Made by a program: the position numbers and the translations under genes. From Maricaulis parjimensis (GTDB taxonomy: Bacteria; Pseudomonadota; Alphaproteobacteria; Caulobacterales; Maricaulaceae): DNA of 64,000 nt. The stretch spans positions 1 to 64,000 of the forward strand of contig NZ_JADOTT010000009.1 of assembly GCF_016817355.1 (NCBI RefSeq). Direction: 5' to 3'. Below are positions 1 through 64,000 of the stretch, piece after piece (positions within the stretch are counted from its first letter, which is position 1; every line of letters begins with the position of its first letter). The notes under the pieces are model-generated. The model searched no databases, was not told the DNA's origin, and was given only the letters and a program-made list of their open reading frames with translations.

Positions 1-74
1 GAACGCTCTCGCCCCCGTTTCCAATCCGGCCGGTACTCAGGTCGGGCGTTTAGTGCCGTCAGACCGGGCCGGAC

Positions 75-209
75 GCCCTGCCGGTGCTCAGGATGTCACC
101 CCTTCGCGCGGACAGGCTCCGCAAACCTCCGGGCCCAAGGGACTGAGCTCATGCCTCTCTTCCCGGACGTCGAGGAGGAGTCTGGCACAGGTTTGAAGGG
201 TGGGGATAA
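75..209. repeat. Dispersed intergenic repeat, copy 1
   Basis: Aligns without gaps to 32558-32692 at a constant offset of 32483, with about 14 mismatches by eye (roughly 90% identity). Both copies lie downstream of the 3' end of a minus-strand gene (pyrG here, dnaE there) in the same orientation. One plus-strand frame stays open through both copies and reads ...RTGSANLRAQGTEL...LFP.VEEES.TG..GGDK. There is no start codon or ribosome site in common, so I treat it as a DNA or RNA repeat rather than a gene. Confidence 0.8.
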
Positions 210-228
210 ATGGGGCGCGATCAGCACT

Positions 229-359
229 CCCTCTCCCTTGGGAGAGGGTGGCGCGCATGCGCCGGGAGAGGGGGAAATCCCGGTGCTGGCCGATAATCGC
301 GAATACCTCGCCGCCCCCCTCATCCGCCGCTACGCGGCACCTTCTCCCCGGGGAGAAGG
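229..359. repeat. Compound palindromic (REP/BIME-like) element
   Basis: Three hairpins lie in succession. The first is a 9-bp stem CCCTCTCCC/GGGAGAGGG with a TT loop at 229-248. The second is GCCGC-TAC-GCGGC at 326-338. The third is a perfect 20-bp palindrome CCTTCTCCCCGGGGAGAAGG at 340-359. The style matches the short palindromic intergenic repeats common in high-GC proteobacteria. It lies just after the pyrG stop, so in the pyrG mRNA it would form strong 3' structures that could protect the end or stop transcription, although no U-tract follows. Confidence 0.65.
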
Positions 360-401
360 GGGATGTCGAGCTTGTTCTGACCACGCCCGCGTGTGGCGCG
401 C

Positions 402-2105
<1,704 letters not shown>

Positions 2106-2429
2106 TTAGCCGTCAGTCGGCACCGGAGCGCCCTGCTCTTCCTCGTCCAGAATGCCGATTGCAGGGTTCTCGACCTGGCGGTCAAACACGCTACGGCCCT
2201 GCGAATCCACACCGGCGAACACGGCCAGAGCGATGCAGTTGATGATGAAGAGTGCACCCAGGATCATGGTCGTGCGGGTCAGCACATTGGCTGCGCCCCG
2301 GCTCGACATCATACCGCCGCCGCCACCGCCGCCGATACCCAGAGCACCGCCTTCGGAACGCTGCATGAGAATGACAGCGACAAGTCCAAGCGCGATGAGG
2401 AGCTGGACGATCAGGAGGACTTCTTTCAT
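2106..2429 (-). CDS. secG: Preprotein translocase subunit SecG
   Basis: Small inner-membrane subunit of the SecYEG channel that stimulates protein export. The 107 residues contain two membrane helices (about residues 4-22 and 53-73). Between them is the typical glycine-rich cytoplasmic loop, a run of seven glycines followed by MMSSRGAANVLTR. The open frame extends 23 codons upstream, but the conserved family start is MKEVLLIVQLL, so I place the start at 2429. The C-terminal tail is acidic and poorly conserved, as usual. It sits between the receiver-domain gene and pyrG on the same strand, in the familiar tpiA-secG-pyrG order with one extra gene. Confidence 0.95.
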   Translation of the reverse strand: MKEVLLIVQLLIALGLVAVILMQRSEGGALGIGGGGGGGMMSSRGAANVLTRTTMILGALFIINCIALAVFAGVDSQGRSVFDRQVENPAIGILDEEEQGAPVPTDG

Positions 2430-2505
2430 CGGTACCGCCGTGGTTTGCGACTTCTGGGTCTTTGCAGACAAGGTGGGAACGCCCTGCGGCGTTGCCAAGC
2501 CCCGG

Positions 2506-3561
2506 CTACATGGCGGCGCGTTTTATACCAGGCTCTTCGCCTTGGCCAGCATCGTCTGCGGTAGCGTCTTGTTCAGCGGCCTGCGCAGCTTCCGCAGCCC
2601 GGCGTTGAGCAGCCATTTCAGCCTTCGCCTTGAGGCGTTTGCGCAGATTGGTGACGGTGCGGCCGATCTCGTCTTTCGAGCGTTCCAGCGTGTCACCATT
2701 GGCAAAGGCGGCATAGGCGCCCATCGCCAATTCCTTGATCAGTTTCAGCGTGGACAGCGAAGCCTGGTTGCCCTCACCCAACGTCTTGACCTGATCCAGC
2801 ATGGCTTCGCAGATTTCCGCGGCTTCCGCACGGCCGGCCTTGATCAGCTGGGCTTTCATTTCATGCCCGGTTCGCATCAGGTCACCGGTATCCAGCTTGA
2901 CCGGCAGGCTGGGACCGTCACCGGTCTTGGACGCATGAAGCTCGGTAGAGACCACAATCCGCATGGCCAGACGGCGCAGACGTTCGGCGCGCACGGTCTC
3001 CTTGGCTTCCTGGATCCAGTTGGCGGCATCGCTGAGGGCTTGATAATCGTTTTCCACCGTCGCCTTGAGAATGTTCGGCACGGTCACCGGCTGGGCGTCG
3101 GAATTTCGATCCGCATCCTTGCGGCGGTCCGGGCCGATATAGTCACTGGTGACGATGAATTGCTTGCGGCCATGGATCAGCGTCTTCACGCGCTCCTCGG
3201 CGAAATTGGTCGAGAAAGGCCGCACGATCACATCATCGGCGCCACATTCGATAGCGCGGCGGATATGGGTCGTATCCCGGCTCCAGGTGGTCAGAAGGAT
3301 AACCGCAAACGGATTGGCCCCGACCTCGCCCTTGCGCACGGCCCGGACGAGTTTGAACACATCGGCATCGGTTGCACTGGATTCGGCGACGATCAGGGTC
3401 GGGCCGGTATCGGCAACCATGGACTTGAGCTCGGTCAGAGACGCCACGCACTCGATCTGACGGAAACCGATCTCGTGCAACGCATACCGGGTCGTGCGTT
3501 GGTTGGCGTGCACCGGGTCGAACAGGACAACGGATGCGCGGGAATAATCGGTTTCGGCCAT
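2506..3561 (-). CDS. Receiver-domain protein with degenerate phospho-acceptor site
   Basis: The 351 residues begin with a CheY-like fold (about 10-120). It has LFDPVHAN after strand 1, LIVAESS at the end of strand 3, ILLTTW at strand 4 and VIVRPFS at strand 5. Aligned to classical receivers, the phospho-accepting Asp is Glu60, the conserved Lys is Arg114, and only one of the two N-terminal acidic residues is present (Asp15). The rest is predicted helical, with an Ala/Glu/Gln-rich charged tail and no recognisable output domain. It lies between tpiA and secG on the same strand. My inference is a phosphorylation-independent receiver acting through protein contacts. No pathway can be assigned from sequence. 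Confidence 0.8.
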   Translation of the reverse strand: MAETDYSRASVVLFDPVHANQRTTRYALHEIGFRQIECVASLTELKSMVADTGPTLIVAESSATDADVFKLVRAVRKGEVGANPFAVILLTTWSRDTTHIRRAIECGADDVIVRPFSTNFAEERVKTLIHGRKQFIVTSDYIGPDRRKDADRNSDAQPVTVPNILKATVENDYQALSDAANWIQEAKETVRAERLRRLAMRIVVSTELHASKTGDGPSLPVKLDTGDLMRTGHEMKAQLIKAGRAEAAEICEAMLDQVKTLGEGNQASLSTLKLIKELAMGAYAAFANGDTLERSKDEIGRTVTNLRKRLKAKAEMAAQRRAAEAAQAAEQDATADDAGQGEEPGIKRAAM

Positions 3562-3650
3562 ACGAGGGTCGCTCTTTGAAACTTGCCTGGACAGTCAGTC
3601 TTCCAACCTGCCCGAAATAAGTTTCAATCCGCTTACCGAAGAGGTTCGGT

Positions 3651-4382
3651 TTAACGACCAGCCGCGTTGATTATGCTTGTGAAATCACTGGCTTTCAGAG
3701 AGGCCCCACCCACCAGGGCACCATCGACATCCGGCAGTGCCAGGAGGCTCTCGGCATTGGCCGGTTTGACCGAACCACCATAAAGAATTCGGGTAGTTAG
3801 CGGTTCCGGGAGGGCGGCGCGGATGGCGGCGTGCATCTCCTCCACATCCGACACGGAAGCGGTCAATCCGGTACCGATTGCCCAGACCGGCTCATAAGCT
3901 ATGACCAATTCCATGTTTTGCGGATTGTCCGGGAGCGAACCGGCCAGTTGGGCGGTGACGACAGCCTGCGCCTTTCCGGCTTCCCGTTCAGCCTTCGTCT
4001 CGCCGACACAGATGATCGGGATCAGGCCGGCCGCCAGTACGGCGTCAGCCTTGGCCCGGATCATGGCGTCGCTTTCGCCGTGATCGGCGCGGCGCTCGGA
4101 ATGCCCCAAGATGACATAGCGTGCACCGGCGTCTTTCAGCATGGCCGCGGAAATATCGCCCGTATGGGCCCCGGCCTCATGGGCATGACAATCCTGACCA
4201 CCGACTGAAATGCCGGTATCGGCGCAGCGCGCTGCAGCAGCAGCCAGCAAGGTCGCCGGCGGGCAGATCAGGACATCCGCCGGTGAGGACGCTGCCGGAC
4301 CGGCGATCGCGTCAAAGAAGTCCAGATCGGCCGCCAGGCCGTTCATCTTCCAGTTTCCGGCAATCAGCGCGGTGCGTGGCAT
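3651..4382 (-). CDS. tpiA: Triosephosphate isomerase
   Basis: Interconverts dihydroxyacetone phosphate and glyceraldehyde 3-phosphate in central carbon metabolism, as a cytoplasmic TIM barrel. The 243 residues are close to the usual 250. Visible active-site residues are Asn10 and Lys12 (GNWKMNG), His94 in LGHSERR, Glu164 in [11 protein letters not shown] (catalytic base plus the mobile loop 6) and the phosphate-binding YGGSVKP. The frame stays open far upstream, antisense to the ppiD-like gene. That part is an artefact of high GC, and the family start is [12 protein letters not shown] at 4382. A 6-bp hairpin with a GAGG loop directly follows the stop (3635-3650). It is divergent from the ppiD-like gene. 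Confidence 0.97.
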
Positions 4383-4556
4383 ATCCCCTCCTTGATGCCC
4401 CAAATCATCCCCTGTGAGCTTGGAAGGATTAGTCGCGACCGGCTCCGGGGGCAAGAATCCGGCTGCGTCACCGCATTCCGACCGCGCCCAATGCTTGCGA
4501 GCATGAATCCACGCCGCTACCTTCCGCCCGTCATTTTCCACAAGGCTCCGTGACTC

Positions 4557-6497
4557 ATGCTTTCCCTCTTCCGGTCCTTCGCCAAATCGCCGCTGGCGAT
4601 TGCCCTTCTTCTGCTGCTCTGCCTCGGCCTGATCCTGACCGGGGGGAATAGTATTTTCACCGGCAGCGGAACGGCCGTGGTTGTGGCCGGCCAGCAAAAG
4701 GTTTCCGTGCGCGAACTCAGCATGGCGTTCGACCGCGAATTGCAACGCCGCCAGGCGGAGCAGCCGGGCTATACGGCCCAGGACGCGCGCGATGAAGGTC
4801 TGGGCGAACAAGTGCTGCAGCGGCTCGCCGTGGAAGCGGCACTGGAAGCCAAGGCCGATGATCTGGGGATCGTGATTTCCGGCGACACGCTGGCTTCGGA
4901 AGCGGCCCGCGAGCCGGCCTTCCGCAATCCGGTCACGGATCGCTATGACTATGACACCATGATTTCGGCCCTGGCACGCGCCGGCATGAGCGAAGCCCAG
5001 TACCGCGACACGATGGAAGGCGATCTGCGCCGCCAGCAATTGCTGCTCAGCCTGGCCGGTGGCTTTGCCCTGCCCGACAGCATGGCCCGCAACCGTTTTG
5101 ACCTGGCCCAGGAACAGCGCCGGATGACCGGGCTCGTTCTCGATGCAACGGCCGCCGATGCCATCGCAGATCCGACCGATGAGGACCTGCAGACCTTCGT
5201 CGAAGCCAATGCCACCCTGCCCGATCCGCGCACCGGCCTGCCAATCTTCACCGTGCCGGACATGCGCGCCTTCACCCTGGTGCGCTTCCAGCTGGAAGAT
5301 TTCATCCGCGATGTCGATATCGATGAAGAAACACTGCGCGAGACCTATGACTACCAGGTCGAAGCCGGCCAGATCGGCACCCCGCCCCTGCGCAGCTTCG
5401 TCCAGCTGACCGCGACCGACGAAGCCTCGGCACAGGCGATTGCGGACCGGCTGGCCGCCGGCGAGGACGCTGCGGCCATCGCGGCCGAACTGGGACTGGG
5501 CGAGCCGGTCGAGCTGGAAGAGGTCCAGGCCTATGAAGTGCCGGACACGGATGTTGCTGACGCCGTGTTCGCCATGGCCGAAGGGGAAGCCTCCGCCATT
5601 CAGGGCCGTTTCGGTTGGAATGCCGTCGCCGTCCGGGCCGCCGTCGCGGCCACCACGCCGACCTATGAGGAACAGCGCGAGGAAATCCTCACCGAGCTGG
5701 CCCGCGCTGACGCGCTGAATGCGCTCTATGACCAGATTGCGTCCTTCGAGGAATCCCGCGCCAGCGGTGCCACGCTGGAACAGGCGGCCGCGGCCTCCGG
5801 TTCGCCGCTGGAAATCTTCCAGCCGCTGGACCAATACGGCCGGGATGCCAGCCTCGAGATCGATTTTGAACGCTATGCCACGCTTGGCCAGGAAATCCTG
5901 CCGGCCGTGTTTGCGGCGCCGGAAGGCTATGCCACCGACCTGACCCAGTTCAATGAGACGGATTTCTACATCGCTCGCGTCGACGAAATCGTGCCCTCGC
6001 ACCTGCGCGAGCTGGCCGAGGTCCGTGACCTTGCCGAAGCCCGTTGGCGGGAATCCCAGCTGGACACGCAACTGGCCGAACGCGCCGAAGAGGCGCTGGC
6101 CCAGCTGCAAGCCGGCGAAAGCATCGACATTGTGGCCCTGACCACGGGTGGACGCGCGGAAAGCACCACGGCCCGTCGCAGCGACACGGCGGAGAACTTC
6201 CCGCGTGCCGTGATTGCCCGCGCTTTCTCCATGACCCCGGGCAATTGGGAAACCGTGCAAGCGGCCCAGGGTCGCTATGTCATCCTCTCGGTCGATGAAG
6301 TGATCACGCCGGATACGTCCGCCCTTGCCGGAACGGAACTGTCCGAGCTGGAAACCGCGATCAATCAGGAAGCCACGAACGACTTCTTCCAGTCGCTGCA
6401 ACTGGCTCTGGAAACCGAATACGCCCTGAATGATGGCGGTATCGACCGCAATCTGGTGGACCAGGCCCTGGGCGCCAACGCCGCTACAGGACCATGA
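4557..6497 (+). CDS. PpiD-like periplasmic folding factor (SurA-N / parvulin type)
   Basis: The 646-residue protein is anchored by one N-terminal helix (about 12-29) with the rest in the periplasm. Family knowledge: PpiD-type proteins sit near the Sec translocon and help newly exported proteins fold. After the anchor come a SurA-N-like helical region (about 35-170, with the [17 protein letters not shown] hallmark), a degenerate parvulin-like segment (about 280-370), and further helical repeats rich in Ala and Glu. The parvulin segment lacks the clear catalytic signature, so chaperone activity is likelier than isomerase activity. The stop overlaps the trpE start as ATGA, so the two are probably co-transcribed and translationally coupled. 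A weak AAGG lies upstream of the start. Confidence 0.85.
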
Positions 6498-7993
6498 TGC
6501 AAAAACCGGCCGTCACTCCCGATTTCAAGACGGTCGCTGCGGCGTATGAGCGTGGGGAAACGACCGTGCTGGCAGCCCGGCAGGTGGATGACCTGCTGAC
6601 GCCTGTGGCGGCCTATCTGCGCCTGGCCCGCGACCGCAAGGACGCTTTCCTGCTCGAATCCGTCGAGGGCGGAGCCTGGCGCGGCCGCTATTCCGCGATC
6701 GGCCTTGACCCCGACCTGATCTGGCAATGCCGCAATGGCCAAGTGTCCGAAGCCCGCGGCATGGATGTCGCCGCGCGCTCTTTCCAGGATTTGGACGCCG
6801 AACCCATGGCGGCCCTGCGCCAGGTGATCGAGGACGCACACTGCCCCCTGCCCGACGACGCCCCGCCGCTGGCCTCGGGCCTGTTCGGCTATGTCGGCTA
6901 TGACATGGTGCGCTATCTGGAACGCCTGCCGGAACAGGCTGCGCCGGACCCGCTGGGCGTGCCGGAAAGCTGCCTGATCCGCCCGCAGATCATGGTCGTC
7001 TTCGATGCGCTGAAGCAGGAGATCCAGGTCTATTGCCCGGTGCGTCCGGGCGAGTACTCCGCACGCGAAGCCTATGACGCGGCCGTGGAACGCATGGAGA
7101 TGACCCTGCGGGCCCTCGCCTCGCCGACGCCGGAGCTTGAACGCCCACAAGGCGAACTGGGCGAACGCAGCTCCAACCAAACTCCCGAGGCCTACCGGGC
7201 TGCCGTGGATGCGGCGCGGGCCTATATCCGTGCCGGCGATGCCTTCCAGGTCGTGCCCAGCCAGCGCTTCTCGGCGGACTATCCGGGCGATCCATTCTGG
7301 ATCTACCGTTCCCTGCGCCGCCTCAACCCGTCACCCTTCCTGTTCTTCTTCCGCTTTGACGGGTTCGAGATCATCGGCTCCAGTCCGGAAATCCTGGTGC
7401 GCTTGCGCGATGATGTCGTCACCATCCGCCCGATCGCCGGCACCCGTCCGCGCGGCAAGACACCGGCCGAGGATGACGCGCTGGAAGCCGATCTCCTGGC
7501 CGACCCCAAGGAACGGGCCGAACATCTGATGCTGCTGGATCTGGGCCGCAATGATGTGGGCCGGATCGCCAAGGCCGGAACCGTCCGTATCACCGCGCGC
7601 GAGATCGTCGAGCGCTACAGCCATGTCATGCACATCGTCTCCAATGTAGAAGGCGATCTGGCCGAAGGCGAGGATGTGGTGTCGGCCCTGTTTGCCGGCT
7701 TCCCGGCCGGGACGGTCTCCGGCGCCCCCAAGGTGCGGGCGATGGAAATCATCGACGAGCTGGAACCGCATCGCCGCGGCATCTATGCCGGCGCGGTGGG
7801 CTATTTCAGCGCCAATGGCGGCATGGATACGGCCATCGCCCTGCGCACAGCCGTGTTCAAGGATGGACGCCTGTACGTGCAGGCCGGTGCCGGCGTCGTG
7901 CTGGACAGTGATCCGGAGTCGGAACGCGTGGAGACGGTGAACAAGGCGGAAGCCCTGTTCCGGGCCGCTGGGGATTCACTCGGTCAGAACTGA
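6494..7993 (+). CDS. trpE: Anthranilate synthase component I
   Basis: Converts chorismate plus ammonia or glutamine to anthranilate, the first committed step of tryptophan synthesis. The 499 residues show the N-terminal LLES motif ([10 protein letters not shown]) associated with tryptophan feedback inhibition. The C-terminal chorismate-binding core has [14 protein letters not shown], the PIAGTRPRG loop, DLGRNDVGR and [14 protein letters not shown]. The start ATG is embedded in the end of the ppiD-like gene (ATGA), with a second ATG three bases later as an alternative start. The partner subunit trpG is 1.1 kb downstream beyond an inverted gene. No leader peptide with Trp codons is visible, so attenuation of the classical kind is not supported. 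Confidence 0.97.
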
Positions 7994-7996
7994 GCC

Positions 7997-9019
7997 TCAA
8001 CGCTGGGAGGTATTCTCGGCGGTCGGACGCAGACGCGTGTCCAGCTGAGCGGACAATTGCGTCAGCGTGACGAATTCCACGCCCCGTTCGCGGGCCGGTG
8101 ACAGCCAGTTCTCCAGCACGTCGAGCGTCTCGGCATGCGGATGACCGATCACCACGGCCCAGCCGCGCTCGCGGGCCAATTCCTCGGCCTCGGCCAGACG
8201 GGCCTCGATCTGAGAAGCGTCGATGACATGGTCCAGGAAGATGTCGCGCTGGAGAGCCCGCAGTCCCAACCCGTCCGCGACCGCCCGGCCCCGGCTTTCG
8301 CCCGTGGTCAGTGAGTCGAGGAAAAGCGGGTTCTGTTCGGCGACCGAGGCCAGTGCGACGCGCATGGCACGCGGATCGGCCGTGAAACGGCTGCCCATGT
8401 GATTATTGATGCCGACGGCACCCGGTACGCGGGCATAGGCCCAGCGCATGCGGGCGGCAAGATCCTCATCGCTCAGCCCGAGACGCAGCGCATTGGGTCC
8501 CGGATCCGCCAGACCGACCGGTTCCATCGGCATGTGAAGCAGGACATCTCGGCCGCGCGCCACGGTTTGTGCGGACAAGGACGGAGCGGCCTCGGCATAG
8601 GGCAGGATGGCCAGGCTCAGCGGGGTATCGAGATCGAGGGCGCGCTGGGCCGCAGCGACATCCAGCCCGACATCATCGATCACGATCGCGATCCGGGGCG
8701 CTGAGACGAGCGGCAGGTCCGGCGCCATGGCCGTGTCGGCGGTGAGCGGAATCACATCCGTTTCGCTGACCTCGAGGGGTTCGGGCAAGGCGTCTGTGGC
8801 GGCCAGACCCGAATAATCATGAAGATTGCGCGCCCGGACGGCTTGGCGAGTCGCAGGCGGAAGGCTGGCGCTGACAGCGGAACGATCCGTACGCTCGGCC
8901 TGGCTGGCTGCAGAAAACACAACAGCACCAACAAGATAGGCACATGCCACAATCGCCCCGGCGAAAGCCGGGATGGCGGAATGTGGGGTCCGAATCGAGG
9001 GTGCACTTCTGCGTGTCAT
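7997..9019 (-). CDS. Divergent polysaccharide deacetylase family protein (YibQ type)
   Basis: The 340 residues begin with a probable N-terminal membrane anchor or signal (about 17-39), followed by a low-complexity linker and a divergent polysaccharide deacetylase domain (about 105-325). Landmarks are IAIVIDDVGLD, LLHMPMEP, AVGINNHMGSRFT and WAVVIGHPHAETL. These match the family's metal-site regions around the Asp pair and the NNHMG histidine. Members are thought to act in the periplasm, but their substrates are unknown. The gene sits between trpE and trpG on the opposite strand. Codons 14-22 coincide with a REP-like hairpin, so the N-terminus looks repeat-derived. A perfect TTAA-N7-TTAAC site lies 25 bases upstream of the ATG. 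Confidence 0.85.
   Translation of the reverse strand: MTRRSAPSIRTPHSAIPAFAGAIVACAYLVGAVVFSAASQAERTDRSAVSASLPPATRQAVRARNLHDYSGLAATDALPEPLEVSETDVIPLTADTAMAPDLPLVSAPRIAIVIDDVGLDVAAAQRALDLDTPLSLAILPYAEAAPSLSAQTVARGRDVLLHMPMEPVGLADPGPNALRLGLSDEDLAARMRWAYARVPGAVGINNHMGSRFTADPRAMRVALASVAEQNPLFLDSLTTGESRGRAVADGLGLRALQRDIFLDHVIDASQIEARLAEAEELARERGWAVVIGHPHAETLDVLENWLSPARERGVEFVTLTQLSAQLDTRLRPTAENTSQR
8953..8980. repeat. REP-like hairpin inside the deacetylase gene start
   Basis: CCCGGC-GAAA-GCCGGG is flanked by partly matching arms. It is the core of the common alphaproteobacterial palindromic repeat, which in this frame is translated as ..SAIPAFAG... It lies within the first 25 codons of the gene at 7997-9019. 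Confidence 0.55.
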
Positions 9020-9043
9020 GCATTAACCACGCAGCTTGAGCCG

Positions 9044-9058
9044 TTAAGCGCAAGTTAA
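9044..9058 (-). promoter_or_regulatory. Candidate CtrA binding site (TTAA-N7-TTAA)
   Basis: On the minus strand it reads TTAA-CTTGCGC-TTAA followed by C, a perfect match to the TTAA-N7-TTAAC form known for the cell-cycle regulator CtrA in Caulobacterales. TTAA is rare in this GC-rich window and I found no other such pair in an intergenic region. It lies 25 bases upstream of the deacetylase start and 60 bases upstream of trpG on the other strand, so either gene could be the target. Envelope control is the more natural guess. Confidence 0.5.
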
Positions 9059-9118
9059 GCAGTCGCGGGATTGGCGGGATACCTTATTACCCCTAGGTTT
9101 GCGGGCAGGAGAAACGGC

Positions 9119-9709
9119 ATGCTTCTGATCATCGACAATTATGACAGCTTCACCTTCAACCTGGTCCATTACTTCCAGGAATTGGGAGCGGAAACCCGCG
9201 TCATCCGCAATGATGTGATGAGCGCGGAGGAAGCGCTGGCGCTCAATCCTGACGGGATTGTGCTGTCGCCGGGGCCGTGTGATCCGGACCGGGCCGGCAT
9301 GTGTCTGGAGGTGATCGAGAAGGCCGCAGCCGATCTGCCCATTCTGGGGGTCTGCCTGGGTCACCAGTCGATCGGTCAGATTTTCGGCGGCAAGGTGATC
9401 TCAGCCAAGCAGATCATGCATGGCAAGACGAGCGAAGTGAGCCATGACGGAACCGGCCTTTTCGCCGGCCTGCCCTCGCCCTTCACAGCGACGCGTTATC
9501 ACTCGCTGGCGGTAGAGCCCGAAAGCCTGCCAGCCTGCCTGAAAGTGACCGCAACGACGCCCGATGGCGAGATCATGGGCCTGGCCCATCGTGACCGCCC
9601 GGTTCACGGCGTCCAATTCCACCCGGAATCCATCGCCTCCGAACACGGCCATGACTTGCTGGCCAATTTCCTGGCCTTGACGGGAACACCCCGCGCCAAG
9701 GCCGCCTGA
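9119..9709 (+). CDS. trpG: Anthranilate synthase component II (glutamine amidotransferase)
   Basis: Supplies ammonia from glutamine to TrpE. The 196 residues begin [15 protein letters not shown], the conserved family start. The frame is open 16 codons earlier, but an AGGAGA ribosome site sits about 7 bases before 9119. The class I amidotransferase triad is visible as Cys79 in GVCLGHQS and the His and Glu in [23 protein letters not shown] is the usual oxyanion-side loop. It heads a trpG-trpD-trpC run and is divergent from the deacetylase gene. The short intergenic region carries the TTAA-N7-TTAA box. It could be shared with folate synthesis as a PabA, as in some bacteria, though the trp context favours TrpG. 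Confidence 0.96.
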
Positions 9710-9749
9710 CCCGCACGCCCCGCAACGACCAACCGACGAGTAGATCGCC

Positions 9750-10766
9750 ATGACGTGTCTCGCCCGCTGCCTGCAGGCCCTGAGCCGCAGCGAACGCCCG
9801 CAGCCGGATGATCTGTCCGGCGCGTTCGAGGAATTGATGGATGGCGAAGCCTCCAGCGAGGCCATTGCCGGCTTCCTGATGGGCTTGGCCGCACTGGGCG
9901 AAACGCCGACCGATATCGCGGCGGGTGCCCGCGTGATGCGGGCGCGCATGACACGGATCACGGCACCGGAAGGTGCCATCGACACGTGCGGTACGGGCGG
10001 AGATGGCAAGGGTGCCTACAATATCTCGACCGCCGCAGCGATCGTGGCGGCAGGTGCCGGTGCGATCGTCGCCAAGCATGGCAATCGCGCGGCATCGTCC
10101 AAGTCCGGTTCGTCGGATGTGCTGGGCGCACTCGGGCTGGAACTGGACTGTCCGGCAGAGCGTGTGGAGCGGTCACTGACCGAGGCGGGTGCCGGTTTCC
10201 TCTATGCCCCGGCCCACCATTCTGCGGTCCGCCATGTTGGCCCGGCGCGCCAGGCCTTGGGCGTGCGGACGATTTTCAACCTGCTGGGCCCGATCTCCAA
10301 TCCGGCCGGGGTGAAGCGGCAATTGCTGGGCGTGTATGACAAGCGCTGGCTGGTGCCGATGGCCGAAGCCCTGCGCGATCTGGGCTGTGTCCGGGCCCTG
10401 GTGATCTGCGGCCAGGACGGCATGGACGAAATCACCACCACGACGCTGACGGATATTGCCGAACTCAAGGATGGCGACATCCGCTGCTACACATTCGACC
10501 CGGCCGAGGCCGGGATCCCGCGTGTCAGCGAGGCGGATCTCAAGGGCGGTGATGCGGCCCACAATGCCGAAGCAATCAACCGCCTTCTGGCGGGTGCAAC
10601 CGGTGCCTTCCGCGATATCGTCCTGCTCAATGCCGGGGCTGCCCTGGTCGTGGCCGGAAAGGCTGAAACGATTGCCGGAGGCGCCGAGCTGGCGGCCGGC
10701 GCGATTGATGACGGCCGGGCCCGCGCAACGCTGGACCGGATGATCGCGATTTCCAGGGGCGAGTAG
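9750..10766 (+). CDS. trpD: Anthranilate phosphoribosyltransferase
   Basis: Transfers the phosphoribosyl group of PRPP to anthranilate, the second step of tryptophan synthesis. The 338 residues match the family. The PRPP/Mg site is seen as [17 protein letters not shown] near residues 76-92, followed by [18 protein letters not shown] and the [22 protein letters not shown] region, which is split here only for description. It starts 40 bases after trpG and ends 4 bases before trpC, so an operon is clear. Confidence 0.97.
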
Positions 10767-10770
10767 AGCC

Positions 10771-11583
10771 ATGACCCAGACCACCGACACGCCGGACACA
10801 CTGGCCCGCATTGGCGCCTACAAGCTGGAGCATATTGCGGCCTGCAAGGCCAAGGCCCCGCTGGCAGAGATCGAGGCCCGTGCTCGCGAGGCCTCCCCGG
10901 TTCGCGGTTTCCAGGCCGCGCTGCAACGCGATGCCGCGGCGCACGGGCTGGGCCTGATCGCCGAGGTCAAGAAAGCCAGCCCGTCCAAAGGCCTGATCCG
11001 GGCCGACTTCAATCCGCCGCTGCTGGCCAAGGCCTATGAGGATGGCGGCGCGTCCTGCCTGTCGGTTCTCACCGACACGCCCAGCTTCCAGGGCGCCGAT
11101 GCGTTCCTGACGGCAGCCCGTGAAGCCACCGCCCTGCCCGCCCTGCGCAAGGACTTCATGTACGACACCTACCAGGTCGCCGAAGCGCGCATGCTGGGTG
11201 CCGATGCCATCCTGGTCATCATGGCCGCCGTCGAGGATGACACGGCGCGCCGCCTCATCGACGCCGCCGGCGAGTGGGGCATGGACAGCCTGGTCGAAGT
11301 CCATGACGCCCCGGAAATGGAGCGCGCTCTGGCCCTCGGCGTCCCGATGATCGGCATCAATAACCGCAATCTCCGCACATTCGAGACCTCGCTGGAGACC
11401 TTCGAATCGCTGGCCCCGATGGTGCCGGACGAGACCTTTCTCGTCGCGGAAAGCGGTATCTTCACGCATGATGATGCCACCCGTCTGCAAAACGCCGGCG
11501 CCGGAGCTCTGCTGGTCGGGGAAAGCCTGATGCGGCAGGACGATGTGACAAAAGCCACCCGGACTCTTCTCGGTCGCGATTGA
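10771..11583 (+). CDS. trpC: Indole-3-glycerol phosphate synthase
   Basis: Closes the indole ring from the anthranilate deoxyribulose phosphate in the fourth step of tryptophan synthesis. It is a 270-residue TIM barrel. Conserved pieces are [14 protein letters not shown] with the catalytic Lys pair, the [21 protein letters not shown] region, [12 protein letters not shown] and the ESGI..HDD phosphate loop. It is monofunctional, without the TrpF fusion seen in enterobacteria. trpF, trpB and trpA are not in this window. The lexA promoter begins 18 bases after its stop; in other Caulobacterales I would expect moa/moe genes between trpC and lexA, and they are missing here. Confidence 0.96.
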
Positions 11584-11600
11584 GGCCGACCCCGCGCGGC

Positions 11601-11629
11601 TTGACCCCTCACAGGAACACATATAGAAC
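11601..11629 (+). promoter_or_regulatory. lexA promoter with embedded LexA (SOS) box
   Basis: A -35 TTGACC (11601-11606), a 17-base spacer and a -10 TAGAAC (11624-11629) are present. A perfect GAAC-N7-GAAC box at 11615-11629 covers the spacer and the -10, so LexA binding would block polymerase. This is the alphaproteobacterial LexA motif. A weaker GTTC-N7-GTTG lies at 11683-11697, just before the start codon. Confidence 0.85.
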
Positions 11630-11699
11630 AAATCGGAGAATTCCTGATTTGTTCCCTGTCCGCCTGTTTGCGATTCAGGGGTGTTCCCAGGGGGTTGCC

Positions 11700-12395
11700 G
11701 TGCTGACACGCAAACAGAACGAACTTCTGCTCTTCATCCATAAACGGATCAAGGAAACCGGCGTTTCGCCCTCCTTTGACGAGATGAAGGAGGCGCTGCA
11801 ACTCGCTTCCAAATCCGGCGTGCACCGCCTGATCACGGCGCTGGAGGAGCGCGGCTTCATCCGTCGCCTCGCCCACCGGGCCCGCGCACTGGAAGTGCTG
11901 AAACTGCCGGAATCGGCAGCGAGTGGTGATCTCAATGCCGCCCGCGGGGATCTGGGTCCCAATGTCGTGCGCGGCAATTTTGCCAAGCCGGAGGCCGATG
12001 ACACCCCTGGATCCATCGAAATTCCGGTTCTGGGCCGCATCGCGGCCGGTGTGCCGATCTCTGCGATCCAGCACGAGACGGAACGCCTGCCCATTCCGGC
12101 GGACATGATCGGACAGGGCGAGCACTTCGCGCTGGAGGTCAAGGGCGATTCCATGATCGAGGCGGGCATTCTGGACGGCGACACCGTGCTGATCCGGCGC
12201 TGCGAGTCCGCCAATTCCGGCGATATCGTCGTGGCTCTGGTCGATGACGAGGAAGCCACGCTGAAACGCCTGCGCAAGAAAGGTGGCTCCATCGCTCTGG
12301 AAGCCGCCAATCCGGAGTATGAGACCCGCATTTTCGGTCCCGACCGCGTGAAAGTGCAAGGCTGCCTGGTGGGCCTGCTGCGACGCTATCACTGA
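11700..12395 (+). CDS. lexA: SOS repressor LexA
   Basis: Represses DNA-damage genes and self-cleaves when RecA filaments form. The 231 residues from a GTG start are [16 protein letters not shown]... with a winged-helix DNA-binding domain (1-70). A linker then leads to the S24 protease domain with the scissile Ala116-Gly117 in LGRIAAGVP, Ser151 in KGDSM and Lys189 in EATLKRL. The frame is open 40 codons further upstream, but those codons run through the promoter and have no family match, so I take GTG 11700. It is autoregulated through the box at 11615-11629. A second SOS-controlled gene is at 36296-36391. Confidence 0.96.
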
Positions 12396-12446
12396 CAGAT
12401 CACGCGTCAGCCTGGTCTGAAAGTCTGTGAGATTTGAGCGTGTGAG

Positions 12447-12469
12447 ATGAGCCCCTTCGCGGGGCTCAT
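12447..12469. terminator. Hairpin terminator between lexA and comEC
   Basis: A 9-bp stem ATGAGCCCC/GGGGCTCAT with a 5-base loop is followed by TCCGTTT on the plus strand. It lies 50 bases after the lexA stop and overlaps the comEC stop codon on the other strand, so it probably serves the two convergent genes. Confidence 0.7.
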
Positions 12470-14625
12470 TCCGTTTGGGCCGGGCGGATACGGGGCAAGC
12501 GCAAACGTGGACGGTCCTGCCAGGGGCGAAGACTTCCGGCCGTCTGAACCTGGCGCAGGCGCTGGATGCCAGCCTCTCCCAACCATATCAGGGCCGGGCT
12601 CCACGCATCCGGCCGTGTGAGATCGGCAATCATTGCCCCGCACTGGCGCTGGACATGGTCCGGCAAGGAGACATGCAGGATCAGGAGATCCGCCCGCCGG
12701 CAATCCTCACGCCATTGCTCCGGCCTATCCAGATGAACAATCCGCAGTGCCCCATCACCGGCATCGAGACGGCACCCTTGTTGATCGCAGGCTTGCACGG
12801 CCCGGCCGGGTCTTTCGGTTTCAGCGACGCTTTCGAGAAATACCCGGACGGCAAAACGGTCCCGACGCGCATCGCTGACCTGCCAGTCCCCTGATGGCGT
12901 ATCCCGCGTCACGACAACGCCCTGACCGGTGATGAAGATATCCGCGGGTGCGTGCTGCGCCCAGGCCAGTCCGGCCATCCCCATGAGACACAATCCCACC
13001 AGCCGGTTCCGGCGCGTTGTGAGCAGGAGGACAAGAAAGCCCGCCGTGTACACGGCCAAGACCCAGCCCGGCGCACCGGCGAGCGGTTGGAGGGCTCCGG
13101 GCCAGCTAGCGACCCAGTGGGACACGTCGAGGACACGATCAATGCCCCACCCCATGATCCACAGGGGCACGGCATCCAGACCGAAGGGCATGAGGCAGAG
13201 CCCCAGAATGCCCGCCGGCATGACCAGGAGCGAGAAAACGGGCATGACCATCAGATTGCCGGCGAGGCCGAAACTGGCCATGCGGTGGAAGTGGAAGGCC
13301 GCAAATCCGCCTGTCGCGAGCCCGGCCACCAGGCTGGTTGTTGCCAATCCCCCCAGAAAGTCCCGCACGACACCCCGGTCTGAAAAACGGGTGCGCGGCT
13401 GGCGTCGGGCCTGCCAGGCCTGGGCTGTGGCCATCAGCGCCGTGACAGCCGCAAAGGACATCTGGAAGCCCGGCGAGAGGATCGCCTCCGGGCGCAGCAT
13501 CAAAACGAGCAATACGGCCATGGCCAGGGTGTGAAAGGAGAGCGCGCGCCGCCGCAGGATCACCGCCCCCAGCATGGCCGCCGTCATGATGAAGGCCCGC
13601 TGGGTCGGGATCGCCGCGCCAGACAGCAGGAGATAGGCCAGCGCCGCGATCAGTGCGAGGAGCGCAGCCGGTCGCGCCGGGTCATGTGCGCGGGACCAGC
13701 GCGTAAAGCCCGCCAGACCCGCGCGTATTGCAAAGAAGAGCCCGCCGGCTAGGAGCGCCATGTGCAGACCGGAAATGGCGAGGAGATGCCCCAGTCCCGC
13801 GGCGCGCAGGGCCTCGACATCCGCTCGGTCGATGCCGGACCGGTCGCCACTGAGCAAGGCCGCCGCCACGCCGCCACTGCGCCCGGGCAAGCGGTGGCGA
13901 ATATGGTCAGCGAGACTTGCCCGGAAGCGCGCCAGCCCCTGTCGTGCGGCCAGGAGTGGATCATCGCTGACAAGGACCGGACCGGCTCTTGCGGTTTCCA
14001 CCGCATAGCCCGTCGCGGCGAGGCGCTGGAAATAGGCCTGGAACGCGCCGTCATAGCCCCCCGGCATGACGGCTTGCCGCGGTGGCTCGACAACGGCCCG
14101 GACGGAAATCCAATCGCCCGGACCCTGATCGCCCGCATTTCCCAGCACACGCACCCGGTAAGCGGGATGCCCGTCACTGGCCGGTATCGCGATCAGCAAT
14201 CGGGACCGGCCCTGCGCGTTCCGGTCCACGGATTCCAGCCAGCCCTGGAACCCTATGGCCCGCTGACCCGATGCAATCACCGGAGCCTCCTCGAATGCCT
14301 GGCTGCGCATGTCGCTGCGCCACAAGCCCAGTCCGATTCCGGCGAGAACAACCAGTGCCAGGAGGAGGTTGTTCGGCCTCCCGGCCTGGCCGAACCGGGT
14401 CATCAGAAGGACCAGACAGACCGTGCCTGCCAGCACAATGACCGCCCCGATCCACAGCCCTGCATCCGGCTGGAATGACCGTGAAAAATAGAGTGCACAC
14501 CCCGCCATTACAGCCAGAGCGAGCATGACGGCCGGGCTTTCAGCCTCAGCCGCCCGGAATTTCAGCAGCGGTTTTGTCAGGCCCGGCGCAAGGCTTTGCG
14601 GCAGGCCCCTGGCAGGTTGAAACAT
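12466..14625 (-). CDS. comEC: ComEC/Rec2-family competence membrane protein
   Basis: Family members form the inner-membrane channel for single-stranded DNA in natural transformation. The 719 residues show an N-terminal group of helices, a soluble DUF4131/OB-like part (about 100-220, with IGFQGWLESVDR), and the polytopic Competence core with the hallmark GDRSGI and GLGHLLAISGLHMALLAGG near residues 260-300. About 160 soluble residues follow the last helix. I see no HxHxDH metal motif there, so the metallo-beta-lactamase domain of Bacillus-type ComEC is absent or degenerate. It is divergent from gltX and convergent with lexA. Competence itself cannot be inferred from this gene alone. Confidence 0.9.
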   Translation of the reverse strand: MFQPARGLPQSLAPGLTKPLLKFRAAEAESPAVMLALAVMAGCALYFSRSFQPDAGLWIGAVIVLAGTVCLVLLMTRFGQAGRPNNLLLALVVLAGIGLGLWRSDMRSQAFEEAPVIASGQRAIGFQGWLESVDRNAQGRSRLLIAIPASDGHPAYRVRVLGNAGDQGPGDWISVRAVVEPPRQAVMPGGYDGAFQAYFQRLAATGYAVETARAGPVLVSDDPLLAARQGLARFRASLADHIRHRLPGRSGGVAAALLSGDRSGIDRADVEALRAAGLGHLLAISGLHMALLAGGLFFAIRAGLAGFTRWSRAHDPARPAALLALIAALAYLLLSGAAIPTQRAFIMTAAMLGAVILRRRALSFHTLAMAVLLVLMLRPEAILSPGFQMSFAAVTALMATAQAWQARRQPRTRFSDRGVVRDFLGGLATTSLVAGLATGGFAAFHFHRMASFGLAGNLMVMPVFSLLVMPAGILGLCLMPFGLDAVPLWIMGWGIDRVLDVSHWVASWPGALQPLAGAPGWVLAVYTAGFLVLLLTTRRNRLVGLCLMGMAGLAWAQHAPADIFITGQGVVVTRDTPSGDWQVSDARRDRFAVRVFLESVAETERPGRAVQACDQQGCRLDAGDGALRIVHLDRPEQWREDCRRADLLILHVSLPDHVQRQCGAMIADLTRPDAWSPALIWLGEAGIQRLRQVQTAGSLRPWQDRPRLRLPRIRPAQTE

Positions 14626-14683
14626 GAAGCAGCCTTCGGTCTATCGCAAAAGCTGGTATTCATGCTAACACACCTTTCCCTTC

Positions 14684-16126
14684 TTGCAGCGCAGCATGAA
14701 TTCGCACGTGCAAAACACAAACAACCCCATTCGAACGCGCTTCGCGCCGTCCCCGACCGGCTTTCTCCATATCGGAGGTGCGCGTACCGCCCTGTTCAAC
14801 TGGCTGCTGGCAAAACGCCATGGCGGACAGTTCTTCCTGCGTATCGAGGATACCGACCGCGCCCGCTCCACGCAGGACGCGATCGATGCGATTCTCGACG
14901 GCCTGACCTGGCTGGGTCTGGACTGGGATGGCGATGTCATCTCCCAGTTCGAACGGGCCGGCCGTCACGCCGAGATCGCGCACGAACTCCTCGCCAAGGG
15001 CCAGGCCTTCAAGTGCTATTGCACGCCGGACGAGGTCCAAGAATTGCGCGACCAGGCCTTCGCCGAGGGCCGCGCCCTGCGCTCGCCCTGGCGCGACCGC
15101 GATGCCTCCGAGGCCCCCGCTGACACGCCCTACACGGTGCGTTTCCGCGCACCCGACAGCGACATGGTCCTGGAGGACGCCGTCCAGGGCTCGGTGCGTT
15201 GGGCTGCCAAGGAATTCGATGACCTGATTCTGCTGCGCTCGGACGGCACGCCGACCTATAACCTGGCCGTGGTCGTCGACGATCATGACATGGGCATCAC
15301 CCATATCGTGCGCGGCGATGATCACCTGGTGAATGGCGGCCGCCAAAGCCAGATCTATGATGCACTGGGCTGGGAGCGTCCGGTTTTCGCCCATGTGCCC
15401 CTGATCCATGGCCAGGACGGCAAGAAACTGTCCAAGCGACATGGCGATCTGGGTGCGGAAGCCTATCGCGATATGGGCTATCTGCCCGAAGGCCTGCGCA
15501 ATTACCTGCTGCGCCTCGGCTGGTCCCATGGCGACCAGGAAATCTTCACGGATGAAGAAGCGATTGCCGCCTTTGACCTGGCCGGCCTGAACAAGGCCCC
15601 GGCCCGGATGGATCTGGACAAGCTGAACCATATCAATGGCCATCACCTGGCTCACGCCGATGATGACCGCCTGACCGAGCTGGTTTTGCCCTTCCTGGAC
15701 ACGCTGGAAGACCGGATCACGGACGCGGATATCACCCGGCAGCGACTACTTACCGCAATGCCGGTTCTGAAAACCCGGGCGGCCACTCTGGAAGAGCTGG
15801 CGCGGCAAAGCTATTTTCTGCTCAAAATCCGCCCCTTCCACCTGGAGGGCAAAGCCGCTAAACCGCTCAACGACGAAGCGCGGCAGCGTCTTTACCGGCT
15901 TTTCACCCGTTTGTCCGATTTGAGCGGATGGGCGGAGGAGTCTCTCGCAGAAGAGCTCAAGCAATTCGCGGAAACCGAAGAGGTCGGTTTCGGCAAGGTT
16001 GGCCAACCGCTGCGTGCGGCGCTGACCGGTGGAGCACCGGCTCCCGATCTGGCGCAAGTCATGACCTTCCTGGGTCGTGAGGAAGCGCTGGACCGTATCA
16101 AGGACCAGATGTCGGCAGACGCTTAG
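14684..16126 (+). CDS. gltX: Glutamyl-tRNA synthetase
   Basis: Charges tRNA-Glu, and in alphaproteobacteria often tRNA-Gln as well, before amidation by GatCAB. The 480 residues form a class I synthetase with the HIGH-type motif LHIGGARTALFNWL (residues 28 onward) and the KMSKS-type motif KKLSKRHG near residue 248. A helical anticodon-binding C-terminus follows. The frame begins MQRSMNSHV, and the internal Met at codon 5 (14696) is an equally possible start because no clear ribosome site favours either. It lies 30 bases upstream of gltA on the same strand. Confidence 0.96.
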   Translation: MQRSMNSHVQNTNNPIRTRFAPSPTGFLHIGGARTALFNWLLAKRHGGQFFLRIEDTDRARSTQDAIDAILDGLTWLGLDWDGDVISQFERAGRHAEIAHELLAKGQAFKCYCTPDEVQELRDQAFAEGRALRSPWRDRDASEAPADTPYTVRFRAPDSDMVLEDAVQGSVRWAAKEFDDLILLRSDGTPTYNLAVVVDDHDMGITHIVRGDDHLVNGGRQSQIYDALGWERPVFAHVPLIHGQDGKKLSKRHGDLGAEAYRDMGYLPEGLRNYLLRLGWSHGDQEIFTDEEAIAAFDLAGLNKAPARMDLDKLNHINGHHLAHADDDRLTELVLPFLDTLEDRITDADITRQRLLTAMPVLKTRAATLEELARQSYFLLKIRPFHLEGKAAKPLNDEARQRLYRLFTRLSDLSGWAEESLAEELKQFAETEEVGFGKVGQPLRAALTGGAPAPDLAQVMTFLGREEALDRIKDQMSADA

Positions 16127-16156
16127 GCGCAGCCGGGAACCCAAGGGGATGACGTG

Positions 16157-17461
16157 ATGGAAAACAAAGCGAAACCGAACGGTACCGCCACCCTCACCGT
16201 GAACGGCCAGAGCTATGATCTGCCGGTGATGAGCGGTGAGATCGGTCCGGACGTGATCGATATCCGCAAACTGTACGCGCAGACGGGTATGTTCACCTTT
16301 GACCCGGGCTTCACCTCGACGGCGAGCTGTGAAAGCCAGATCACCTATATCGATGGCGGCGAAGGCACGCTGCTGTATCGCGGCTATCCGATCGACCAGC
16401 TGGCTGACCAGTCCAACTTCATGGAAGTCTGCTACCTGCTGCTGCACGGGGAACTGCCGAGCTCCAAGGAATTCGAGGATTTCGACTGGACGATCCGTCG
16501 TCACTCCATGCTGCACGACCAGTTCGACCAGTTCTTCCGCGGTTTCCGCCGCGATGCCCACCCGATGGCCATCATGGTCGGCACGGTCGGCGCCCTGGCC
16601 GCCTTCTACCATGACAGCACGGACATCAACGACCCGGAAGCGCGCACGATCGCGTCGCACCGCATGATCGCCAAAATGCCGACCATTGCGGCCCGGGCCT
16701 ACAAGTATTCCATCGGCCAGCCCTTCATCAGCCCGCGCAATGAGATGGACTATGCGTCCAACTTCCTGCGTCAGTGCTTTGCCGTTCCGGCCGAGGACTA
16801 CAAGGGTTCCGACGTGCTCGCCAAGGCGATGGACAAGATCTTCATCCTGCACGCCGACCACGAGCAGAACGCGTCCACCTCGACCGTCCGCCTGGCCGGC
16901 TCGTCCGGTGCCAACCCGTTCGCCTGTATCGCGTCGGGCATTGCCTCGCTGTGGGGTCCGGCCCATGGCGGCGCCAATGAAGCCGCACTGAACATGCTTT
17001 ACGAGATCGGTTCCGTGGACAAGATCCCGGAATATGTCCGCAAGGCCAAGGACAAGGACGATCCGTTCCGCCTGATGGGCTTCGGTCACCGGGTCTACAA
17101 GAATTACGATCCGCGCGCGAAAGTCATGCGCGAGACCTGCCACCAGGTCCTGGACGAGCTGGGCGTGCGCAATGACCCGCTCCTGCAGGTCGCCATGGAA
17201 CTGGAAAAGATCGCCCTGGAAGACGATTATTTCGTCGAGAAGAAGCTGTATCCGAACATCGATTTCTATTCGGGCATCACGCTCAAGGCGATGGGCTTCC
17301 CGACCGAGATGTTCACCGTGCTGTTCGCGCTGGCCCGTACGGTCGGCTGGATCGCCCAGTGGACCGAAATGGTCGAGGATCCGTCCCAGAAAATCGGCCG
17401 TCCGCGCCAGCTCTTCACCGGCGCCACGCCGCGCGATTATGTGGACCTGTCCAAGCGCTAG
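16157..17461 (+). CDS. gltA: Citrate synthase
   Basis: Condenses acetyl-CoA and oxaloacetate to citrate at the entry of the TCA cycle. The 434 residues belong to the long, NADH-sensitive type II family. Conserved motifs include [16 protein letters not shown], the catalytic histidine region [10 protein letters not shown] near residue 235, [14 protein letters not shown] near 310 and IDFYSG near 370. A GTG three bases earlier also fits the frame, but ATG at 16157 sits about 8 bases after AAGGGGA and is preferred. Transcription ends at the hairpin at 17486-17510. Confidence 0.97.
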
Positions 17462-17485
17462 GCTGGCAGACCCCGGACACAGGAA

Positions 17486-17515
17486 GGGCCGCCCGTTGGG
17501 CGGCCCTTTTCCTTT
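17486..17515. terminator. Strong intrinsic terminator after gltA
   Basis: A 9-bp stem GGGCCGCCC/GGGCGGCCC with a 3-base loop is followed by TTTTCCTTT. It lies between the convergent gltA and lpxB. The other strand reads AAAGGAAAA-stem-CTTCCTG, so it may be weaker in that direction. Confidence 0.9.
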
Positions 17516-17530
17516 GCCTGAAACACGCAG

Positions 17531-18676
17531 CTAGAGAAGTGAGATCACGGTCTCGGCGGCCCGGCGGCTGGCATCACCCTCGCCGCGCAATTGCCGTGTC
17601 GCGGCCACCAGTTCCTCGCTGAGGGCCTTGCGGCGTTCCGGATCATCCAGAAGGCCGGACACCGATTGCGACAATTGCCGCGGCTGGCACTGGGTCTGGA
17701 CGAATTCAGGGACCAGCATGCGCCCGGCAGCGATATTCACCAGCGAGATAAAGGGCGCCTTCATCACGCGCAGGAGGCGCAGCACCGCCCAGGTCATCCA
17801 GCCCAGCCGGTAACCGGTCACGGTCGGAACACCGGCGGTCGCAAGTTCGGTCACCACCGTGCCCGAACAGGCCAGGGCGACATCGGCCGCGGCGAAAGCG
17901 TCGGCCTTTTCATCCTCGCGCACGATCATCCAGCCGCCCGCTTCCAGGCGGGGCCGGACAAGGTCTTCCACCGGGGCGGCCATGATGAAAACCGGCTGCA
18001 AGTTCGGACGCGCCCCGGTGAGGGATTTCACGGCGCCTTCGAAGCTTTTCCACAGACGGCGGATTTCGGAGGTTCGGCTGCCCAGGAGGACCAGCATGAT
18101 CTCCTGATCCTGTGCGAGGCCATGACGCTCCCGGAAGGCAGCACCATCGCCGGTGGGCAGACGGTCCAGTGTCGGATTGCCCACAAAGGTCACCGGCAGA
18201 CCATGCGGCTCATAATAGGGCGCGTCAAAGGACAGGATCGTCATCAGATGATCGACCGTGTTGGCGAGGGTTTTCGCCCGGCCGGGGCGTGTCGCGAAGA
18301 CCTGGGGGCCGACATATTTGATCAGGCGGATGGAGGGATCCGCAGCCCGGACGCCTTGGGCGACGCGCAGCATGAAACCCCAGCTGTCGATCAGCACAAC
18401 GGCGTCCGGCTTCACCCGGAGGATCTCGGCGACCGTTTCCGCCACTTTCGCTTTCACGCGGCCATAGGCTTTCAGCCCGTCAAACAGGCCCAGAATGGAC
18501 AGACCGGATGTGTCGACCGCGCTTTCAATCCCCTCGCCGGCCATGGCGTCGCCCCCGACGCCAGCCAGCCGGACCCCGTCTCCTGCCGCGTCCCGCAGAG
18601 CGCGGATCAGACCGGCTCCGAGATGGTCACCGGAGCGTTCGGCCGCAACGATGAAGACGGATTTGGGATCAGCCAT
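17531..18676 (-). CDS. lpxB: Lipid-A-disaccharide synthase
   Basis: Joins UDP-2,3-diacylglucosamine and lipid X to make the lipid A disaccharide, at the cytoplasmic face of the inner membrane. The 381 residues are of GT19-family length. Visible pieces are AAERSGDHLGAGLIRAL near residues 12-28, GGDAMAGEG, VLIDSWGFML, KYVGPQVFATRPGR and LLGSRTSEIRRLW in the donor-binding half, and ACSGTVVTELATAGVP. It is last in the long minus-strand envelope operon. Its start overlaps the end of lpxI by 8 bases, which suggests translational coupling. Confidence 0.96.
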   Translation of the reverse strand: MADPKSVFIVAAERSGDHLGAGLIRALRDAAGDGVRLAGVGGDAMAGEGIESAVDTSGLSILGLFDGLKAYGRVKAKVAETVAEILRVKPDAVVLIDSWGFMLRVAQGVRAADPSIRLIKYVGPQVFATRPGRAKTLANTVDHLMTILSFDAPYYEPHGLPVTFVGNPTLDRLPTGDGAAFRERHGLAQDQEIMLVLLGSRTSEIRRLWKSFEGAVKSLTGARPNLQPVFIMAAPVEDLVRPRLEAGGWMIVREDEKADAFAAADVALACSGTVVTELATAGVPTVTGYRLGWMTWAVLRLLRVMKAPFISLVNIAAGRMLVPEFVQTQCQPRQLSQSVSGLLDDPERRKALSEELVAATRQLRGEGDASRRAAETVISLL

Positions 18677-19532
18677 GGGGCGGATCCACGATCACCACGA
18701 ACAGGCCATGTGCCTGCAGCGCAGCGCGCACCTGTTCGCGTTCCAGGATAATGGCCCCGCCGGCTTCCAGAGCGATACCGGCCAGGCCTGCGCGATGGCA
18801 GGCCTCCACGGTGTCCAGCCCGATCGTGGGCAAGTCGACACGGCGCTCCTGGATGGGTTTGGGCATTTTGGCCAACACACCGCGGCGCTGGTCAGCTGAG
18901 CCCCGCAATTCTGCCGGAAGCCCGGCAACGCGCTCCAGCATGCCCATGGTGCCTTCCTGAGCCTCAACGGCGAGCACCAAGCCGTCCGCGACCACGGCGC
19001 CCTGCCCGATGTCCAGCGCCCCCATCTGGCGCGCAATCTCACAGGCCTTGGCGGTATCGTCTTCATGCCCGGCCGGATCCACACCCATGGCGTCCTGGGG
19101 ACCGGACGGGATGAGCTCGCCCTTGACGGTATCGGCCCCGACGATGCGGAAGCCTTCCTGCTCGAAAGCGGAAACGACAGCGCGGATCAGGGCATCATCC
19201 CCCTTGCGCGCAGCAGCCAATACCTTGGGCAGAAGGGCCAGACCCCGTGTGTCCATTTTGAGGGCGCTGAAATCGGGACGGGTGACATAGCCGGCAAAGC
19301 AGATGGCATCGCAGCCCGCCGCTTTGAGCGCCTTGATCACGCCACCGATCTGGCCGACGGCCTGGCGCGTCGTTTCGAAAGCGGAATAATCACGGTCGGC
19401 AAAACCGCTGAGTTCGACAATGAAGGGATTTTCCGATCGCCGGGCCTCGGCGAGTTCGAGCGGAAGATCTCCGCCGCCAGCCAGAATGCCCAGGCGGGTC
19501 CATTCACCCGTCTGACCCACTGGCTCAGTCAT
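18669..19532 (-). CDS. lpxI: UDP-2,3-diacylglucosamine pyrophosphatase LpxI (DUF1009)
   Basis: Hydrolyses UDP-2,3-diacylglucosamine to lipid X, the substrate needed by LpxB. Alphaproteobacteria use this family where enterobacteria use LpxH. The 287 residues start with [17 protein letters not shown] and carry [16 protein letters not shown], the [12 protein letters not shown] region, [19 protein letters not shown] and [16 protein letters not shown]. All are recognised blocks of the DUF1009 family. It overlaps lpxA by 8 bases upstream and lpxB by 8 bases downstream. Confidence 0.93.
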
Positions 19533-20319
19533 GGGGCATGCAGACCGATCGCTTGGCGTCTTCCCGGATGAAGGCGATGATCTCCATCACCGGCGCATTG
19601 TCCTTGTAGAGATGCGCCACATCATCCACACGCTCATCGAACGTGCCCTCCTCGGCGAACAGGAGACGATAGGCGGCCCGCAGATCGCGCAGCGTCTCGC
19701 GCGGCATGCCCCGGCGCTTCAGCCCGACCACATTGAGGCCGGCGAGATGGGCGTGATTGCCGATTACCGAGCCGTAGGGAATCACGTCTGCGGTGACCAT
19801 GGCCATGGCACCGACGAAGGCATGACGGCCGATACGGCTTTTCTGGTGGACGCCGGCATAGCCGCCAAGAATGGCGTGGTCGGCGATGATGGTCTCACCC
19901 CCGATTGCGGCGCAGTTGGCGAACACGACCCGATCCCCGACAACACAATCATGGGCGACGTGGGAGCCGACCATGAAATACCCGTCATCGCCCACCACGG
20001 TCTGGCCACGGGCAAAGGTCGTGCCCGGATGCATCGTAACGTTCTCGCGCATGATATTGCGCTGGCCGATGATCAGCTTGGTGTCTTCGCCCTGGTATTT
20101 GAAATCCTGCGGCGGGTGGCCCAGATGGACGCCCGGATAAAGCACGCAGTCCTCACCCAGCGTCGTATGGCCCGCTACTGTGGCGTGAGAGATCAGACGA
20201 ACCCGATCGCCCAGCTTCACATTGGGGCCGACAATGCAGAAGGGGCCGATCTCGACGCCTTCGCCCAGCTGGGCCCCGTCTTCAATGATTGCTGTCGGAT
20301 GGATCTCGGCCTGGCTCAT
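19525..20319 (-). CDS. lpxA: UDP-N-acetylglucosamine O-acyltransferase
   Basis: First step of lipid A synthesis: moves a 3-hydroxyacyl chain from ACP to UDP-GlcNAc. The 264 residues are dominated by left-handed beta-helix hexapeptide repeats ([LIV]-G-x4), from [22 protein letters not shown] onward. The catalytic His-containing region is [14 protein letters not shown], and a helical C-terminus ends with the sugar-binding HLAGLN and RRGMP segments. It overlaps fabZ by 4 bases (ATGA-type junction), so the lpxD-fabZ-lpxA-lpxI-lpxB genes are tightly coupled. Confidence 0.96.
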
Positions 20320-20762
20320 AGATTCTCGACTGCCTTTGCGGAAAACTCGGCCTGCACGGCGCGGACACCGTCGGCATAGACCTCGCCCTTGAACTTGAAG
20401 ACGCCATGACGTGCGGCGGTCACGCTGACCGGCATGCGCAGCATCATGCCCGGGCGGACGGGCGAGCGGAAACGGACCTTGTCCGTGCCCATGAAGAAGA
20501 CCGTGGCCGCATCGGGCCGAACATCGAGCGTCTTGTACATCAGCACAGCGCCAGCCTGGGCCATGGCTTCGATCATCAAAACGCCCGGCATGACCGGATT
20601 GCCCGGAAAATGACCCGGGAAGAAGGGTTCATTGGCGGTCACCGCCTTGATCCCGACAATGGATTCGCCGGGCTTGTAATCCTCAGCAGCATCGATCAGC
20701 AGGAAAGGATAGCGGTGCGGCAGGAGGGTGAGGATTTCCTGGTGTTCAATCCGGTCGGACAC
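20316..20762 (-). CDS. fabZ: 3-hydroxyacyl-ACP dehydratase FabZ
   Basis: Dehydrates 3-hydroxyacyl-ACP in fatty acid elongation and competes with LpxA and LpxD for the same acyl-ACP pool, which explains its place between them. It is a 148-residue single hot-dog fold. The active-site His is in [12 protein letters not shown] near residue 16, and the acidic residue is in [15 protein letters not shown]. The start codon is GTG (reads [11 protein letters not shown]). It starts 5 bases after the lpxD stop and overlaps lpxA. Confidence 0.96.
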
Positions 20763-20767
20763 GGGGA

Positions 20768-21799
20768 TCAGTCCTTGGCTTTCTTGCGGGATGCGCGCGT
20801 CAGGCGGCGCAGGGCCGCGACCTGGCGCATTTCGGCTTCAATCGGCTGGGCCGGAGAGCCCAACCAGGTCTCGCCAGCGGGAATATTGCGCCCGACAGCC
20901 GAATTGCCGCCGACCCGGGCACCGGCATGAATGGTGATGTGATCATGCGTGCCGACACGGCCACCGAACATGACACCATCCTCGATGATGCAACTGCCGG
21001 AAATGCCGGCATAGGCGGCCATGACGACATTGCGCCCGATCTGGCAATTGTGCCCGATGTGACAGAGGTTATCGATCTTGCTGCCCTCGCCGACCCGTGT
21101 CGCACCGAACAGACCCCGGTCCACACAGGAATTCGCCCCGATCGTTACCGCATCATCAATGGCCACAGAGCCCAGATGCGGAATATCGATCAATCCTTCC
21201 GGCGATACTGCGACACCGAAACCGGCCTCGCCAATCACGGCTCCCGCCAGAATGTTGCAATCCTTGCCGATATCCGCGCACTGGATCACCGCATGAGGAC
21301 CGATCCGGCTGCCCGCCCCGATACGGCAACCCGGCCCGATCACAGCGCCCGGCCCCAGAAGCACGTTCTCACCAACCTCGGCCCCGGCCCCGACAACGGC
21401 GCCGGGTGAAACCCGCGCGGTGGCGGCGACAGTGGCGGTGGGATCGATGACATGCTCCACCGGCAAGGCCCGCGGCTTGAACATGGATCCCGCCACCGCC
21501 GCAAAGGCGGAACGGGCATGGGGATGAACGAGATGAAAGGCGCCGCGCTCGGACAAAATCTCGGAGAGCGCCTCCGGCGCCAGCACGACGACACCCTCGA
21601 GACGTCGACCGCCATCATCATTCAGGGCCCGGGAATTTTCAGCATAGGCCAGCGCGCCGGCCTCGGCCTCGCCCAGCGGGGAGACGGTCTCGATACGGGG
21701 CGCAGGCTGGCCTGAATCAGAAATCGCCGCACCCGAAAGCGCGGCGATCTCTTCACATGTCAGCGGGCCCAGCCGGTCGTAGAAACGCGGATCGGCCAC
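20768..21799 (-). CDS. lpxD: UDP-3-O-(3-hydroxyacyl)glucosamine N-acyltransferase
   Basis: Adds the N-linked hydroxyacyl chain in the third step of lipid A synthesis. The 343 residues have an N-terminal uridine-binding domain (about 1-110). A left-handed beta helix of hexapeptide repeats follows (about 115-310, for example IDPTATVAATARVSPGAVVG) with the catalytic region HIGHNCQIGRNVVMAAYAG. A basic tail RLTRASRKKAKD ends the protein. It lies 9 bases downstream of skp. Confidence 0.96.
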   Translation of the reverse strand: MADPRFYDRLGPLTCEEIAALSGAAISDSGQPAPRIETVSPLGEAEAGALAYAENSRALNDDGGRRLEGVVVLAPEALSEILSERGAFHLVHPHARSAFAAVAGSMFKPRALPVEHVIDPTATVAATARVSPGAVVGAGAEVGENVLLGPGAVIGPGCRIGAGSRIGPHAVIQCADIGKDCNILAGAVIGEAGFGVAVSPEGLIDIPHLGSVAIDDAVTIGANSCVDRGLFGATRVGEGSKIDNLCHIGHNCQIGRNVVMAAYAGISGSCIIEDGVMFGGRVGTHDHITIHAGARVGGNSAVGRNIPAGETWLGSPAQPIEAEMRQVAALRRLTRASRKKAKD

Positions 21800-21808
21800 G
21801 GTCTGCCC

Positions 21809-22408
21809 TTACTGCTGCTGGCCGGCGGCGGCCGCGGCAGCTTCCTGGGAGACGCGAACGCGCGTCACATTCGTGGTCGGCAGAGCCGCATTCAGACGCT
21901 CGATGACGAGCGGGGTGATGTCGACATCGGCCGAAGCGAAGACGAGATTGCCGCGATCGATCAGGATGTCGATGCCGCGTTCCTCGACCACAGCCTGCAG
22001 GATCGGCTGCAGGGCCTGGTAAACCGGAGCCATGGACTGGCGCTCGGTCTGGACCAGTTCCTGCTGGCGCGCACGGCGGGCCAGTTCGAACTGCTGGGCG
22101 TTCTGATTGAGCGCTTCGATACGCTGCATCAGGTCCGGGCGGGCCTGGATGGCCTGCGGCGTCATGGAAGCCGTTTCGGCGTTCAGACGCTCGGTTTCCT
22201 GCTGGATCGGCTGGCCCAGTGCGTTGAGCTCGGCGTCGATTTCCGTCGCGATTTCCTGGATGCGGGTCGCGATATGCTGACCCACGGCGCTCTCACGCAG
22301 AACGCGTTCTTCGTTGAAGACGGCGATATCCGGCTGCTGGGCCAGAGCCGGCGCAGCAAGCCCGGCAATCATCACCGGAAGGAGAAGGAGAGACTTGAGA
22401 AATTTCAT
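21809..22408 (-). CDS. skp: Periplasmic chaperone Skp/OmpH
   Basis: Holds unfolded outer-membrane proteins in the periplasm and passes them to BamA. The 199 residues begin with a signal peptide (cleavage near ALAQ, residue 24), then a small beta body and two long charged helices that form the coiled-coil tentacles (about 60-140, rich in Gln, Glu and Arg). VVEERGIDILIDRGNLVFASADVDITPLV is the conserved C-terminal body, quoted here only as ERGIDILIDRGN. The tail is Ala/Gln-rich. It is placed 4 bases after bamA. Confidence 0.93.
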   Translation of the reverse strand: MKFLKSLLLLPVMIAGLAAPALAQQPDIAVFNEERVLRESAVGQHIATRIQEIATEIDAELNALGQPIQQETERLNAETASMTPQAIQARPDLMQRIEALNQNAQQFELARRARQQELVQTERQSMAPVYQALQPILQAVVEERGIDILIDRGNLVFASADVDITPLVIERLNAALPTTNVTRVRVSQEAAAAAAGQQQ

Positions 22409-22412
22409 AACC

Positions 22413-24791
22413 TTAGAACCCTGTTCTTGTACTGAACCGGAAGAACTCGGCGCGGTCGTAATCTTCGCGGATGAAAGCTTGTGCGAAGTCGAACCGCACC
22501 GGTCCGAACGGTGAATCCCAGAAGATGCTCAGGCCGGCAGACGCACGCAGCGCTGCTTCATCGACCGTGAACGCCGTTCCGGCTGCCCCTTCCGCGATCT
22601 GGTCAGACGAGTCGAGCATCCCGAGGGTGCCGAACTCGGTGAACAGACTGCCCCGCACGCCGTATTGCTCCGGCAGGCCGAGCGGGAAGGACACTTCAAA
22701 CGCCCCAATCGCATACAGGCGGCCACCCAGGGCATCGCCCCGGATCAGTTCACCCGTAGTTGCGTCCCGACTGACAATGCGGGGGCCGATACCAGCCACC
22801 TCAAAGCCACGGAATGAGTTGCCACCCTTGAAGAAGCGGTCGTTGATGCGGATGGTGTCGCCACCCCACGGCATCGAGAAACCACCATTCATGGTGAAGC
22901 TGGCCACGACATCATTGCCGAAAATGCTCGGCAGGACGGGCCGGTAAATGCTGCCCTGGATCTCAGAGCGGACATAGCGGACATCACCCCCGATACCGGC
23001 AAAGCCCTGCGTGAATTGCAGGCGATAGCCATTGCTCGGCTCGATCGGGTCATTCAGACGCGACCAGTTGAGCGTATAGGTGATGACCGAGGTATTGCGG
23101 TTGCCGGCCTGGTTCAGCAGGGCCGACGACGCCGAGGAATACACCAGGACGTTATCGGTCCGGTAGGTGTAGCCCAGCTGGAGATTGGTCGATGCCGTGA
23201 CCGGGAAGCCCAGACGCAGCGAGGCACCCGTCGATTCCGTCTGGAAGGAGGCTTCCGACAGGAAGTCCGAATTCACTCGGAAAAGGTCGAAACCGGCGGC
23301 CAGGTTGCGATCCAGGAAGCGCGGCTCGGTGAAGCGGATATCGATCGATTCCCGGTTCGAACTGGCCGAGATGCGGAAGCGCAGGAATTGGCCTCGGCCG
23401 CGCAGATTGCGCTCGGAGATGGACAGGTCGACCAGGAAGGCATCCGTGGAGGAGAAACCGGCACCGAAGGCCAGTTCACCCGTCGGCTGCTCGCTCACGG
23501 CCACCTGCACGCGGGCCCGGTCCGGCGCGGAACCCGGCGTTTCATTGATCTCGACTTCCTCGAAGAAGCCCAGACGGCGCACATTGTTCCGCGAACGGTC
23601 GATCAGGACCTGGTTGAAGGCGTCGCCTTCCACAATGTCCAGCTCGCGCCGGATGACGCGGTCGAGCGTGCGCGTGTTCCCGGCAATATCAATCCGCTCG
23701 ATATAGACGCGCGGGCCTTCATCGATGACGAATTCCACGTCGACCGTACGGTCTTCGCGATTGCGCGAGGTACGCGGCGAAATGTTCACGAAGGCATAGC
23801 CCGACGCACCGGCCGCGAAGGTCAGCGTATCGATACCATCCTCGATCATCTGGCCCTGATAGAGATTGCCCGGCTGCATCGGCAGGATGCGCGCCAGATA
23901 GTCCTCGTTCAGGTCCGGAATTTCCGTGGAGACCGTGACTTCGCCGAAATTGAAGACCTCGCCCTCATCCACCGTGATGGTGATGTAGAAGCTTTCCTGG
24001 TCCGGCGTCAGTTCGGCGACCGCGGAGAGAACGCGGAAATTGGCATAGCCCTGGTTCATGTAGAACTGGCGCAGCAATTCCTGGTCATATTCCAGACGGT
24101 CGGGATCGTAATTGTCGTTGGACGAGAAGAAACGCCACCAGCGCGATTCCCGCGTCACGAGCTCGCGGCGCAGACGGCGATCGGAGAAGCTGTCATTGCC
24201 GATGAAGTTGATGCGGCGGACGCCCGTCACCGGACCTTCGGAAATCTCGAAAATCAGATCGACGCGGTTTTGCGGCTGTTCGACAATCTTCGGCGTCACG
24301 GTCGCGGCGAAACGGCCCGAACGGCGATAGACTTCGATAATGCGCTGGACATCGGACTGAACGCGGGCGCGCGTGAAGATGGCACGCGGCTGGGCCTCGA
24401 TCTCGTCCGTGATCTTGTCGTCATCAATGGCGCGATTGCCCTCGAGAATCACGCGGTTGATGATCGGGTTTTCCTGGACACGCACGACGACGATCTGGCC
24501 GCGATCCTCGATCTGAACGTCCGAGAACAGGCCGGTGGCGAACAGGGTCTGGATCGACAGATTGACCAGGCGCGTATCGTAAACCTGACCCGGCTGGATC
24601 AGCAGATAGGACAGGACGGTATCGGCCTCGACCCGCTGATTGCCTTCCACCAGGATCTGGCGGATGGCCTGCCGGGCTTCAGGCTGGGCCTGGGCGGCTG
24701 CTTCCGGAGCACCCGTTTGCTGGGCCGACGCGATGGTCGACAGACTCACAGTCATCAGGGCTGCGAAGAGCACACGCAGAACACTTGCCAT
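22413..24791 (-). CDS. bamA: Outer membrane protein assembly factor BamA
   Basis: Central barrel of the BAM machine that inserts beta-barrel proteins into the outer membrane. The 792 residues start with a signal peptide (cleavage near SAQQ, residue 24), then five POTRA domains (about 40-430), beginning IRQILVEGNQRVEADTVLSY. The 16-strand barrel follows, with the lid-loop motif region GGNSFRGFE and a C-terminal aromatic residue in RTGF, which is the BAM recognition signal. It sits between rseP and skp, the classical order. Confidence 0.97.
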   Translation of the reverse strand: MASVLRVLFAALMTVSLSTIASAQQTGAPEAAAQAQPEARQAIRQILVEGNQRVEADTVLSYLLIQPGQVYDTRLVNLSIQTLFATGLFSDVQIEDRGQIVVVRVQENPIINRVILEGNRAIDDDKITDEIEAQPRAIFTRARVQSDVQRIIEVYRRSGRFAATVTPKIVEQPQNRVDLIFEISEGPVTGVRRINFIGNDSFSDRRLRRELVTRESRWWRFFSSNDNYDPDRLEYDQELLRQFYMNQGYANFRVLSAVAELTPDQESFYITITVDEGEVFNFGEVTVSTEIPDLNEDYLARILPMQPGNLYQGQMIEDGIDTLTFAAGASGYAFVNISPRTSRNREDRTVDVEFVIDEGPRVYIERIDIAGNTRTLDRVIRRELDIVEGDAFNQVLIDRSRNNVRRLGFFEEVEINETPGSAPDRARVQVAVSEQPTGELAFGAGFSSTDAFLVDLSISERNLRGRGQFLRFRISASSNRESIDIRFTEPRFLDRNLAAGFDLFRVNSDFLSEASFQTESTGASLRLGFPVTASTNLQLGYTYRTDNVLVYSSASSALLNQAGNRNTSVITYTLNWSRLNDPIEPSNGYRLQFTQGFAGIGGDVRYVRSEIQGSIYRPVLPSIFGNDVVASFTMNGGFSMPWGGDTIRINDRFFKGGNSFRGFEVAGIGPRIVSRDATTGELIRGDALGGRLYAIGAFEVSFPLGLPEQYGVRGSLFTEFGTLGMLDSSDQIAEGAAGTAFTVDEAALRASAGLSIFWDSPFGPVRFDFAQAFIREDYDRAEFFRFSTRTGF

Positions 24792-24817
24792 GGAAGATCG
24801 CCGCTTGCTGGGCCCGG

Positions 24818-25996
24818 TCAGAAAATCTGCCCGAGCAAATAATTCAGGTCATTCCAGGTCGCTACAAGCATCATACCGAGCACGAAAACAAGCCCCACCC
24901 GGAAACCGAGTGCCTGTGCCTTCATGCTCAGCGGACGCCGGGCAACCGCTTCATAGGCGTAATACACCAGATGCCCGCCGTCGAGGATGGGTATCGGTAG
25001 AAGATTCACCAATCCCAGTCCGACAGAGAGAAAACCGGCGAGATTGATCAGATTGATGAGGAGCAGAACCGTGCTTTCACCGGCATTATTTCCAGCTTCC
25101 ACACTGGAAACAGCGGTTTGGCCCGCCGCAGTCGCGATTCCAACAGGGCCATTGAGAAGTTCTGGTGACACCCGGCCGGTCACGACCCGGATCACATAGC
25201 GCGAGGTCATGGAGATCGCCGTCCAGGTCCGGTCAATGCCGTGCCCGATGGCCGTGATCGGATTGTAACTGTCCCGCAGCGGCGGCGTGGACAGGGAGCC
25301 GAACCCCATGCGGCCCAGCGTGCGCGATCCCCCGAACTGGTCTTCGACCACTGTCGGCTCCGGAGCTGCGCGCAGCAGGATTTCGCTCTCACCCCGCTGG
25401 ACGGAGAAATCGAGCATCTCGCCCGGGCGCCAGATCACTTCCGTGACGATATCCTGGAAAGCATCGATCCGGTTATTGTTGATGGCGAGTATGCGATCGC
25501 CTTCCTGGAAGCCCGCTTCGGCGGCCGGGCTGCCCTCGGCGACGGTTCCGATGACAGGCGGCTGATAGGGTTGGCCGCCAAAGGCCAAGGCCAGAGCCGC
25601 GAAAATCGAAATGGCGAGAATGAAGTTCGCCAGCGGGCCGGCCGCGGTGATGAAGGCGCGCTGCCAGATCGGTTTGAAATGATAGCAGCGCTCGGCATCC
25701 GGCCCCATGCGGCGGCGGATTTCCTCGAGCTTTTCGGAGTCCGGCTCACTGGCCGCCCCGGCATCGCCGAGGAATTTCACATAACCGCCCAGCGGGAAGG
25801 CCGCGATACGCCAGACTGTGCCGCGCTTGTCCCGCCATGAGGCAATCGTCGGCCCGAAGCCCATGGAGAAGGCTTCTGCATGCACGCCGCACACCCGGCC
25901 CGCCCAATAGTGTCCCAGCTCGTGGATGACCACGACAATCGAGATCAGGAACACGAAAGAGAAGATCGTCAGAAAACCGGTGCCAAGAAGGCTCAT
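24818..25996 (-). CDS. rseP: Site-2 protease RseP
   Basis: Intramembrane zinc protease that cuts membrane-bound regulators such as anti-sigma factors. The Caulobacter homologue is MmpA, which degrades PodJ. The 392 residues have the zinc motif HELGH (His25, Glu26, His29) in the first helix. One clear PDZ domain (about 125-205, SPAAEAGFQEGDRIL) and the third metal ligand in PIPILDGGHL near residue 335 are visible. It has about four membrane helices and one PDZ, one fewer than the E. coli protein's pair. Its start overlaps the dxr stop by 4 bases. Confidence 0.95.
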   Translation of the reverse strand: MSLLGTGFLTIFSFVFLISIVVVIHELGHYWAGRVCGVHAEAFSMGFGPTIASWRDKRGTVWRIAAFPLGGYVKFLGDAGAASEPDSEKLEEIRRRMGPDAERCYHFKPIWQRAFITAAGPLANFILAISIFAALALAFGGQPYQPPVIGTVAEGSPAAEAGFQEGDRILAINNNRIDAFQDIVTEVIWRPGEMLDFSVQRGESEILLRAAPEPTVVEDQFGGSRTLGRMGFGSLSTPPLRDSYNPITAIGHGIDRTWTAISMTSRYVIRVVTGRVSPELLNGPVGIATAAGQTAVSSVEAGNNAGESTVLLLINLINLAGFLSVGLGLVNLLPIPILDGGHLVYYAYEAVARRPLSMKAQALGFRVGLVFVLGMMLVATWNDLNYLLGQIF

Positions 25997-27204
25997 GAGA
26001 AAGTGGTCCGTGATTGTGGGTCGCTCATGCGATCCGCTATCAAGTCGCGTGCCAGCTGACGGGTCCGCGCATCGATCGCATACACATCATCAAAGGCCGA
26101 CAATGAACGGGGCATGTCTGCATCCCCGACACTGAGGCCAAGAACCTCTTCAACGCATGCGGCGATGTCAAGGAAACGGATGCGATCTGCAAGGAAGCTT
26201 TCGACCGCGATTTCATTGGCTGCATTGAGCACCGCCGGCGCGATTCCGCCTGCGACAATGGCTTCCCGGGCCAGCCGGATGGCCGGGAATTTGTCCAGAT
26301 CCGGGGCCTCGAAGTCCAAACGTGAAATTTCAGCCAGATTCAGACGCTGCACCGGAGCGGCCATGCGTTCCGGCCAGGCCAGCGCGCTGGCGATGGGCGT
26401 GCGCATGTCCGGCGAGCCCAGCTGGGCCAGCAGGCTGCCATCGGCATATTCCACCATGCCGTGAATGATGGATTGGGGATGCACGACCACATCCACCTGA
26501 TCCGGCGGCAGGTCGAACAGCCAGCAAGCCTCGATGATCTCCAGCCCCTTATTCATCATGGAGGCGCTGTCGATGGTGATCTTGGCTCCCATTTCCCAGG
26601 TCGGGTGGGCCAGCGCATCGGCGCGGCTGGCCTGCATCATCTTTTCGCGCGTCCAGGTGCGGAAGGGGCCGCCGGACGCTGTCAGCGTGATCGAGCGGAT
26701 GGCAGAACGCTGGGCGCTGTCGAAGACCTGGAAAACGGCATTGTGCTCGCTGTCGACCGGCAGGAGGGTCGCCCCGCACCGTTCCGCCTCGGCCATGAAG
26801 AGACTGCCGGCACAGACCAGGCATTCCTTGTTGGCAAAGGCCAGCGCCCTGCCCTGTTTGAGCGCCGCCAGAGTCGGACGCAGGCCCGCCGCGCCGACAA
26901 TGGCAGCCATGGTCCAGTCAGCCGGCATGGACGCCGCTTCGACGACCGCGGGTTCGCCAATGCCGATGGAGATGTCCGGATGGTCGCTGAGCGCCTGTTT
27001 GAGGGCGATGCCGGCCTGCGGATCGGCAATGGCGACATGGGACGCCTTGTGCCGGATCGCCTGGCGGGCCAATTCATCGGCATTCTGCCGGGCCGTCAGC
27101 GCCACGACCTCATACGTGCCGGGCTCTGCGCGGCCGATCAGGTCCAGCGTGGCCAAGCCCACCGACCCCGTCGCGCCCAGAATGGAAACCCGTCGTGCGG
27201 TCAT
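25993..27204 (-). CDS. dxr: 1-deoxy-D-xylulose 5-phosphate reductoisomerase
   Basis: Makes 2-C-methylerythritol 4-phosphate, the committed step of the MEP isoprenoid pathway, using NADPH. The 403 residues show the dinucleotide loop ILGATGSVGLATLDL at the start, then NKECLVCAG, LPVDSEHNA with the metal Asp, and LTASGGPFRTW with the substrate-loop residues. HPTWEMGAKITIDSASMMNKG is also present, listed here only by its core EMGAKITIDSAS. It feeds isoprenoid precursors to uppS two genes upstream. It overlaps cdsA and rseP by 4 bases each. Confidence 0.96.
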   Translation of the reverse strand: MTARRVSILGATGSVGLATLDLIGRAEPGTYEVVALTARQNADELARQAIRHKASHVAIADPQAGIALKQALSDHPDISIGIGEPAVVEAASMPADWTMAAIVGAAGLRPTLAALKQGRALAFANKECLVCAGSLFMAEAERCGATLLPVDSEHNAVFQVFDSAQRSAIRSITLTASGGPFRTWTREKMMQASRADALAHPTWEMGAKITIDSASMMNKGLEIIEACWLFDLPPDQVDVVVHPQSIIHGMVEYADGSLLAQLGSPDMRTPIASALAWPERMAAPVQRLNLAEISRLDFEAPDLDKFPAIRLAREAIVAGGIAPAVLNAANEIAVESFLADRIRFLDIAACVEEVLGLSVGDADMPRSLSAFDDVYAIDARTRQLARDLIADRMSDPQSRTTFS

Positions 27205-28007
27205 ACCGCCTCTCCCCAGCCCAGGGGCAGGATATTCTGGATCAGCGCCGCGGCAATCACGGCCAGCATGAGCGCATCGACCCGGTCCAGCACACCGCCA
27301 TGACCCGGGATCAGCGTGCCGCTGTCCTTGACGTTGAAACTGCGCTTGAACAGGGACATGGCCAGGTCACCCAGGACGGAGGCGATGGCGACAATGGCGG
27401 CAAACACGGCAACCGCCCGCCAGTCGAGCGAGAAAACGAGGCCGACAGCAACACCCGCGCCCGTTCCGGCGATCAGACCGGCCAGAAAACCGGACCAGGT
27501 CTTGTTGGGACTGGCCTGGGGAATGAGTTTCGGTCCGCCCAGCCAGGTACCAACCAGATAAGCCAGACTGTCCGCCGACCAGACGATGGCGAACAGGAGA
27601 ACGACACCGGCAAGGCCATGATCAGGATGGGCACGCATCGCCGCCAGAAGGCCGGAGGACAGGGCGATATAGAGCACGCCGATCACCTCGATGGACCAGC
27701 CCCGGCGGATCCGCTCAATGCCGATGGCCAGCGTGCCCAGCGCACCCCAGATCACGGCATCCTGCAAACCGGCCTGCCCGGCCAGAAGCACGGCCCCGGA
27801 CGCCGTAGCGCAGGCAATGGCATAGGCAACAGGCGGGGCCTCCGGATCGGACATGCGGATCCATTCCCAGGCCATGGCCGCCGCGAAGGCCGCCACCCAG
27901 CCTGTGAAGAAGATACCCCCCAGCCAGAGCAGAAGGACGGCCAAGGGCCCCAGGATGAGCGCCGAGATCAGCCGCCGGCGAAAGACCGGATCACGCCGCG
28001 CCGGCAT
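27201..28007 (-). CDS. cdsA: Phosphatidate cytidylyltransferase
   Basis: Makes CDP-diacylglycerol for phospholipid synthesis in the inner membrane. The 268 residues have about eight helices and the C-terminal family signature seen as SLFKRSFNVKDSGTLIPGHG...DRVDAL near residues 215-245. The frame runs 51 codons upstream, antisense-like through uppS. I choose the Met at 28007 (MPARRDPVFRRRL) because a GGGGGG ribosome-site-like stretch sits 5 bases before it. The start at 28019 (MGGLMPARR) is the alternative. The gene therefore overlaps the end of uppS by 17 bases. Confidence 0.92.
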   Translation of the reverse strand: MPARRDPVFRRRLISALILGPLAVLLLWLGGIFFTGWVAAFAAAMAWEWIRMSDPEAPPVAYAIACATASGAVLLAGQAGLQDAVIWGALGTLAIGIERIRRGWSIEVIGVLYIALSSGLLAAMRAHPDHGLAGVVLLFAIVWSADSLAYLVGTWLGGPKLIPQASPNKTWSGFLAGLIAGTGAGVAVGLVFSLDWRAVAVFAAIVAIASVLGDLAMSLFKRSFNVKDSGTLIPGHGGVLDRVDALMLAVIAAALIQNILPLGWGEAV

Positions 28008-28728
28008 CAAGCCCCCCATAGCGGCGGCTGCGGGTCTTGTAAGCCTCGATGGCGTCGGCCAGTTGCGCGATGGTGAAATCCGGCCAGAGCGTGTCCACAA
28101 AGAGAAGCTCGGCATAGGCCGCCTGCCAGAGCAGGAAGTTGGAGATGCGTTGCTCGCCACTGGTCCGGATCATCAGATCGACATCCGGCGAGTCCGACGT
28201 ATCCAGCCAGGAGGCAAAGCTTTCTTCGTCCAGAGACGCCGGATCGAGCTCTCCCGCACGGGCCGCTTCAGCGATCGCACGCGTGGCCCGGACGATCTCG
28301 TCGCGGCCGCCATAATTGAAGGCGATATTGAGATGGAAGTCGGAATTGTCGCGCGTGCGGGCCTCGGAGCGCTCGATCATCTCGGCCACATCCTCGCGCA
28401 GCCCCTTGCGGCTGCCCAGAATGCGGATGCGCACGCCCCGCTTGGCCAAGCCTTCCAGATCGGCCGCAATATAATGCTTCATGAGCTCGAAGAGCGCGCC
28501 GATCTCGTCGGCCGGGCGGCGCCAATTCTCGGTGGAGAAGGAGAACAGGGTCAGATGCTTGACCCCGAGATCACCCGTGCCTTCGACAATCCGGCGGACC
28601 GTTTCCACGCCCTTGCGATGGCCAAAGGCCCGCGGCTGGCCACGGCGGCGCGCCCAGCGGCCATTGCCGTCCATGATTATGGCAATATGGGCCGGAACCG
28701 GCCGGTCTGCGGAGGCGTCTTCACTCAT
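27991..28728 (-). CDS. uppS: Undecaprenyl diphosphate synthase
   Basis: Extends farnesyl diphosphate to the C55 lipid carrier used for peptidoglycan and O-antigen. The 245 residues have the catalytic IAIIMDGNGRWA (Asp20), the GHRKG motif, LTLFSFSTENWRRP, FNYGGRDEIVRA and the C-terminal DLMIRTSGEQRISNFLLWQ region (core RTSGEQRISNF). An in-range GGAG ribosome site precedes the ATG. It lies between frr and cdsA. Confidence 0.96.
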   Translation of the reverse strand: MSEDASADRPVPAHIAIIMDGNGRWARRRGQPRAFGHRKGVETVRRIVEGTGDLGVKHLTLFSFSTENWRRPADEIGALFELMKHYIAADLEGLAKRGVRIRILGSRKGLREDVAEMIERSEARTRDNSDFHLNIAFNYGGRDEIVRATRAIAEAARAGELDPASLDEESFASWLDTSDSPDVDLMIRTSGEQRISNFLLWQAAYAELLFVDTLWPDFTIAQLADAIEAYKTRSRRYGGLDAGAA

Positions 28729-28751
28729 GCTTTCGCTCCGCCTGCGAGAAA

Positions 28752-29318
28752 TCAGACCTGCATGATCTCGTCTTGCTTGGCCTTCAGGCTCTCATCAATA
28801 CGCTTGATCGCGTCATCCGTCAGCTTCTGGACGTCTTCGGAAAAGGCTTTCTGCTCGTCTTCAGACAGATCGCCGGCCTTTTCCATCTTTTTCAGGACAT
28901 CCATACCGTCGCGGCGGACATTGCGCACGGCCACGCGGGCGTGTTCGGCATAGCTGCCGGCCAGTTTGGCAATCTCCGCGCGGCGCTCCTCATTGAGGGG
29001 CGGGATCGGGATACGCAGGAGCTGGCCTTCCACGACCGGGTTGAGGCCCAGGCCGGAATTGCGGATCGCCTTGTCGGCGGCCGGCACCATCGTCTTGTCC
29101 CAGATCTGCACCGAGATCATGCGCGGCTCGGGCACCGAGACCGTGCCGACCTGGTTGATCGGCGTCAGCGAGCCATAGGCATCGATCTTGATCGGGTCGA
29201 GCAGGCTGGCAGAGGCCCGGCCGGTCCGCAGACCGCCAAATTCCTTGCGCAGCGCTTCGATGGCACCATCCATGCGGCGCTTGAGGTCGGCTTCATCGTA
29301 ATCGAGATCGTCGCTCAT
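28752..29318 (-). CDS. frr: Ribosome recycling factor
   Basis: Splits the post-termination ribosome together with EF-G. The 188 residues are the usual family length. A three-helix bundle is interrupted by the small beta domain, with [20 protein letters not shown], the conserved PLNQ-like TPINQVGTV and the [18 protein letters not shown] core. AGGAAAGAG precedes the ATG. It is 16 bases downstream of pyrH in the conserved rpsB-tsf-pyrH-frr order. Confidence 0.96.
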
Positions 29319-29334
29319 GGCTTGCTCTTTCCTG

Positions 29335-30117
29335 TTATTCGCCAGTGGACGAGAGGTCTTTCGGCTTTCCGATCATCGTGCACACACCCTCCCCGGCGAG
29401 CACACGGGCCAGACCCCCCTGGTCGTGGATGTTGAACACCACGATGGGAATGGCATTTTCGCGCATCAGCGTAACCGCCGATGCGTCCATGACCCGCAGA
29501 TCGCGCGTCAGGACGTCCAGATAGTCCAGACTGTCATAGCGCTCGGCATCGGGATGCGTGCGCGGATCATCCGAATACACACCATCAACCTGCGTGCCTT
29601 TCAGCAGCGCGTCACAGCCCATTTCCGCAGCGCGCAGGGCGGCGGCAGTATCCGTTGTGAAGAAGGGATTTCCCGTCCCGGCGGCGAAGATCACCACCCG
29701 GCCCTTTTCCATGTGGCGGGTTGCGCGGCGGCGGATATAGGGTTCGCACACCGTGGTCATGGGAATGGCGGACTGGACCCGCGTCTGGACGCCGATGCGT
29801 TCCAGCGCGGTCTGCATGGCCAGCGCATTCATGACGGTGGCCAGCATGCCCATGTAGTCGGCAGCGGCGCGATCCATGCCCTTTGCGGCACCGGACAGGC
29901 CACGGAAGATATTCCCGCCCCCGATGACCAGGCACATTTCAGTGCCGGCGCGAACTGCCTGGGCGACCTCACCGGCAATCCGGTCGGCCGTCTCCAGATC
30001 AATGCCATAACTCTGGCCGCCCATCAGGGCCTCGCCGGAGACCTTGAGCAGAACCCGCCGGAATTGCGGCGGGTTCGATTGGCCGTTTTGTGGCCCGGAT
30101 GTCGATGAATCAGTCAC
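29335..30117 (-). CDS. pyrH: UMP kinase
   Basis: Phosphorylates UMP to UDP and is allosterically controlled by GTP and UTP in bacteria. The conserved protein starts around [15 protein letters not shown], followed by [43 protein letters not shown] and [13 protein letters not shown]. The frame is open to 30165, but the first residues there look non-coding. The GTG at 30117 ([13 protein letters not shown]) gives 260 residues and is my choice, with only weak ribosome-site support. It lies between tsf and frr. Confidence 0.92.
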
Positions 30118-30174
30118 GGGGTCGCAGCATATACAAAGCGGCGGCGCATTAAAGCGCCGCCGCAATGTTTGGGA

Positions 30175-31110
30175 TCAGGACTGGCCGGTCGCCGCAGCGA
30201 CTTCAGCAGCAAAATCCTCTTCCTTCTTCTCCACGCCTTCGCCCAGCGCCATGCGGACGAAACCGGAGATCTCGACGGACGCACCGAATTCCTTCGAGGC
30301 ATCGGCCAGGACCTGCTCGATCGTGCGATCCGGGTCCATGACGAAAGCCTGCTTCAGCAGCACGACTTCCTCGAAGAATTTGCGCATGCGGCCTTCGACC
30401 ATCTTCTCGATGATCTGTTCCGGCTTGCCGGACTGGCGGGCCTGTTCGGCAAAGACTTCGCGTTCCTTGTCGGCGATCGCGCTGTCGACACCGTCCACAT
30501 CGACCGACACGGCCACGGCCGGGGAACCGGCAGCAACGTGCATGGCGATCTTGCGGCCCAGCTCGGCCAGCTTGTCAGCGTCGGCTTCCGACTTCAGGCC
30601 GACCAGGACGCCGATGGCACCCATATTGTCAGCGGCCGGATTGTGGACATAGCTGGCGACCACGCCCGGCTCGGCCACGACAACGGCGGCGCGGCGCAGG
30701 GCCATGTTCTCGCCGATCGTGGCGATCAGGTTGGTCAGCTTGTCTTCGACGCTTTCACCGGAGGCGAGCTTGGCAGCCTTCAGGCCGGCCACGTCACCAT
30801 CGGAGCCCACGGCCAGGGCAGCGATTTCCGTCACTGCAGCCTGGAACTTCTCATTGCGGGCCACAAAGTCGGTTTCCGAGTTCACTTCAACGACGGCACC
30901 CTGGCCGCCCTTGGTGGACACGGCCACCAGGCCTTCAGCCGCAACGCGGTCAGCCTTTTTGGCAGCCTTGGACAGACCCTTCTTGCGCAGCCAGTCGACG
31001 GCGGCTTCAAAATCGCCATCCACTTCGGCCAGGGCCTTCTTGCAGTCCATCATGCCTACGCCGGTCTTTTCGCGCAGTTCCTTCACGAGAGCAGCCGTAA
31101 TCGCAGCCAT
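30175..31110 (-). CDS. tsf: Elongation factor Ts
   Basis: Nucleotide exchange factor that regenerates EF-Tu-GTP. The 311 residues include the N-terminal UBA-like domain ([22 protein letters not shown], core [12 protein letters not shown]), then the dimerisation core with [13 protein letters not shown] and HVAAGSP. The C-terminal [21 protein letters not shown] follows, here only as LLKQAFVMD. Somewhat longer than the E. coli protein (283), as in other alphaproteobacteria. It lies 36 bases downstream of rpsB with no obvious terminator between. Confidence 0.97.
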
Positions 31111-31146
31111 CGGTATCTCCTGGGATTCTCGGTTCGAAATCGAAGC

Positions 31147-31980
31147 TTACGCTTCGGTCTTGTCAGATTCGGACGACGTTTCCGTGGCAGGCTCTGCAGC
31201 CGCCTCGGTTTCTTCGGCAGCCGTTTCCTCAACCAGCGTCTCGACCGGGGCTTCGCTCTCGCCCAGATCAACGCCCATGGCCACCTGGCTGTCGGCCATG
31301 CCGTCCAGGACGGCGTCGGCGATCAGGTCGCAATACAGGGCGATGGCGCGGGAGGCGTCATCATTGCCCGGGATCGGGAAGTCGATCGGGTCCGGGTCGC
31401 AATTGGTGTCGACAACAGCGACAACCGGGATGCCGAGCTTCTTGGCTTCCTGGATGGCGATGCCTTCCTTGTTCGTGTCGATCACGAACATCAGGTCCGG
31501 CGTGCCGCCCATGTCCTTGATACCACCGAGCGAGCGGTCGAGCTTTTCGCGCTCGCGCGTCAGCATCAGCTGTTCTTTCTTGGTCAGACCGGACAGGCCG
31601 CTCTCACCTTCGAACATGGCTTCCAGCTCGCGCAGACGGGCGATCGAGTTGGAGATCGTACGCCAGTTGGTCAGCGTACCGCCGAGCCAGCGCTGGTTCA
31701 TGTAGTACTGGGCGCAGCGCGACGCGGCATTGGCCAGCGGCTCTTGAGCCTGGCGCTTGGTGCCGACGAACAGGACACGGCCGCCCTTGGCAGCGGTTTC
31801 GCGAACCTTCACCAGGGCCTGGTGCAGAAGCGGAACCGACTGGGACAGGTCGATAATGTGGATATTGGAACGCTCACCAAAGATGAAGTCCTTCATCTTC
31901 GGGTTCCAACGGTGGGTCTGGTGACCAAAGTGACAACCAGCTTCGAGCAGCTGGCGCATGCTGAAATCAGGGAGAGCCAT
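31147..31980 (-). CDS. rpsB: 30S ribosomal protein S2
   Basis: Small-subunit protein needed for S1 binding and initiation. The 277 residues start with [22 protein letters not shown] (core [13 protein letters not shown]) and include [12 protein letters not shown] and [19 protein letters not shown] (core [11 protein letters not shown]). The last 40 residues are a low-complexity acidic extension rich in Glu, Ala and Thr, common in this class. AAGGAAAA is the ribosome site. It heads the long envelope operon, with a promoter at 32094-32122 and a leader hairpin at 32018-32039. Confidence 0.97.
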
Positions 31981-32017
31981 CGATTTTTCCTTTTCCGGTT
32001 GGCCTCCACGGAGCGGA

Positions 32018-32039
32018 GCCGCCTGAGGGTTCAGACGGC
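32018..32039 (-). promoter_or_regulatory. Hairpin in the rpsB 5' leader
   Basis: In the mRNA sense the stem GCCGTCTGA/TCAGGCGGC (9 pairs, one G-U) has loop ACCC and ends 38 bases before the rpsB ATG. Ribosomal protein leaders often carry autoregulatory structures, and S2 is a known autoregulator in E. coli. Regulation here is an inference. Confidence 0.4.
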
Positions 32040-32093
32040 ACCGGAGCGTCTGGTTTTTGGACCGGACGTAGCCCCGTGTGCGTGATGGCGCGG

Positions 32094-32122
32094 CTTATGG
32101 CGCACGCAGACGGGTTTGGCAA
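32094..32122 (-). promoter_or_regulatory. Likely rpsB promoter
   Basis: On the minus strand TTGCCA (-35), a 17-base spacer and CATAAG (-10) resemble a housekeeping sigma-70 promoter. The predicted start near 32087 would give a leader of roughly 105 bases before rpsB. Confidence 0.45.
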
Positions 32123-32399
32123 GCGGGGCTGGGCAAATGGCTGCAGTGGCGCGGTGGTATTTCATGACAGGCGGATGCAGGGGATTGGGTGACACGTCTG
32201 CGACCCGTCCATGCGCGTCCCTGATCGACCTGCATCTCGCTTTTTTCCGGGCGCAGTCCCGGGGCCGACAGGGTGGTCCGTATTTTCATAGGATGAGGGT
32301 GAGGCGCCTTCGGTTGGCCCCGGAACACGTCCGGGGAAAATGCATTTGTGTTTCACGACTTTCAGCGCCACGCGCGACCACGCTGGCGGTATGAGAGGT

Positions 32400-32463
32400 G
32401 TGCGGGAGACCTGACGGGTCGGATTTCGTAATGAGTGTGAGTGACCTGACAGGTCTCCCGCAC
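32400..32463. repeat. Long inverted repeat
   Basis: GTGCGGGAGACCTG (32400-32413) is matched perfectly by CAGGTCTCCCGCAC (32450-32463), with 36 bases between. The inner part repeats GACCTGA twice more, so alternative hairpins form (GACCTG-A-CAGGTC). There is no U-tract. Its role is unknown. Confidence 0.7.
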
Positions 32464-32557
32464 GCGGAGATTTGTTCGTCTTCCCTTGCGGGCGACGCAC
32501 CGAAACCGCCTGGGTGCCAGCACGGTCGTGACCTTGTGCCGTGTGTCCCGGGCGATG

Positions 32558-32692
32558 GCCCTGCCGGAGCTCAGGATGTCACCCCCTTGCGCGGACAGGC
32601 TCCGCAAACCTCCGGGCACAAGGGACTGAGCTCGCGCCTCTCTTCCCGAAAGTCGAGGAGGAGTCTCTCACAGGTTTTGGGGGTGGGGATAA
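32558..32692. repeat. Dispersed intergenic repeat, copy 2
   Basis: Gapless partner of 75-209 (constant offset, about 90% identical by eye). It lies 19 bases downstream of the dnaE stop, in the same orientation relative to the upstream gene as copy 1 is to pyrG. Confidence 0.8.
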
Positions 32693-32711
32693 GACCCGTA
32701 CCGGCCTCGGA

Positions 32712-35700
32712 TCAGACAGTCTCGACGGACGCGACGCCATCCACGCCTTTCAGGGCGGCCTGCAGGGCTGTGTCGGCACTGTGGCGGCCTGGCAGGCGCA
32801 ACTCGACCTCTCCGCCATCGGAGAGCGGAAGTAGAAGATCGACAATCGCATTGAGTGTGGCATCGGCGCGCTTGTTGGCGCGTTCCATGCGCAGATGGAC
32901 GCGTTCCAGGGCGGCGGCATCATCCAGACGAACCCGCAGGCGATCGGCGGATATCTTCATGTCGAGCGGCTCCAGCCGGTCGGCGAAGAAGGAGATTTGC
33001 TCGTCGCGCTCATCGACGCGGCAATTGACCAGGACAGCCTGCCCGCTTTCCAGCAAATCGCGTGATGTACGAAGGAGTTCGGAGGCCACGAAGACCTCGA
33101 ACTCGCCGGTGGGATCGGACAGGGTGACCCAGGCAAAGCGCTCGCCATTCTTGTTGGAGACCCGTTCCTGACGGCGCCGGACCATGCCGGACAAGCGCAG
33201 GGCCGTGGCACCATCGGCGACACGGGCGGGGGCTTCGGCGTGGAAGACGACGCCGCGGCCGGCGAGGTGTTCGGTCATGTCGTCGAGCGGGTGACCGGAG
33301 AGATAAAAGCCGATGGCGGACAATTCATTGTCCAGCCTTTCCGTGGCCGTCCAGGGATCCGGCTCCGGCAGGCGCGGCCGTTCCAGGGCGATCTCTTCGC
33401 CCCCGCCGCCGAACAGGCTGGCCTGGGCACTATCCCGCTGCTGGGCGGCGTGCTGGGCCATGGATATCAGGGTTTCCGCCGAGGCCAGGACACGGGCGCG
33501 GTCGGGATCGAGCGTGTCGAAGGCGCCGGCGCGGGCCAGGTTTTCAAACGTGCGCTTGTTGATATGACGCGGGTCCACGCGTTCGGCGAAATCATACAAG
33601 TCCTTGTAGGGACCATTGGATTCGCGTTCAGCGACGATGTGTTCCATGGCGGAGAAGCCGACATTGCGGATCGCGCCCAGGGCGAAGCGGACCGTCCCCT
33701 CCTCCACCGAGAAATCGGCCTGGGAAGCGTTGACATCCGGCGGACGCACCTCAATGCCCATGCGCCGGATTTCCTGATGAAAGGCCGCCAGCTTATCCGT
33801 GTTCGCCGCGTCCAGTGACATCAGCGCGGCCATCAGCTCAACCGGATAGTTCGCTTTCAGATAGGCGGTGCGATAGGCGATCGCGGCATAGGCGGCGGCG
33901 TGGGACTTGTTGAAGCCATAACCGGCGAACTCGGCGACGAGTTCGAAGATGTAGGAAGCCTTCTCGCGGCTGACATCCTTCTTCTCGGCGCCTTCCAGGA
34001 AACGGACTTTCTGCTTGTCCATCTCCTCTTTCTTCTTCTTGCCCATGGCGCGGCGCAGAAGGTCGGCTTCCCCGAGGGAGTAGCCGGACAGGATCTGGGC
34101 GATCTGCATCACCTGTTCCTGGTAGATGATGACGCCATAGGTTTCCGACAGCACGCCCTCAAGATCGGGGTGGAGGCAATCCACCTCGGCGCGACCGAAT
34201 TTCCGGTCGACATAGACGTCGATATTCTTCATCGGGCCCGGGCGATAAAGGGAGATTAGGGCGATCAAATCCTCGATCGCATCGGGCTTCATCTTCTTGA
34301 GCGTGTCGCGCATGCCCGAGCTTTCCAACTGGAACACGCCGATGGCATGGCCCGATTGGAGCAGTTCGAAAGTCGCCTTGTCGTCGAAATCAATCCCTTC
34401 AATATCAGGGACTTCCTTGCCAGCAGAGGCGATATAGCCGAGGGCGCGGGCGATCACGGTGAGGGTTTTGAGGCCCAGGAAGTCGAATTTTACCAGGCCG
34501 GCGGGCTCCACCCATTTCATGTTGAACTGGGTGGCGGGAATATCGGAACGCGGATCGCGATAGAGCGGCACCAATTCGGAGAGCTTGCGGTCCCCGATCA
34601 CGACACCGGCGGCGTGTGTGGAGGCGTTGCGGAAGAAGCCTTCCAGCTTGAGCGCGATGGTCAGAAGGCTGTCGACGGCTTCATCCTCGGCCCGCATTTC
34701 CTTGAGCCGCGGTTCCAGGTCGAGCGCCTGGGCCAGGGTGACCGGATTGGCGGGATTGGACGGAACCAGCTTGGCCAGCTTGTCCACCAGGCCGAAGGGC
34801 AATTGCAGGACGCGGCCGGTATCGCGCACCACGGCGCGCGCCTGCAGCGTACCGAAGGTGATGATCTGCGCCACCCGGTCATGCCCGTAGCGCTCCTGCA
34901 CATAGCGGATCACCTCGCCGCGCCGCTCCTGGCAGAAGTCGACGTCGAAGTCCGGCATGGACACACGTTCCGGGTTCAAGAAGCGTTCGAACAGAAGACC
35001 GAAGCGCAGCGGATCCAGATCCGTGATGGTCAGCGAGTAAGCCACCAGCGAGCCGGCACCGGAACCCCGGCCCGGTCCGACCGGAATGTCATGGTTCTTC
35101 GCCCATTGGATAAAGTCCGACACGATCAGGAAGTAACCGGGAAAGCCCATCTCTTTGATGATGCCGAGCTCGAAATCGAGGCGTTCGCGATATTCCGCCT
35201 CGGGCGCGGCATTGGCCCCGGAGGCCAGACGCTCGGTCAGACCCTCATGGGCCCGGGCGATCAATTCCTCGGCCTCGTCGCGTCCGTCCTTGGTGGGGAA
35301 GCTGGGCAGGATGGGTTTGTGGGTGCGCACGCGATAGGCACAGCGCCGGGCAATCTCGAGCGTGTTCTCCAGCGCCTCGGGCAGGTCGGCGAAGCGTTCG
35401 CTCATCTCCTGCGGCGTGGTGAGATAATGATCCGCCGTCACCTTGCGCCGGTCCGACACGGAAACGAAGGAGGATTGGGATATGCAGAGGAGTGCGTCAT
35501 GCGCCTTGTGCATGGACGGGTCCGGGAAATAGGCCTCATTCGTGGCCACGAGCGGCAGGTCCCGGGCATAGGCCTGATCGACCAGCCAGTTCTCCGCCAT
35601 CAGCTCATTGTCCAGGCCGTGACGCTGAAGCTCGACATAGAGCCGGTCCCCGAAGCGCTCCTGCAGACGCGAGAGGAGTTTGTCGGCCTCGGGCAGGCGC

Positions 35701-36155
35701 CCGGTCTCGATCATCCGGTTGAGCACACCATCGGGACCGCCGGTGAGACAGATCAGACCCTCGGCATGGCCCAGCACGCTGGACAGCGGGATGTGCGCCT
35801 CTTCAGAGCCGTCCACCTCCAGAAAGGCCTCACTGGTGAGCGCCATGAGGTTTTCATAGCCGGTGCGGTCCTGCACCAGGAGGACGATCGTGCCCTCCGG
35901 CTCGGCGCGTTCGCCGGGATGCGGATCAACGGTCCGGACCGAAAGCGTGCAGCCGACAATCGGCTGGATCCCGGCCCCGGCCATGACCTCGGAGAATTCG
36001 AGGGCGCCGAAGAGATTATTGGTGTCCGTGAGGGCAATGGCCGGCATGCCATGGGTCTGGCAGGCCGAGACCATTTGGGGCATGCGGATCGCGCCTTCCA
36101 GGAGCGAATAGGGCGAGCGGACACGAAGATGTACAAAAGGATGTGTCTGCGCCAT
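32712..36155 (-). CDS. dnaE: DNA polymerase III alpha subunit
   Basis: Catalytic subunit of the replicative polymerase. The 1147 residues match the DnaE1 family. There is an N-terminal PHP domain (about 5-270, opening [20 protein letters not shown], core [11 protein letters not shown]), then the C-family polymerase core. It has [14 protein letters not shown] near 355 and the metal-binding Asp pair in MPDFDVDF near 400, with [13 protein letters not shown] in the fingers. A helix-hairpin-helix region and an OB-fold near 985-1070 ([20 protein letters not shown], core [15 protein letters not shown]) follow. AGGAG precedes the ATG. The SOS-controlled small gene lies 140 bases upstream on the same strand, so some read-through into dnaE is possible. 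Confidence 0.97.
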
Positions 36156-36295
36156 GCCCGGCTCCTGCCCGCTTATCCCTTCCCCTGAGCCGGCCGGAAA
36201 CGGGGATAACTCCCTGCCCGGCCGAGCTGGTGTCGCGACCCGGCCCTGTCCGGACGCTGCCGGAACGTGAGTCGCGAATGGTCAGAGTAACCGGA

Positions 36296-36391
36296 TCAGG
36301 CGGCGCCGAGAACCGATCCCCACAGAGTGATCATCCAGGCAAAACCGAGAATGGCGGTGGCGGCTGAGACATCTTGCAAAACACGACGCAT
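36296..36391 (-). CDS. SOS-controlled one-helix membrane peptide, SidA-like (31 aa)
   Basis: A 31-codon frame from ATG 36391 to TGA 36296 begins MRRVLQDVSAATAIL and continues GFAWMITLWGSVLGAA. It has a short basic N-terminus followed by one membrane helix (about residues 9-30). GGAGG sits 5 bases before the ATG, one of the best ribosome sites in the window. The promoter at 36445-36473 has its -10 inside a perfect LexA box, and a second perfect box lies further upstream. Caulobacter SidA, a 29-residue SOS-induced inner-membrane inhibitor of FtsW/FtsN-dependent division, has the same size, topology and control. Orthology is my inference, because I compare features and not an alignment. It is too short for standard gene callers. 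Confidence 0.8.
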   Translation of the reverse strand: MRRVLQDVSAATAILGFAWMITLWGSVLGAA

Positions 36392-36433
36392 AACTTCCTC
36401 CCCGAAGCGCGAAAATCCGTCGGACACATGTCC

Positions 36434-36448
36434 GTTCTGTTTTTGTTC
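36434..36448. promoter_or_regulatory. LexA (SOS) box 1
   Basis: A perfect GTTC-TGTTTTT-GTTC, the alphaproteobacterial LexA motif. Its upstream-side half-site is part of the -10 element of the small-peptide promoter, so bound LexA should block initiation. Confidence 0.85.
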
Positions 36449-36473
36449 TATGCGCCGAAGAATCACCCGTCAA
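36445..36473 (-). promoter_or_regulatory. Promoter of the SOS small-peptide gene
   Basis: On the minus strand -35 TTGACG (36468-36473), a 17-base spacer and -10 TAGAAC (36445-36450). The -10 is identical to that of lexA, and the spacer is the same length. The predicted start near 36438 gives a leader of about 47 bases. Confidence 0.8.
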
Positions 36474-36480
36474 GCAGAAA

Positions 36481-36495
36481 GTTCCATATTTGTTC
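36481..36495. promoter_or_regulatory. LexA (SOS) box 2
   Basis: A second perfect GTTC-CATATTT-GTTC, 47 bases from box 1 and just upstream of the -35. Two boxes on roughly the same face of the helix could allow cooperative repression. Confidence 0.8.
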
Positions 36496-36693
36496 CGCCC
36501 GCAAACACCGCTTAATTCAATGAAACAGGGATCAGGACGGGGTCGCAGGGAGATTGCGCGGAGATCGAAGCCGCATCAGGTTGGGATCAAGATGGGTCCC
36601 GGATCTGCGCCCGGCTCAAGGCCGGGCTTTCGTCCGGGATGACAAGGGAAGAACAAAGACCGTCAAAGATGGCGCCCTTTGCGCGAAGGGCCG
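36496..36693. other. Intergenic region with REP-like element
   Basis: About 200 bases lie between the SOS boxes and the end of the small membrane protein gene. Apart from the palindromic element at 36594-36643 I see no gene or signal. With the SOS promoter, the stretch without an ORF from 36392 is just over 300 bases. Confidence 0.6.
36594..36643. repeat. REP-like palindromic element
   Basis: The core hairpin GCCCGGC-TCAAG-GCCGGGC (36609-36627) is flanked by imperfect arms GGTCCCGGAT and GTCCGGGATGAC. It is the common alphaproteobacterial intergenic palindrome, placed downstream of the minus-strand gene that ends at 36694. Confidence 0.75.
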
Positions 36694-37101
36694 CTATTCG
36701 GCTGCTGCGGAATGTTCCCGGATCATGAGGTAGAGCGTGGCGCCGGATAAAACGAGGTAGAGATAGTTGAAGTCCCACTCGGTGAAGGAGAGGTTTCCGG
36801 TGAACTCGATCCACAGGATCAGGCGCAGGACCTCACTGAGGGAGAAAATGATGATCGCCGTCATCACACGCCGGGTCAGGAAGACCAGACAAGCCGCGGA
36901 ATAGACGGCGAGTTCTCGAACCGGTTCCACCAGTTTCACATAAGCCGGTTCGCTGTGCAGGGCCTCGGCTGTCGGGATGCCGAAAAACTCGCGCGTCGGA
37001 TCGATCAGGTCGAGGACGAAATTATAGCTGAGCAACAGCGTGAACATCACCTGGATGCCCAAGAGCACGCGCAGTAGCAGACCCTGCGAGACAATCGTCA
37101 A
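36694..37101 (-). CDS. Small polytopic membrane protein of unknown function
   Basis: About 135 residues with four probable membrane helices (roughly 8-30, 60-75, 80-98 and 108-125) and no charged active-site motif. I do not recognise a family. The start is TTG at 37101, because GGGGAGG sits 5 bases upstream. The GTG at 37107 would overlap that ribosome site. It stands alone between the SOS small-peptide gene and the divergent serine hydrolase. The four-helix pattern would suit an integral accessory protein, but the sequence gives no function. Confidence 0.6.
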   Translation of the reverse strand: MTIVSQGLLLRVLLGIQVMFTLLLSYNFVLDLIDPTREFFGIPTAEALHSEPAYVKLVEPVRELAVYSAACLVFLTRRVMTAIIIFSLSEVLRLILWIEFTGNLSFTEWDFNYLYLVLSGATLYLMIREHSAAAE

Positions 37102-37353
37102 CGGCACCTCCCCAGATCCCGATAAACTACCCTCACAGCATTTTACGAAGCACTGCCTGCGTCAATGTAGAGCTCGAAGCCGGCAATCCGGGCGATCGGG
37201 ACCGGCTGCAGAAGGTCCGCATCCTGTCATGCCACTGGCGCAAGACTGGCGGGGTGATGGCGTGGCCGGGAGCGCGGCTGATCGGCTATGGACCGTGCCA
37301 AGGATGAACGCCCTATACTCATCCCCTGATGATTCACGGCAGAGGCTGGATGC

Positions 37354-38748
37354 ATGCGCTGGATATGGATGACGCTTTGTCTGGCGATGGCCGGCCCTGC
37401 TTTCGCCGATGAAAGCGAGCGTGCGCTGGACGCGATCGCCCGGTCGGAATGGGAGATCTCCGGCGTGCCCGGTCTGGCCTATGCAGTTTTTGAGGACGGT
37501 CGCATCCAGTCCGGGGCACAGGGCGTCGTGCGGGCGGGGCAGGATACCGGGGTAACGGCGGACACACCCTTTGCTCTGGGTTCGATCAGCAAGAGTTTCA
37601 CCGCACTGGCGATCCTGCAACTCGAGGAGGCCGGACAGGTTGAGCTGGATGGCGCGGTCAGCGCCTATCTGCCCGCCTTCGAGGCCGCACCGGGCCGCTC
37701 GATCACACTGCGCCAGCTGCTCAGTCATACCAGCGGCTATTCCACATCTCAGGGCAATGTGAACCCGGACGGGGCTGCAATACTGCAGGACCGGGTGGCG
37801 CAGATCGCGACCTGGCAAACGAGCCATGCGCCCGGCGAGCATTGGGAATACTCCAACGCGAACTATGTCGTTCTGGGCGCGGTCATCGAGACGGTCAGCG
37901 GGCGCGATTATGCTGATTATATCGAGGCGGAGATCCTGACCCCGCTCGGCATGCAGCACAGCCGCGTGGCGGACGGCAGGGCAGACCCGGCCATGGCCAC
38001 GCCGCATGTGCCCTGGTTCGGGTCGCGCCGCGCCCTGCCCGGCCAGCTTCCGGACCCGGCCAGCGCTCCGGCCGGCGGCGTGATCGCCAGTGCACAGGAT
38101 GTCGCGCTCTATCTCGGCATGATGATGAACGGGCAGGATGATCTGATCACTGCCGAGCACAAGGCGCTGATGATGCGCCCGGCCAGCGATGCCGCCCCCT
38201 TCTACGGGCTGGGCTGGTATGTCGACACGCGCAATGGCTCGGTCTCGCACACGGGGACCACGCCCGGCGGGGAAACCTTGGCCCTGATGCGCCCGGATGA
38301 AGGCCGGGCCGTGGTGGTGCTGGTCAATGCCAGTTCCGGTCTCGGCTTTGGGGAGACCGGACGATTGAGATATGCCGTCGCGCTGGCCGCCTTCGGCGAG
38401 ACGCTCGCGCCGGATGGGGGCGTCTGGGGCCGCAAACTCCTCACCCTGATGTTCTGGATCCTGCCGCCGCTCTTCCTGGCGGGCATCGCCATTGCCTGGC
38501 TGAAACGGGCGGGCTTGCGGGCCAAAACCGGCGTTTCGGGCATGTTCAGCCTTTGGTTCCCGCTGCCGGTGAGCCTGGCTCTGGCCTGGGTGAGCCTCTT
38601 CCTCATCCCGGCCCTGTTCGGGATTTCCCTGTCGACCCTGGCGCTCTACCAGCCGGACTGGGTGATCGCCCTGTGGGCGACGGCGGTGACGGGCCTTGCC
38701 TGGGCGCTGTTCCGGCTGGGGGTTTATTTTGCGCCGGGGCGTCACTGA
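37354..38748 (+). CDS. Serine hydrolase of the class C beta-lactamase family with C-terminal membrane tail
   Basis: The 464 residues have a signal peptide (cleavage near AFAD, residue 18), then a penicillin-binding-protein/class C beta-lactamase fold. The nucleophile motif is Ser77-x-x-Lys80 (GSISKSF), the second motif Tyr166-Ser-Asn168 and the third His299-Thr-Gly301. The His in the third motif is typical of esterase- and D-aminopeptidase-like members rather than the KTG of true beta-lactamases. About 110 residues at the end form three membrane helices, so the catalytic domain is held at the membrane. Substrate is unknown; a peptidase or esterase role is as likely as anything else. It is not in an operon. 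Confidence 0.85.
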   Translation: MRWIWMTLCLAMAGPAFADESERALDAIARSEWEISGVPGLAYAVFEDGRIQSGAQGVVRAGQDTGVTADTPFALGSISKSFTALAILQLEEAGQVELDGAVSAYLPAFEAAPGRSITLRQLLSHTSGYSTSQGNVNPDGAAILQDRVAQIATWQTSHAPGEHWEYSNANYVVLGAVIETVSGRDYADYIEAEILTPLGMQHSRVADGRADPAMATPHVPWFGSRRALPGQLPDPASAPAGGVIASAQDVALYLGMMMNGQDDLITAEHKALMMRPASDAAPFYGLGWYVDTRNGSVSHTGTTPGGETLALMRPDEGRAVVVLVNASSGLGFGETGRLRYAVALAAFGETLAPDGGVWGRKLLTLMFWILPPLFLAGIAIAWLKRAGLRAKTGVSGMFSLWFPLPVSLALAWVSLFLIPALFGISLSTLALYQPDWVIALWATAVTGLAWALFRLGVYFAPGRH

Positions 38749-38827
38749 TCCCGGACAGCGCTACGCGCTTCCGGGAAAAATGTGTCTCTCCTTGCATCCA
38801 ACACCTCACCGTCTTCCCCCGGCTTGT

Positions 38828-38875
38828 CCGGGGGACCTCACCCAGCCCGCCGACAGGTTAGCTCAGGTCCCCCGG
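38828..38875. repeat. Intergenic inverted repeat
   Basis: CCGGGGGACCT (38828-38838) pairs perfectly with AGGTCCCCCGG (38865-38875), with 26 bases between. The flanks carry CCCCCGGCTTG and CCGTGGGATGAC, typical of alphaproteobacterial intergenic palindromes. It sits between two convergent genes. Confidence 0.7.
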
Positions 38876-38929
38876 ATGCCCTGCGGGCACCGTGGGATGA
38901 CGGGTGAAACTTTGAAAATTCCAAGGCGC

Positions 38930-38952
38930 ACCTCCCCATGAAATGGGGAGGT
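38930..38952. terminator. Hairpin after lolD
   Basis: A perfect 10-bp stem ACCTCCCCAT/ATGGGGAGGT with a GAA loop, 4 bases past the lolD stop. No U-tract follows directly, so it may be a repeat element that also stabilises or ends the lolD mRNA. Confidence 0.5.
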
Positions 38953-38956
38953 AAGC

Positions 38957-39646
38957 CTACTCCGCTTCGTAGGGTGTGAGGACGCCGTCGGCGAAGGTGA
39001 CGACGCGGTCCATTCTTGCGGCCAGGTCGTGATTGTGCGTGGCGACGAGGGCGGCGGCGCCGGCCTTGCGGACGGTTTCGCGGAAGGCGTCGAAGACGGT
39101 GGCGGAGGTGTCCGGGTCGAGATTGCCAGTGGGTTCGTCGGCCAGGAGGACGCGGGGGTCATTGGCCAGGGCGCGGCCGATGGCGACGCGTTGCTGTTCG
39201 CCGCCGGACAATTGGGAGGGCTGGTGGGTGGCGCGGTCGGTGAGGCCGAGCATGGCAAGGAGTTCGTCGGCACGCGCAATGGCGGCGGCCCGTTTCACCC
39301 CGGCGATGAGCTGGGGCAGGACGATATTCTCGCGCGCATCGAATTCCGGCAGGAGATGGTGGAATTGATAGACGAAGCCGATATCGCGGCGGCGGATGGC
39401 GGTGCGGTCCCGGTCATTGAGGCCGGAGGTCGCCTGACCGGCCACGATCACCTCTCCGGCATCGGGACGTTCCAAAAGGCCGGCGGCATGCAGGAGCGAG
39501 GACTTGCCGGAACCGGACGGGCCGACCAGGCCGACAATCTCGCCGGGCTGAAGCACGAGATCGGCGCCGCGCAGCACGTTCAGCGTGGCGGCCTCGGTGA
39601 CATAGGTGCGCTCGATCGAAACGAGTTCGAGGACGGGCTTACTCAT
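38957..39646 (-). CDS. lolD: Lipoprotein-releasing ABC transporter ATPase LolD
   Basis: Powers removal of outer-membrane lipoproteins from the inner membrane. The 229 residues have Walker [10 protein letters not shown] (42-50), signature LSGGEQQR (146-153) and Walker [13 protein letters not shown] with Asp170 and Glu171. The stop-start overlap with the permease gene upstream (8 bases) shows co-translation. MacB-type ATPases are close relatives, but the single LolC/E-type permease next door supports Lol. Confidence 0.93.
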
Positions 39647-40976
39647 AGCGAAGCGCCTCCACCGGATCGAGGCCGGAGGCCCGCAGGGCTGGCGGCAGGG
39701 TGACGAGTAGCGAGACGATCAGGCCGAAGACCGAGATGAACCCCACCTCGCCCCAGTCCAGCTTCGCCGGAATGCGATAGAGATAATAGACGCTGGGATC
39801 CCAGACCTGGGCCCCGGTCGCCCAGGTGATGAAGTCCTGGATCGGGCCGATATTCACCACGAACAGAATGCCCAGAATGATGCCTGCCGCTGTGCCGGAC
39901 AGGCCGATGGCCGCGCCGACAATCAGGAAAACGCGCAGCACGGCGGCCTGGCTGGCCCCCATCGTACGCAGGATGGCGATGTCGCGGCTCTTGTTCTTCA
40001 CCAGCATGACCAGGCCGGAAATGATATTCATCGCGGCAATGGCGACGACAATCGTCAGTATGAGGCGCATGGCCGTGCGCTCGAACTGGAGCGCATTGAA
40101 GAAGGCCGGATTGAGCTGGGTGTAGTCGTAGACGGTGGCATTATAGCCGGCGAGCTGACGGATCGGGTCGAGGAAGTCGACCGCGAGGTCCGGATCGTCC
40201 AGGCGGACATGGATGAGATCCGTGCCGCCCTCGCGCACGAAGAAGAGCCGGCCCTGTTCCAGCGGCATGAAAGCGACGCTGTCATCAATCGTGGAAACAC
40301 CGGCGGCCAGGATGGCGCCGACATAATAGCGTTTCTGTTGCGGGCGGGCCCCGAACACGGTCGGCGCAGCGCGGGCGGAGGTGAAGGTAACGGCATCCCC
40401 GACATTCACGCCGAGACGGCGGGCGACGCCGGAACCCAGCACGATCGTGTCGCCGCCATGATTGCCGGCGCCGAATTCGGACAGATCACCATGGGTGAGA
40501 CCGGTCGCGCTGGTCGGCGTCTGATTGAGGATGACGTCCATGCGGGCGAGGTCTTCCGGCCGCGTGCCCAGCACCTGGAGGAAGGTCTCATAGCGGTCCG
40601 ACGTGGCCATGACCTGGCCCTGGACGACCGGATCGGCCGAGTGGACACCGGGCAGCGCCTCGATCTCACGCACCAGTCCGTCGACATCATCAGCCGGAAT
40701 TAAGCGCGTATCCACATAGACATGCGGCTGAAAGCCGAGAAGCTGGTTGAACAGTTCCGAGCGGAAACCATTCATGATCGACATGACGGCGATCAGGCCG
40801 AGCACGGCCAGGGTAATGCCGGCAAAACTGATCGAGGCAATCAGGGCGACACCGCCATGCTTGCGCTTGGCCCGCAGATAGCGGAAGGCGAGCATGAACT
40901 CATAGGGGCTGAACGGGTGTGCGCCGCCCTGCCCCCCGGTTTGGGAAACGGTGTCAGCCTGTGCCGTATCAGCCAT
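39639..40976 (-). CDS. Lipoprotein-releasing ABC transporter permease LolC/LolE
   Basis: Inner-membrane partner of LolD. About 445 residues contain one N-terminal helix ([20 protein letters not shown]), a large periplasmic domain, and three C-terminal helices of the FtsX type. Only one permease gene is present, so it probably acts as a homodimer (LolF-like), as in many bacteria outside the enterics. Start: the frame opens at 40988, but MADTAQADT at 40976 is the more natural start and overlaps proS by 8 bases. Confidence 0.92.
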
Positions 40977-42303
40977 TCGCCAGACCACCCTCGATCAGAC
41001 GATTGACCGCATCCTCCGGCGAAAGTTCCAGGGTTTCACCGGTGCGGCGGATTTTCAGCTCCACCTTGCCCTCTTTCAGCCCGCGCGGACCAATGACGAT
41101 CTGGTAAGGCAGGCCTATCAGGTCGGCGGTGGCGAACTTGCCGCCCGGACGCTCGGAGGTGTCGTCATAGAGCGGGTCGAGACCGGCGGCGGAGAGTTTC
41201 GCATAGGCGTCCTCGCAGGCGGCATCAGCGGCTTCATCGCCGACACGCAGATTGAGGATGCCGACACCAAAGGGCGCGACGCTTTCCGGCCAGATACAGC
41301 CCTTCTCGTCATGATGCGCCTCGATGATCGCGCCGAGAAGACGCGACACGCCAACACCATAGGAGCCCATCTGGACCGGGACGGGCTTGCCGTCGCGGTC
41401 CTGGACCAGGGCTTTCATGGGCTCGGAATATTTGGTGCCGAAATTGAAGATGTGTCCGACCTCGATGCCGCGAGCGGAGAGTTGGCGGTCGGCGGGCACT
41501 TTCGCGAACTCGGCCGCGTCATGCATTTCCTCGGTGGCGGCATAGAGCGCGGTGCGCTGGTCGACGAGCGGCTGGAGATCGCCCTCGAAATCCACGTCCA
41601 GCCCCGGCGCGCCCATCTCGACGAGATCGGCATGGCAGAAGACCTCGCTCTCGCCGGTCTCGGCCAGAACGATGAATTCATGGGAAAGATCGCCGCCGAT
41701 CGGACCGGTGTCCGCCTTCATCGGCACGGCTTTCAGGCCGAGACGCGAGAAGGTGTTGAGATAGGCGATGAACATGCGGTTATAGGAGGCCCGCGCACTG
41801 TCGGCATCAATGTCGAAGGAATAGGCATCCTTCATCAGGAATTCGCGGCCGCGCATGACGCCGAAACGCGGGCGGCGCTCATCCCGGAATTTCCACTGGA
41901 TATGGTAGAGAAGCTTGGGCGTGTCCTTGTAGGACTTGCAATAGGCCCGGAAGATCTCGGTGATCATTTCCTCATTCGTGGGCCCGTAGAGCATGTCCCG
42001 GCCATGACGGTCGGTGATGCGCAGCATCTCGTCGCCATAATCATCATAGCGCCCGCTCTCACGCCACAGATCGGCGGCCTGGATGGTCGGCATGAGCATT
42101 TCTACAGCACCGGCCCGGTCCTGCTCCTCACGCACGATCTGCTCGATCTTTTTGAGCACTTTGTGGCCCAGCGGCAGCCAGGAATAGATGCCGGCCGCCT
42201 GCTGGCGGATCATGCCGGCGCGCAGCATAAGCTGGTGGGAAACGATCTGGGCGTCCGAAGGGGTTTCCTTCAGCACGGGCAGGAAATAGCGGGAGAGGCG
42301 CAT
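40969..42303 (-). CDS. proS: Prolyl-tRNA synthetase (short type)
   Basis: Charges tRNA-Pro. The 444 residues form a class II synthetase with [12 protein letters not shown], the [21 protein letters not shown] motif 2 region (core [12 protein letters not shown]), motif 3 [11 protein letters not shown], and a C-terminal anticodon-binding domain. It is about 130 residues shorter than the E. coli enzyme because the editing insertion is missing, as is usual in alphaproteobacteria, which may use a separate trans-editing factor. It heads proS-lol genes and is divergent from the DUF1203 gene. Confidence 0.96.
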
Positions 42304-42498
42304 GATGGGCGATTCCGGTGGATTGAGGTTTGCCGCCCATTAGACCGGTCAGAGCCGGTAATACAAGGATGGATGGGGGTAATTCTCAGCCTGGACGCAG
42401 AGGGACGGGATGCGGCACCCGTTTCCTGCCGCAAGGATCGGGTGGGCGACAGCGACCTGATGCGCGAAAGCAAGCCCCGCATCACAGGAGAATTGCCC

Positions 42499-42966
42499 AT
42501 GACGTTTCGCATCACCGGCCTTTCAGCCGAAAACTTTGCCCCCTATTTCGGCCAGTCCGACGATGTCCTCGCGGCTCAGGGCATTGTCCGCACGGTTGTG
42601 ACCGGCAAGCCGGGTTTCCCCTGCCGGATCACGCTGGAAGATGCAGAGCCCGGCGAGACAGTGCTTCTGCTCAATCATGCCAGCCATGATGTCGCGACGC
42701 CCTACCGGTCGGCCTATGCGATCTATGTCCGCGAAGGCGCCATGCAGGCGGCGGACTATGTGGACGAGATCCCACCCGTGATGAGCGGTCGACCCTTGGC
42801 CCTGCGCCTGTTCGATACGGACGGCATGCTGGTCGGGGCGGAGCTTGTGCTGGACGGCGCGGTCAAGCCTGGACTGGAACGCGCCCTCGCCCGCTCGGAT
42901 GTGGCCTATATCGATGTGCACAATGCCGCGCACGGCTGTTTCGCCGCGCGCGTGCGCCGGAGCTGA
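42499..42966 (+). CDS. DUF1203 family protein
   Basis: The 155 residues begin MTFRITGLSAENFAPYF with a CAGGAG ribosome site 8 bases upstream. The frame is open far upstream only because it is antisense to proS. The family hallmark is visible as GFPCRITLEDAEPGETVLLLNH followed by PYRSAYAIYVREG, quoted here by the cores RITLEDAEPGE and PYRSAYAIYVREG. No catalytic role is known for DUF1203. It lies alone on the plus strand between divergent proS and convergent AbgT-type gene. Confidence 0.85.
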   Translation: MTFRITGLSAENFAPYFGQSDDVLAAQGIVRTVVTGKPGFPCRITLEDAEPGETVLLLNHASHDVATPYRSAYAIYVREGAMQAADYVDEIPPVMSGRPLALRLFDTDGMLVGAELVLDGAVKPGLERALARSDVAYIDVHNAAHGCFAARVRRS

Positions 42967-42970
42967 TCCC

Positions 42971-44569
42971 CTAGCTGGCCTCGACCGGATAATAGGTCGG
43001 CGAGCCCGGGCCGACCGGGAGGTCGAGGCCGAAGGTCCACAGGAAGAAGAAGCTGGACCAGAACAGGAGGAAGAAGATCGTATAGGGCAGCATCATCGCG
43101 ATGAGCGTGCCGACGCCCAGGTTTTTGTCATAGCGCGTCGCCCAGGCGAGGATGAGACCGAAATAGCTCATCATCGGGGTGATGATATTGGTCGAGCTGT
43201 CGCCGATCCGGTAGGCGGCCTGGATCACTTCCGGGGCATAGCCGATCAGCATCAGCATGGGCACGAAGATCGGGGCGGTCACCGCCCACTGCGCCGAGGC
43301 CGAGCCGAGCGAGAGATTGATCACCGCACACATCAGGATGAAGAGGAAGAAGACCAGCGGACCGGTCATGCCGGTATCCTGCAGGAATTGCGCGCCGGTG
43401 ACGGCGGTGATCGCCCCCAGATTGGTCCAGCCGAAGAAGGCAACAAACTGGGCGGCGAAGAAGACCAGGACGATGTAGAGACCCAGCGCGCTGATCGCGC
43501 CGGCCATGGCATTGATGACATCGCGGTCGGTCTTCATCACGCCGGTGGCGCGGCCATAGGCATAGCCCGCAGCGATGAAGAAGATCAGGATCCAGACGAC
43601 GAAGCCGCGGAAGAAGGGTGAGGCGATGCGGTCGCCGGTGTCCGGATTGCGCAGCACGCCCCATTCCGGCACCAGGGTCAGCGCCATCAGGGCAAAAACG
43701 CCGAGAATGGCGATGCCGGCCCAAAACAGGCCCTTGCGCTCGATCGTCTCAAGCGGCTGCATCATGTGCTTGTCCAGCACGGTCTCATCGGCGCGCGAGG
43801 CGTCGTATTGGCCCAGCTTGGGCTCCACGATGAAGATCGTCACGAGCGAGCCGATCGCCGTGATCACAAAGGTGGAGGCGAACATGAAATACCAGTTCGC
43901 CGTGGCCACGACTTCATAATCGGGATCGATCAGGCGGGCGGCTTCCTGCGTGATGCCGGCGAGCAGCGGGTCGATCGTGCCGATCAGGAGATTGGCGCTA
44001 TAGCCACCGGAGACACCGGCAAAGGCGGCGGCCATGCCGGCCAGCGGATGGCGGCCCAGCGCGTAGAAAATGGCGCCGGCCAGCGGAATGAGGACGACAT
44101 AGCCCACTTCCGACGCCGTATTGGAGACAATGCCGGCAAAGACGATGGCGACGGTGACGACATGGCGCGGCGCGGACAGGACCATGGCGCGCACGGCGGC
44201 AGACAGCAGGCCGGATTTCTCGGCCACGCCAACGCCGAGCATGGCCACCAGCACCACGCCGAGCGGGGCAAAACCGGTGAAATTGGTGACCAGGCTGGTC
44301 CAAATGCGGCGGATGCCATCACCATTGAGCAGGCTGACCGCGCGGATCATGCCGTCCTCGGCAACACCGCGGGCACCAGCAGGACGCGGATCCTCGACCG
44401 CAATCCCCAGCCAGCCGAACACGCCGGAAAGGAGCACGATACCCAGCGCCAACAGGGCGAACAGGGTCACGGGATGCGGCAGGAGATTGCCCAGCCATTC
44501 CACCCCGTCGAGAAAACGTGTGAAGGCACTGCGGCGCGGCGTGTCCGCGCTCGTCCGGTCTTGGCTCAT
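42971..44569 (-). CDS. AbgT-family transporter
   Basis: The 532 residues with about ten membrane helices belong to the AbgT family, which imports p-aminobenzoyl-glutamate in E. coli. Some members export sulfonamides. Landmarks are GNLLPHPVTLFALL at the start, TNFTGFAPLGVVLVAMLGVGVAE (core FAPLGVVLVAMLG), SNTASEVGYVVLIPL, and SLGSASAQWAVTAPIFVPM near 425. The substrate cannot be decided here. It is downstream of the DUF1467 gene by 44 bases on the same strand. Confidence 0.9.
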   Translation of the reverse strand: MSQDRTSADTPRRSAFTRFLDGVEWLGNLLPHPVTLFALLALGIVLLSGVFGWLGIAVEDPRPAGARGVAEDGMIRAVSLLNGDGIRRIWTSLVTNFTGFAPLGVVLVAMLGVGVAEKSGLLSAAVRAMVLSAPRHVVTVAIVFAGIVSNTASEVGYVVLIPLAGAIFYALGRHPLAGMAAAFAGVSGGYSANLLIGTIDPLLAGITQEAARLIDPDYEVVATANWYFMFASTFVITAIGSLVTIFIVEPKLGQYDASRADETVLDKHMMQPLETIERKGLFWAGIAILGVFALMALTLVPEWGVLRNPDTGDRIASPFFRGFVVWILIFFIAAGYAYGRATGVMKTDRDVINAMAGAISALGLYIVLVFFAAQFVAFFGWTNLGAITAVTGAQFLQDTGMTGPLVFFLFILMCAVINLSLGSASAQWAVTAPIFVPMLMLIGYAPEVIQAAYRIGDSSTNIITPMMSYFGLILAWATRYDKNLGVGTLIAMMLPYTIFFLLFWSSFFFLWTFGLDLPVGPGSPTYYPVEAS

Positions 44570-44613
44570 GATCTCCCCCGGCAGCCGGTCCGGCTACCGC
44601 TCCCCTTTTTGTC

Positions 44614-44955
44614 TTACCAGTGGCCGCCTGTCGGCATGAATTGCGCGACGACGCCGCTCTCATTGATGATGTAGTAGATGATCCAGATGCCCGATGTGAC
44701 AATGGTCGTCCACCAGCCCTTCTTCATCAGATTGGCCGTGACCGGAGCGCCCGGTTCGGACCCTTCGACAATCTCGCCCTCCTCCTCCTGGGAGCGAACG
44801 CCGACGGGCAGCATCATGAAGAAGACGAGCCACCACACGATCAGGAAAACGACGAGGCCGTTGACCACGCCGACCCCGTCATCCCGGATGATGAAGCGGG
44901 ACAGCCAGAGCAGGCCGGCAATGACGACTGGCAGATAGGTGAGATAGCGGATCAA
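44614..44955 (-). CDS. DUF1467 family membrane protein
   Basis: About 113 residues with two to three helices: YLTYLPVVIAGLLWLSRF, VVFLIVWWLVFFMMLPVGV, and GWWTTIVTSGIWIIYYIIN. The VWWLVFFMMLPVGVRSQEE core is the known DUF1467 hallmark, found in alphaproteobacteria beside proS and mce. The open frame starts at 45024, but its first 23 codons do not fit the family. A TTG at 44955 has GGAG 8 bases upstream and is my choice. Function unknown. Confidence 0.8.
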   Translation of the reverse strand: MIRYLTYLPVVIAGLLWLSRFIIRDDGVGVVNGLVVFLIVWWLVFFMMLPVGVRSQEEEGEIVEGSEPGAPVTANLMKKGWWTTIVTSGIWIIYYIINESGVVAQFMPTGGHW

Positions 44956-45000
44956 ACGGTATTCTCCGGCAGTATTTGACGGTCTTCTAGACCAGGAACA

Positions 45001-45029
45001 ACAAAGGTGCCAACGTTTGCACAAAGGTG
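45001..45029. repeat. 20-bp-spaced direct repeats in a divergent promoter region
   Basis: ACAAAGGTG occurs at 45001-45009 and 45021-45029, exactly two helical turns apart, each followed by a related sequence (CCAACGTT and GAACCGTT). It lies just upstream of the gene at 45057 and between divergent genes, so it could be an operator. Confidence 0.45.
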
Positions 45030-45056
45030 GAACCGTTGGAATCGGATTGAATTCAC

Positions 45057-45674
45057 ATGATTATCTGGTCTGGTGATGGGCTCGGCGCATTTGTCGTCCT
45101 GCTGATCTGGTGCGTCGTCGGGATCGCGTGTTTCGTTCTAGCGGCGAACCTCGTTTATCCCGACAACCCCGATAGCGTCACCCTCGCCTTCGTGAACCAT
45201 GCCGGTCTGGTCGCCCTCCCAGTTGGTTTCGCGGTCGCCGGGTCTGTCCACATCTGGATCTGGGGACGCCGCGTGAATTCGGAGTCTGTCGAACACACGC
45301 TTTACGGTTTCCCGATTGAAAGCTTTCCGATCCTGTCCGTGGTGCTTGCGCTGACGCTGACGGGCTACACCCTCTTCACATCACCAATTGACCGGATGAG
45401 CGATCAGTTCGAGCGCGCCTGCAAAGCAAACCTGATCGACCTGAACTATCCCCAATGCGAATGCATGGCGGCCGAATTGGCCTCGAACCTCCCGACCCCG
45501 GTCTTGGCAGCTCTCAGCCGTACATCCGGCCACAATTCGCGAACGCCACTACTGGAACGCTTCGAGCAGAATGAATTGCCGCGTTTCACGCCTGTCGAAC
45601 AAACGGCTTACACGTCAGGACTCGCCGAGGCATTCGAGATCTGCCTACCCAGACAATCCGGGTCGGAGGACTAA
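45057..45674 (+). CDS. Unrecognised membrane protein
   Basis: The 205 residues have three probable helices near residues 9-32, 48-69 and 91-110. A soluble C-terminal half then holds a CECMAAEL cysteine pair and the LPRFTPVEQTAY segment. I do not recognise the family. The C-terminal part could be periplasmic, with the two Cys near the sequence YPQCEC. Base composition looks lower in GC than neighbouring genes, hinting at a recent addition. It stands alone on the plus strand, convergent with mce. Confidence 0.6.
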   Translation: MIIWSGDGLGAFVVLLIWCVVGIACFVLAANLVYPDNPDSVTLAFVNHAGLVALPVGFAVAGSVHIWIWGRRVNSESVEHTLYGFPIESFPILSVVLALTLTGYTLFTSPIDRMSDQFERACKANLIDLNYPQCECMAAELASNLPTPVLAALSRTSGHNSRTPLLERFEQNELPRFTPVEQTAYTSGLAEAFEICLPRQSGSED

Positions 45675-46084
45675 GGCTCCTGCATCAGCTCGATGAGCTG
45701 GCCGTTGCTGTCCTTGGGGTGGATGAAGATGACCGGCACGCCATGGGCGCCGATATAGGGCTCGCCCGTACCCAGCACGGTGGCGCCTTTGGCAACCATC
45801 GCATCGCGGGCGGCGACAATGTCAGGCACTTCAAAGCACAGATGGTGCTGCCCGCCCTTGGGATTGCGTTCCAGGAATTTGTGGACCGGGCTGTCGGCAC
45901 CGGAGGGTTCCAGCAGCTCGATCTCTGAATTGTCGAGATGGACGAAGGCGACTTTCACGCCCAGATGCGGGAAATCCTTGGTCTCGGTGGCGTCTGTAGC
46001 GCCATAGAGATCGGCATAGGTCTTCTTGGCGGCCTCGATATCGGGCACGGCCACGCCAACATGGTTCAAACGTCCGATTTTCAT
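45671..46084 (-). CDS. mce: Methylmalonyl-CoA epimerase
   Basis: Interconverts R- and S-methylmalonyl-CoA in propionate use. The 137 residues have a vicinal-oxygen-chelate fold with the metal ligands near His8 (LNHVGVAVPD), the HHLCFEV histidine near residue 80, and the Glu in LIELMQEP at the end. GGGAG and GGAAAG precede the ATG. The conserved place near rnj in this group supports the call. Glyoxalase-like relatives exist, but this layout is typical of Mce. Confidence 0.92.
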   Translation of the reverse strand: MKIGRLNHVGVAVPDIEAAKKTYADLYGATDATETKDFPHLGVKVAFVHLDNSEIELLEPSGADSPVHKFLERNPKGGQHHLCFEVPDIVAARDAMVAKGATVLGTGEPYIGAHGVPVIFIHPKDSNGQLIELMQEP

Positions 46085-46182
46085 CTTTCCACTCCCTCGG
46101 GGCTGCCACCGCGTGATGACGCACCATTCTTAGTCTGAATCGCTCACCGGAAACCCGGTCGAAAACGATAGGCCCATGCTTT

Positions 46183-46560
46183 TCATCCTGCCGGCATTTC
46201 TGGAAACGGAACTTCACGGCCAAGCAATTTACGGTCGATCAGAAATCCGAGTAACTCTGCGGCATACACCGGACCACTCGGGATGCTCTCTCCAACTGCC
46301 TTGGCAGAGACAACATGCGCACCATCCGCATCAGATTGGAATTCAACCTTAAAAACGCCGACCCCGGTCCAACTCCGGTAAAAATGCAGGACATTGTTCT
46401 CGAAGAAGATGAACCACTTATCCTCCATTTGCCCAGGCAGAAAGCCCTGACGAATGCTGTCAAAATCCTCAGCAGAGAAGGATTTTGAATACGGAATATC
46501 GACATCCGCTTCGAAAGGTTTCACCTCCCAGCTTGAACGATTGGCCGTAGTCCGCGTCAT
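46183..46560 (-). CDS. Hypothetical protein of unknown function
   Basis: The 125 residues contain YSKSFSAEDFDSIRQGFLPG followed by QMEDKWFIFFENNVLHFYRSW and VGVFKVEFQ. The pattern 'ME-DKWFI-FE...L-F-RSWTG' recurs in small hypothetical proteins I have seen in many bacteria, without known function. No signal peptide or membrane helix. AGGA is very close to the ATG. It lies 8 bases downstream of rnj and is AT-richer than its neighbours. Confidence 0.65.
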   Translation of the reverse strand: MTRTTANRSSWEVKPFEADVDIPYSKSFSAEDFDSIRQGFLPGQMEDKWFIFFENNVLHFYRSWTGVGVFKVEFQSDADGAHVVSAKAVGESIPSGPVYAAELLGFLIDRKLLGREVPFPEMPAG

Positions 46561-46568
46561 GTTCCTGC

Positions 46569-48251
46569 TCAGATCTCCAGCAGCATGACATCGATCCAGG
46601 GCTTCTTGCCCCAGATGCGGTTGGCTTCGCGGCGCACGGCGCGGCGGATTTCCTCTTCGGCGTGTTCCAGATCGCGGCGATTGCGCGGGCTGAGCCGGTC
46701 ATAGGCGCGCTCGGCTTCATCCGCGAGCGCATCCATGAATTCCTCATTGGACAGATTGGCGTCTTCCGGAATGCCCATGCAGCGCAGGTCCGGACCGGAA
46801 AGCAGTTCGCCCTTGCCCGAGACGGCCATGGCGACGGTGATCTCGCCGGCATAGGCGAGCTTGCGGCGCTCGCGCATGCTGTCGGCATCAGCATCGGTCA
46901 GGAAGTTTCCGTCGACATGGAGGCGTCCGGCGGGGGCTTCATCGATGATGGAGGCGGTGCCGTCAGCGCGGATCTCCACCATGTCGCCATTGCGTACGGT
47001 CACGGAATGCGGGACCTGGAGTTCGCGGGCGAAGGCGGCGTGCTCAATCAGATGGCGGCGCTCGCCATGGACCGGGATGGCCACGGAAGGCTGGGCCCAT
47101 TGATACATCTGGGCGAGCTCGTCACGGCAGGGATGGCCGGAGACGTGAACCGGACGGTCCTTCTCGGTGATGATCTCCACCCCGCGTTCGGCGAGCCGGT
47201 TCTGGAGCTGGAAAATGCCCAGATCATTGCCCGGAATGACGCGGCTGGAGAAGATGACGGTATCGCCCCGGCCCAGATTGACATTGCGGTGATTGCCCTC
47301 GGCGATGCGCGAGAGCGCGGCGCGGGGCTCGCCCTGGGAGCCGGTGCACAGATAGAGGATTTTCTCCGGCGGGAAGAAGCCGGCCTCTTCCTCGGAGACG
47401 AAATCCTGGACGTGCTGCAAGAGGCCGACGGATTTGGCGGCAGCGGTCATGCGGTGCATGGAGCGGCCGACCAGGCAGACGCGGCGGCCATTGGCCTCGG
47501 CGGCCTCGATGGCGGACTGGAGGCGGGCAACATTGGAGGCGAAGGCGGCAATGGCGACCTTGCCGGTCTTGTTCTCGCCGACCACCTTGACCAGCTCTTC
47601 CTTGACCCCGGCTTCCGACCCGCTTTCCCCCTTGGAAAAGACATTGGTGCTGTCACACACCATGGCGAGCACGCCCTCCTCGCCCATGGCGGTCAGGGCG
47701 GAGATATCGGTGCTTTCGCCGATCAGCGGATCCGGATCGATCTTCCAGTCGCCCGTGTGCAGGACGAGACCGGCCGGGGTGCGGATGGCCAGGCCATTCG
47801 GCTCCGGGATGGAGTGGGTCAGTGTGACCAGCTGGATGTCGAACGGGCCGAGATCGAAACGGCTGTCCAGCGCGATCTCGTGCAGCTCGACCTCATCCTC
47901 CAGCCCGTATTCATGCAGGCGGTCGCGGACCAGCCAGGCGGTGAAGGGCGTCGCCCAGATCGGGCAGCGCAGGCGGCGCCAGAGATGCGCCACGGCGCCC
48001 ATATGGTCTTCATGAGCGTGGGTGAGCACCATGCCGATCAGATCATCGGCGCGTTCCTCGATGAAACGCGGATCGGGCATGATGAGATCGACGCCGGGCG
48101 TCGACAGATCACCGAAGGTCACGCCGCAATCGACGATGATCCATTTGCGGTCACTCTCCGGCCCATAGCCGTAGAGATTGAGATTCATGCCGATCTCGTC
48201 AGAGCCGCCAAGCGGCAGGAAGCACAGGCTGTCGGGGTTGGTAGAGGTCAC
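46569..48251 (-). CDS. rnj: Ribonuclease J
   Basis: Metallo-beta-lactamase-fold nuclease with 5'-3' exo- and endonuclease activity in RNA processing. The 560 residues have the zinc motif THAHEDHMG (His78, His80, Asp82, His83), LTHSIPE, the beta-CASP region with [12 protein letters not shown], and [14 protein letters not shown] short C-terminal dimer domain follows. It overlaps coaX by 4 bases and sits in the alphaproteobacterial order nuo-birA-coaX-rnj-mce. Confidence 0.95.
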
Positions 48252-49030
48252 GATGAGAGGCGTCCGCCGTTGAGTTTCCAGACTTCCAACAGGCCACGAA
48301 TGGTCAGGTCGGGGTCGTAATGGTCGATGGTTTTGGATGCGCCCTCGAACAGGGAGACAACCCCGCCGGTGGCGATCACGGTACAGGCCTGGTCCATCTC
48401 CGTCTTGAGGCGGGAGACGAGGCCGTCGATCAGGTCGATATAGCCCCAGAACACGCCGGACTGCATGGCCGAAACCGTGTCCTTGCCCATCACGCGCTGG
48501 GGTTTGGCGATGGCGACGCGCGGCAGTTTGGCGGCCGCGCCGTGCAGGGCTTGCATGGAGAGGTTGATGCCCGGGGCGATGATTCCGCCTTCAAAGGCAC
48601 CGTCGGCGGCAATCACGTCGAAGGTCGTGGCAGTGCCGCTGTCGATGATGATCATGGCGCCATCATAGGCTGCCCGCGCGCCCAGCGCATTGACCAGACG
48701 GTCAGCGCCCGCGTCCTGGGGGCGTTCCAGACGCACTTCGATATCCATCTCGACGCCCGGCTCGCCGACGATGACCGGCTCGGCATTGAAATAGCGGCGC
48801 GAGAGATTGCGCAGATTGAACAGGGCCTGCGGCACCACGGTGGAGATCACGCAATCGGTGATATCGGTCAGGGTGCGGCCCTGCAGCGCCATAAGCTGGG
48901 ACAGCCAAACGGCATGCTCGTCGGCGGTGCGCGTCGAATCCGTCCCCGAGCGCCATTGGGCGACCCAGTCCTGGCCGTCATGAATGGCAAAAAGCGTATT
49001 GGTATTGCCGCAGTCGATGGCAAGCAGCAT
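48248..49030 (-). CDS. coaX: Type III pantothenate kinase
   Basis: First step of CoA synthesis; it is the potassium-dependent, feedback-resistant kind. The 260 residues start with [15 protein letters not shown] (Asp6), include [26 protein letters not shown] and [15 protein letters not shown], and end with [11 protein letters not shown]. These are the conserved ASKHA-fold blocks. It is 17 bases downstream of birA. Confidence 0.95.
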
Positions 49031-49047
49031 GCCGGTCGTCCTCTTGA

Positions 49048-49800
49048 TCAGGTCGCGCTTCCGGAGGGGAAGAAAACATCTCCTGCGGAGATATACCGTC
49101 GGCCGCCGCCATCCAAGTCCAGCCGCAGTGCGCCATCCGGTCCCAGATCGGCGAATGTGCCTGTGAGCGTCTCATTGGCCAGGCGGACTTCGCAGGTTTC
49201 ACCCAGGCCATGGGCGCGCACCAGCCAGCCATCGCGGACGGGACCGAACCCGTCCGTTACCCAGCGCTGGCGCCAGGTCTCGAAACTGCGGACCAAGTGA
49301 TCGAGCGCATTTTCCCTGTCCAGACTGGCGCCTGCGGCCTTCAGCGAGGTCGCGGGGCGTTCCACATCCTGCGGATGATGGACGAGATTGAGGCCGATCC
49401 CGATCGCGACCCAGAGCCCGCCACCCGGCGCAGGTCCGCTCTCCAGCAGGATGCCGCAAGCCTTGCGGCCGTCGACCAGGAGATCATTCGGCCATTTCAC
49501 TTTTGTGCGAGATGTGTCCTTCAGCGCGATATCGCAGACATCGGCGGCCGCCAGGGCGGCGAGAAAGGACAGTTCACCGGCCAGGGCTGGCGGCCCGGCC
49601 AGGGTGTAGAGACCCGTGGTGAAGAGATTGCCCTCGAGCCCGGTCCAGGCACGGCCGCGGCGGCCGCGTCCGGCGGTCTGGGTGCGCGTGGCGATCCAGA
49701 GCGGCCCGCGCTCGCCCGACAGGGCCCGCTCCCGCGCTTCGGCATTCGTCGAAGCGCAGGTGTCGAGCCAGTCGGTACGAGGCGTTGGAGCCGGGGTCAC
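49048..49800 (-). CDS. birA: Biotin-protein ligase
   Basis: Attaches biotin to acetyl-CoA carboxylase. The 250 residues hold the biotin-binding loop [11 protein letters not shown] (42-52), STNAEA near 18, [19 protein letters not shown] (core KWPNDLLV), and a C-terminal SH3-like domain. The N-terminal DNA-binding domain of E. coli BirA is absent, so it cannot act as a repressor. GTG is the start ([10 protein letters not shown]). It begins 7 bases after the nuoN stop, so biotin ligase is linked to the complex I operon. Confidence 0.93.
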
Positions 49801-49807
49801 GCCTTGA

Positions 49808-51250
49808 TCAGAGCGTGGCCAGACCGACCGAATAGGCGCGGAAGACCAGCCAGCCGATGACCGGCAGGAGCAGGACCGTGGCCAGGCCGGCCAGGCGGGT
49901 GATCCAGTAGACGCTGACCGCAGCCGGAACGAATTCCACCTCGCCCTCGTCGAACCAGACCGTCTTCACGACGCGCAGATAATAGGCAGCACCCACCACC
50001 GAGAAGAGCACGGCGAGAACCGCCAGGACCATGAGATCGGCCTGCACGGCCGCGAAGACGACAAAGAATTTGCCGAAGAAGCCGACCATGAAGGGCAGAC
50101 CGCCAATGGAGAACATCAGCGCGGTAATCGACCAGCCCAGGCCCGGATTGCGCTGGGCAATGCCGGCGAGATCGGAGATCTGCTCCACCATGCCTTCACG
50201 CGTGCGCATGGACAGGATGGCACCGAAGGAGCCGACCACGCCGATCATGTACAGGATCATGTAGACCAGAAGCGCCCACAGACCGGTCTGGCTGGCCGAG
50301 GCGATCGCCACCAGGGCATAGCCCATGTTGGAGATCGAGGAATAGGCCATCAGACGCTTGATATTGGTCTGCGTCAGGGCACCGAACGCCCCCAGCCCCA
50401 TGGACAGGACCGCGATCACCCAGATCACGTCGCGCCATTGTTCGACCATGCCGCCAAAGGGCTCGATCAGGACGCGGGCCATCAGCACGATGGCCGCCAT
50501 TTTCGGGGCCGTGGCGAAGAAGGCCGTGACCGGGGTCGGGGCGCCTTCGTAAACGTCCGGCGTCCACATGTGGAAGGGCGCGGCGGAAACCTTGAAGGCC
50601 AGACCGCAGATCACAAAGACCAGACCGAAGACCAGGCCGACCGAGGGGCCGGACTGGACCGCGATGGCGATCTCGTTGAAGCCGGTGGCACCGGTGAAGC
50701 CATAGACCAGCGAAGAGCCGTAGAGCAGCAGGCCGGAGGACAGCGCGCCGAGCACGAAATATTTCAGACCGGCCTCGGACGCCCGCAGGCTGTCGCGGTT
50801 GAAGGCGGCGAGCACGTAGAGCGCCAGCGATTGCAACTCGATCCCCATATACATGGAGATGAGGTCGTTCGCGGACACCATCATGAACATGCCGGTGACG
50901 GCGAGCGTCATCAGGACCGGATATTCGATCTTGCCCAGCTTTTCCGCCTGCAGATAAGGCATGGCCAGCAAGAGCGCGATGGCTGCGACGAGGCCGATGG
51001 CGAGCTTGGAGAAGCGTGCCAGGCCGTCAAAGATGAACCCGCCCGAGAAGGCCTGGCCTTCACCGGAGACCAGGAAGAGTGCCGCAAGGCCCGCACCGGC
51101 CAGCAGGGCCACGGTGAGCCACTGGACCAGCTTATTGGTCCCCTCGCCCTTCAGGAACACGCCCAGCATGAGCAGCGCCATGGCGCCGCCTGCCAGAAGC
51201 AGTTCGGGAATGAGCAGGGACAGGTCCTGAGAAAGCATGTCCGCCGTCAT
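49808..51250 (-). CDS. nuoN: NADH-quinone oxidoreductase subunit N
   Basis: One of the three antiporter-like proton-channel subunits in the membrane arm. The 480 residues have about 14 helices and the core Lys/Glu residues of the family in the repeated units (for example MYMGIELQSLALYVLAA, HMWTPDVYEGAPTPVTAF and LMAYSSISNMGYAL). Start MTADMLSQDLSLL; an internal Met at codon 5 is also possible. Lies 12 bases after nuoM. Confidence 0.96.
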   Translation of the reverse strand: MTADMLSQDLSLLIPELLLAGGAMALLMLGVFLKGEGTNKLVQWLTVALLAGAGLAALFLVSGEGQAFSGGFIFDGLARFSKLAIGLVAAIALLLAMPYLQAEKLGKIEYPVLMTLAVTGMFMMVSANDLISMYMGIELQSLALYVLAAFNRDSLRASEAGLKYFVLGALSSGLLLYGSSLVYGFTGATGFNEIAIAVQSGPSVGLVFGLVFVICGLAFKVSAAPFHMWTPDVYEGAPTPVTAFFATAPKMAAIVLMARVLIEPFGGMVEQWRDVIWVIAVLSMGLGAFGALTQTNIKRLMAYSSISNMGYALVAIASASQTGLWALLVYMILYMIGVVGSFGAILSMRTREGMVEQISDLAGIAQRNPGLGWSITALMFSIGGLPFMVGFFGKFFVVFAAVQADLMVLAVLAVLFSVVGAAYYLRVVKTVWFDEGEVEFVPAAVSVYWITRLAGLATVLLLPVIGWLVFRAYSVGLATL

Positions 51251-51262
51251 GGCTCGCCTCTC

Positions 51263-52777
51263 CTACTGGGCCGCGGCGGGCAGAGCCGCCTGGTATTGGG
51301 TGATCAGATTGTCGACCGAAGCCGCGGTGATGTCGGTAACAGCCGTCGAGGAAATGCCCAGCCACAGCGTCATGATGATGAGCGGCACGAAGATCGCCCA
51401 TTCCATGCGGTTGAGGTCGGAGATGTTTTCCAGCTTCGGATTGGTGATCTCGCCGAAGACGACATTGCGATAGACGGTCAGCATGTACATGGCCGACAGG
51501 ATGACGCCGACGGCAGCACCGGTGGCGATCCACCAGGACACCTGGAAGGCGCCGACCATGGTCATGATCTCACCGACAAAGCCCGACGTGCCCGGCAGGC
51601 CGACATTGGCCATGGTGAACAGACCGAAGATGACGGCATAGACCGGCATTTTGTGCACGAGACCACCATAGAAGGCGATTTCGCGGGTGTGCATGCGGTC
51701 ATAGATCACGCCGACGCAGAGGAAGAGCGCGCCGGAGATGAAGCCGTGGGAGATCATCTGGAAGATGGCGCCCTGCACCCCGGTCTCGTTCATCGCGAAC
51801 AGGCCCATCGTCACGAAACCCATATGGGCGACTGAGGAATAGGCGATCAGCTTCTTGATATCGGTCTGCCGGAAGGCCACCAGCGAGGTGTAGATGATGG
51901 CAATGATCGACAGGGCGAAGACCAGCGGCGCGAAATAGTCCGAGGCTTCCGGGAACATGGGCAGCGAGAAGCGCAGGAAGCCATAGCCGCCCATTTTCAG
52001 CAGGATGCCGGCCAGGATGACCGAGCCCGCCGTCGGGGCCTGCACGTGCGCGTCCGGCAGCCAGGTATGGACCGGCCACATCGGCATCTTCACCGCAAAG
52101 GAGGCGAAGAAGGCCAGCCACATCCACATCTGCGCCTCTCGGGCGAAATCATGCTCCAGCAGCACGGTGATGTTGGTCGTGCCGGCCTGCAGGAACATGT
52201 AGATCATCGCCACCAGCATGAGCACGGAGCCCAGCAGGGTGTAGAGGAAGAATTTGAACGCGGCATAGACGCGGTTCTGGCCGCCCCAGACACCGATGAT
52301 GATGAACATCGGGATCAGGCCACCTTCGAAGAAGATGTAGAAGACCACCAGGTCGAGGGCGCAGAACACGCCGATCACCAGGGTTTCCAGCAGCAGGAAG
52401 GCGATCATGTAATCGGCCACGCGCTTCTGGATCGCCCCGGACGCCATGATGCAGAGCGGCATCAGGAAGGCGGTCAGCACGACGAAGAGCACGGAAATTC
52501 CGTCGACGCCAAGGCGGTAGCCCAGGCCGATCTGGGAGAGCCATTCGATCTCGTGGACGAATTGGAACCCGGCGGTGTCCCGGTCGAAGCTGAACAGAAG
52601 GATCAGCGACAGGGCCAGCGTCACCATGGTCGCCACCCAGGCCACCAGGCGGGAATTCTTGTCGATCTGCGCCTGGTCTTCAGCGCGCGCGGTAAAGCGG
52701 AAGATCGCAATAACCAGCGCACCCAGGGCCGGGACGAAGGTCAGGATCGAAAGAAAGGCTTCGAACTCGCCAAACAT
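51263..52777 (-). CDS. nuoM: NADH-quinone oxidoreductase subunit M
   Basis: Second antiporter-like subunit of the membrane arm. The 504 residues have about 14 helices with [36 protein letters not shown] (core [13 protein letters not shown]), [15 protein letters not shown] and the [13 protein letters not shown] segment. The start is ATG at 52777 and the nuoL stop is next to it. Order and family are unambiguous. Confidence 0.96.
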
Positions 52778-54979
52778 CTAGTGGCCTCCTGCGCTGACCT
52801 GGGCCCAGAGCAGAAGCCCCAGCACACCGATCAGCATGACGAATGCATAGTGATAGAGATAACCCGACTGGGCCTTGGCGATGCGCTTGGCAGCCGCCAG
52901 CGTGGTTCCGGCGACACCATTGGGGCCCCAGCCATCAATGATGCGCATGTCGCCGACCTTCCAGAGAAGATCACCCAGCCCCTTCGCGCCGCGCACGAAG
53001 ATGAAGTGATAGATCTCGTCGAAATACCACTTGTTGGACAGGAAGCTGTGCAGCGGGCCGCCACGCGCGGCGATGCGGGCACCAATGCCTTCCTTGACGA
53101 TGTAGAACCAGACGGCACCGAAGAAGCCGAGCCAGGTCACGATGAAGGGCGCCCAGAGGACCCAGGTCGGCGGATGGTGTCCGCCATGATGTTCCTCATC
53201 GGCATGACCGGTATCAGCATGGGCCGGCTCGGCATGCGCGTCAGCGGCAGCATGCGTGTCGGCGGCATGGTCATCGGCCGCAGGGGCGGCATGATCATCC
53301 GTGACATGCGCGGTATCGGCATACTCGCTGCTACCCGGATAGCCCTCGGCATATTCCGGATAATTGCCTTCCGCATAGGGACCGGCCGGAAGTGCGTCGC
53401 CCCAGAAGTTGAAGGCGTCCTTGCCGACAAAGCTGTCCTTGAAGAAGGCACCGGCGAACACGGCACCAATGGCCAGCAGGACCAGCGGGCCGGTCATCAC
53501 CCAGCTGCTGTCATGCGCGTGCTCGTAATCCTTCTGTTTGCCCCGGAAGGAGCCGTGGAAGGTCATGAAGATCAGGCGCCAGGAGTAGAAGCTGGTCAGC
53601 AGGGCTGCGACCACACCGATCCAGAAGGCCGGGAGACCGAAGAACAGGCCCTCCTGCCCCATCATGAAGGCTTCCTCGATGATCATGTCCTTGGAGTAGA
53701 AGCCGGCAAAGCCGAACCCGCCAAGCTCCAGGCCGAACAGGGTGAAGGGCGGCAAGCCCACACCCGTGAGGGCCAGCGTGCCGACGATCATCAGCACCCA
53801 GGTCATGGGCATCATCTTGTAGAGCCCGCCCATCTTGCGCATGTCCTGCTCGTCATGCAGGCCGTGAATGACGGCACCACAGCCAAGGAACAAGAGCGCC
53901 TTGAAGAAGGCGTGCGTGAACAGGTGGAACATGGCCGCCGAATACAGGCCCAGGCCTGCGGCGAAGAACATGTAGCCCAGCTGGGAACAGGTCGAATAGG
54001 CGACGACCCGCTTGATGTCGTTCTGGGCCAGGCCGACCGTGGCTGCGAACAGCGCCGTCACGGCACCGATCACGGTGACAATGGCCGAGGCCATCGGCGC
54101 CAGCTGGTAGATCTCGAAACTGCGGCACACCAGGAAGACACCGGCGGTCACCATGGTGGCGGCGTGGATCAGGGCGGAAACCGGCGTCGGGCCTTCCATC
54201 GCGTCCGGCAGCCAGACGTGCAGGAAGAATTGCGCCGACTTGCCCATCGCCCCGATGAAGAGGAGGAAGGCGATCAGCTCGATCGCATTGAAGCTCATCC
54301 CGAAGAAGGAGAGCGCGGCTTCCTGGGCGGGAACCGCCAGTTCGGAGCCCGCAATGGTCACGAGTTCATTGTGCGTGATGGCGTTGAAGACGGTCTCGAA
54401 ATTGACGCTGCCGAACACGGCGAAGATCGCCATGATGCCCAGCGCGAAGCCGAAATCGCCGACGCGGTTGGTCACGAAGGCCTTGATGGCGGCGTCATTG
54501 GCCGACTTCTTCTTGTACCAGAAGCCGATCAGCAGATAGGAGGCCAGACCCACGCCTTCCCAGCCGAAGAAGAGCTGGAGGAAGTTGTCGGCGGTCACCA
54601 GGGCCAGCATGGCGAAGGTGAAGAGCGACAGGTAGGAGAAGAAGCGCGCCCGGTGCGGATCGTGGGACATATAGCCCCAGGAATAGATGTGCACGAGCGA
54701 GGAGACCGAATTCACCACGACCAGCATCACGGCCGACAGATTGTCGATCTTGATGGCCCAGGAGACGTCGAAATCACCGACGCTCATCCAGTTGAGCACG
54801 TGGATCGTGTAGGTATTGCCGCCCATGGTGACGTCGAAGAAGACGATCCAGGACAGGATGGCCGACAGGACGACGGTCGCCGTGGTGACGATCTGGGCAG
54901 CCCGGTGGCCGATATAATTGCCGAACAGGCCGGCAAAAGCCGAAGCGAGGAGCGGCCCGAAGACGATAATAGGTGCCAT
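52778..54979 (-). CDS. nuoL: NADH-quinone oxidoreductase subunit L with His-rich insert
   Basis: Third antiporter-like subunit, with the long lateral helix that braces the proton arm. The 733 residues are longer than the usual 610-700. The core shows WEGVGLASYLLIGFWY, HVWLPDAMEGPTPVSALIHA (core WLPDAMEGPTPVSAL), VAYSTCSQLGYMFFA and the C-terminal lateral region SNKWYFDEIYHFIF. Between the last antiporter helices and the lateral helix lies an insert of about 45 residues (about 557-603) with 11 His plus many Asp, Ala and Glu. The function of that insert is unknown and it is described separately. Stop is TAG directly beside nuoM. Confidence 0.95.
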   Translation of the reverse strand: MAPIIVFGPLLASAFAGLFGNYIGHRAAQIVTTATVVLSAILSWIVFFDVTMGGNTYTIHVLNWMSVGDFDVSWAIKIDNLSAVMLVVVNSVSSLVHIYSWGYMSHDPHRARFFSYLSLFTFAMLALVTADNFLQLFFGWEGVGLASYLLIGFWYKKKSANDAAIKAFVTNRVGDFGFALGIMAIFAVFGSVNFETVFNAITHNELVTIAGSELAVPAQEAALSFFGMSFNAIELIAFLLFIGAMGKSAQFFLHVWLPDAMEGPTPVSALIHAATMVTAGVFLVCRSFEIYQLAPMASAIVTVIGAVTALFAATVGLAQNDIKRVVAYSTCSQLGYMFFAAGLGLYSAAMFHLFTHAFFKALLFLGCGAVIHGLHDEQDMRKMGGLYKMMPMTWVLMIVGTLALTGVGLPPFTLFGLELGGFGFAGFYSKDMIIEEAFMMGQEGLFFGLPAFWIGVVAALLTSFYSWRLIFMTFHGSFRGKQKDYEHAHDSSWVMTGPLVLLAIGAVFAGAFFKDSFVGKDAFNFWGDALPAGPYAEGNYPEYAEGYPGSSEYADTAHVTDDHAAPAADDHAADTHAAADAHAEPAHADTGHADEEHHGGHHPPTWVLWAPFIVTWLGFFGAVWFYIVKEGIGARIAARGGPLHSFLSNKWYFDEIYHFIFVRGAKGLGDLLWKVGDMRIIDGWGPNGVAGTTLAAAKRIAKAQSGYLYHYAFVMLIGVLGLLLWAQVSAGGH

Positions 54980-54985
54980 GATCCC

Positions 54986-55297
54986 CTAGCCCTTCATCAG
55001 GTTGACGCCCTCAACCGAGATATCGCCCCGGTTGCGGAAGTAGACGACGAGAATGGCCAGACCCACAGCGGCTTCCGCTGCAGCGACGGTCAGAACGAAA
55101 AGCGCGAACACCTGGCCGGCCAGATCGCCGAGAAAGGCGGAGAAGGCGACGAGGTTCACATTCACCGAGAGGAGAATGAGCTCGATCGACATCAGCAGGA
55201 TGATGACGTTCTTCCGGTTCACGAAAATGCCGAACACACCGATGGTGAAGAGCACCGCGGCGACGGCGAGGTAATGCCCCAGCCCGATCTCCATCAT
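54986..55297 (-). CDS. nuoK: NADH-quinone oxidoreductase subunit K
   Basis: Three-helix membrane-arm subunit of 103 residues. Conserved features are [20 protein letters not shown], the Glu in the [17 protein letters not shown] helix, and [13 protein letters not shown] with the second Glu, both in the proton path. It overlaps nuoJ by 4 bases (ATGA junction). Confidence 0.97.
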
Positions 55298-55905
55298 TCT
55301 CCAATCCCCTGTCCCGGCTTGATATCCAGCATTTCGATCGCCTCATTGCGGTCGCGGCCGACCTGGGCGGTCACGGACTGGCGCTTGACGCCTTCCTTGT
55401 GACGCAGGGTCAGCACGATGGCGCCGATCATGGCGACCAGAAGCACCAGGCCGGCGGCCTGGAAGAAGTAGACATACTGGTCGTAGATGACCGTGCCGAG
55501 CGCCTCGATATTGCTCATCCCGTCCGGCATGGCGGCGGCGCGCAGGCTCTCGGCCTGGTCGGAGGCCTGCCAGGTGGCGACGGTCATGGCCAGCAGCGCG
55601 GCCAGAACGAGGGCGAAGGCCCCGCCCAGCGGCAGATAGCTGAGGAAGCCCTGTTTCAGCTCGGCGAAATCGATGTCCAGCATCATCACGACGAAGAGGA
55701 AGAGCACCGCGACCGCGCCGACATAGACAACGATCAGCAGCATCGCCAGGAACTCGGCGCCGAGCAGGACGAAGAGACCCGCGGCCGAGAAAAAGGCCAG
55801 GATCAGGAACAGCACGGACCTGACCGGGTTACGGGCAATGACGACCATGAAGGCCGAGGCGATTGCCACTCCGGAAAAGGCCCAGAAGGCCAGTGATGCG
55901 AGCAT
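55294..55905 (-). CDS. nuoJ: NADH-quinone oxidoreductase subunit J
   Basis: Five-helix membrane-arm subunit of 203 residues. [42 protein letters not shown] and VMMLDI are the conserved helices; the quoted pieces carry the Tyr and Glu of the pi-bulge helix. A longer C-terminal tail (about 150-203) with a charged end is usual in this class. Confidence 0.95.
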
Positions 55906-55943
55906 GATGCCCTCTTCCGTTTATTGTTCAGCCAATGCGCGCC

Positions 55944-56432
55944 CTAGCGGTACGGCGCATCGAGTTCCAAATTCTTGGCAATTTCCCGTTCCCAGCGATC
56001 GCCGTTCTCGAGGAGTTTTGCCTTGTCGTAGAAAAGTTCTTCGCGGGTTTCGGCGGCGAACTCGAAGTTCGGGCCTTCCACGATTGCATCCACCGGGCAT
56101 GCCTCCTGGCAGTAACCGCAATAGATGCATTTGGTCATGTCGATGTCATAGCGCGTGGTCCGGCGCGAACCGTCCGAGCGCGGCTCGGCCTCGATCGTGA
56201 TCGCCTGGGCCGGGCAGATCGCTTCGCAGAGTTTGCACGCGATGCAGCGCTCTTCGCCGTTGGCATAACGGCGCAGGGCGTGCTGGCCGCGGAAGCGCGG
56301 GCTGAGCGGACCCTTTTCGAACGGGTAGTTCAGCGTCGCCTTCTTGGCGAAGAAATAGCGCATGCCCATCCCGAAGGCGGACCAGAAGTCCATCAGGAGC
56401 GCGCCGCGAATGGCCTGTGTCAGTCTGCTCAT
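55944..56432 (-). CDS. nuoI: NADH-quinone oxidoreductase subunit I
   Basis: Peripheral ferredoxin-like subunit carrying clusters N6a and N6b. The 162 residues have two 4Fe-4S motifs, [12 protein letters not shown] near residues 62-73 and [12 protein letters not shown] near 101-112. An N-terminal amphipathic helix contacts the membrane arm. It begins 5 bases after nuoH and ends 38 bases before nuoJ. Confidence 0.97.
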
Positions 56433-56437
56433 CGAAC

Positions 56438-57514
56438 TTATCCTTGCGGGCCGTAGACAACGGCGGCGCCCACCAGGGCGACAGCCACCAGGGAGGTCGG
56501 CAGGAAGATCTTCCAGCCCAGACGCATCAGCTGGTCATAGCGGTAGCGGGGCACCAGCGCCTTCACCATGGCGAACATGAAGAAGAAGAAGACGACCTTT
56601 GCGGCGAACCAGAAGAAGTGCCAGGCCTGGGCGGCCAGATAGGGCCAGCCGTCGACGAAGGCGTCCGGGATCGGCGAATTCCAGCCACCGAAGAAGAGGA
56701 TCGTCGTCATCGCGCACATCAGCACGATGTTGAGATACTCACCCACCATGAAGAGGAGGTAGGGCGTGGAGGAATACTCGACCTGGTAACCGGCGACGAG
56801 TTCGGACTCGGCTTCCGGCAGGTCAAACGGCGGACGGTTGGTCTCGGCCAGGGCCGAGATGAAGAAGATCACCGCCATCGGGATCATCACCAGGAACATC
56901 GGCACCGGCCAGGCGTGGAAGGACAGGACGTTCCAGTTCCAGAACCCGCCATCCTGCAGGGCCACGATGTCCGACAGGCTCATCGAGCCGGCGAACAGCA
57001 GGACGGTGACGATGATGAAGCCGATCGAGACTTCATAGGACACCATCTGGGCCGCCGAGCGCAGCGCGCCGAGGAAGGGGTATTTCGAGTTGGAGGCCCA
57101 GCCGCCGATGATGATGCCGTAGACACCCAGCGAGGACATGGCGAAGAGGTAGAGAATACCGACATTGATGTCCGCAATCACCCAGCCCGGGGCGACCGGC
57201 ACAACGGCCCAGGTCACGAAGGCCAGGATCAGCGTGATCAGCGGCGCCAGCAGGTAGAGCGAACGGTCTGCGCCGGCCGGAACCACGATTTCCTTGAACA
57301 CGAACTTGAAGAAGTCCGCGAAGGATTGCAGCAGGCCGAAGGCACCGACGACGTTCGGGCCCTTGCGCATCTGCACAGCCGCCCAGACTTTCCGGTCCAT
57401 CAGGAGGAGAAAGGCCAGGGAGATCAGCAGGACGATCACGAAGCCGAGGATCTGGCCGAGAACGGCCAACGTGCCCCAGAGCGGTCCGAATTGTGAAACC
57501 AGGTCGCTCATCAC
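56438..57514 (-). CDS. nuoH: NADH-quinone oxidoreductase subunit H
   Basis: Eight-helix subunit that forms the quinone-binding chamber with NuoB and NuoD. The 358 residues carry [53 protein letters not shown] (core [14 protein letters not shown]) and [15 protein letters not shown], all hallmarks. Start is immediately after the nuoG stop. Confidence 0.97.
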
Positions 57515-59608
57515 TTACTCCGCGGCTACGGCTGCCGGGGCATCCTTGAGCGCGGCGCAAGCGGCCAGCGTCTCAGAAGCCCGGGCGATCGGGTTGGTGA
57601 AGTAGAAATTCGACACGGCCGAGCCGAGCGGCGTGTCACCGACCTCGCCATCCGTGCCGATGGACTTGGCATCGAACTCCGCAGCGCCTTCAGCGCCCGG
57701 CGCGTGGTCGATCCCGCCCAGAACCGGCGTGTCGGCGAAGAGTTTCTGACGCAGCTCGACGAGATTGTTGTAGGGCAGCGTCTTGTTGAGGCGGTCCGAC
57801 AGGGCGCGGAAAATGGCCCAGTTCTCTTTCGCTTCGCCTTTCGGGAAGACGGAGCGGAAGGCGAGCTGAACGCGGCCCTCGGTATTGGCGTAGATGCCGT
57901 CCTGTTCGGTCCAGGCGGCGCCCGGCAGGATCAGGTCGGCGCGGTGGGCACCGGCATCGCCGTGCGAGCCCACATAGATGACAAAGGCGCCATCCAGCTT
58001 GGCCATGTCGATCTCGTCGGCACCGAGCAGAACCACGGTTTCCATACCGCCCGACAGCATGCCGGTCGTGTCCTGACCGCCCTCACCCGGCAGGAAGCCG
58101 AGATCGAGGCCGGCGACACGGCTGGCCGCCGTGTGCAGGACGGAGAAACCATTCCAGTCTTCGGACACGGCACCGACCGAGGCGGCCAGATCGCCGGCCG
58201 CGCGCAGGATGGCACCACCATCCTCACCCGTCAGGGCCCCGGCGCCGAGAATGATCATCGGACGCTTGGCGTCTTTCAGGGTCTTGATGAAGCCGGAGCG
58301 CTTCTTCTTGAGGCCGGCCAGATCCTTGGCGGATGTGCCGACATGCTCGTAGTCATAGGTCAGGTCGACCGGCTCGCCGATGACGCCGACGGCGGTGTCA
58401 TTGTGCAGCCAGGTCTTGCGGATACGGGCATTGATGATCGCAGCTTCGGTGCGCGGATTGGCGCCCACGACGAGGATGGCATCGGCCTCCTCGATCCCGG
58501 CGATCGTGCCGTTGAACAGGTATTCCTGACGGGCACCGCCACCGATCTTGGCGCCATCCTGGCGGCAATCGATGGAGGCCACGCCGAGCGCGTCGGCGAG
58601 ATCCTTGGCGGCCTTCATCTCCTCGGCGGAGCAGAGATCGCCGGCAATCATGCCGATCTTGGAGGCGTCACCGGAAAGCTTTTCGGCGGCCACACCCAGG
58701 GCTTCACCCCAGGAAGCGGCGCGCAGCTTGCCGTTCTCGCGGATATAGGGCTTGTCGAGGCGCTGTTTGGACAGGCCTTCCCAAGCGTAGCGCGTCTTGT
58801 CGGAGATCCACTCCTCATTCACGCCCTCATGCACGCGCGGCAGGATGCGCAGCACGGCGGGGCCGCGATTGTCGACGCGGATGTTCGAGCCGACCGCGTC
58901 CATCACATCAATGGTTTCGGTCTTCTTCAGCTCCCAGGGACGGGCGTTGAAGGCGTAGGGCTTGGAGGTCAGCGCGCCGACCGGGCAGAGATCGATGACA
59001 TTGCCGGAGAGTTCCGACGTCACGGCCTGTTCCAGATAGGTGGTGATCTCGGCATCCTCGCCGCGGCCGATCATGCCGATCTCCGGGACGCCCGCGACTT
59101 CCGTGATGAATCGGACGCAACGCGTGCACTGGATGCAGCGCGTCATCTCCGTCTTCACGATCGGACCCATTTCCTTGTCTTCCACGGCACGCTTGTTTTC
59201 CGGGAAGCGCGAGCCGGTGCGGCCATAGGTGATCGACTGGTCCTGCAGGTCGCATTCGCCGCCCTGGTCACAGATCGGGCAGTCGAGCGGGTGGTTGATG
59301 AGCAGGAACTCCATCACCCCTTCGCGCGCCTTCTTCACCATCGGCGAGAGCGTATTCATGGCCGGCGGTTCGCCATTCGGCCCGCCGCGCATGTCGCGCA
59401 CCTGCATGGCGCAGGAGGCGGCCGGTTTCGGCGCCCCGACAAGCTCGACCAGGCACATCCGGCAATTGCCGGCGACCGACAGGCGCTCGTGATAGCAGAA
59501 ACGCGGGATTTCCCGGCCGGCGGCTTCGGCAGCCTGCAACAGCGTGAAGGAGTTCGGTACTTCGACTTCTTCACCGTCGACTACGATTTTGCGAAGGTCG
59601 TCGCTCAT
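57515..59608 (-). CDS. nuoG: NADH-quinone oxidoreductase subunit G
   Basis: Iron-sulfur subunit of the NADH arm. The 697 residues begin with a 2Fe-2S ferredoxin domain (IPRFCYHERLSVAGNCRMCLVE, core CYHERLSVAGNCRMC). CDQGGECDLQDQ, CIQCTRCVRF and the N5 cluster region follow, then a molybdopterin-oxidoreductase-like body without molybdenum. The C-terminal end is Ala-rich. The preceding small membrane gene overlaps its start (ATGA), so translation is coupled to a non-nuo gene. Confidence 0.96.
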   Translation of the reverse strand: MSDDLRKIVVDGEEVEVPNSFTLLQAAEAAGREIPRFCYHERLSVAGNCRMCLVELVGAPKPAASCAMQVRDMRGGPNGEPPAMNTLSPMVKKAREGVMEFLLINHPLDCPICDQGGECDLQDQSITYGRTGSRFPENKRAVEDKEMGPIVKTEMTRCIQCTRCVRFITEVAGVPEIGMIGRGEDAEITTYLEQAVTSELSGNVIDLCPVGALTSKPYAFNARPWELKKTETIDVMDAVGSNIRVDNRGPAVLRILPRVHEGVNEEWISDKTRYAWEGLSKQRLDKPYIRENGKLRAASWGEALGVAAEKLSGDASKIGMIAGDLCSAEEMKAAKDLADALGVASIDCRQDGAKIGGGARQEYLFNGTIAGIEEADAILVVGANPRTEAAIINARIRKTWLHNDTAVGVIGEPVDLTYDYEHVGTSAKDLAGLKKKRSGFIKTLKDAKRPMIILGAGALTGEDGGAILRAAGDLAASVGAVSEDWNGFSVLHTAASRVAGLDLGFLPGEGGQDTTGMLSGGMETVVLLGADEIDMAKLDGAFVIYVGSHGDAGAHRADLILPGAAWTEQDGIYANTEGRVQLAFRSVFPKGEAKENWAIFRALSDRLNKTLPYNNLVELRQKLFADTPVLGGIDHAPGAEGAAEFDAKSIGTDGEVGDTPLGSAVSNFYFTNPIARASETLAACAALKDAPAAVAAE

Positions 59609-60105
59609 GCTGCGATCCCTGCTGTTGTGGGCTTAGGCGCCCGAATCCAAAAAACTGTGCCCCAGGCAGCGCCAATCACGGCACCACCGAGAATGACCAG
59701 AATTCCCGGCATGGTCAGAAGACCGAGCATGGCTGCGAGATCCCACACGACGCTTTGTTCACCCGCCCGTTGGAACGCAAACCAATCAGTCTGAAAAAGC
59801 GCCAGCCACATTGCGAGAAACAGGACGCCAAATGCCGATACGGCGGACAAAACACCAGCCGCTCCAGCAGTCGACCTTCCAAAGACAGCGAATATCTTTT
59901 GAACGCCGATCCACAGCGGCACGCCAAGGACTAGCAACGCGACTGCCCAAACGATCAGCTGAATAGCGGCGTAAACGGCTGCACCCGAAAGCACCGAGCC
60001 ATCACCTTCAAACTGAAGATAGACTGCAGCCTCAAAAGCCCCCCATACAGCCGGGAAAGCCGCTGCCGACAAAGCCGCCAGAACGTATGTGAGGAGAGTT
60101 CTCAC
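59605..60105 (-). CDS. Unrecognised four-helix membrane protein inside the nuo operon
   Basis: The 166 residues from a GTG start (VRTLLTYVLAAL) have about four membrane helices (roughly 4-24, 44-64, 78-102 and 128-152). I know no family. It is placed between nuoF (8 bases) and nuoG (overlap ATGA), so it is translated in the same mRNA. Codon use looks less GC-biased than in the nuo genes, a sign of late insertion. It could be an assembly or membrane accessory gene, or a passenger; nothing in the sequence decides. Confidence 0.7.
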   Translation of the reverse strand: MRTLLTYVLAALSAAAFPAVWGAFEAAVYLQFEGDGSVLSGAAVYAAIQLIVWAVALLVLGVPLWIGVQKIFAVFGRSTAGAAGVLSAVSAFGVLFLAMWLALFQTDWFAFQRAGEQSVVWDLAAMLGLLTMPGILVILGGAVIGAAWGTVFWIRAPKPTTAGIAA

Positions 60106-60113
60106 AGTGCGCC

Positions 60114-61427
60114 CTACTCCGCCGCAACCTGGCTGACAAACACGGGTTTGCCGGCGCGGTAATTGTTGATGCGATCTTCGATCTCGCTACGGAAGTGGCG
60201 GATCAGGCCCTGGACGGGCCAGGCGGCCGCGTCGCCGAGGGCGCAGATCGTGTGGCCTTCCACCTGACCGGCGACGTCAAGCAGCATGTCGATTTCCTCG
60301 ATCGTGCTTTCGCCGGCCGCCATGCGGGTCAGCACGCGCCACATCCAGCCGGTGCCTTCACGACACGGCGTGCACTGGCCGCAGCTTTCATGGCGGTAGA
60401 AGTAGGAGATGCGGGCGATCGCCTTCACCACGTCGGTGGACTTGTCCATGACGATGACGGCTGCGGTGCCGAGACCGGATTTGTGTGCCTGCAGGGCATC
60501 AAAATCCATCAGCACATCGTCGCAAATGTCTTTCGGAAGCAGGGAGACCGAGGAGCCGCCCGGAATGACGGCCTTCAGATTGTCCCAGCCGCCGCGCACG
60601 CCACCGGCATGCGTCTCGATGAGGGTCTTCATCGGGACCGACATGGTCTCTTCGATATTGCACGGCTTGTTCACATGGCCGGAGATCGAGAAGATCTTGG
60701 TGCCGACATTGCGCTCGCGACCGAAGGAGGAGAACCATTGCGCGCCGCGGCGCAGGATGGTGCCGGAGACCGCAATGGACTCCACATTGTTCACCGTGGT
60801 CGGGCAGCCATAGAGGCCGGCATTGGCCGGGAAAGGCGGTTTCAGGCGCGGTTGGCCCTTCTTGCCTTCCAGGCTTTCCAGCAGGGCCGTTTCCTCGCCG
60901 CAGATATAGGCGCCGGCGCCATGGTGGACATAGACGTGGAAGTCCCAGCCATTGACATTGTTGTCGCCGATCAGCTTGGCCTCATAGGCCTCCTTGACCG
61001 CTTTCTCGAGCGCCAGGCGCTCGGTGACATATTCGCCGCGCAGATAGATGTAGCAGGCATGGGCCTGCATCGCGAAGGAGGCGATCAGGCAGCCTTCGAT
61101 CAGCAGGTGCGGATCATGACGCATGATCTCGCGGTCCTTGCACGTGCCCGGCTCGGATTCGTCGGCATTGACGACGAGATAGTGCGGGCGAGCCCCCACT
61201 TCCTTGGGCATGAAGGACCATTTCAGACCGGTCGGGAAACCGGCGCCACCGCGGCCGCGCAGGCCGGAGGCTTTCATCTGGTCGATGATCCAGTCACGGC
61301 CCTGTTGCAGGATCTCATTGGTGCCATTCCAGCAGCCGCGCTGCTTGGCGCCCTCGAGACCCGGGTCATGATGACCGAACAGGTTCGTGAAGATGCGGTC
61401 TTTATCCTGGAGGAGTTGCGTCGCCAT
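60114..61427 (-). CDS. nuoF: NADH-quinone oxidoreductase subunit F
   Basis: FMN- and NADH-binding subunit carrying cluster N3. The 437 residues show [19 protein letters not shown] (core [13 protein letters not shown]) for [27 protein letters not shown] (core [12 protein letters not shown]), [19 protein letters not shown] and the 4Fe-4S motif [12 protein letters not shown] near residue 355. It starts 3 bases after nuoE. Confidence 0.97.
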
Positions 61428-61430
61428 GGG

Positions 61431-62096
61431 TTAGCCCTCCGCCTTGTCGGTGTTCGGCAGTTTGATCGGCTTGGCGCGCGAGCCGTCATAGAGGGACGGG
61501 TCGGTCAGCGCCTCGGTGCCGTGCGGTTCGGAGGCGTTGCGCTCCGATTGCGGGCCGAATTTCACTTTTTTGCCGGCGGCAAGATCGTCGAGCAGGGCTT
61601 CGAACTTTTCTGCATCGAGATCCTCGATGTAGTGGTCGCCATCCTTGTTCGCGAGCTGGATCATCGGGGCATTGGCGCAGGCGCCCATGCACTCAACTTC
61701 GACCCAGGTGAACTTGCCGTCTTCGGAAATCTCGTGCTGCTTGCCGATGCGCTTCTTGCAGACCGAGATCAGGTCTTCCGCGCCGCGCAGCATGCAGGGC
61801 GTCGTACCGCAGACCTGGACCAGGTTCTCGCCGACCGGAGCCAGGTTGAACATGGTGTAGAAGGTCGCGACTTCGTAGACGCGGATATAGGGCATGTTCA
61901 GGCGCGTCGCGATTTCGCGGATCGCCGGCTCACAAACCCAGCCTTCCTGCTTCTGGGTGATCCAGAGCATGGGGATGACGGCCGAGGCTTTCTTGGCCTC
62001 GGGATATTTCGCCAGCCAGAATTTGATCTCGTCTTCGCTCTTCTTGTTGAAGGCAAAGCTGTCCGGCTGTTCTTTTGCCAAGCGGCGAACGCTCAT
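61431..62096 (-). CDS. nuoE: NADH-quinone oxidoreductase subunit E
   Basis: Thioredoxin-like subunit with the 2Fe-2S cluster N1a. The 221 residues have AIREIATRLNMPYIRVYEVA, the first Cys pair in CGTTPCMLRGA and the second in VECMGACANAPMI. The C-terminal tail of about 50 residues (KPIKLPNTD) is longer than in E. coli, as in other alphaproteobacteria. It is 4 bases after the lipoprotein gene's stop overlap. Confidence 0.96.
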   Translation of the reverse strand: MSVRRLAKEQPDSFAFNKKSEDEIKFWLAKYPEAKKASAVIPMLWITQKQEGWVCEPAIREIATRLNMPYIRVYEVATFYTMFNLAPVGENLVQVCGTTPCMLRGAEDLISVCKKRIGKQHEISEDGKFTWVEVECMGACANAPMIQLANKDGDHYIEDLDAEKFEALLDDLAAGKKVKFGPQSERNASEPHGTEALTDPSLYDGSRAKPIKLPNTDKAEG

Positions 62097-62563
62097 TCCT
62101 CATCCCCTGTGGCGATGTCGGTCTCGCGGCGATCATTGATCACCTCGAACCGTTCCGGATGAAAAGCTTCACACCAGGCGTGGGCGTCGGCGATGGCCGC
62201 CTCGATCCCTGCCCGGCTTCCATTATGCGGGAAATCCGCATGATCCAGTTCGGACGTCACGCTGACGCGGATCCGTCCTTCAGTGTCGACCCGGCCGAGA
62301 CGGTGCTCTTCCAGGAGCGCGCCCACGACATGGTCGTAATCGGCCGCGGAGACCGTGGTATTGCACGAGCCGCACAGCGGCTCTCCCCCGGACATGCGGC
62401 AGCCCATCAGGCCCACCTCGGTATAGACCGGGACCGTGTCCGGCGCTGCCTGCAGCACAGCCCAGTCATAGGACGCGCGGGTCTCGGCATCGATGCCGCC
62501 CCCCGAACCGCCCGAACAGGCTGCGACCGCGATCAGCGGAAGTATGGCAAGGCCATGCTTCAT
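62093..62563 (-). CDS. Putative lipoprotein inside the nuo operon
   Basis: 156 residues from ATG 62563, which overlaps the nuoD stop (TAATG). The first 17 residues are a lipoprotein signal, HGLAILPLIAVAACSGG, with lipobox VAAC and the modified Cys near residue 16. The mature part has a three-cysteine motif GCRMSGGEPLCGSC, a possible metal or disulfide site, and SELDHADFPHNGSRAG. I do not recognise the family. It ends by overlapping the nuoE start by 4 bases. The frame extends upstream only as an antisense-like shadow of nuoD. A role in complex I is suggested only by position. Confidence 0.75.
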   Translation of the reverse strand: MKHGLAILPLIAVAACSGGSGGGIDAETRASYDWAVLQAAPDTVPVYTEVGLMGCRMSGGEPLCGSCNTTVSAADYDHVVGALLEEHRLGRVDTEGRIRVSVTSELDHADFPHNGSRAGIEAAIADAHAWCEAFHPERFEVINDRRETDIATGDEE

Positions 62564-63768
62564 TACCGGTCGATCTCCCCGAACACGATGTCGAGGGAGC
62601 CGAGGATGGCGGACACGTCGGCCAGCATGTGGCCGCGATTCATGAAGTCCATGGCGGCCAGGTGCGGGAAGCCCGGGGCGCGGATCTTCAGGCGGTACGG
62701 CTTGTTGGAGCCGTCGGCGACCAGATAGACGCCGAATTCGCCCTTGGGCGCCTCGACAGCGGCGTAGACTTCGCCGGCATCGACATGGACACCCTCGGTA
62801 TAGAGTTTGAAGTGCTGGATGAGCGCTTCCATGGAGCGCTTCATCTCGGCGCGGCGCGGCGGTGAGAATTTGGAATCGGTGGCCAGCACCTCGCCCGCAT
62901 TCTCTTCCTTCATGAGCCAGTCGCAGCACTGGATCATGATCTTCACGCTCTCGCGCATCTCTTCCATGCGGCAGAGATAGCGGTCATAGCAGTCGCCGTT
63001 CTTGCCGACCGGAATCTTGAAGTCCAGCTCGTCATAGACCTCATAGGGCTGCGAGCGGCGCAGATCCCAGGCGAGGCCGGAACCGCGCACCATGACGCCC
63101 GAGAAGCCCCAGGCGAGCACGTCTTCCTTGGTGACAACGCCGATATCGACATTGCGCTGTTTGAAGATGCGGTTCTCGGTCAGGAGCTTGTCGATATCGT
63201 CCAGCTTGGCCGGGAATTGGTCACACCAGTCGCGAATGTCCTGGACGAGCTGCGGCGGCAGGTCCTGGTGCACACCGCCCGGGCGGAAATAGTGGGCGTG
63301 CATGCGCGAACCGGAGGCGCGCTCATAGAAGACCATCAGCTTTTCGCGCTCTTCAAAGCCCCAGAGCGGCGGCGTCAGGGCACCGACATCCATGGCCTGG
63401 GTCGTCACGTTGAGCAGGTGGTTCAGAATGCGGCCGATCTCGCAGTAGAGGACGCGGACATACTGGCCCCGCTTCGGCACGGTGATGCCGGCGAGACGCT
63501 CGGCGGCCATGCAGAAGGCGTGTTCCTGGTTCATCGGCGCGACATAGTCGAGACGGTCGAAATAGCCGATGCCCTGGAGATAGGTCTTGTGCTCCAGCAG
63601 CTTCTCGGTGCCGCGGTGAAGCAGGCCGATATGCGGGTCGACGCGCTCGACGACCTCGCCATCCAGCTCCAGCACGAGGCGCAGCACGCCGTGGGCGGCC
63701 GGGTGCTGGGGACCGAAGTTCAGCGTGAATTTGCGCGGGGCGGTTTCGGTGATCTGATCGTCAGCCAT
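62563..63768 (-). CDS. nuoD: NADH-quinone oxidoreductase subunit D
   Basis: 49-kDa subunit that forms the quinone-reduction site with NuoB. The 401 residues have [20 protein letters not shown] (core [12 protein letters not shown]), [17 protein letters not shown] (core [12 protein letters not shown]), [19 protein letters not shown] and [10 protein letters not shown] near the end, with [11 protein letters not shown]. The start ATG at 63768 lies 3 bases after the nuoC stop. Separate from nuoC, unlike the fused NuoCD of enterics. Confidence 0.97.
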
Positions 63769-63771
63769 GTT

Positions 63772-64000
63772 TTAGCCCTCCGCCTTCTCATCACCCGGGA
63801 TGACGTATTTGGCGCCTTCCCACGGGCTCATGAAGTCAAAGTCACGGTATTCCTGGACGAGCTCGACCGGCTCGTAGACCACGCGCTTCTCTTCCTCGTC
63901 CCAGCGCACTTCGACATAGCCGGTGAGCGGGAAGTCCTTGCGGAGCGGATAGCCCTCGAAACCGTAATCCGTCAGCAGACGGCGCAGGTCCGGGTGGCCG
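63772..64000 (-). CDS. nuoC: NADH-quinone oxidoreductase subunit C (3' part)
   Basis: The last 75 codons or so of nuoC, cut by the window edge. The reading frame gives [42 protein letters not shown] and the C-terminus [23 protein letters not shown], quoted here by cores [20 protein letters not shown] and [16 protein letters not shown]. These match the 30-kDa subunit signature. The stop TAA is at 63772. The 5' part and nuoAB lie beyond 64000. Confidence 0.95.

Follow-up and report, generated by a model that had tools for sequence, protein, structure and literature searches.

The window, by which is meant the whole 64,000-nucleotide stretch of Maricaulis parjimensis DNA analysed here (contig NZ_JADOTT010000009.1, positions 1 to 64,000), carries upstream of dnaE a 31-codon gene whose product is most probably the SidA orthologue of its lineage, i.e. 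a LexA-repressed inner-membrane peptide that would block FtsW/FtsI/FtsN during DNA damage, this estimate applying to the division-inhibitor role as a whole. The features concerned are as follows.

36296..36391, minus strand: sidA-like gene, 31 codons plus TGA, product MRRVLQDVSAATAILGFAWMITLWGSVLGAA
36397..36401, minus strand: Shine-Dalgarno sequence GGAGG, 5 bases 5' of the ATG, read from the sequence
36434..36448, minus strand: LexA box 2, GAACAAAAACAGAAC, perfect GTTC-N7-GTTC, overlapping the proposed -10
36445..36473, minus strand: proposed promoter, TTGACG (36468-36473), 17-nt spacer, TAGAAC (36445-36450)
36481..36495, minus strand: LexA box 1, GAACAAATATGGAAC, perfect GTTC-N7-GTTC, upstream of the proposed -35
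32712..36155, minus strand: dnaE, DNA polymerase III alpha subunit with the expected Pfam domains, starting 140 nt downstream of the peptide stop
11615..11629, plus strand: LexA box before lexA, GAACACATATAGAAC, a positive control inside the window
11703..12389, plus strand: lexA, coordinates of the TIGR00498 match

Peptide gene, LexA boxes and proposed promoter

The initial annotation had described a 31-codon ORF with GGAGG 5 bases before its ATG, and this was confirmed at 36296-36391 on the minus strand, as were the basic N-terminus and single hydrophobic helix attributed to the product and the two perfect GTTC-N7-GTTC boxes placed before the ORF (36434-36448 and 36481-36495). The product also has an acidic residue at position 7; the AlphaFold model of the 31-residue peptide is a single helix encompassing residues 2-30 (mean pLDDT 91.1, pTM 0.43), and the highest 17-residue hydropathy is 1.67. 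Longer in-frame readings from GTG codons farther upstream are present in the window (56 residues), whereas alignable sequence in relatives begins at the ATG of the 31-codon ORF, and a Shine-Dalgarno-like tetramer lies within 16 nt of the ATG at all 18 genus loci.

A conserved ORF at the dnaE-upstream place in relatives, on which the initial annotation had staked its reading, was found by tblastn in 17 of 18 same-genus relatives, the sole miss being a genome that is 65% complete and also gave no dnaE match (G012). In the 18 genus sequences (153 pairs), differences at codon positions 1, 2 and 3 numbered 866, 188 and 1910, respectively, and pN/pS was 0.219 in the frame of the ORF, against values of 1.18 and 3.85 for the two remaining forward frames and 0.88, 0.36 and 4.95 for the antisense frames, the value of 0.36 belonging to the frame with aligned wobble positions. 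This is a coding pattern, as had been anticipated, and judged by it the ORF is a real gene under purifying selection at the amino-acid level. A mobile origin was considered and rejected, tblastn with the window peptide yielding nothing in phages and only matches at E 7 in six Ligilactobacillus plasmids.

The LexA operator consensus GTTC-N7-GTTC was taken from Table 1 of PMC9578287. The window contains four perfect boxes against 1.51 expected, and four or more were reached in 6 of 100 shuffles, so that box counts alone are little proof; likewise, most box matches across the window genome are chance occurrences, given 64 perfect boxes against 45 matches of the reversed control pattern. It is conservation across the genus that raises the boxes and the ORF above chance: at least one perfect box lies within 150 nt of the ATG at all 18 genus loci, window included, and at least two at 14 of them. 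TTGAC is found within 130 nt upstream of the ATG at 17 of the 18. The promoter at 36445..36473 is given as a proposed one since a strict sigma-70 scan found no promoter at the locus.

Both box sequences recur in the same genome. The 15 bases of box 2 precede an ImuA-like gene (NF033429 at E 1e-9 and 38.5 bits, the cut-off being 150; no Pfam match), while those of box 1 precede an MmcB-like gene (PF06319, E 1e-53) and occur at a third place (L342), where no known gene was recognised. No further hydrophobic small ORF led by a Shine-Dalgarno sequence was found behind any of the boxes checked, sidA boxes left out, in either the window genome (30 of 64) or C. vibrioides (30 of 97).

Position upstream of dnaE and relationship to SidA

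dnaE was found in 97 of the 101 genomes of the order, including the window genome, and the regions upstream of it were taken for 80 of the 96 others. A SidA-type peptide lies before dnaE in 74 of these 80 relatives; 73 of the peptides were identified by an ATG start, a length of 24-34 residues and a hydropathy filter, and one (L088) by a later profile search. Six loci gave no peptide before dnaE (L046, L061, L075, L076, L089 and L090). The peptide is about 1.3 kb from the dnaE match at L012 and within about 300 nt at the other loci examined. For all 74 peptides a box lies in the 150 nt preceding the start codon; it is perfect in 62 cases and only of the variant form GAAC-N7-GAA[TA] in 12 (L028, L030 to L038, L070 and L088), which weigh less since this pattern is looser. 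At L028 and L030-L038, which belong to genera of the window's own family, the boxes are half-degenerate (GAAC-N7-GAAT or GAAA), often with two about 25 nt apart, and the lexA loci examined in this block retain a perfect box.

Family f2 seems to have no sidA-like gene. Both f2 loci taken gave no peptide, and in 10 f2 genomes searched with a profile there were nine matches, spread over five genomes, all at E 0.09 or worse and eight of them inside frames of more than 230 residues. Relocated copies were sought with query A3 in 17 genomes, 15 of which either gave no peptide at dnaE or had not had the dnaE region taken; only one match was convincing, and it lies at dnaE (G039).

Caulobacter provided the anchor. 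The initial annotation had tentatively placed sidA near dnaE in this genus, and this was borne out in C. vibrioides DSM 9893 (L117). There the dnaE-upstream peptide has 29 residues and a stop about 35 nt from the dnaE start, and the NCBIfam equivalog model for the cell division inhibitor SidA, NF033228, gives it 72.4 bits against a cut-off of 35. C. crescentus sidA is CCNA_02004 (PMC11034885) and Caulobacter dnaE is CC1926 (PMC1839093), the latter in a separate numbering scheme; the label CCNA_02003 for dnaE was not found in the open literature searched. A scan with the Caulobacteraceae DnaE N-terminus gave a named Caulobacteraceae set, the best 80 of 266 relatives, comprising Caulobacter, Phenylobacterium, Brevundimonas and unclassified relatives (L168 and L171 being one assembly). 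At 79 of these best 80 loci dnaE is preceded by a peptide that, taken from the longest start, has 29 to 34 residues, the exception, L114, starting at a contig edge; thus the comparison of position relative to dnaE called for by the initial annotation found a same-strand upstream peptide both here and in the 74 relatives of the order. Many of the best 80 named loci have a variant box and not all a perfect one, and L136, L167 and L180 have neither in the stretch examined.

Given ten peptides, NF033228 scored 65.6 bits for L073 and 41.2 for L165, fell below its cut-off of 35 for L167 (Brevundimonas sp. UBA7635, 26.5) and L081 (24.6), and gave no match for the window peptide and four others. At the genome level it exceeded the cut-off in 5 of 101 genomes, all of family f3, and its above-cut-off matches in G094, G078 and G074 are, by their coordinates, the dnaE-upstream peptides of L086, L073 and L082. 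The window peptide matched no family, NF033228 included, at E 10, and NF033228 matched nothing in the window genome at E 10, a limit to be read with the HMMER filters in mind, which drop most matches above about 0.1. NF033228 would therefore not name the window peptide in an annotation. A second SidA-like match in G074, a genome of the Caulobacter family (C3:315102-315185), at 28.5 bits and hence below the cut-off, lies away from dnaE in an open frame of 132 residues and is a possible paralogue.

The window peptide shares with C. crescentus SidA the place before dnaE, the LexA boxes, a basic start, an acidic position 7, one helix and a GF-x-WM core. It differs in having 31 residues instead of 29, in its invisibility to NF033228, in two full boxes 47 nt apart and in a helix end of the form W-[GS]-x-[VI]-L-G, which is also seen in some other genera of its family and in some peptides outside the order. 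When 61 chosen peptides were aligned jointly, a single gap, in L066, interrupted the core; position 7 was D or E in 58 of them, and G16 occurred in 42, F17 in 42, W19 in 30 and a Trp at position 24 in 46; Caulobacter SidA has no Trp at the last of these. Another alignment, of 20 peptides, places a two-residue gap in the Caulobacteraceae rows. A helical periodicity of conservation was not significant, 464 of 5000 shuffles being as strong.

Profiles were split by family with the peptides of the window's family kept out, and were cut from one joint alignment, so that their column registers are not independent. The window peptide was detected at E 3.9e-10 by a profile of 13 peptides from outside the order (equalled by none of 3000 full and none of 3000 class-preserving shuffles), at E 9.1e-5 by a profile of 14 peptides from other families of the order (1 and 0 of 3000) and at E 0.014 by a profile of 10 Caulobacteraceae peptides (3 and 50 of 3000). 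In the reverse direction, the profile of the window's family (34 peptides) detected C. vibrioides SidA at E 0.0023 and at E 0.0012; scores as good came from 2 and 0 of 3000 full shuffles and from 7 and 8 of 3000 class-preserving ones. By these scores the window peptide resembles Caulobacteraceae SidA weakly when the two are compared directly, and the chain through intermediates is good. As NF033228 gives no match, orthology rests on synteny, LexA boxes, size, helix and alignment; position, control and the profile chain taken together make it very likely that the window peptide is orthologous to SidA.

Occurrence outside the order

A DnaE profile run over 240 genomes of the class found dnaE in at least 226, and 79 loci outside the order were taken, some as short pieces (299 bases at L220); as these were drawn mostly from the better-scoring matches, DnaEs similar to the query are over-represented. 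A perfect box lies within 650 nt of the end of the upstream piece at 13 of the 79 loci. A hydrophobic ORF of 31-47 residues preceded by a Shine-Dalgarno sequence was found between box and dnaE at all 13, starting 28 to 59 nt after the box start, but at only 4 of the 66 loci without a box. The association gives a Fisher p of 9e-12, a value that is too small because the 13 loci, in nine families with four counted twice, are not independent, and the opposite-strand control gave 3 of 79. The families are f8, f9, f14, f46, f62, f120, f125, f127 and f130, the last of which also has a member with neither box nor peptide (L237). Of the four box-less peptides, the one at L209 looks genuine, with an imperfect box.

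Several peptides outside the order have, like the window peptide, an end of the form W-x4-W-[GSA]. For L218, L221, L260 and L263 a profile of all Caulobacterales peptides scored near noise (E 2.9 or worse), so that their kinship is argued from place and control only. Most of the 79 loci are without the box-peptide-dnaE arrangement, and its distribution may reflect either an old origin with frequent loss or relocation, or transfer. We give roughly even chances to the view that the SidA checkpoint is an old class-wide module that joins a LexA box and dnaE to a single-helix peptide some 29-47 residues long and is present in at least nine of the families sampled outside the order. On this view, one damage-controlled promoter would ancestrally have both braked septation and fed dnaE, and fast divergence of the peptides would leave the standard model seeing only Caulobacteraceae.

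In the open literature searched, most subscription papers lying beyond its scope, no paper was found on sidA outside Caulobacteraceae or on a wider link with dnaE. An old checkpoint peptide in physical linkage with the replicative polymerase gene may be common to many alphaproteobacteria. The position rule of LexA box, tiny hydrophobic ORF and dnaE would find SOS division inhibitors missed by the standard sequence model, and dozens of diverged natural variants could reveal the FtsW-contacting residues of a helix 30 residues long.

Proposed function, alternatives and the link to dnaE

Damage induction, membrane insertion, target and read-through are inferred here, function being carried over from Caulobacter by orthology. 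LexA bound to the two boxes around the promoter would keep the peptide gene off; upon DNA damage, active RecA would lead to LexA cleavage and the 31-residue peptide would be made, enter the inner membrane as a single helix with its basic end inside and hold the FtsW/FtsI/FtsN subcomplex inactive, so that septation would wait for repair. ftsW is present in the window genome. For Caulobacter SidA, the model preferred in PMC4211646 has FtsW/FtsI/FtsN kept in an inactive state, and Caulobacter without lexA is reported to filament through constitutive sidA (PMC12700426). DidA of C. crescentus is likewise a small inhibitor of division with a single membrane pass, produced upon DNA damage; it differs in having 71 residues, in being SOS-independent and driven by DriD, and in binding FtsN (PMC4211646). 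YneA of Bacillus, reported to interact with FtsW (PMC13396833), and SosA of Staphylococcus are SOS-induced division inhibitors like the SidA type, to which they are taken as convergent.

The alternative given most weight, and still an improbable one, overlaps with the preferred explanation: a division inhibitor of the SidA family whose direct partner is a divisome protein other than FtsW. The divergence of the helix from Caulobacter SidA and the existence in Caulobacter of a second inhibitor that binds FtsN speak for it, and nothing specific speaks against it, except that FtsW is the default given orthology with SidA. Less probable is an SOS-induced membrane-depolarising peptide that would slow growth through membrane leak instead of divisome binding. 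TisB of E. coli is a LexA-controlled hydrophobic peptide that acts on the membrane and is accompanied by an antisense RNA; DinQ of E. coli, also LexA-controlled and hydrophobic like the window peptide, is described as differing from it in the same two respects. Both are of the same size class and topology as the window peptide and share its LexA control; however, the window peptide occupies the place of Caulobacter SidA, whose target is known (PMC4211646), and no Rfam match, such as a known antisense regulator, was found at E 1 in 35600-37200, a search that would miss an undescribed RNA.

A translated leader ORF regulating dnaE, with the LexA boxes there on behalf of dnaE, was judged very unlikely. 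The long-standing linkage of peptide and dnaE would suit such an arrangement, as would four loci at which a box precedes dnaE and no peptide was found (perfect at L046 and L075, variant at L061 and reversed at L089), but it accords poorly with amino-acid-level selection across the ORF, with the conserved helix and acidic position 7 and with the known protein function of the Caulobacter member. Chance occurrence of an ORF in intergenic DNA would be easier to credit for only 31 codons, and hydrophobic small ORFs led by a Shine-Dalgarno sequence do arise by chance, as in the opposite-strand controls; its probability is nevertheless negligible, the low pN/pS and the third-position excess across 18 genomes having ruled it out.

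Under the SidA reading the same promoter may have a second role. Since a box is kept without a peptide at L046, L061, L075 and L089, it is suggested that dnaE, too, is driven from the LexA promoter, at least at these loci, and may itself be LexA-controlled there; the word dnaE is, however, absent from the main text of a 2025 paper on the Caulobacter SOS response (PMC12700426), which counts against such a role. By estimate, the peptide stop and the start of dnaE are 7-30 nt apart in several lineages; two C. vibrioides strains gave distances of 35 and 25 nt. In the window the terminator scan found none on the minus strand between peptide gene and dnaE, its only terminator-like site being on the plus strand at 36421-36434 (0.7 expected), and transcription may therefore continue from the peptide gene into dnaE.

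A CTA[AGC]NCT element was found within 60 nt after the peptide stop at 16 of the 51 loci tried from among the 75 peptide-bearing ones (mononucleotide shuffles predict 1.1); it could be a separate dnaE promoter and is noted as a lead, its strict form being absent from the window locus. Upstream of the peptide gene, a hydrophobic ORF of 137 residues (36694-37107, minus strand) matched neither Pfam nor NCBIfam, and a protein of 464 residues with a beta-lactamase family domain (37354-38748, plus strand; PF00144, E 4.7e-70) is encoded between the peptide gene and a lolD-like gene.
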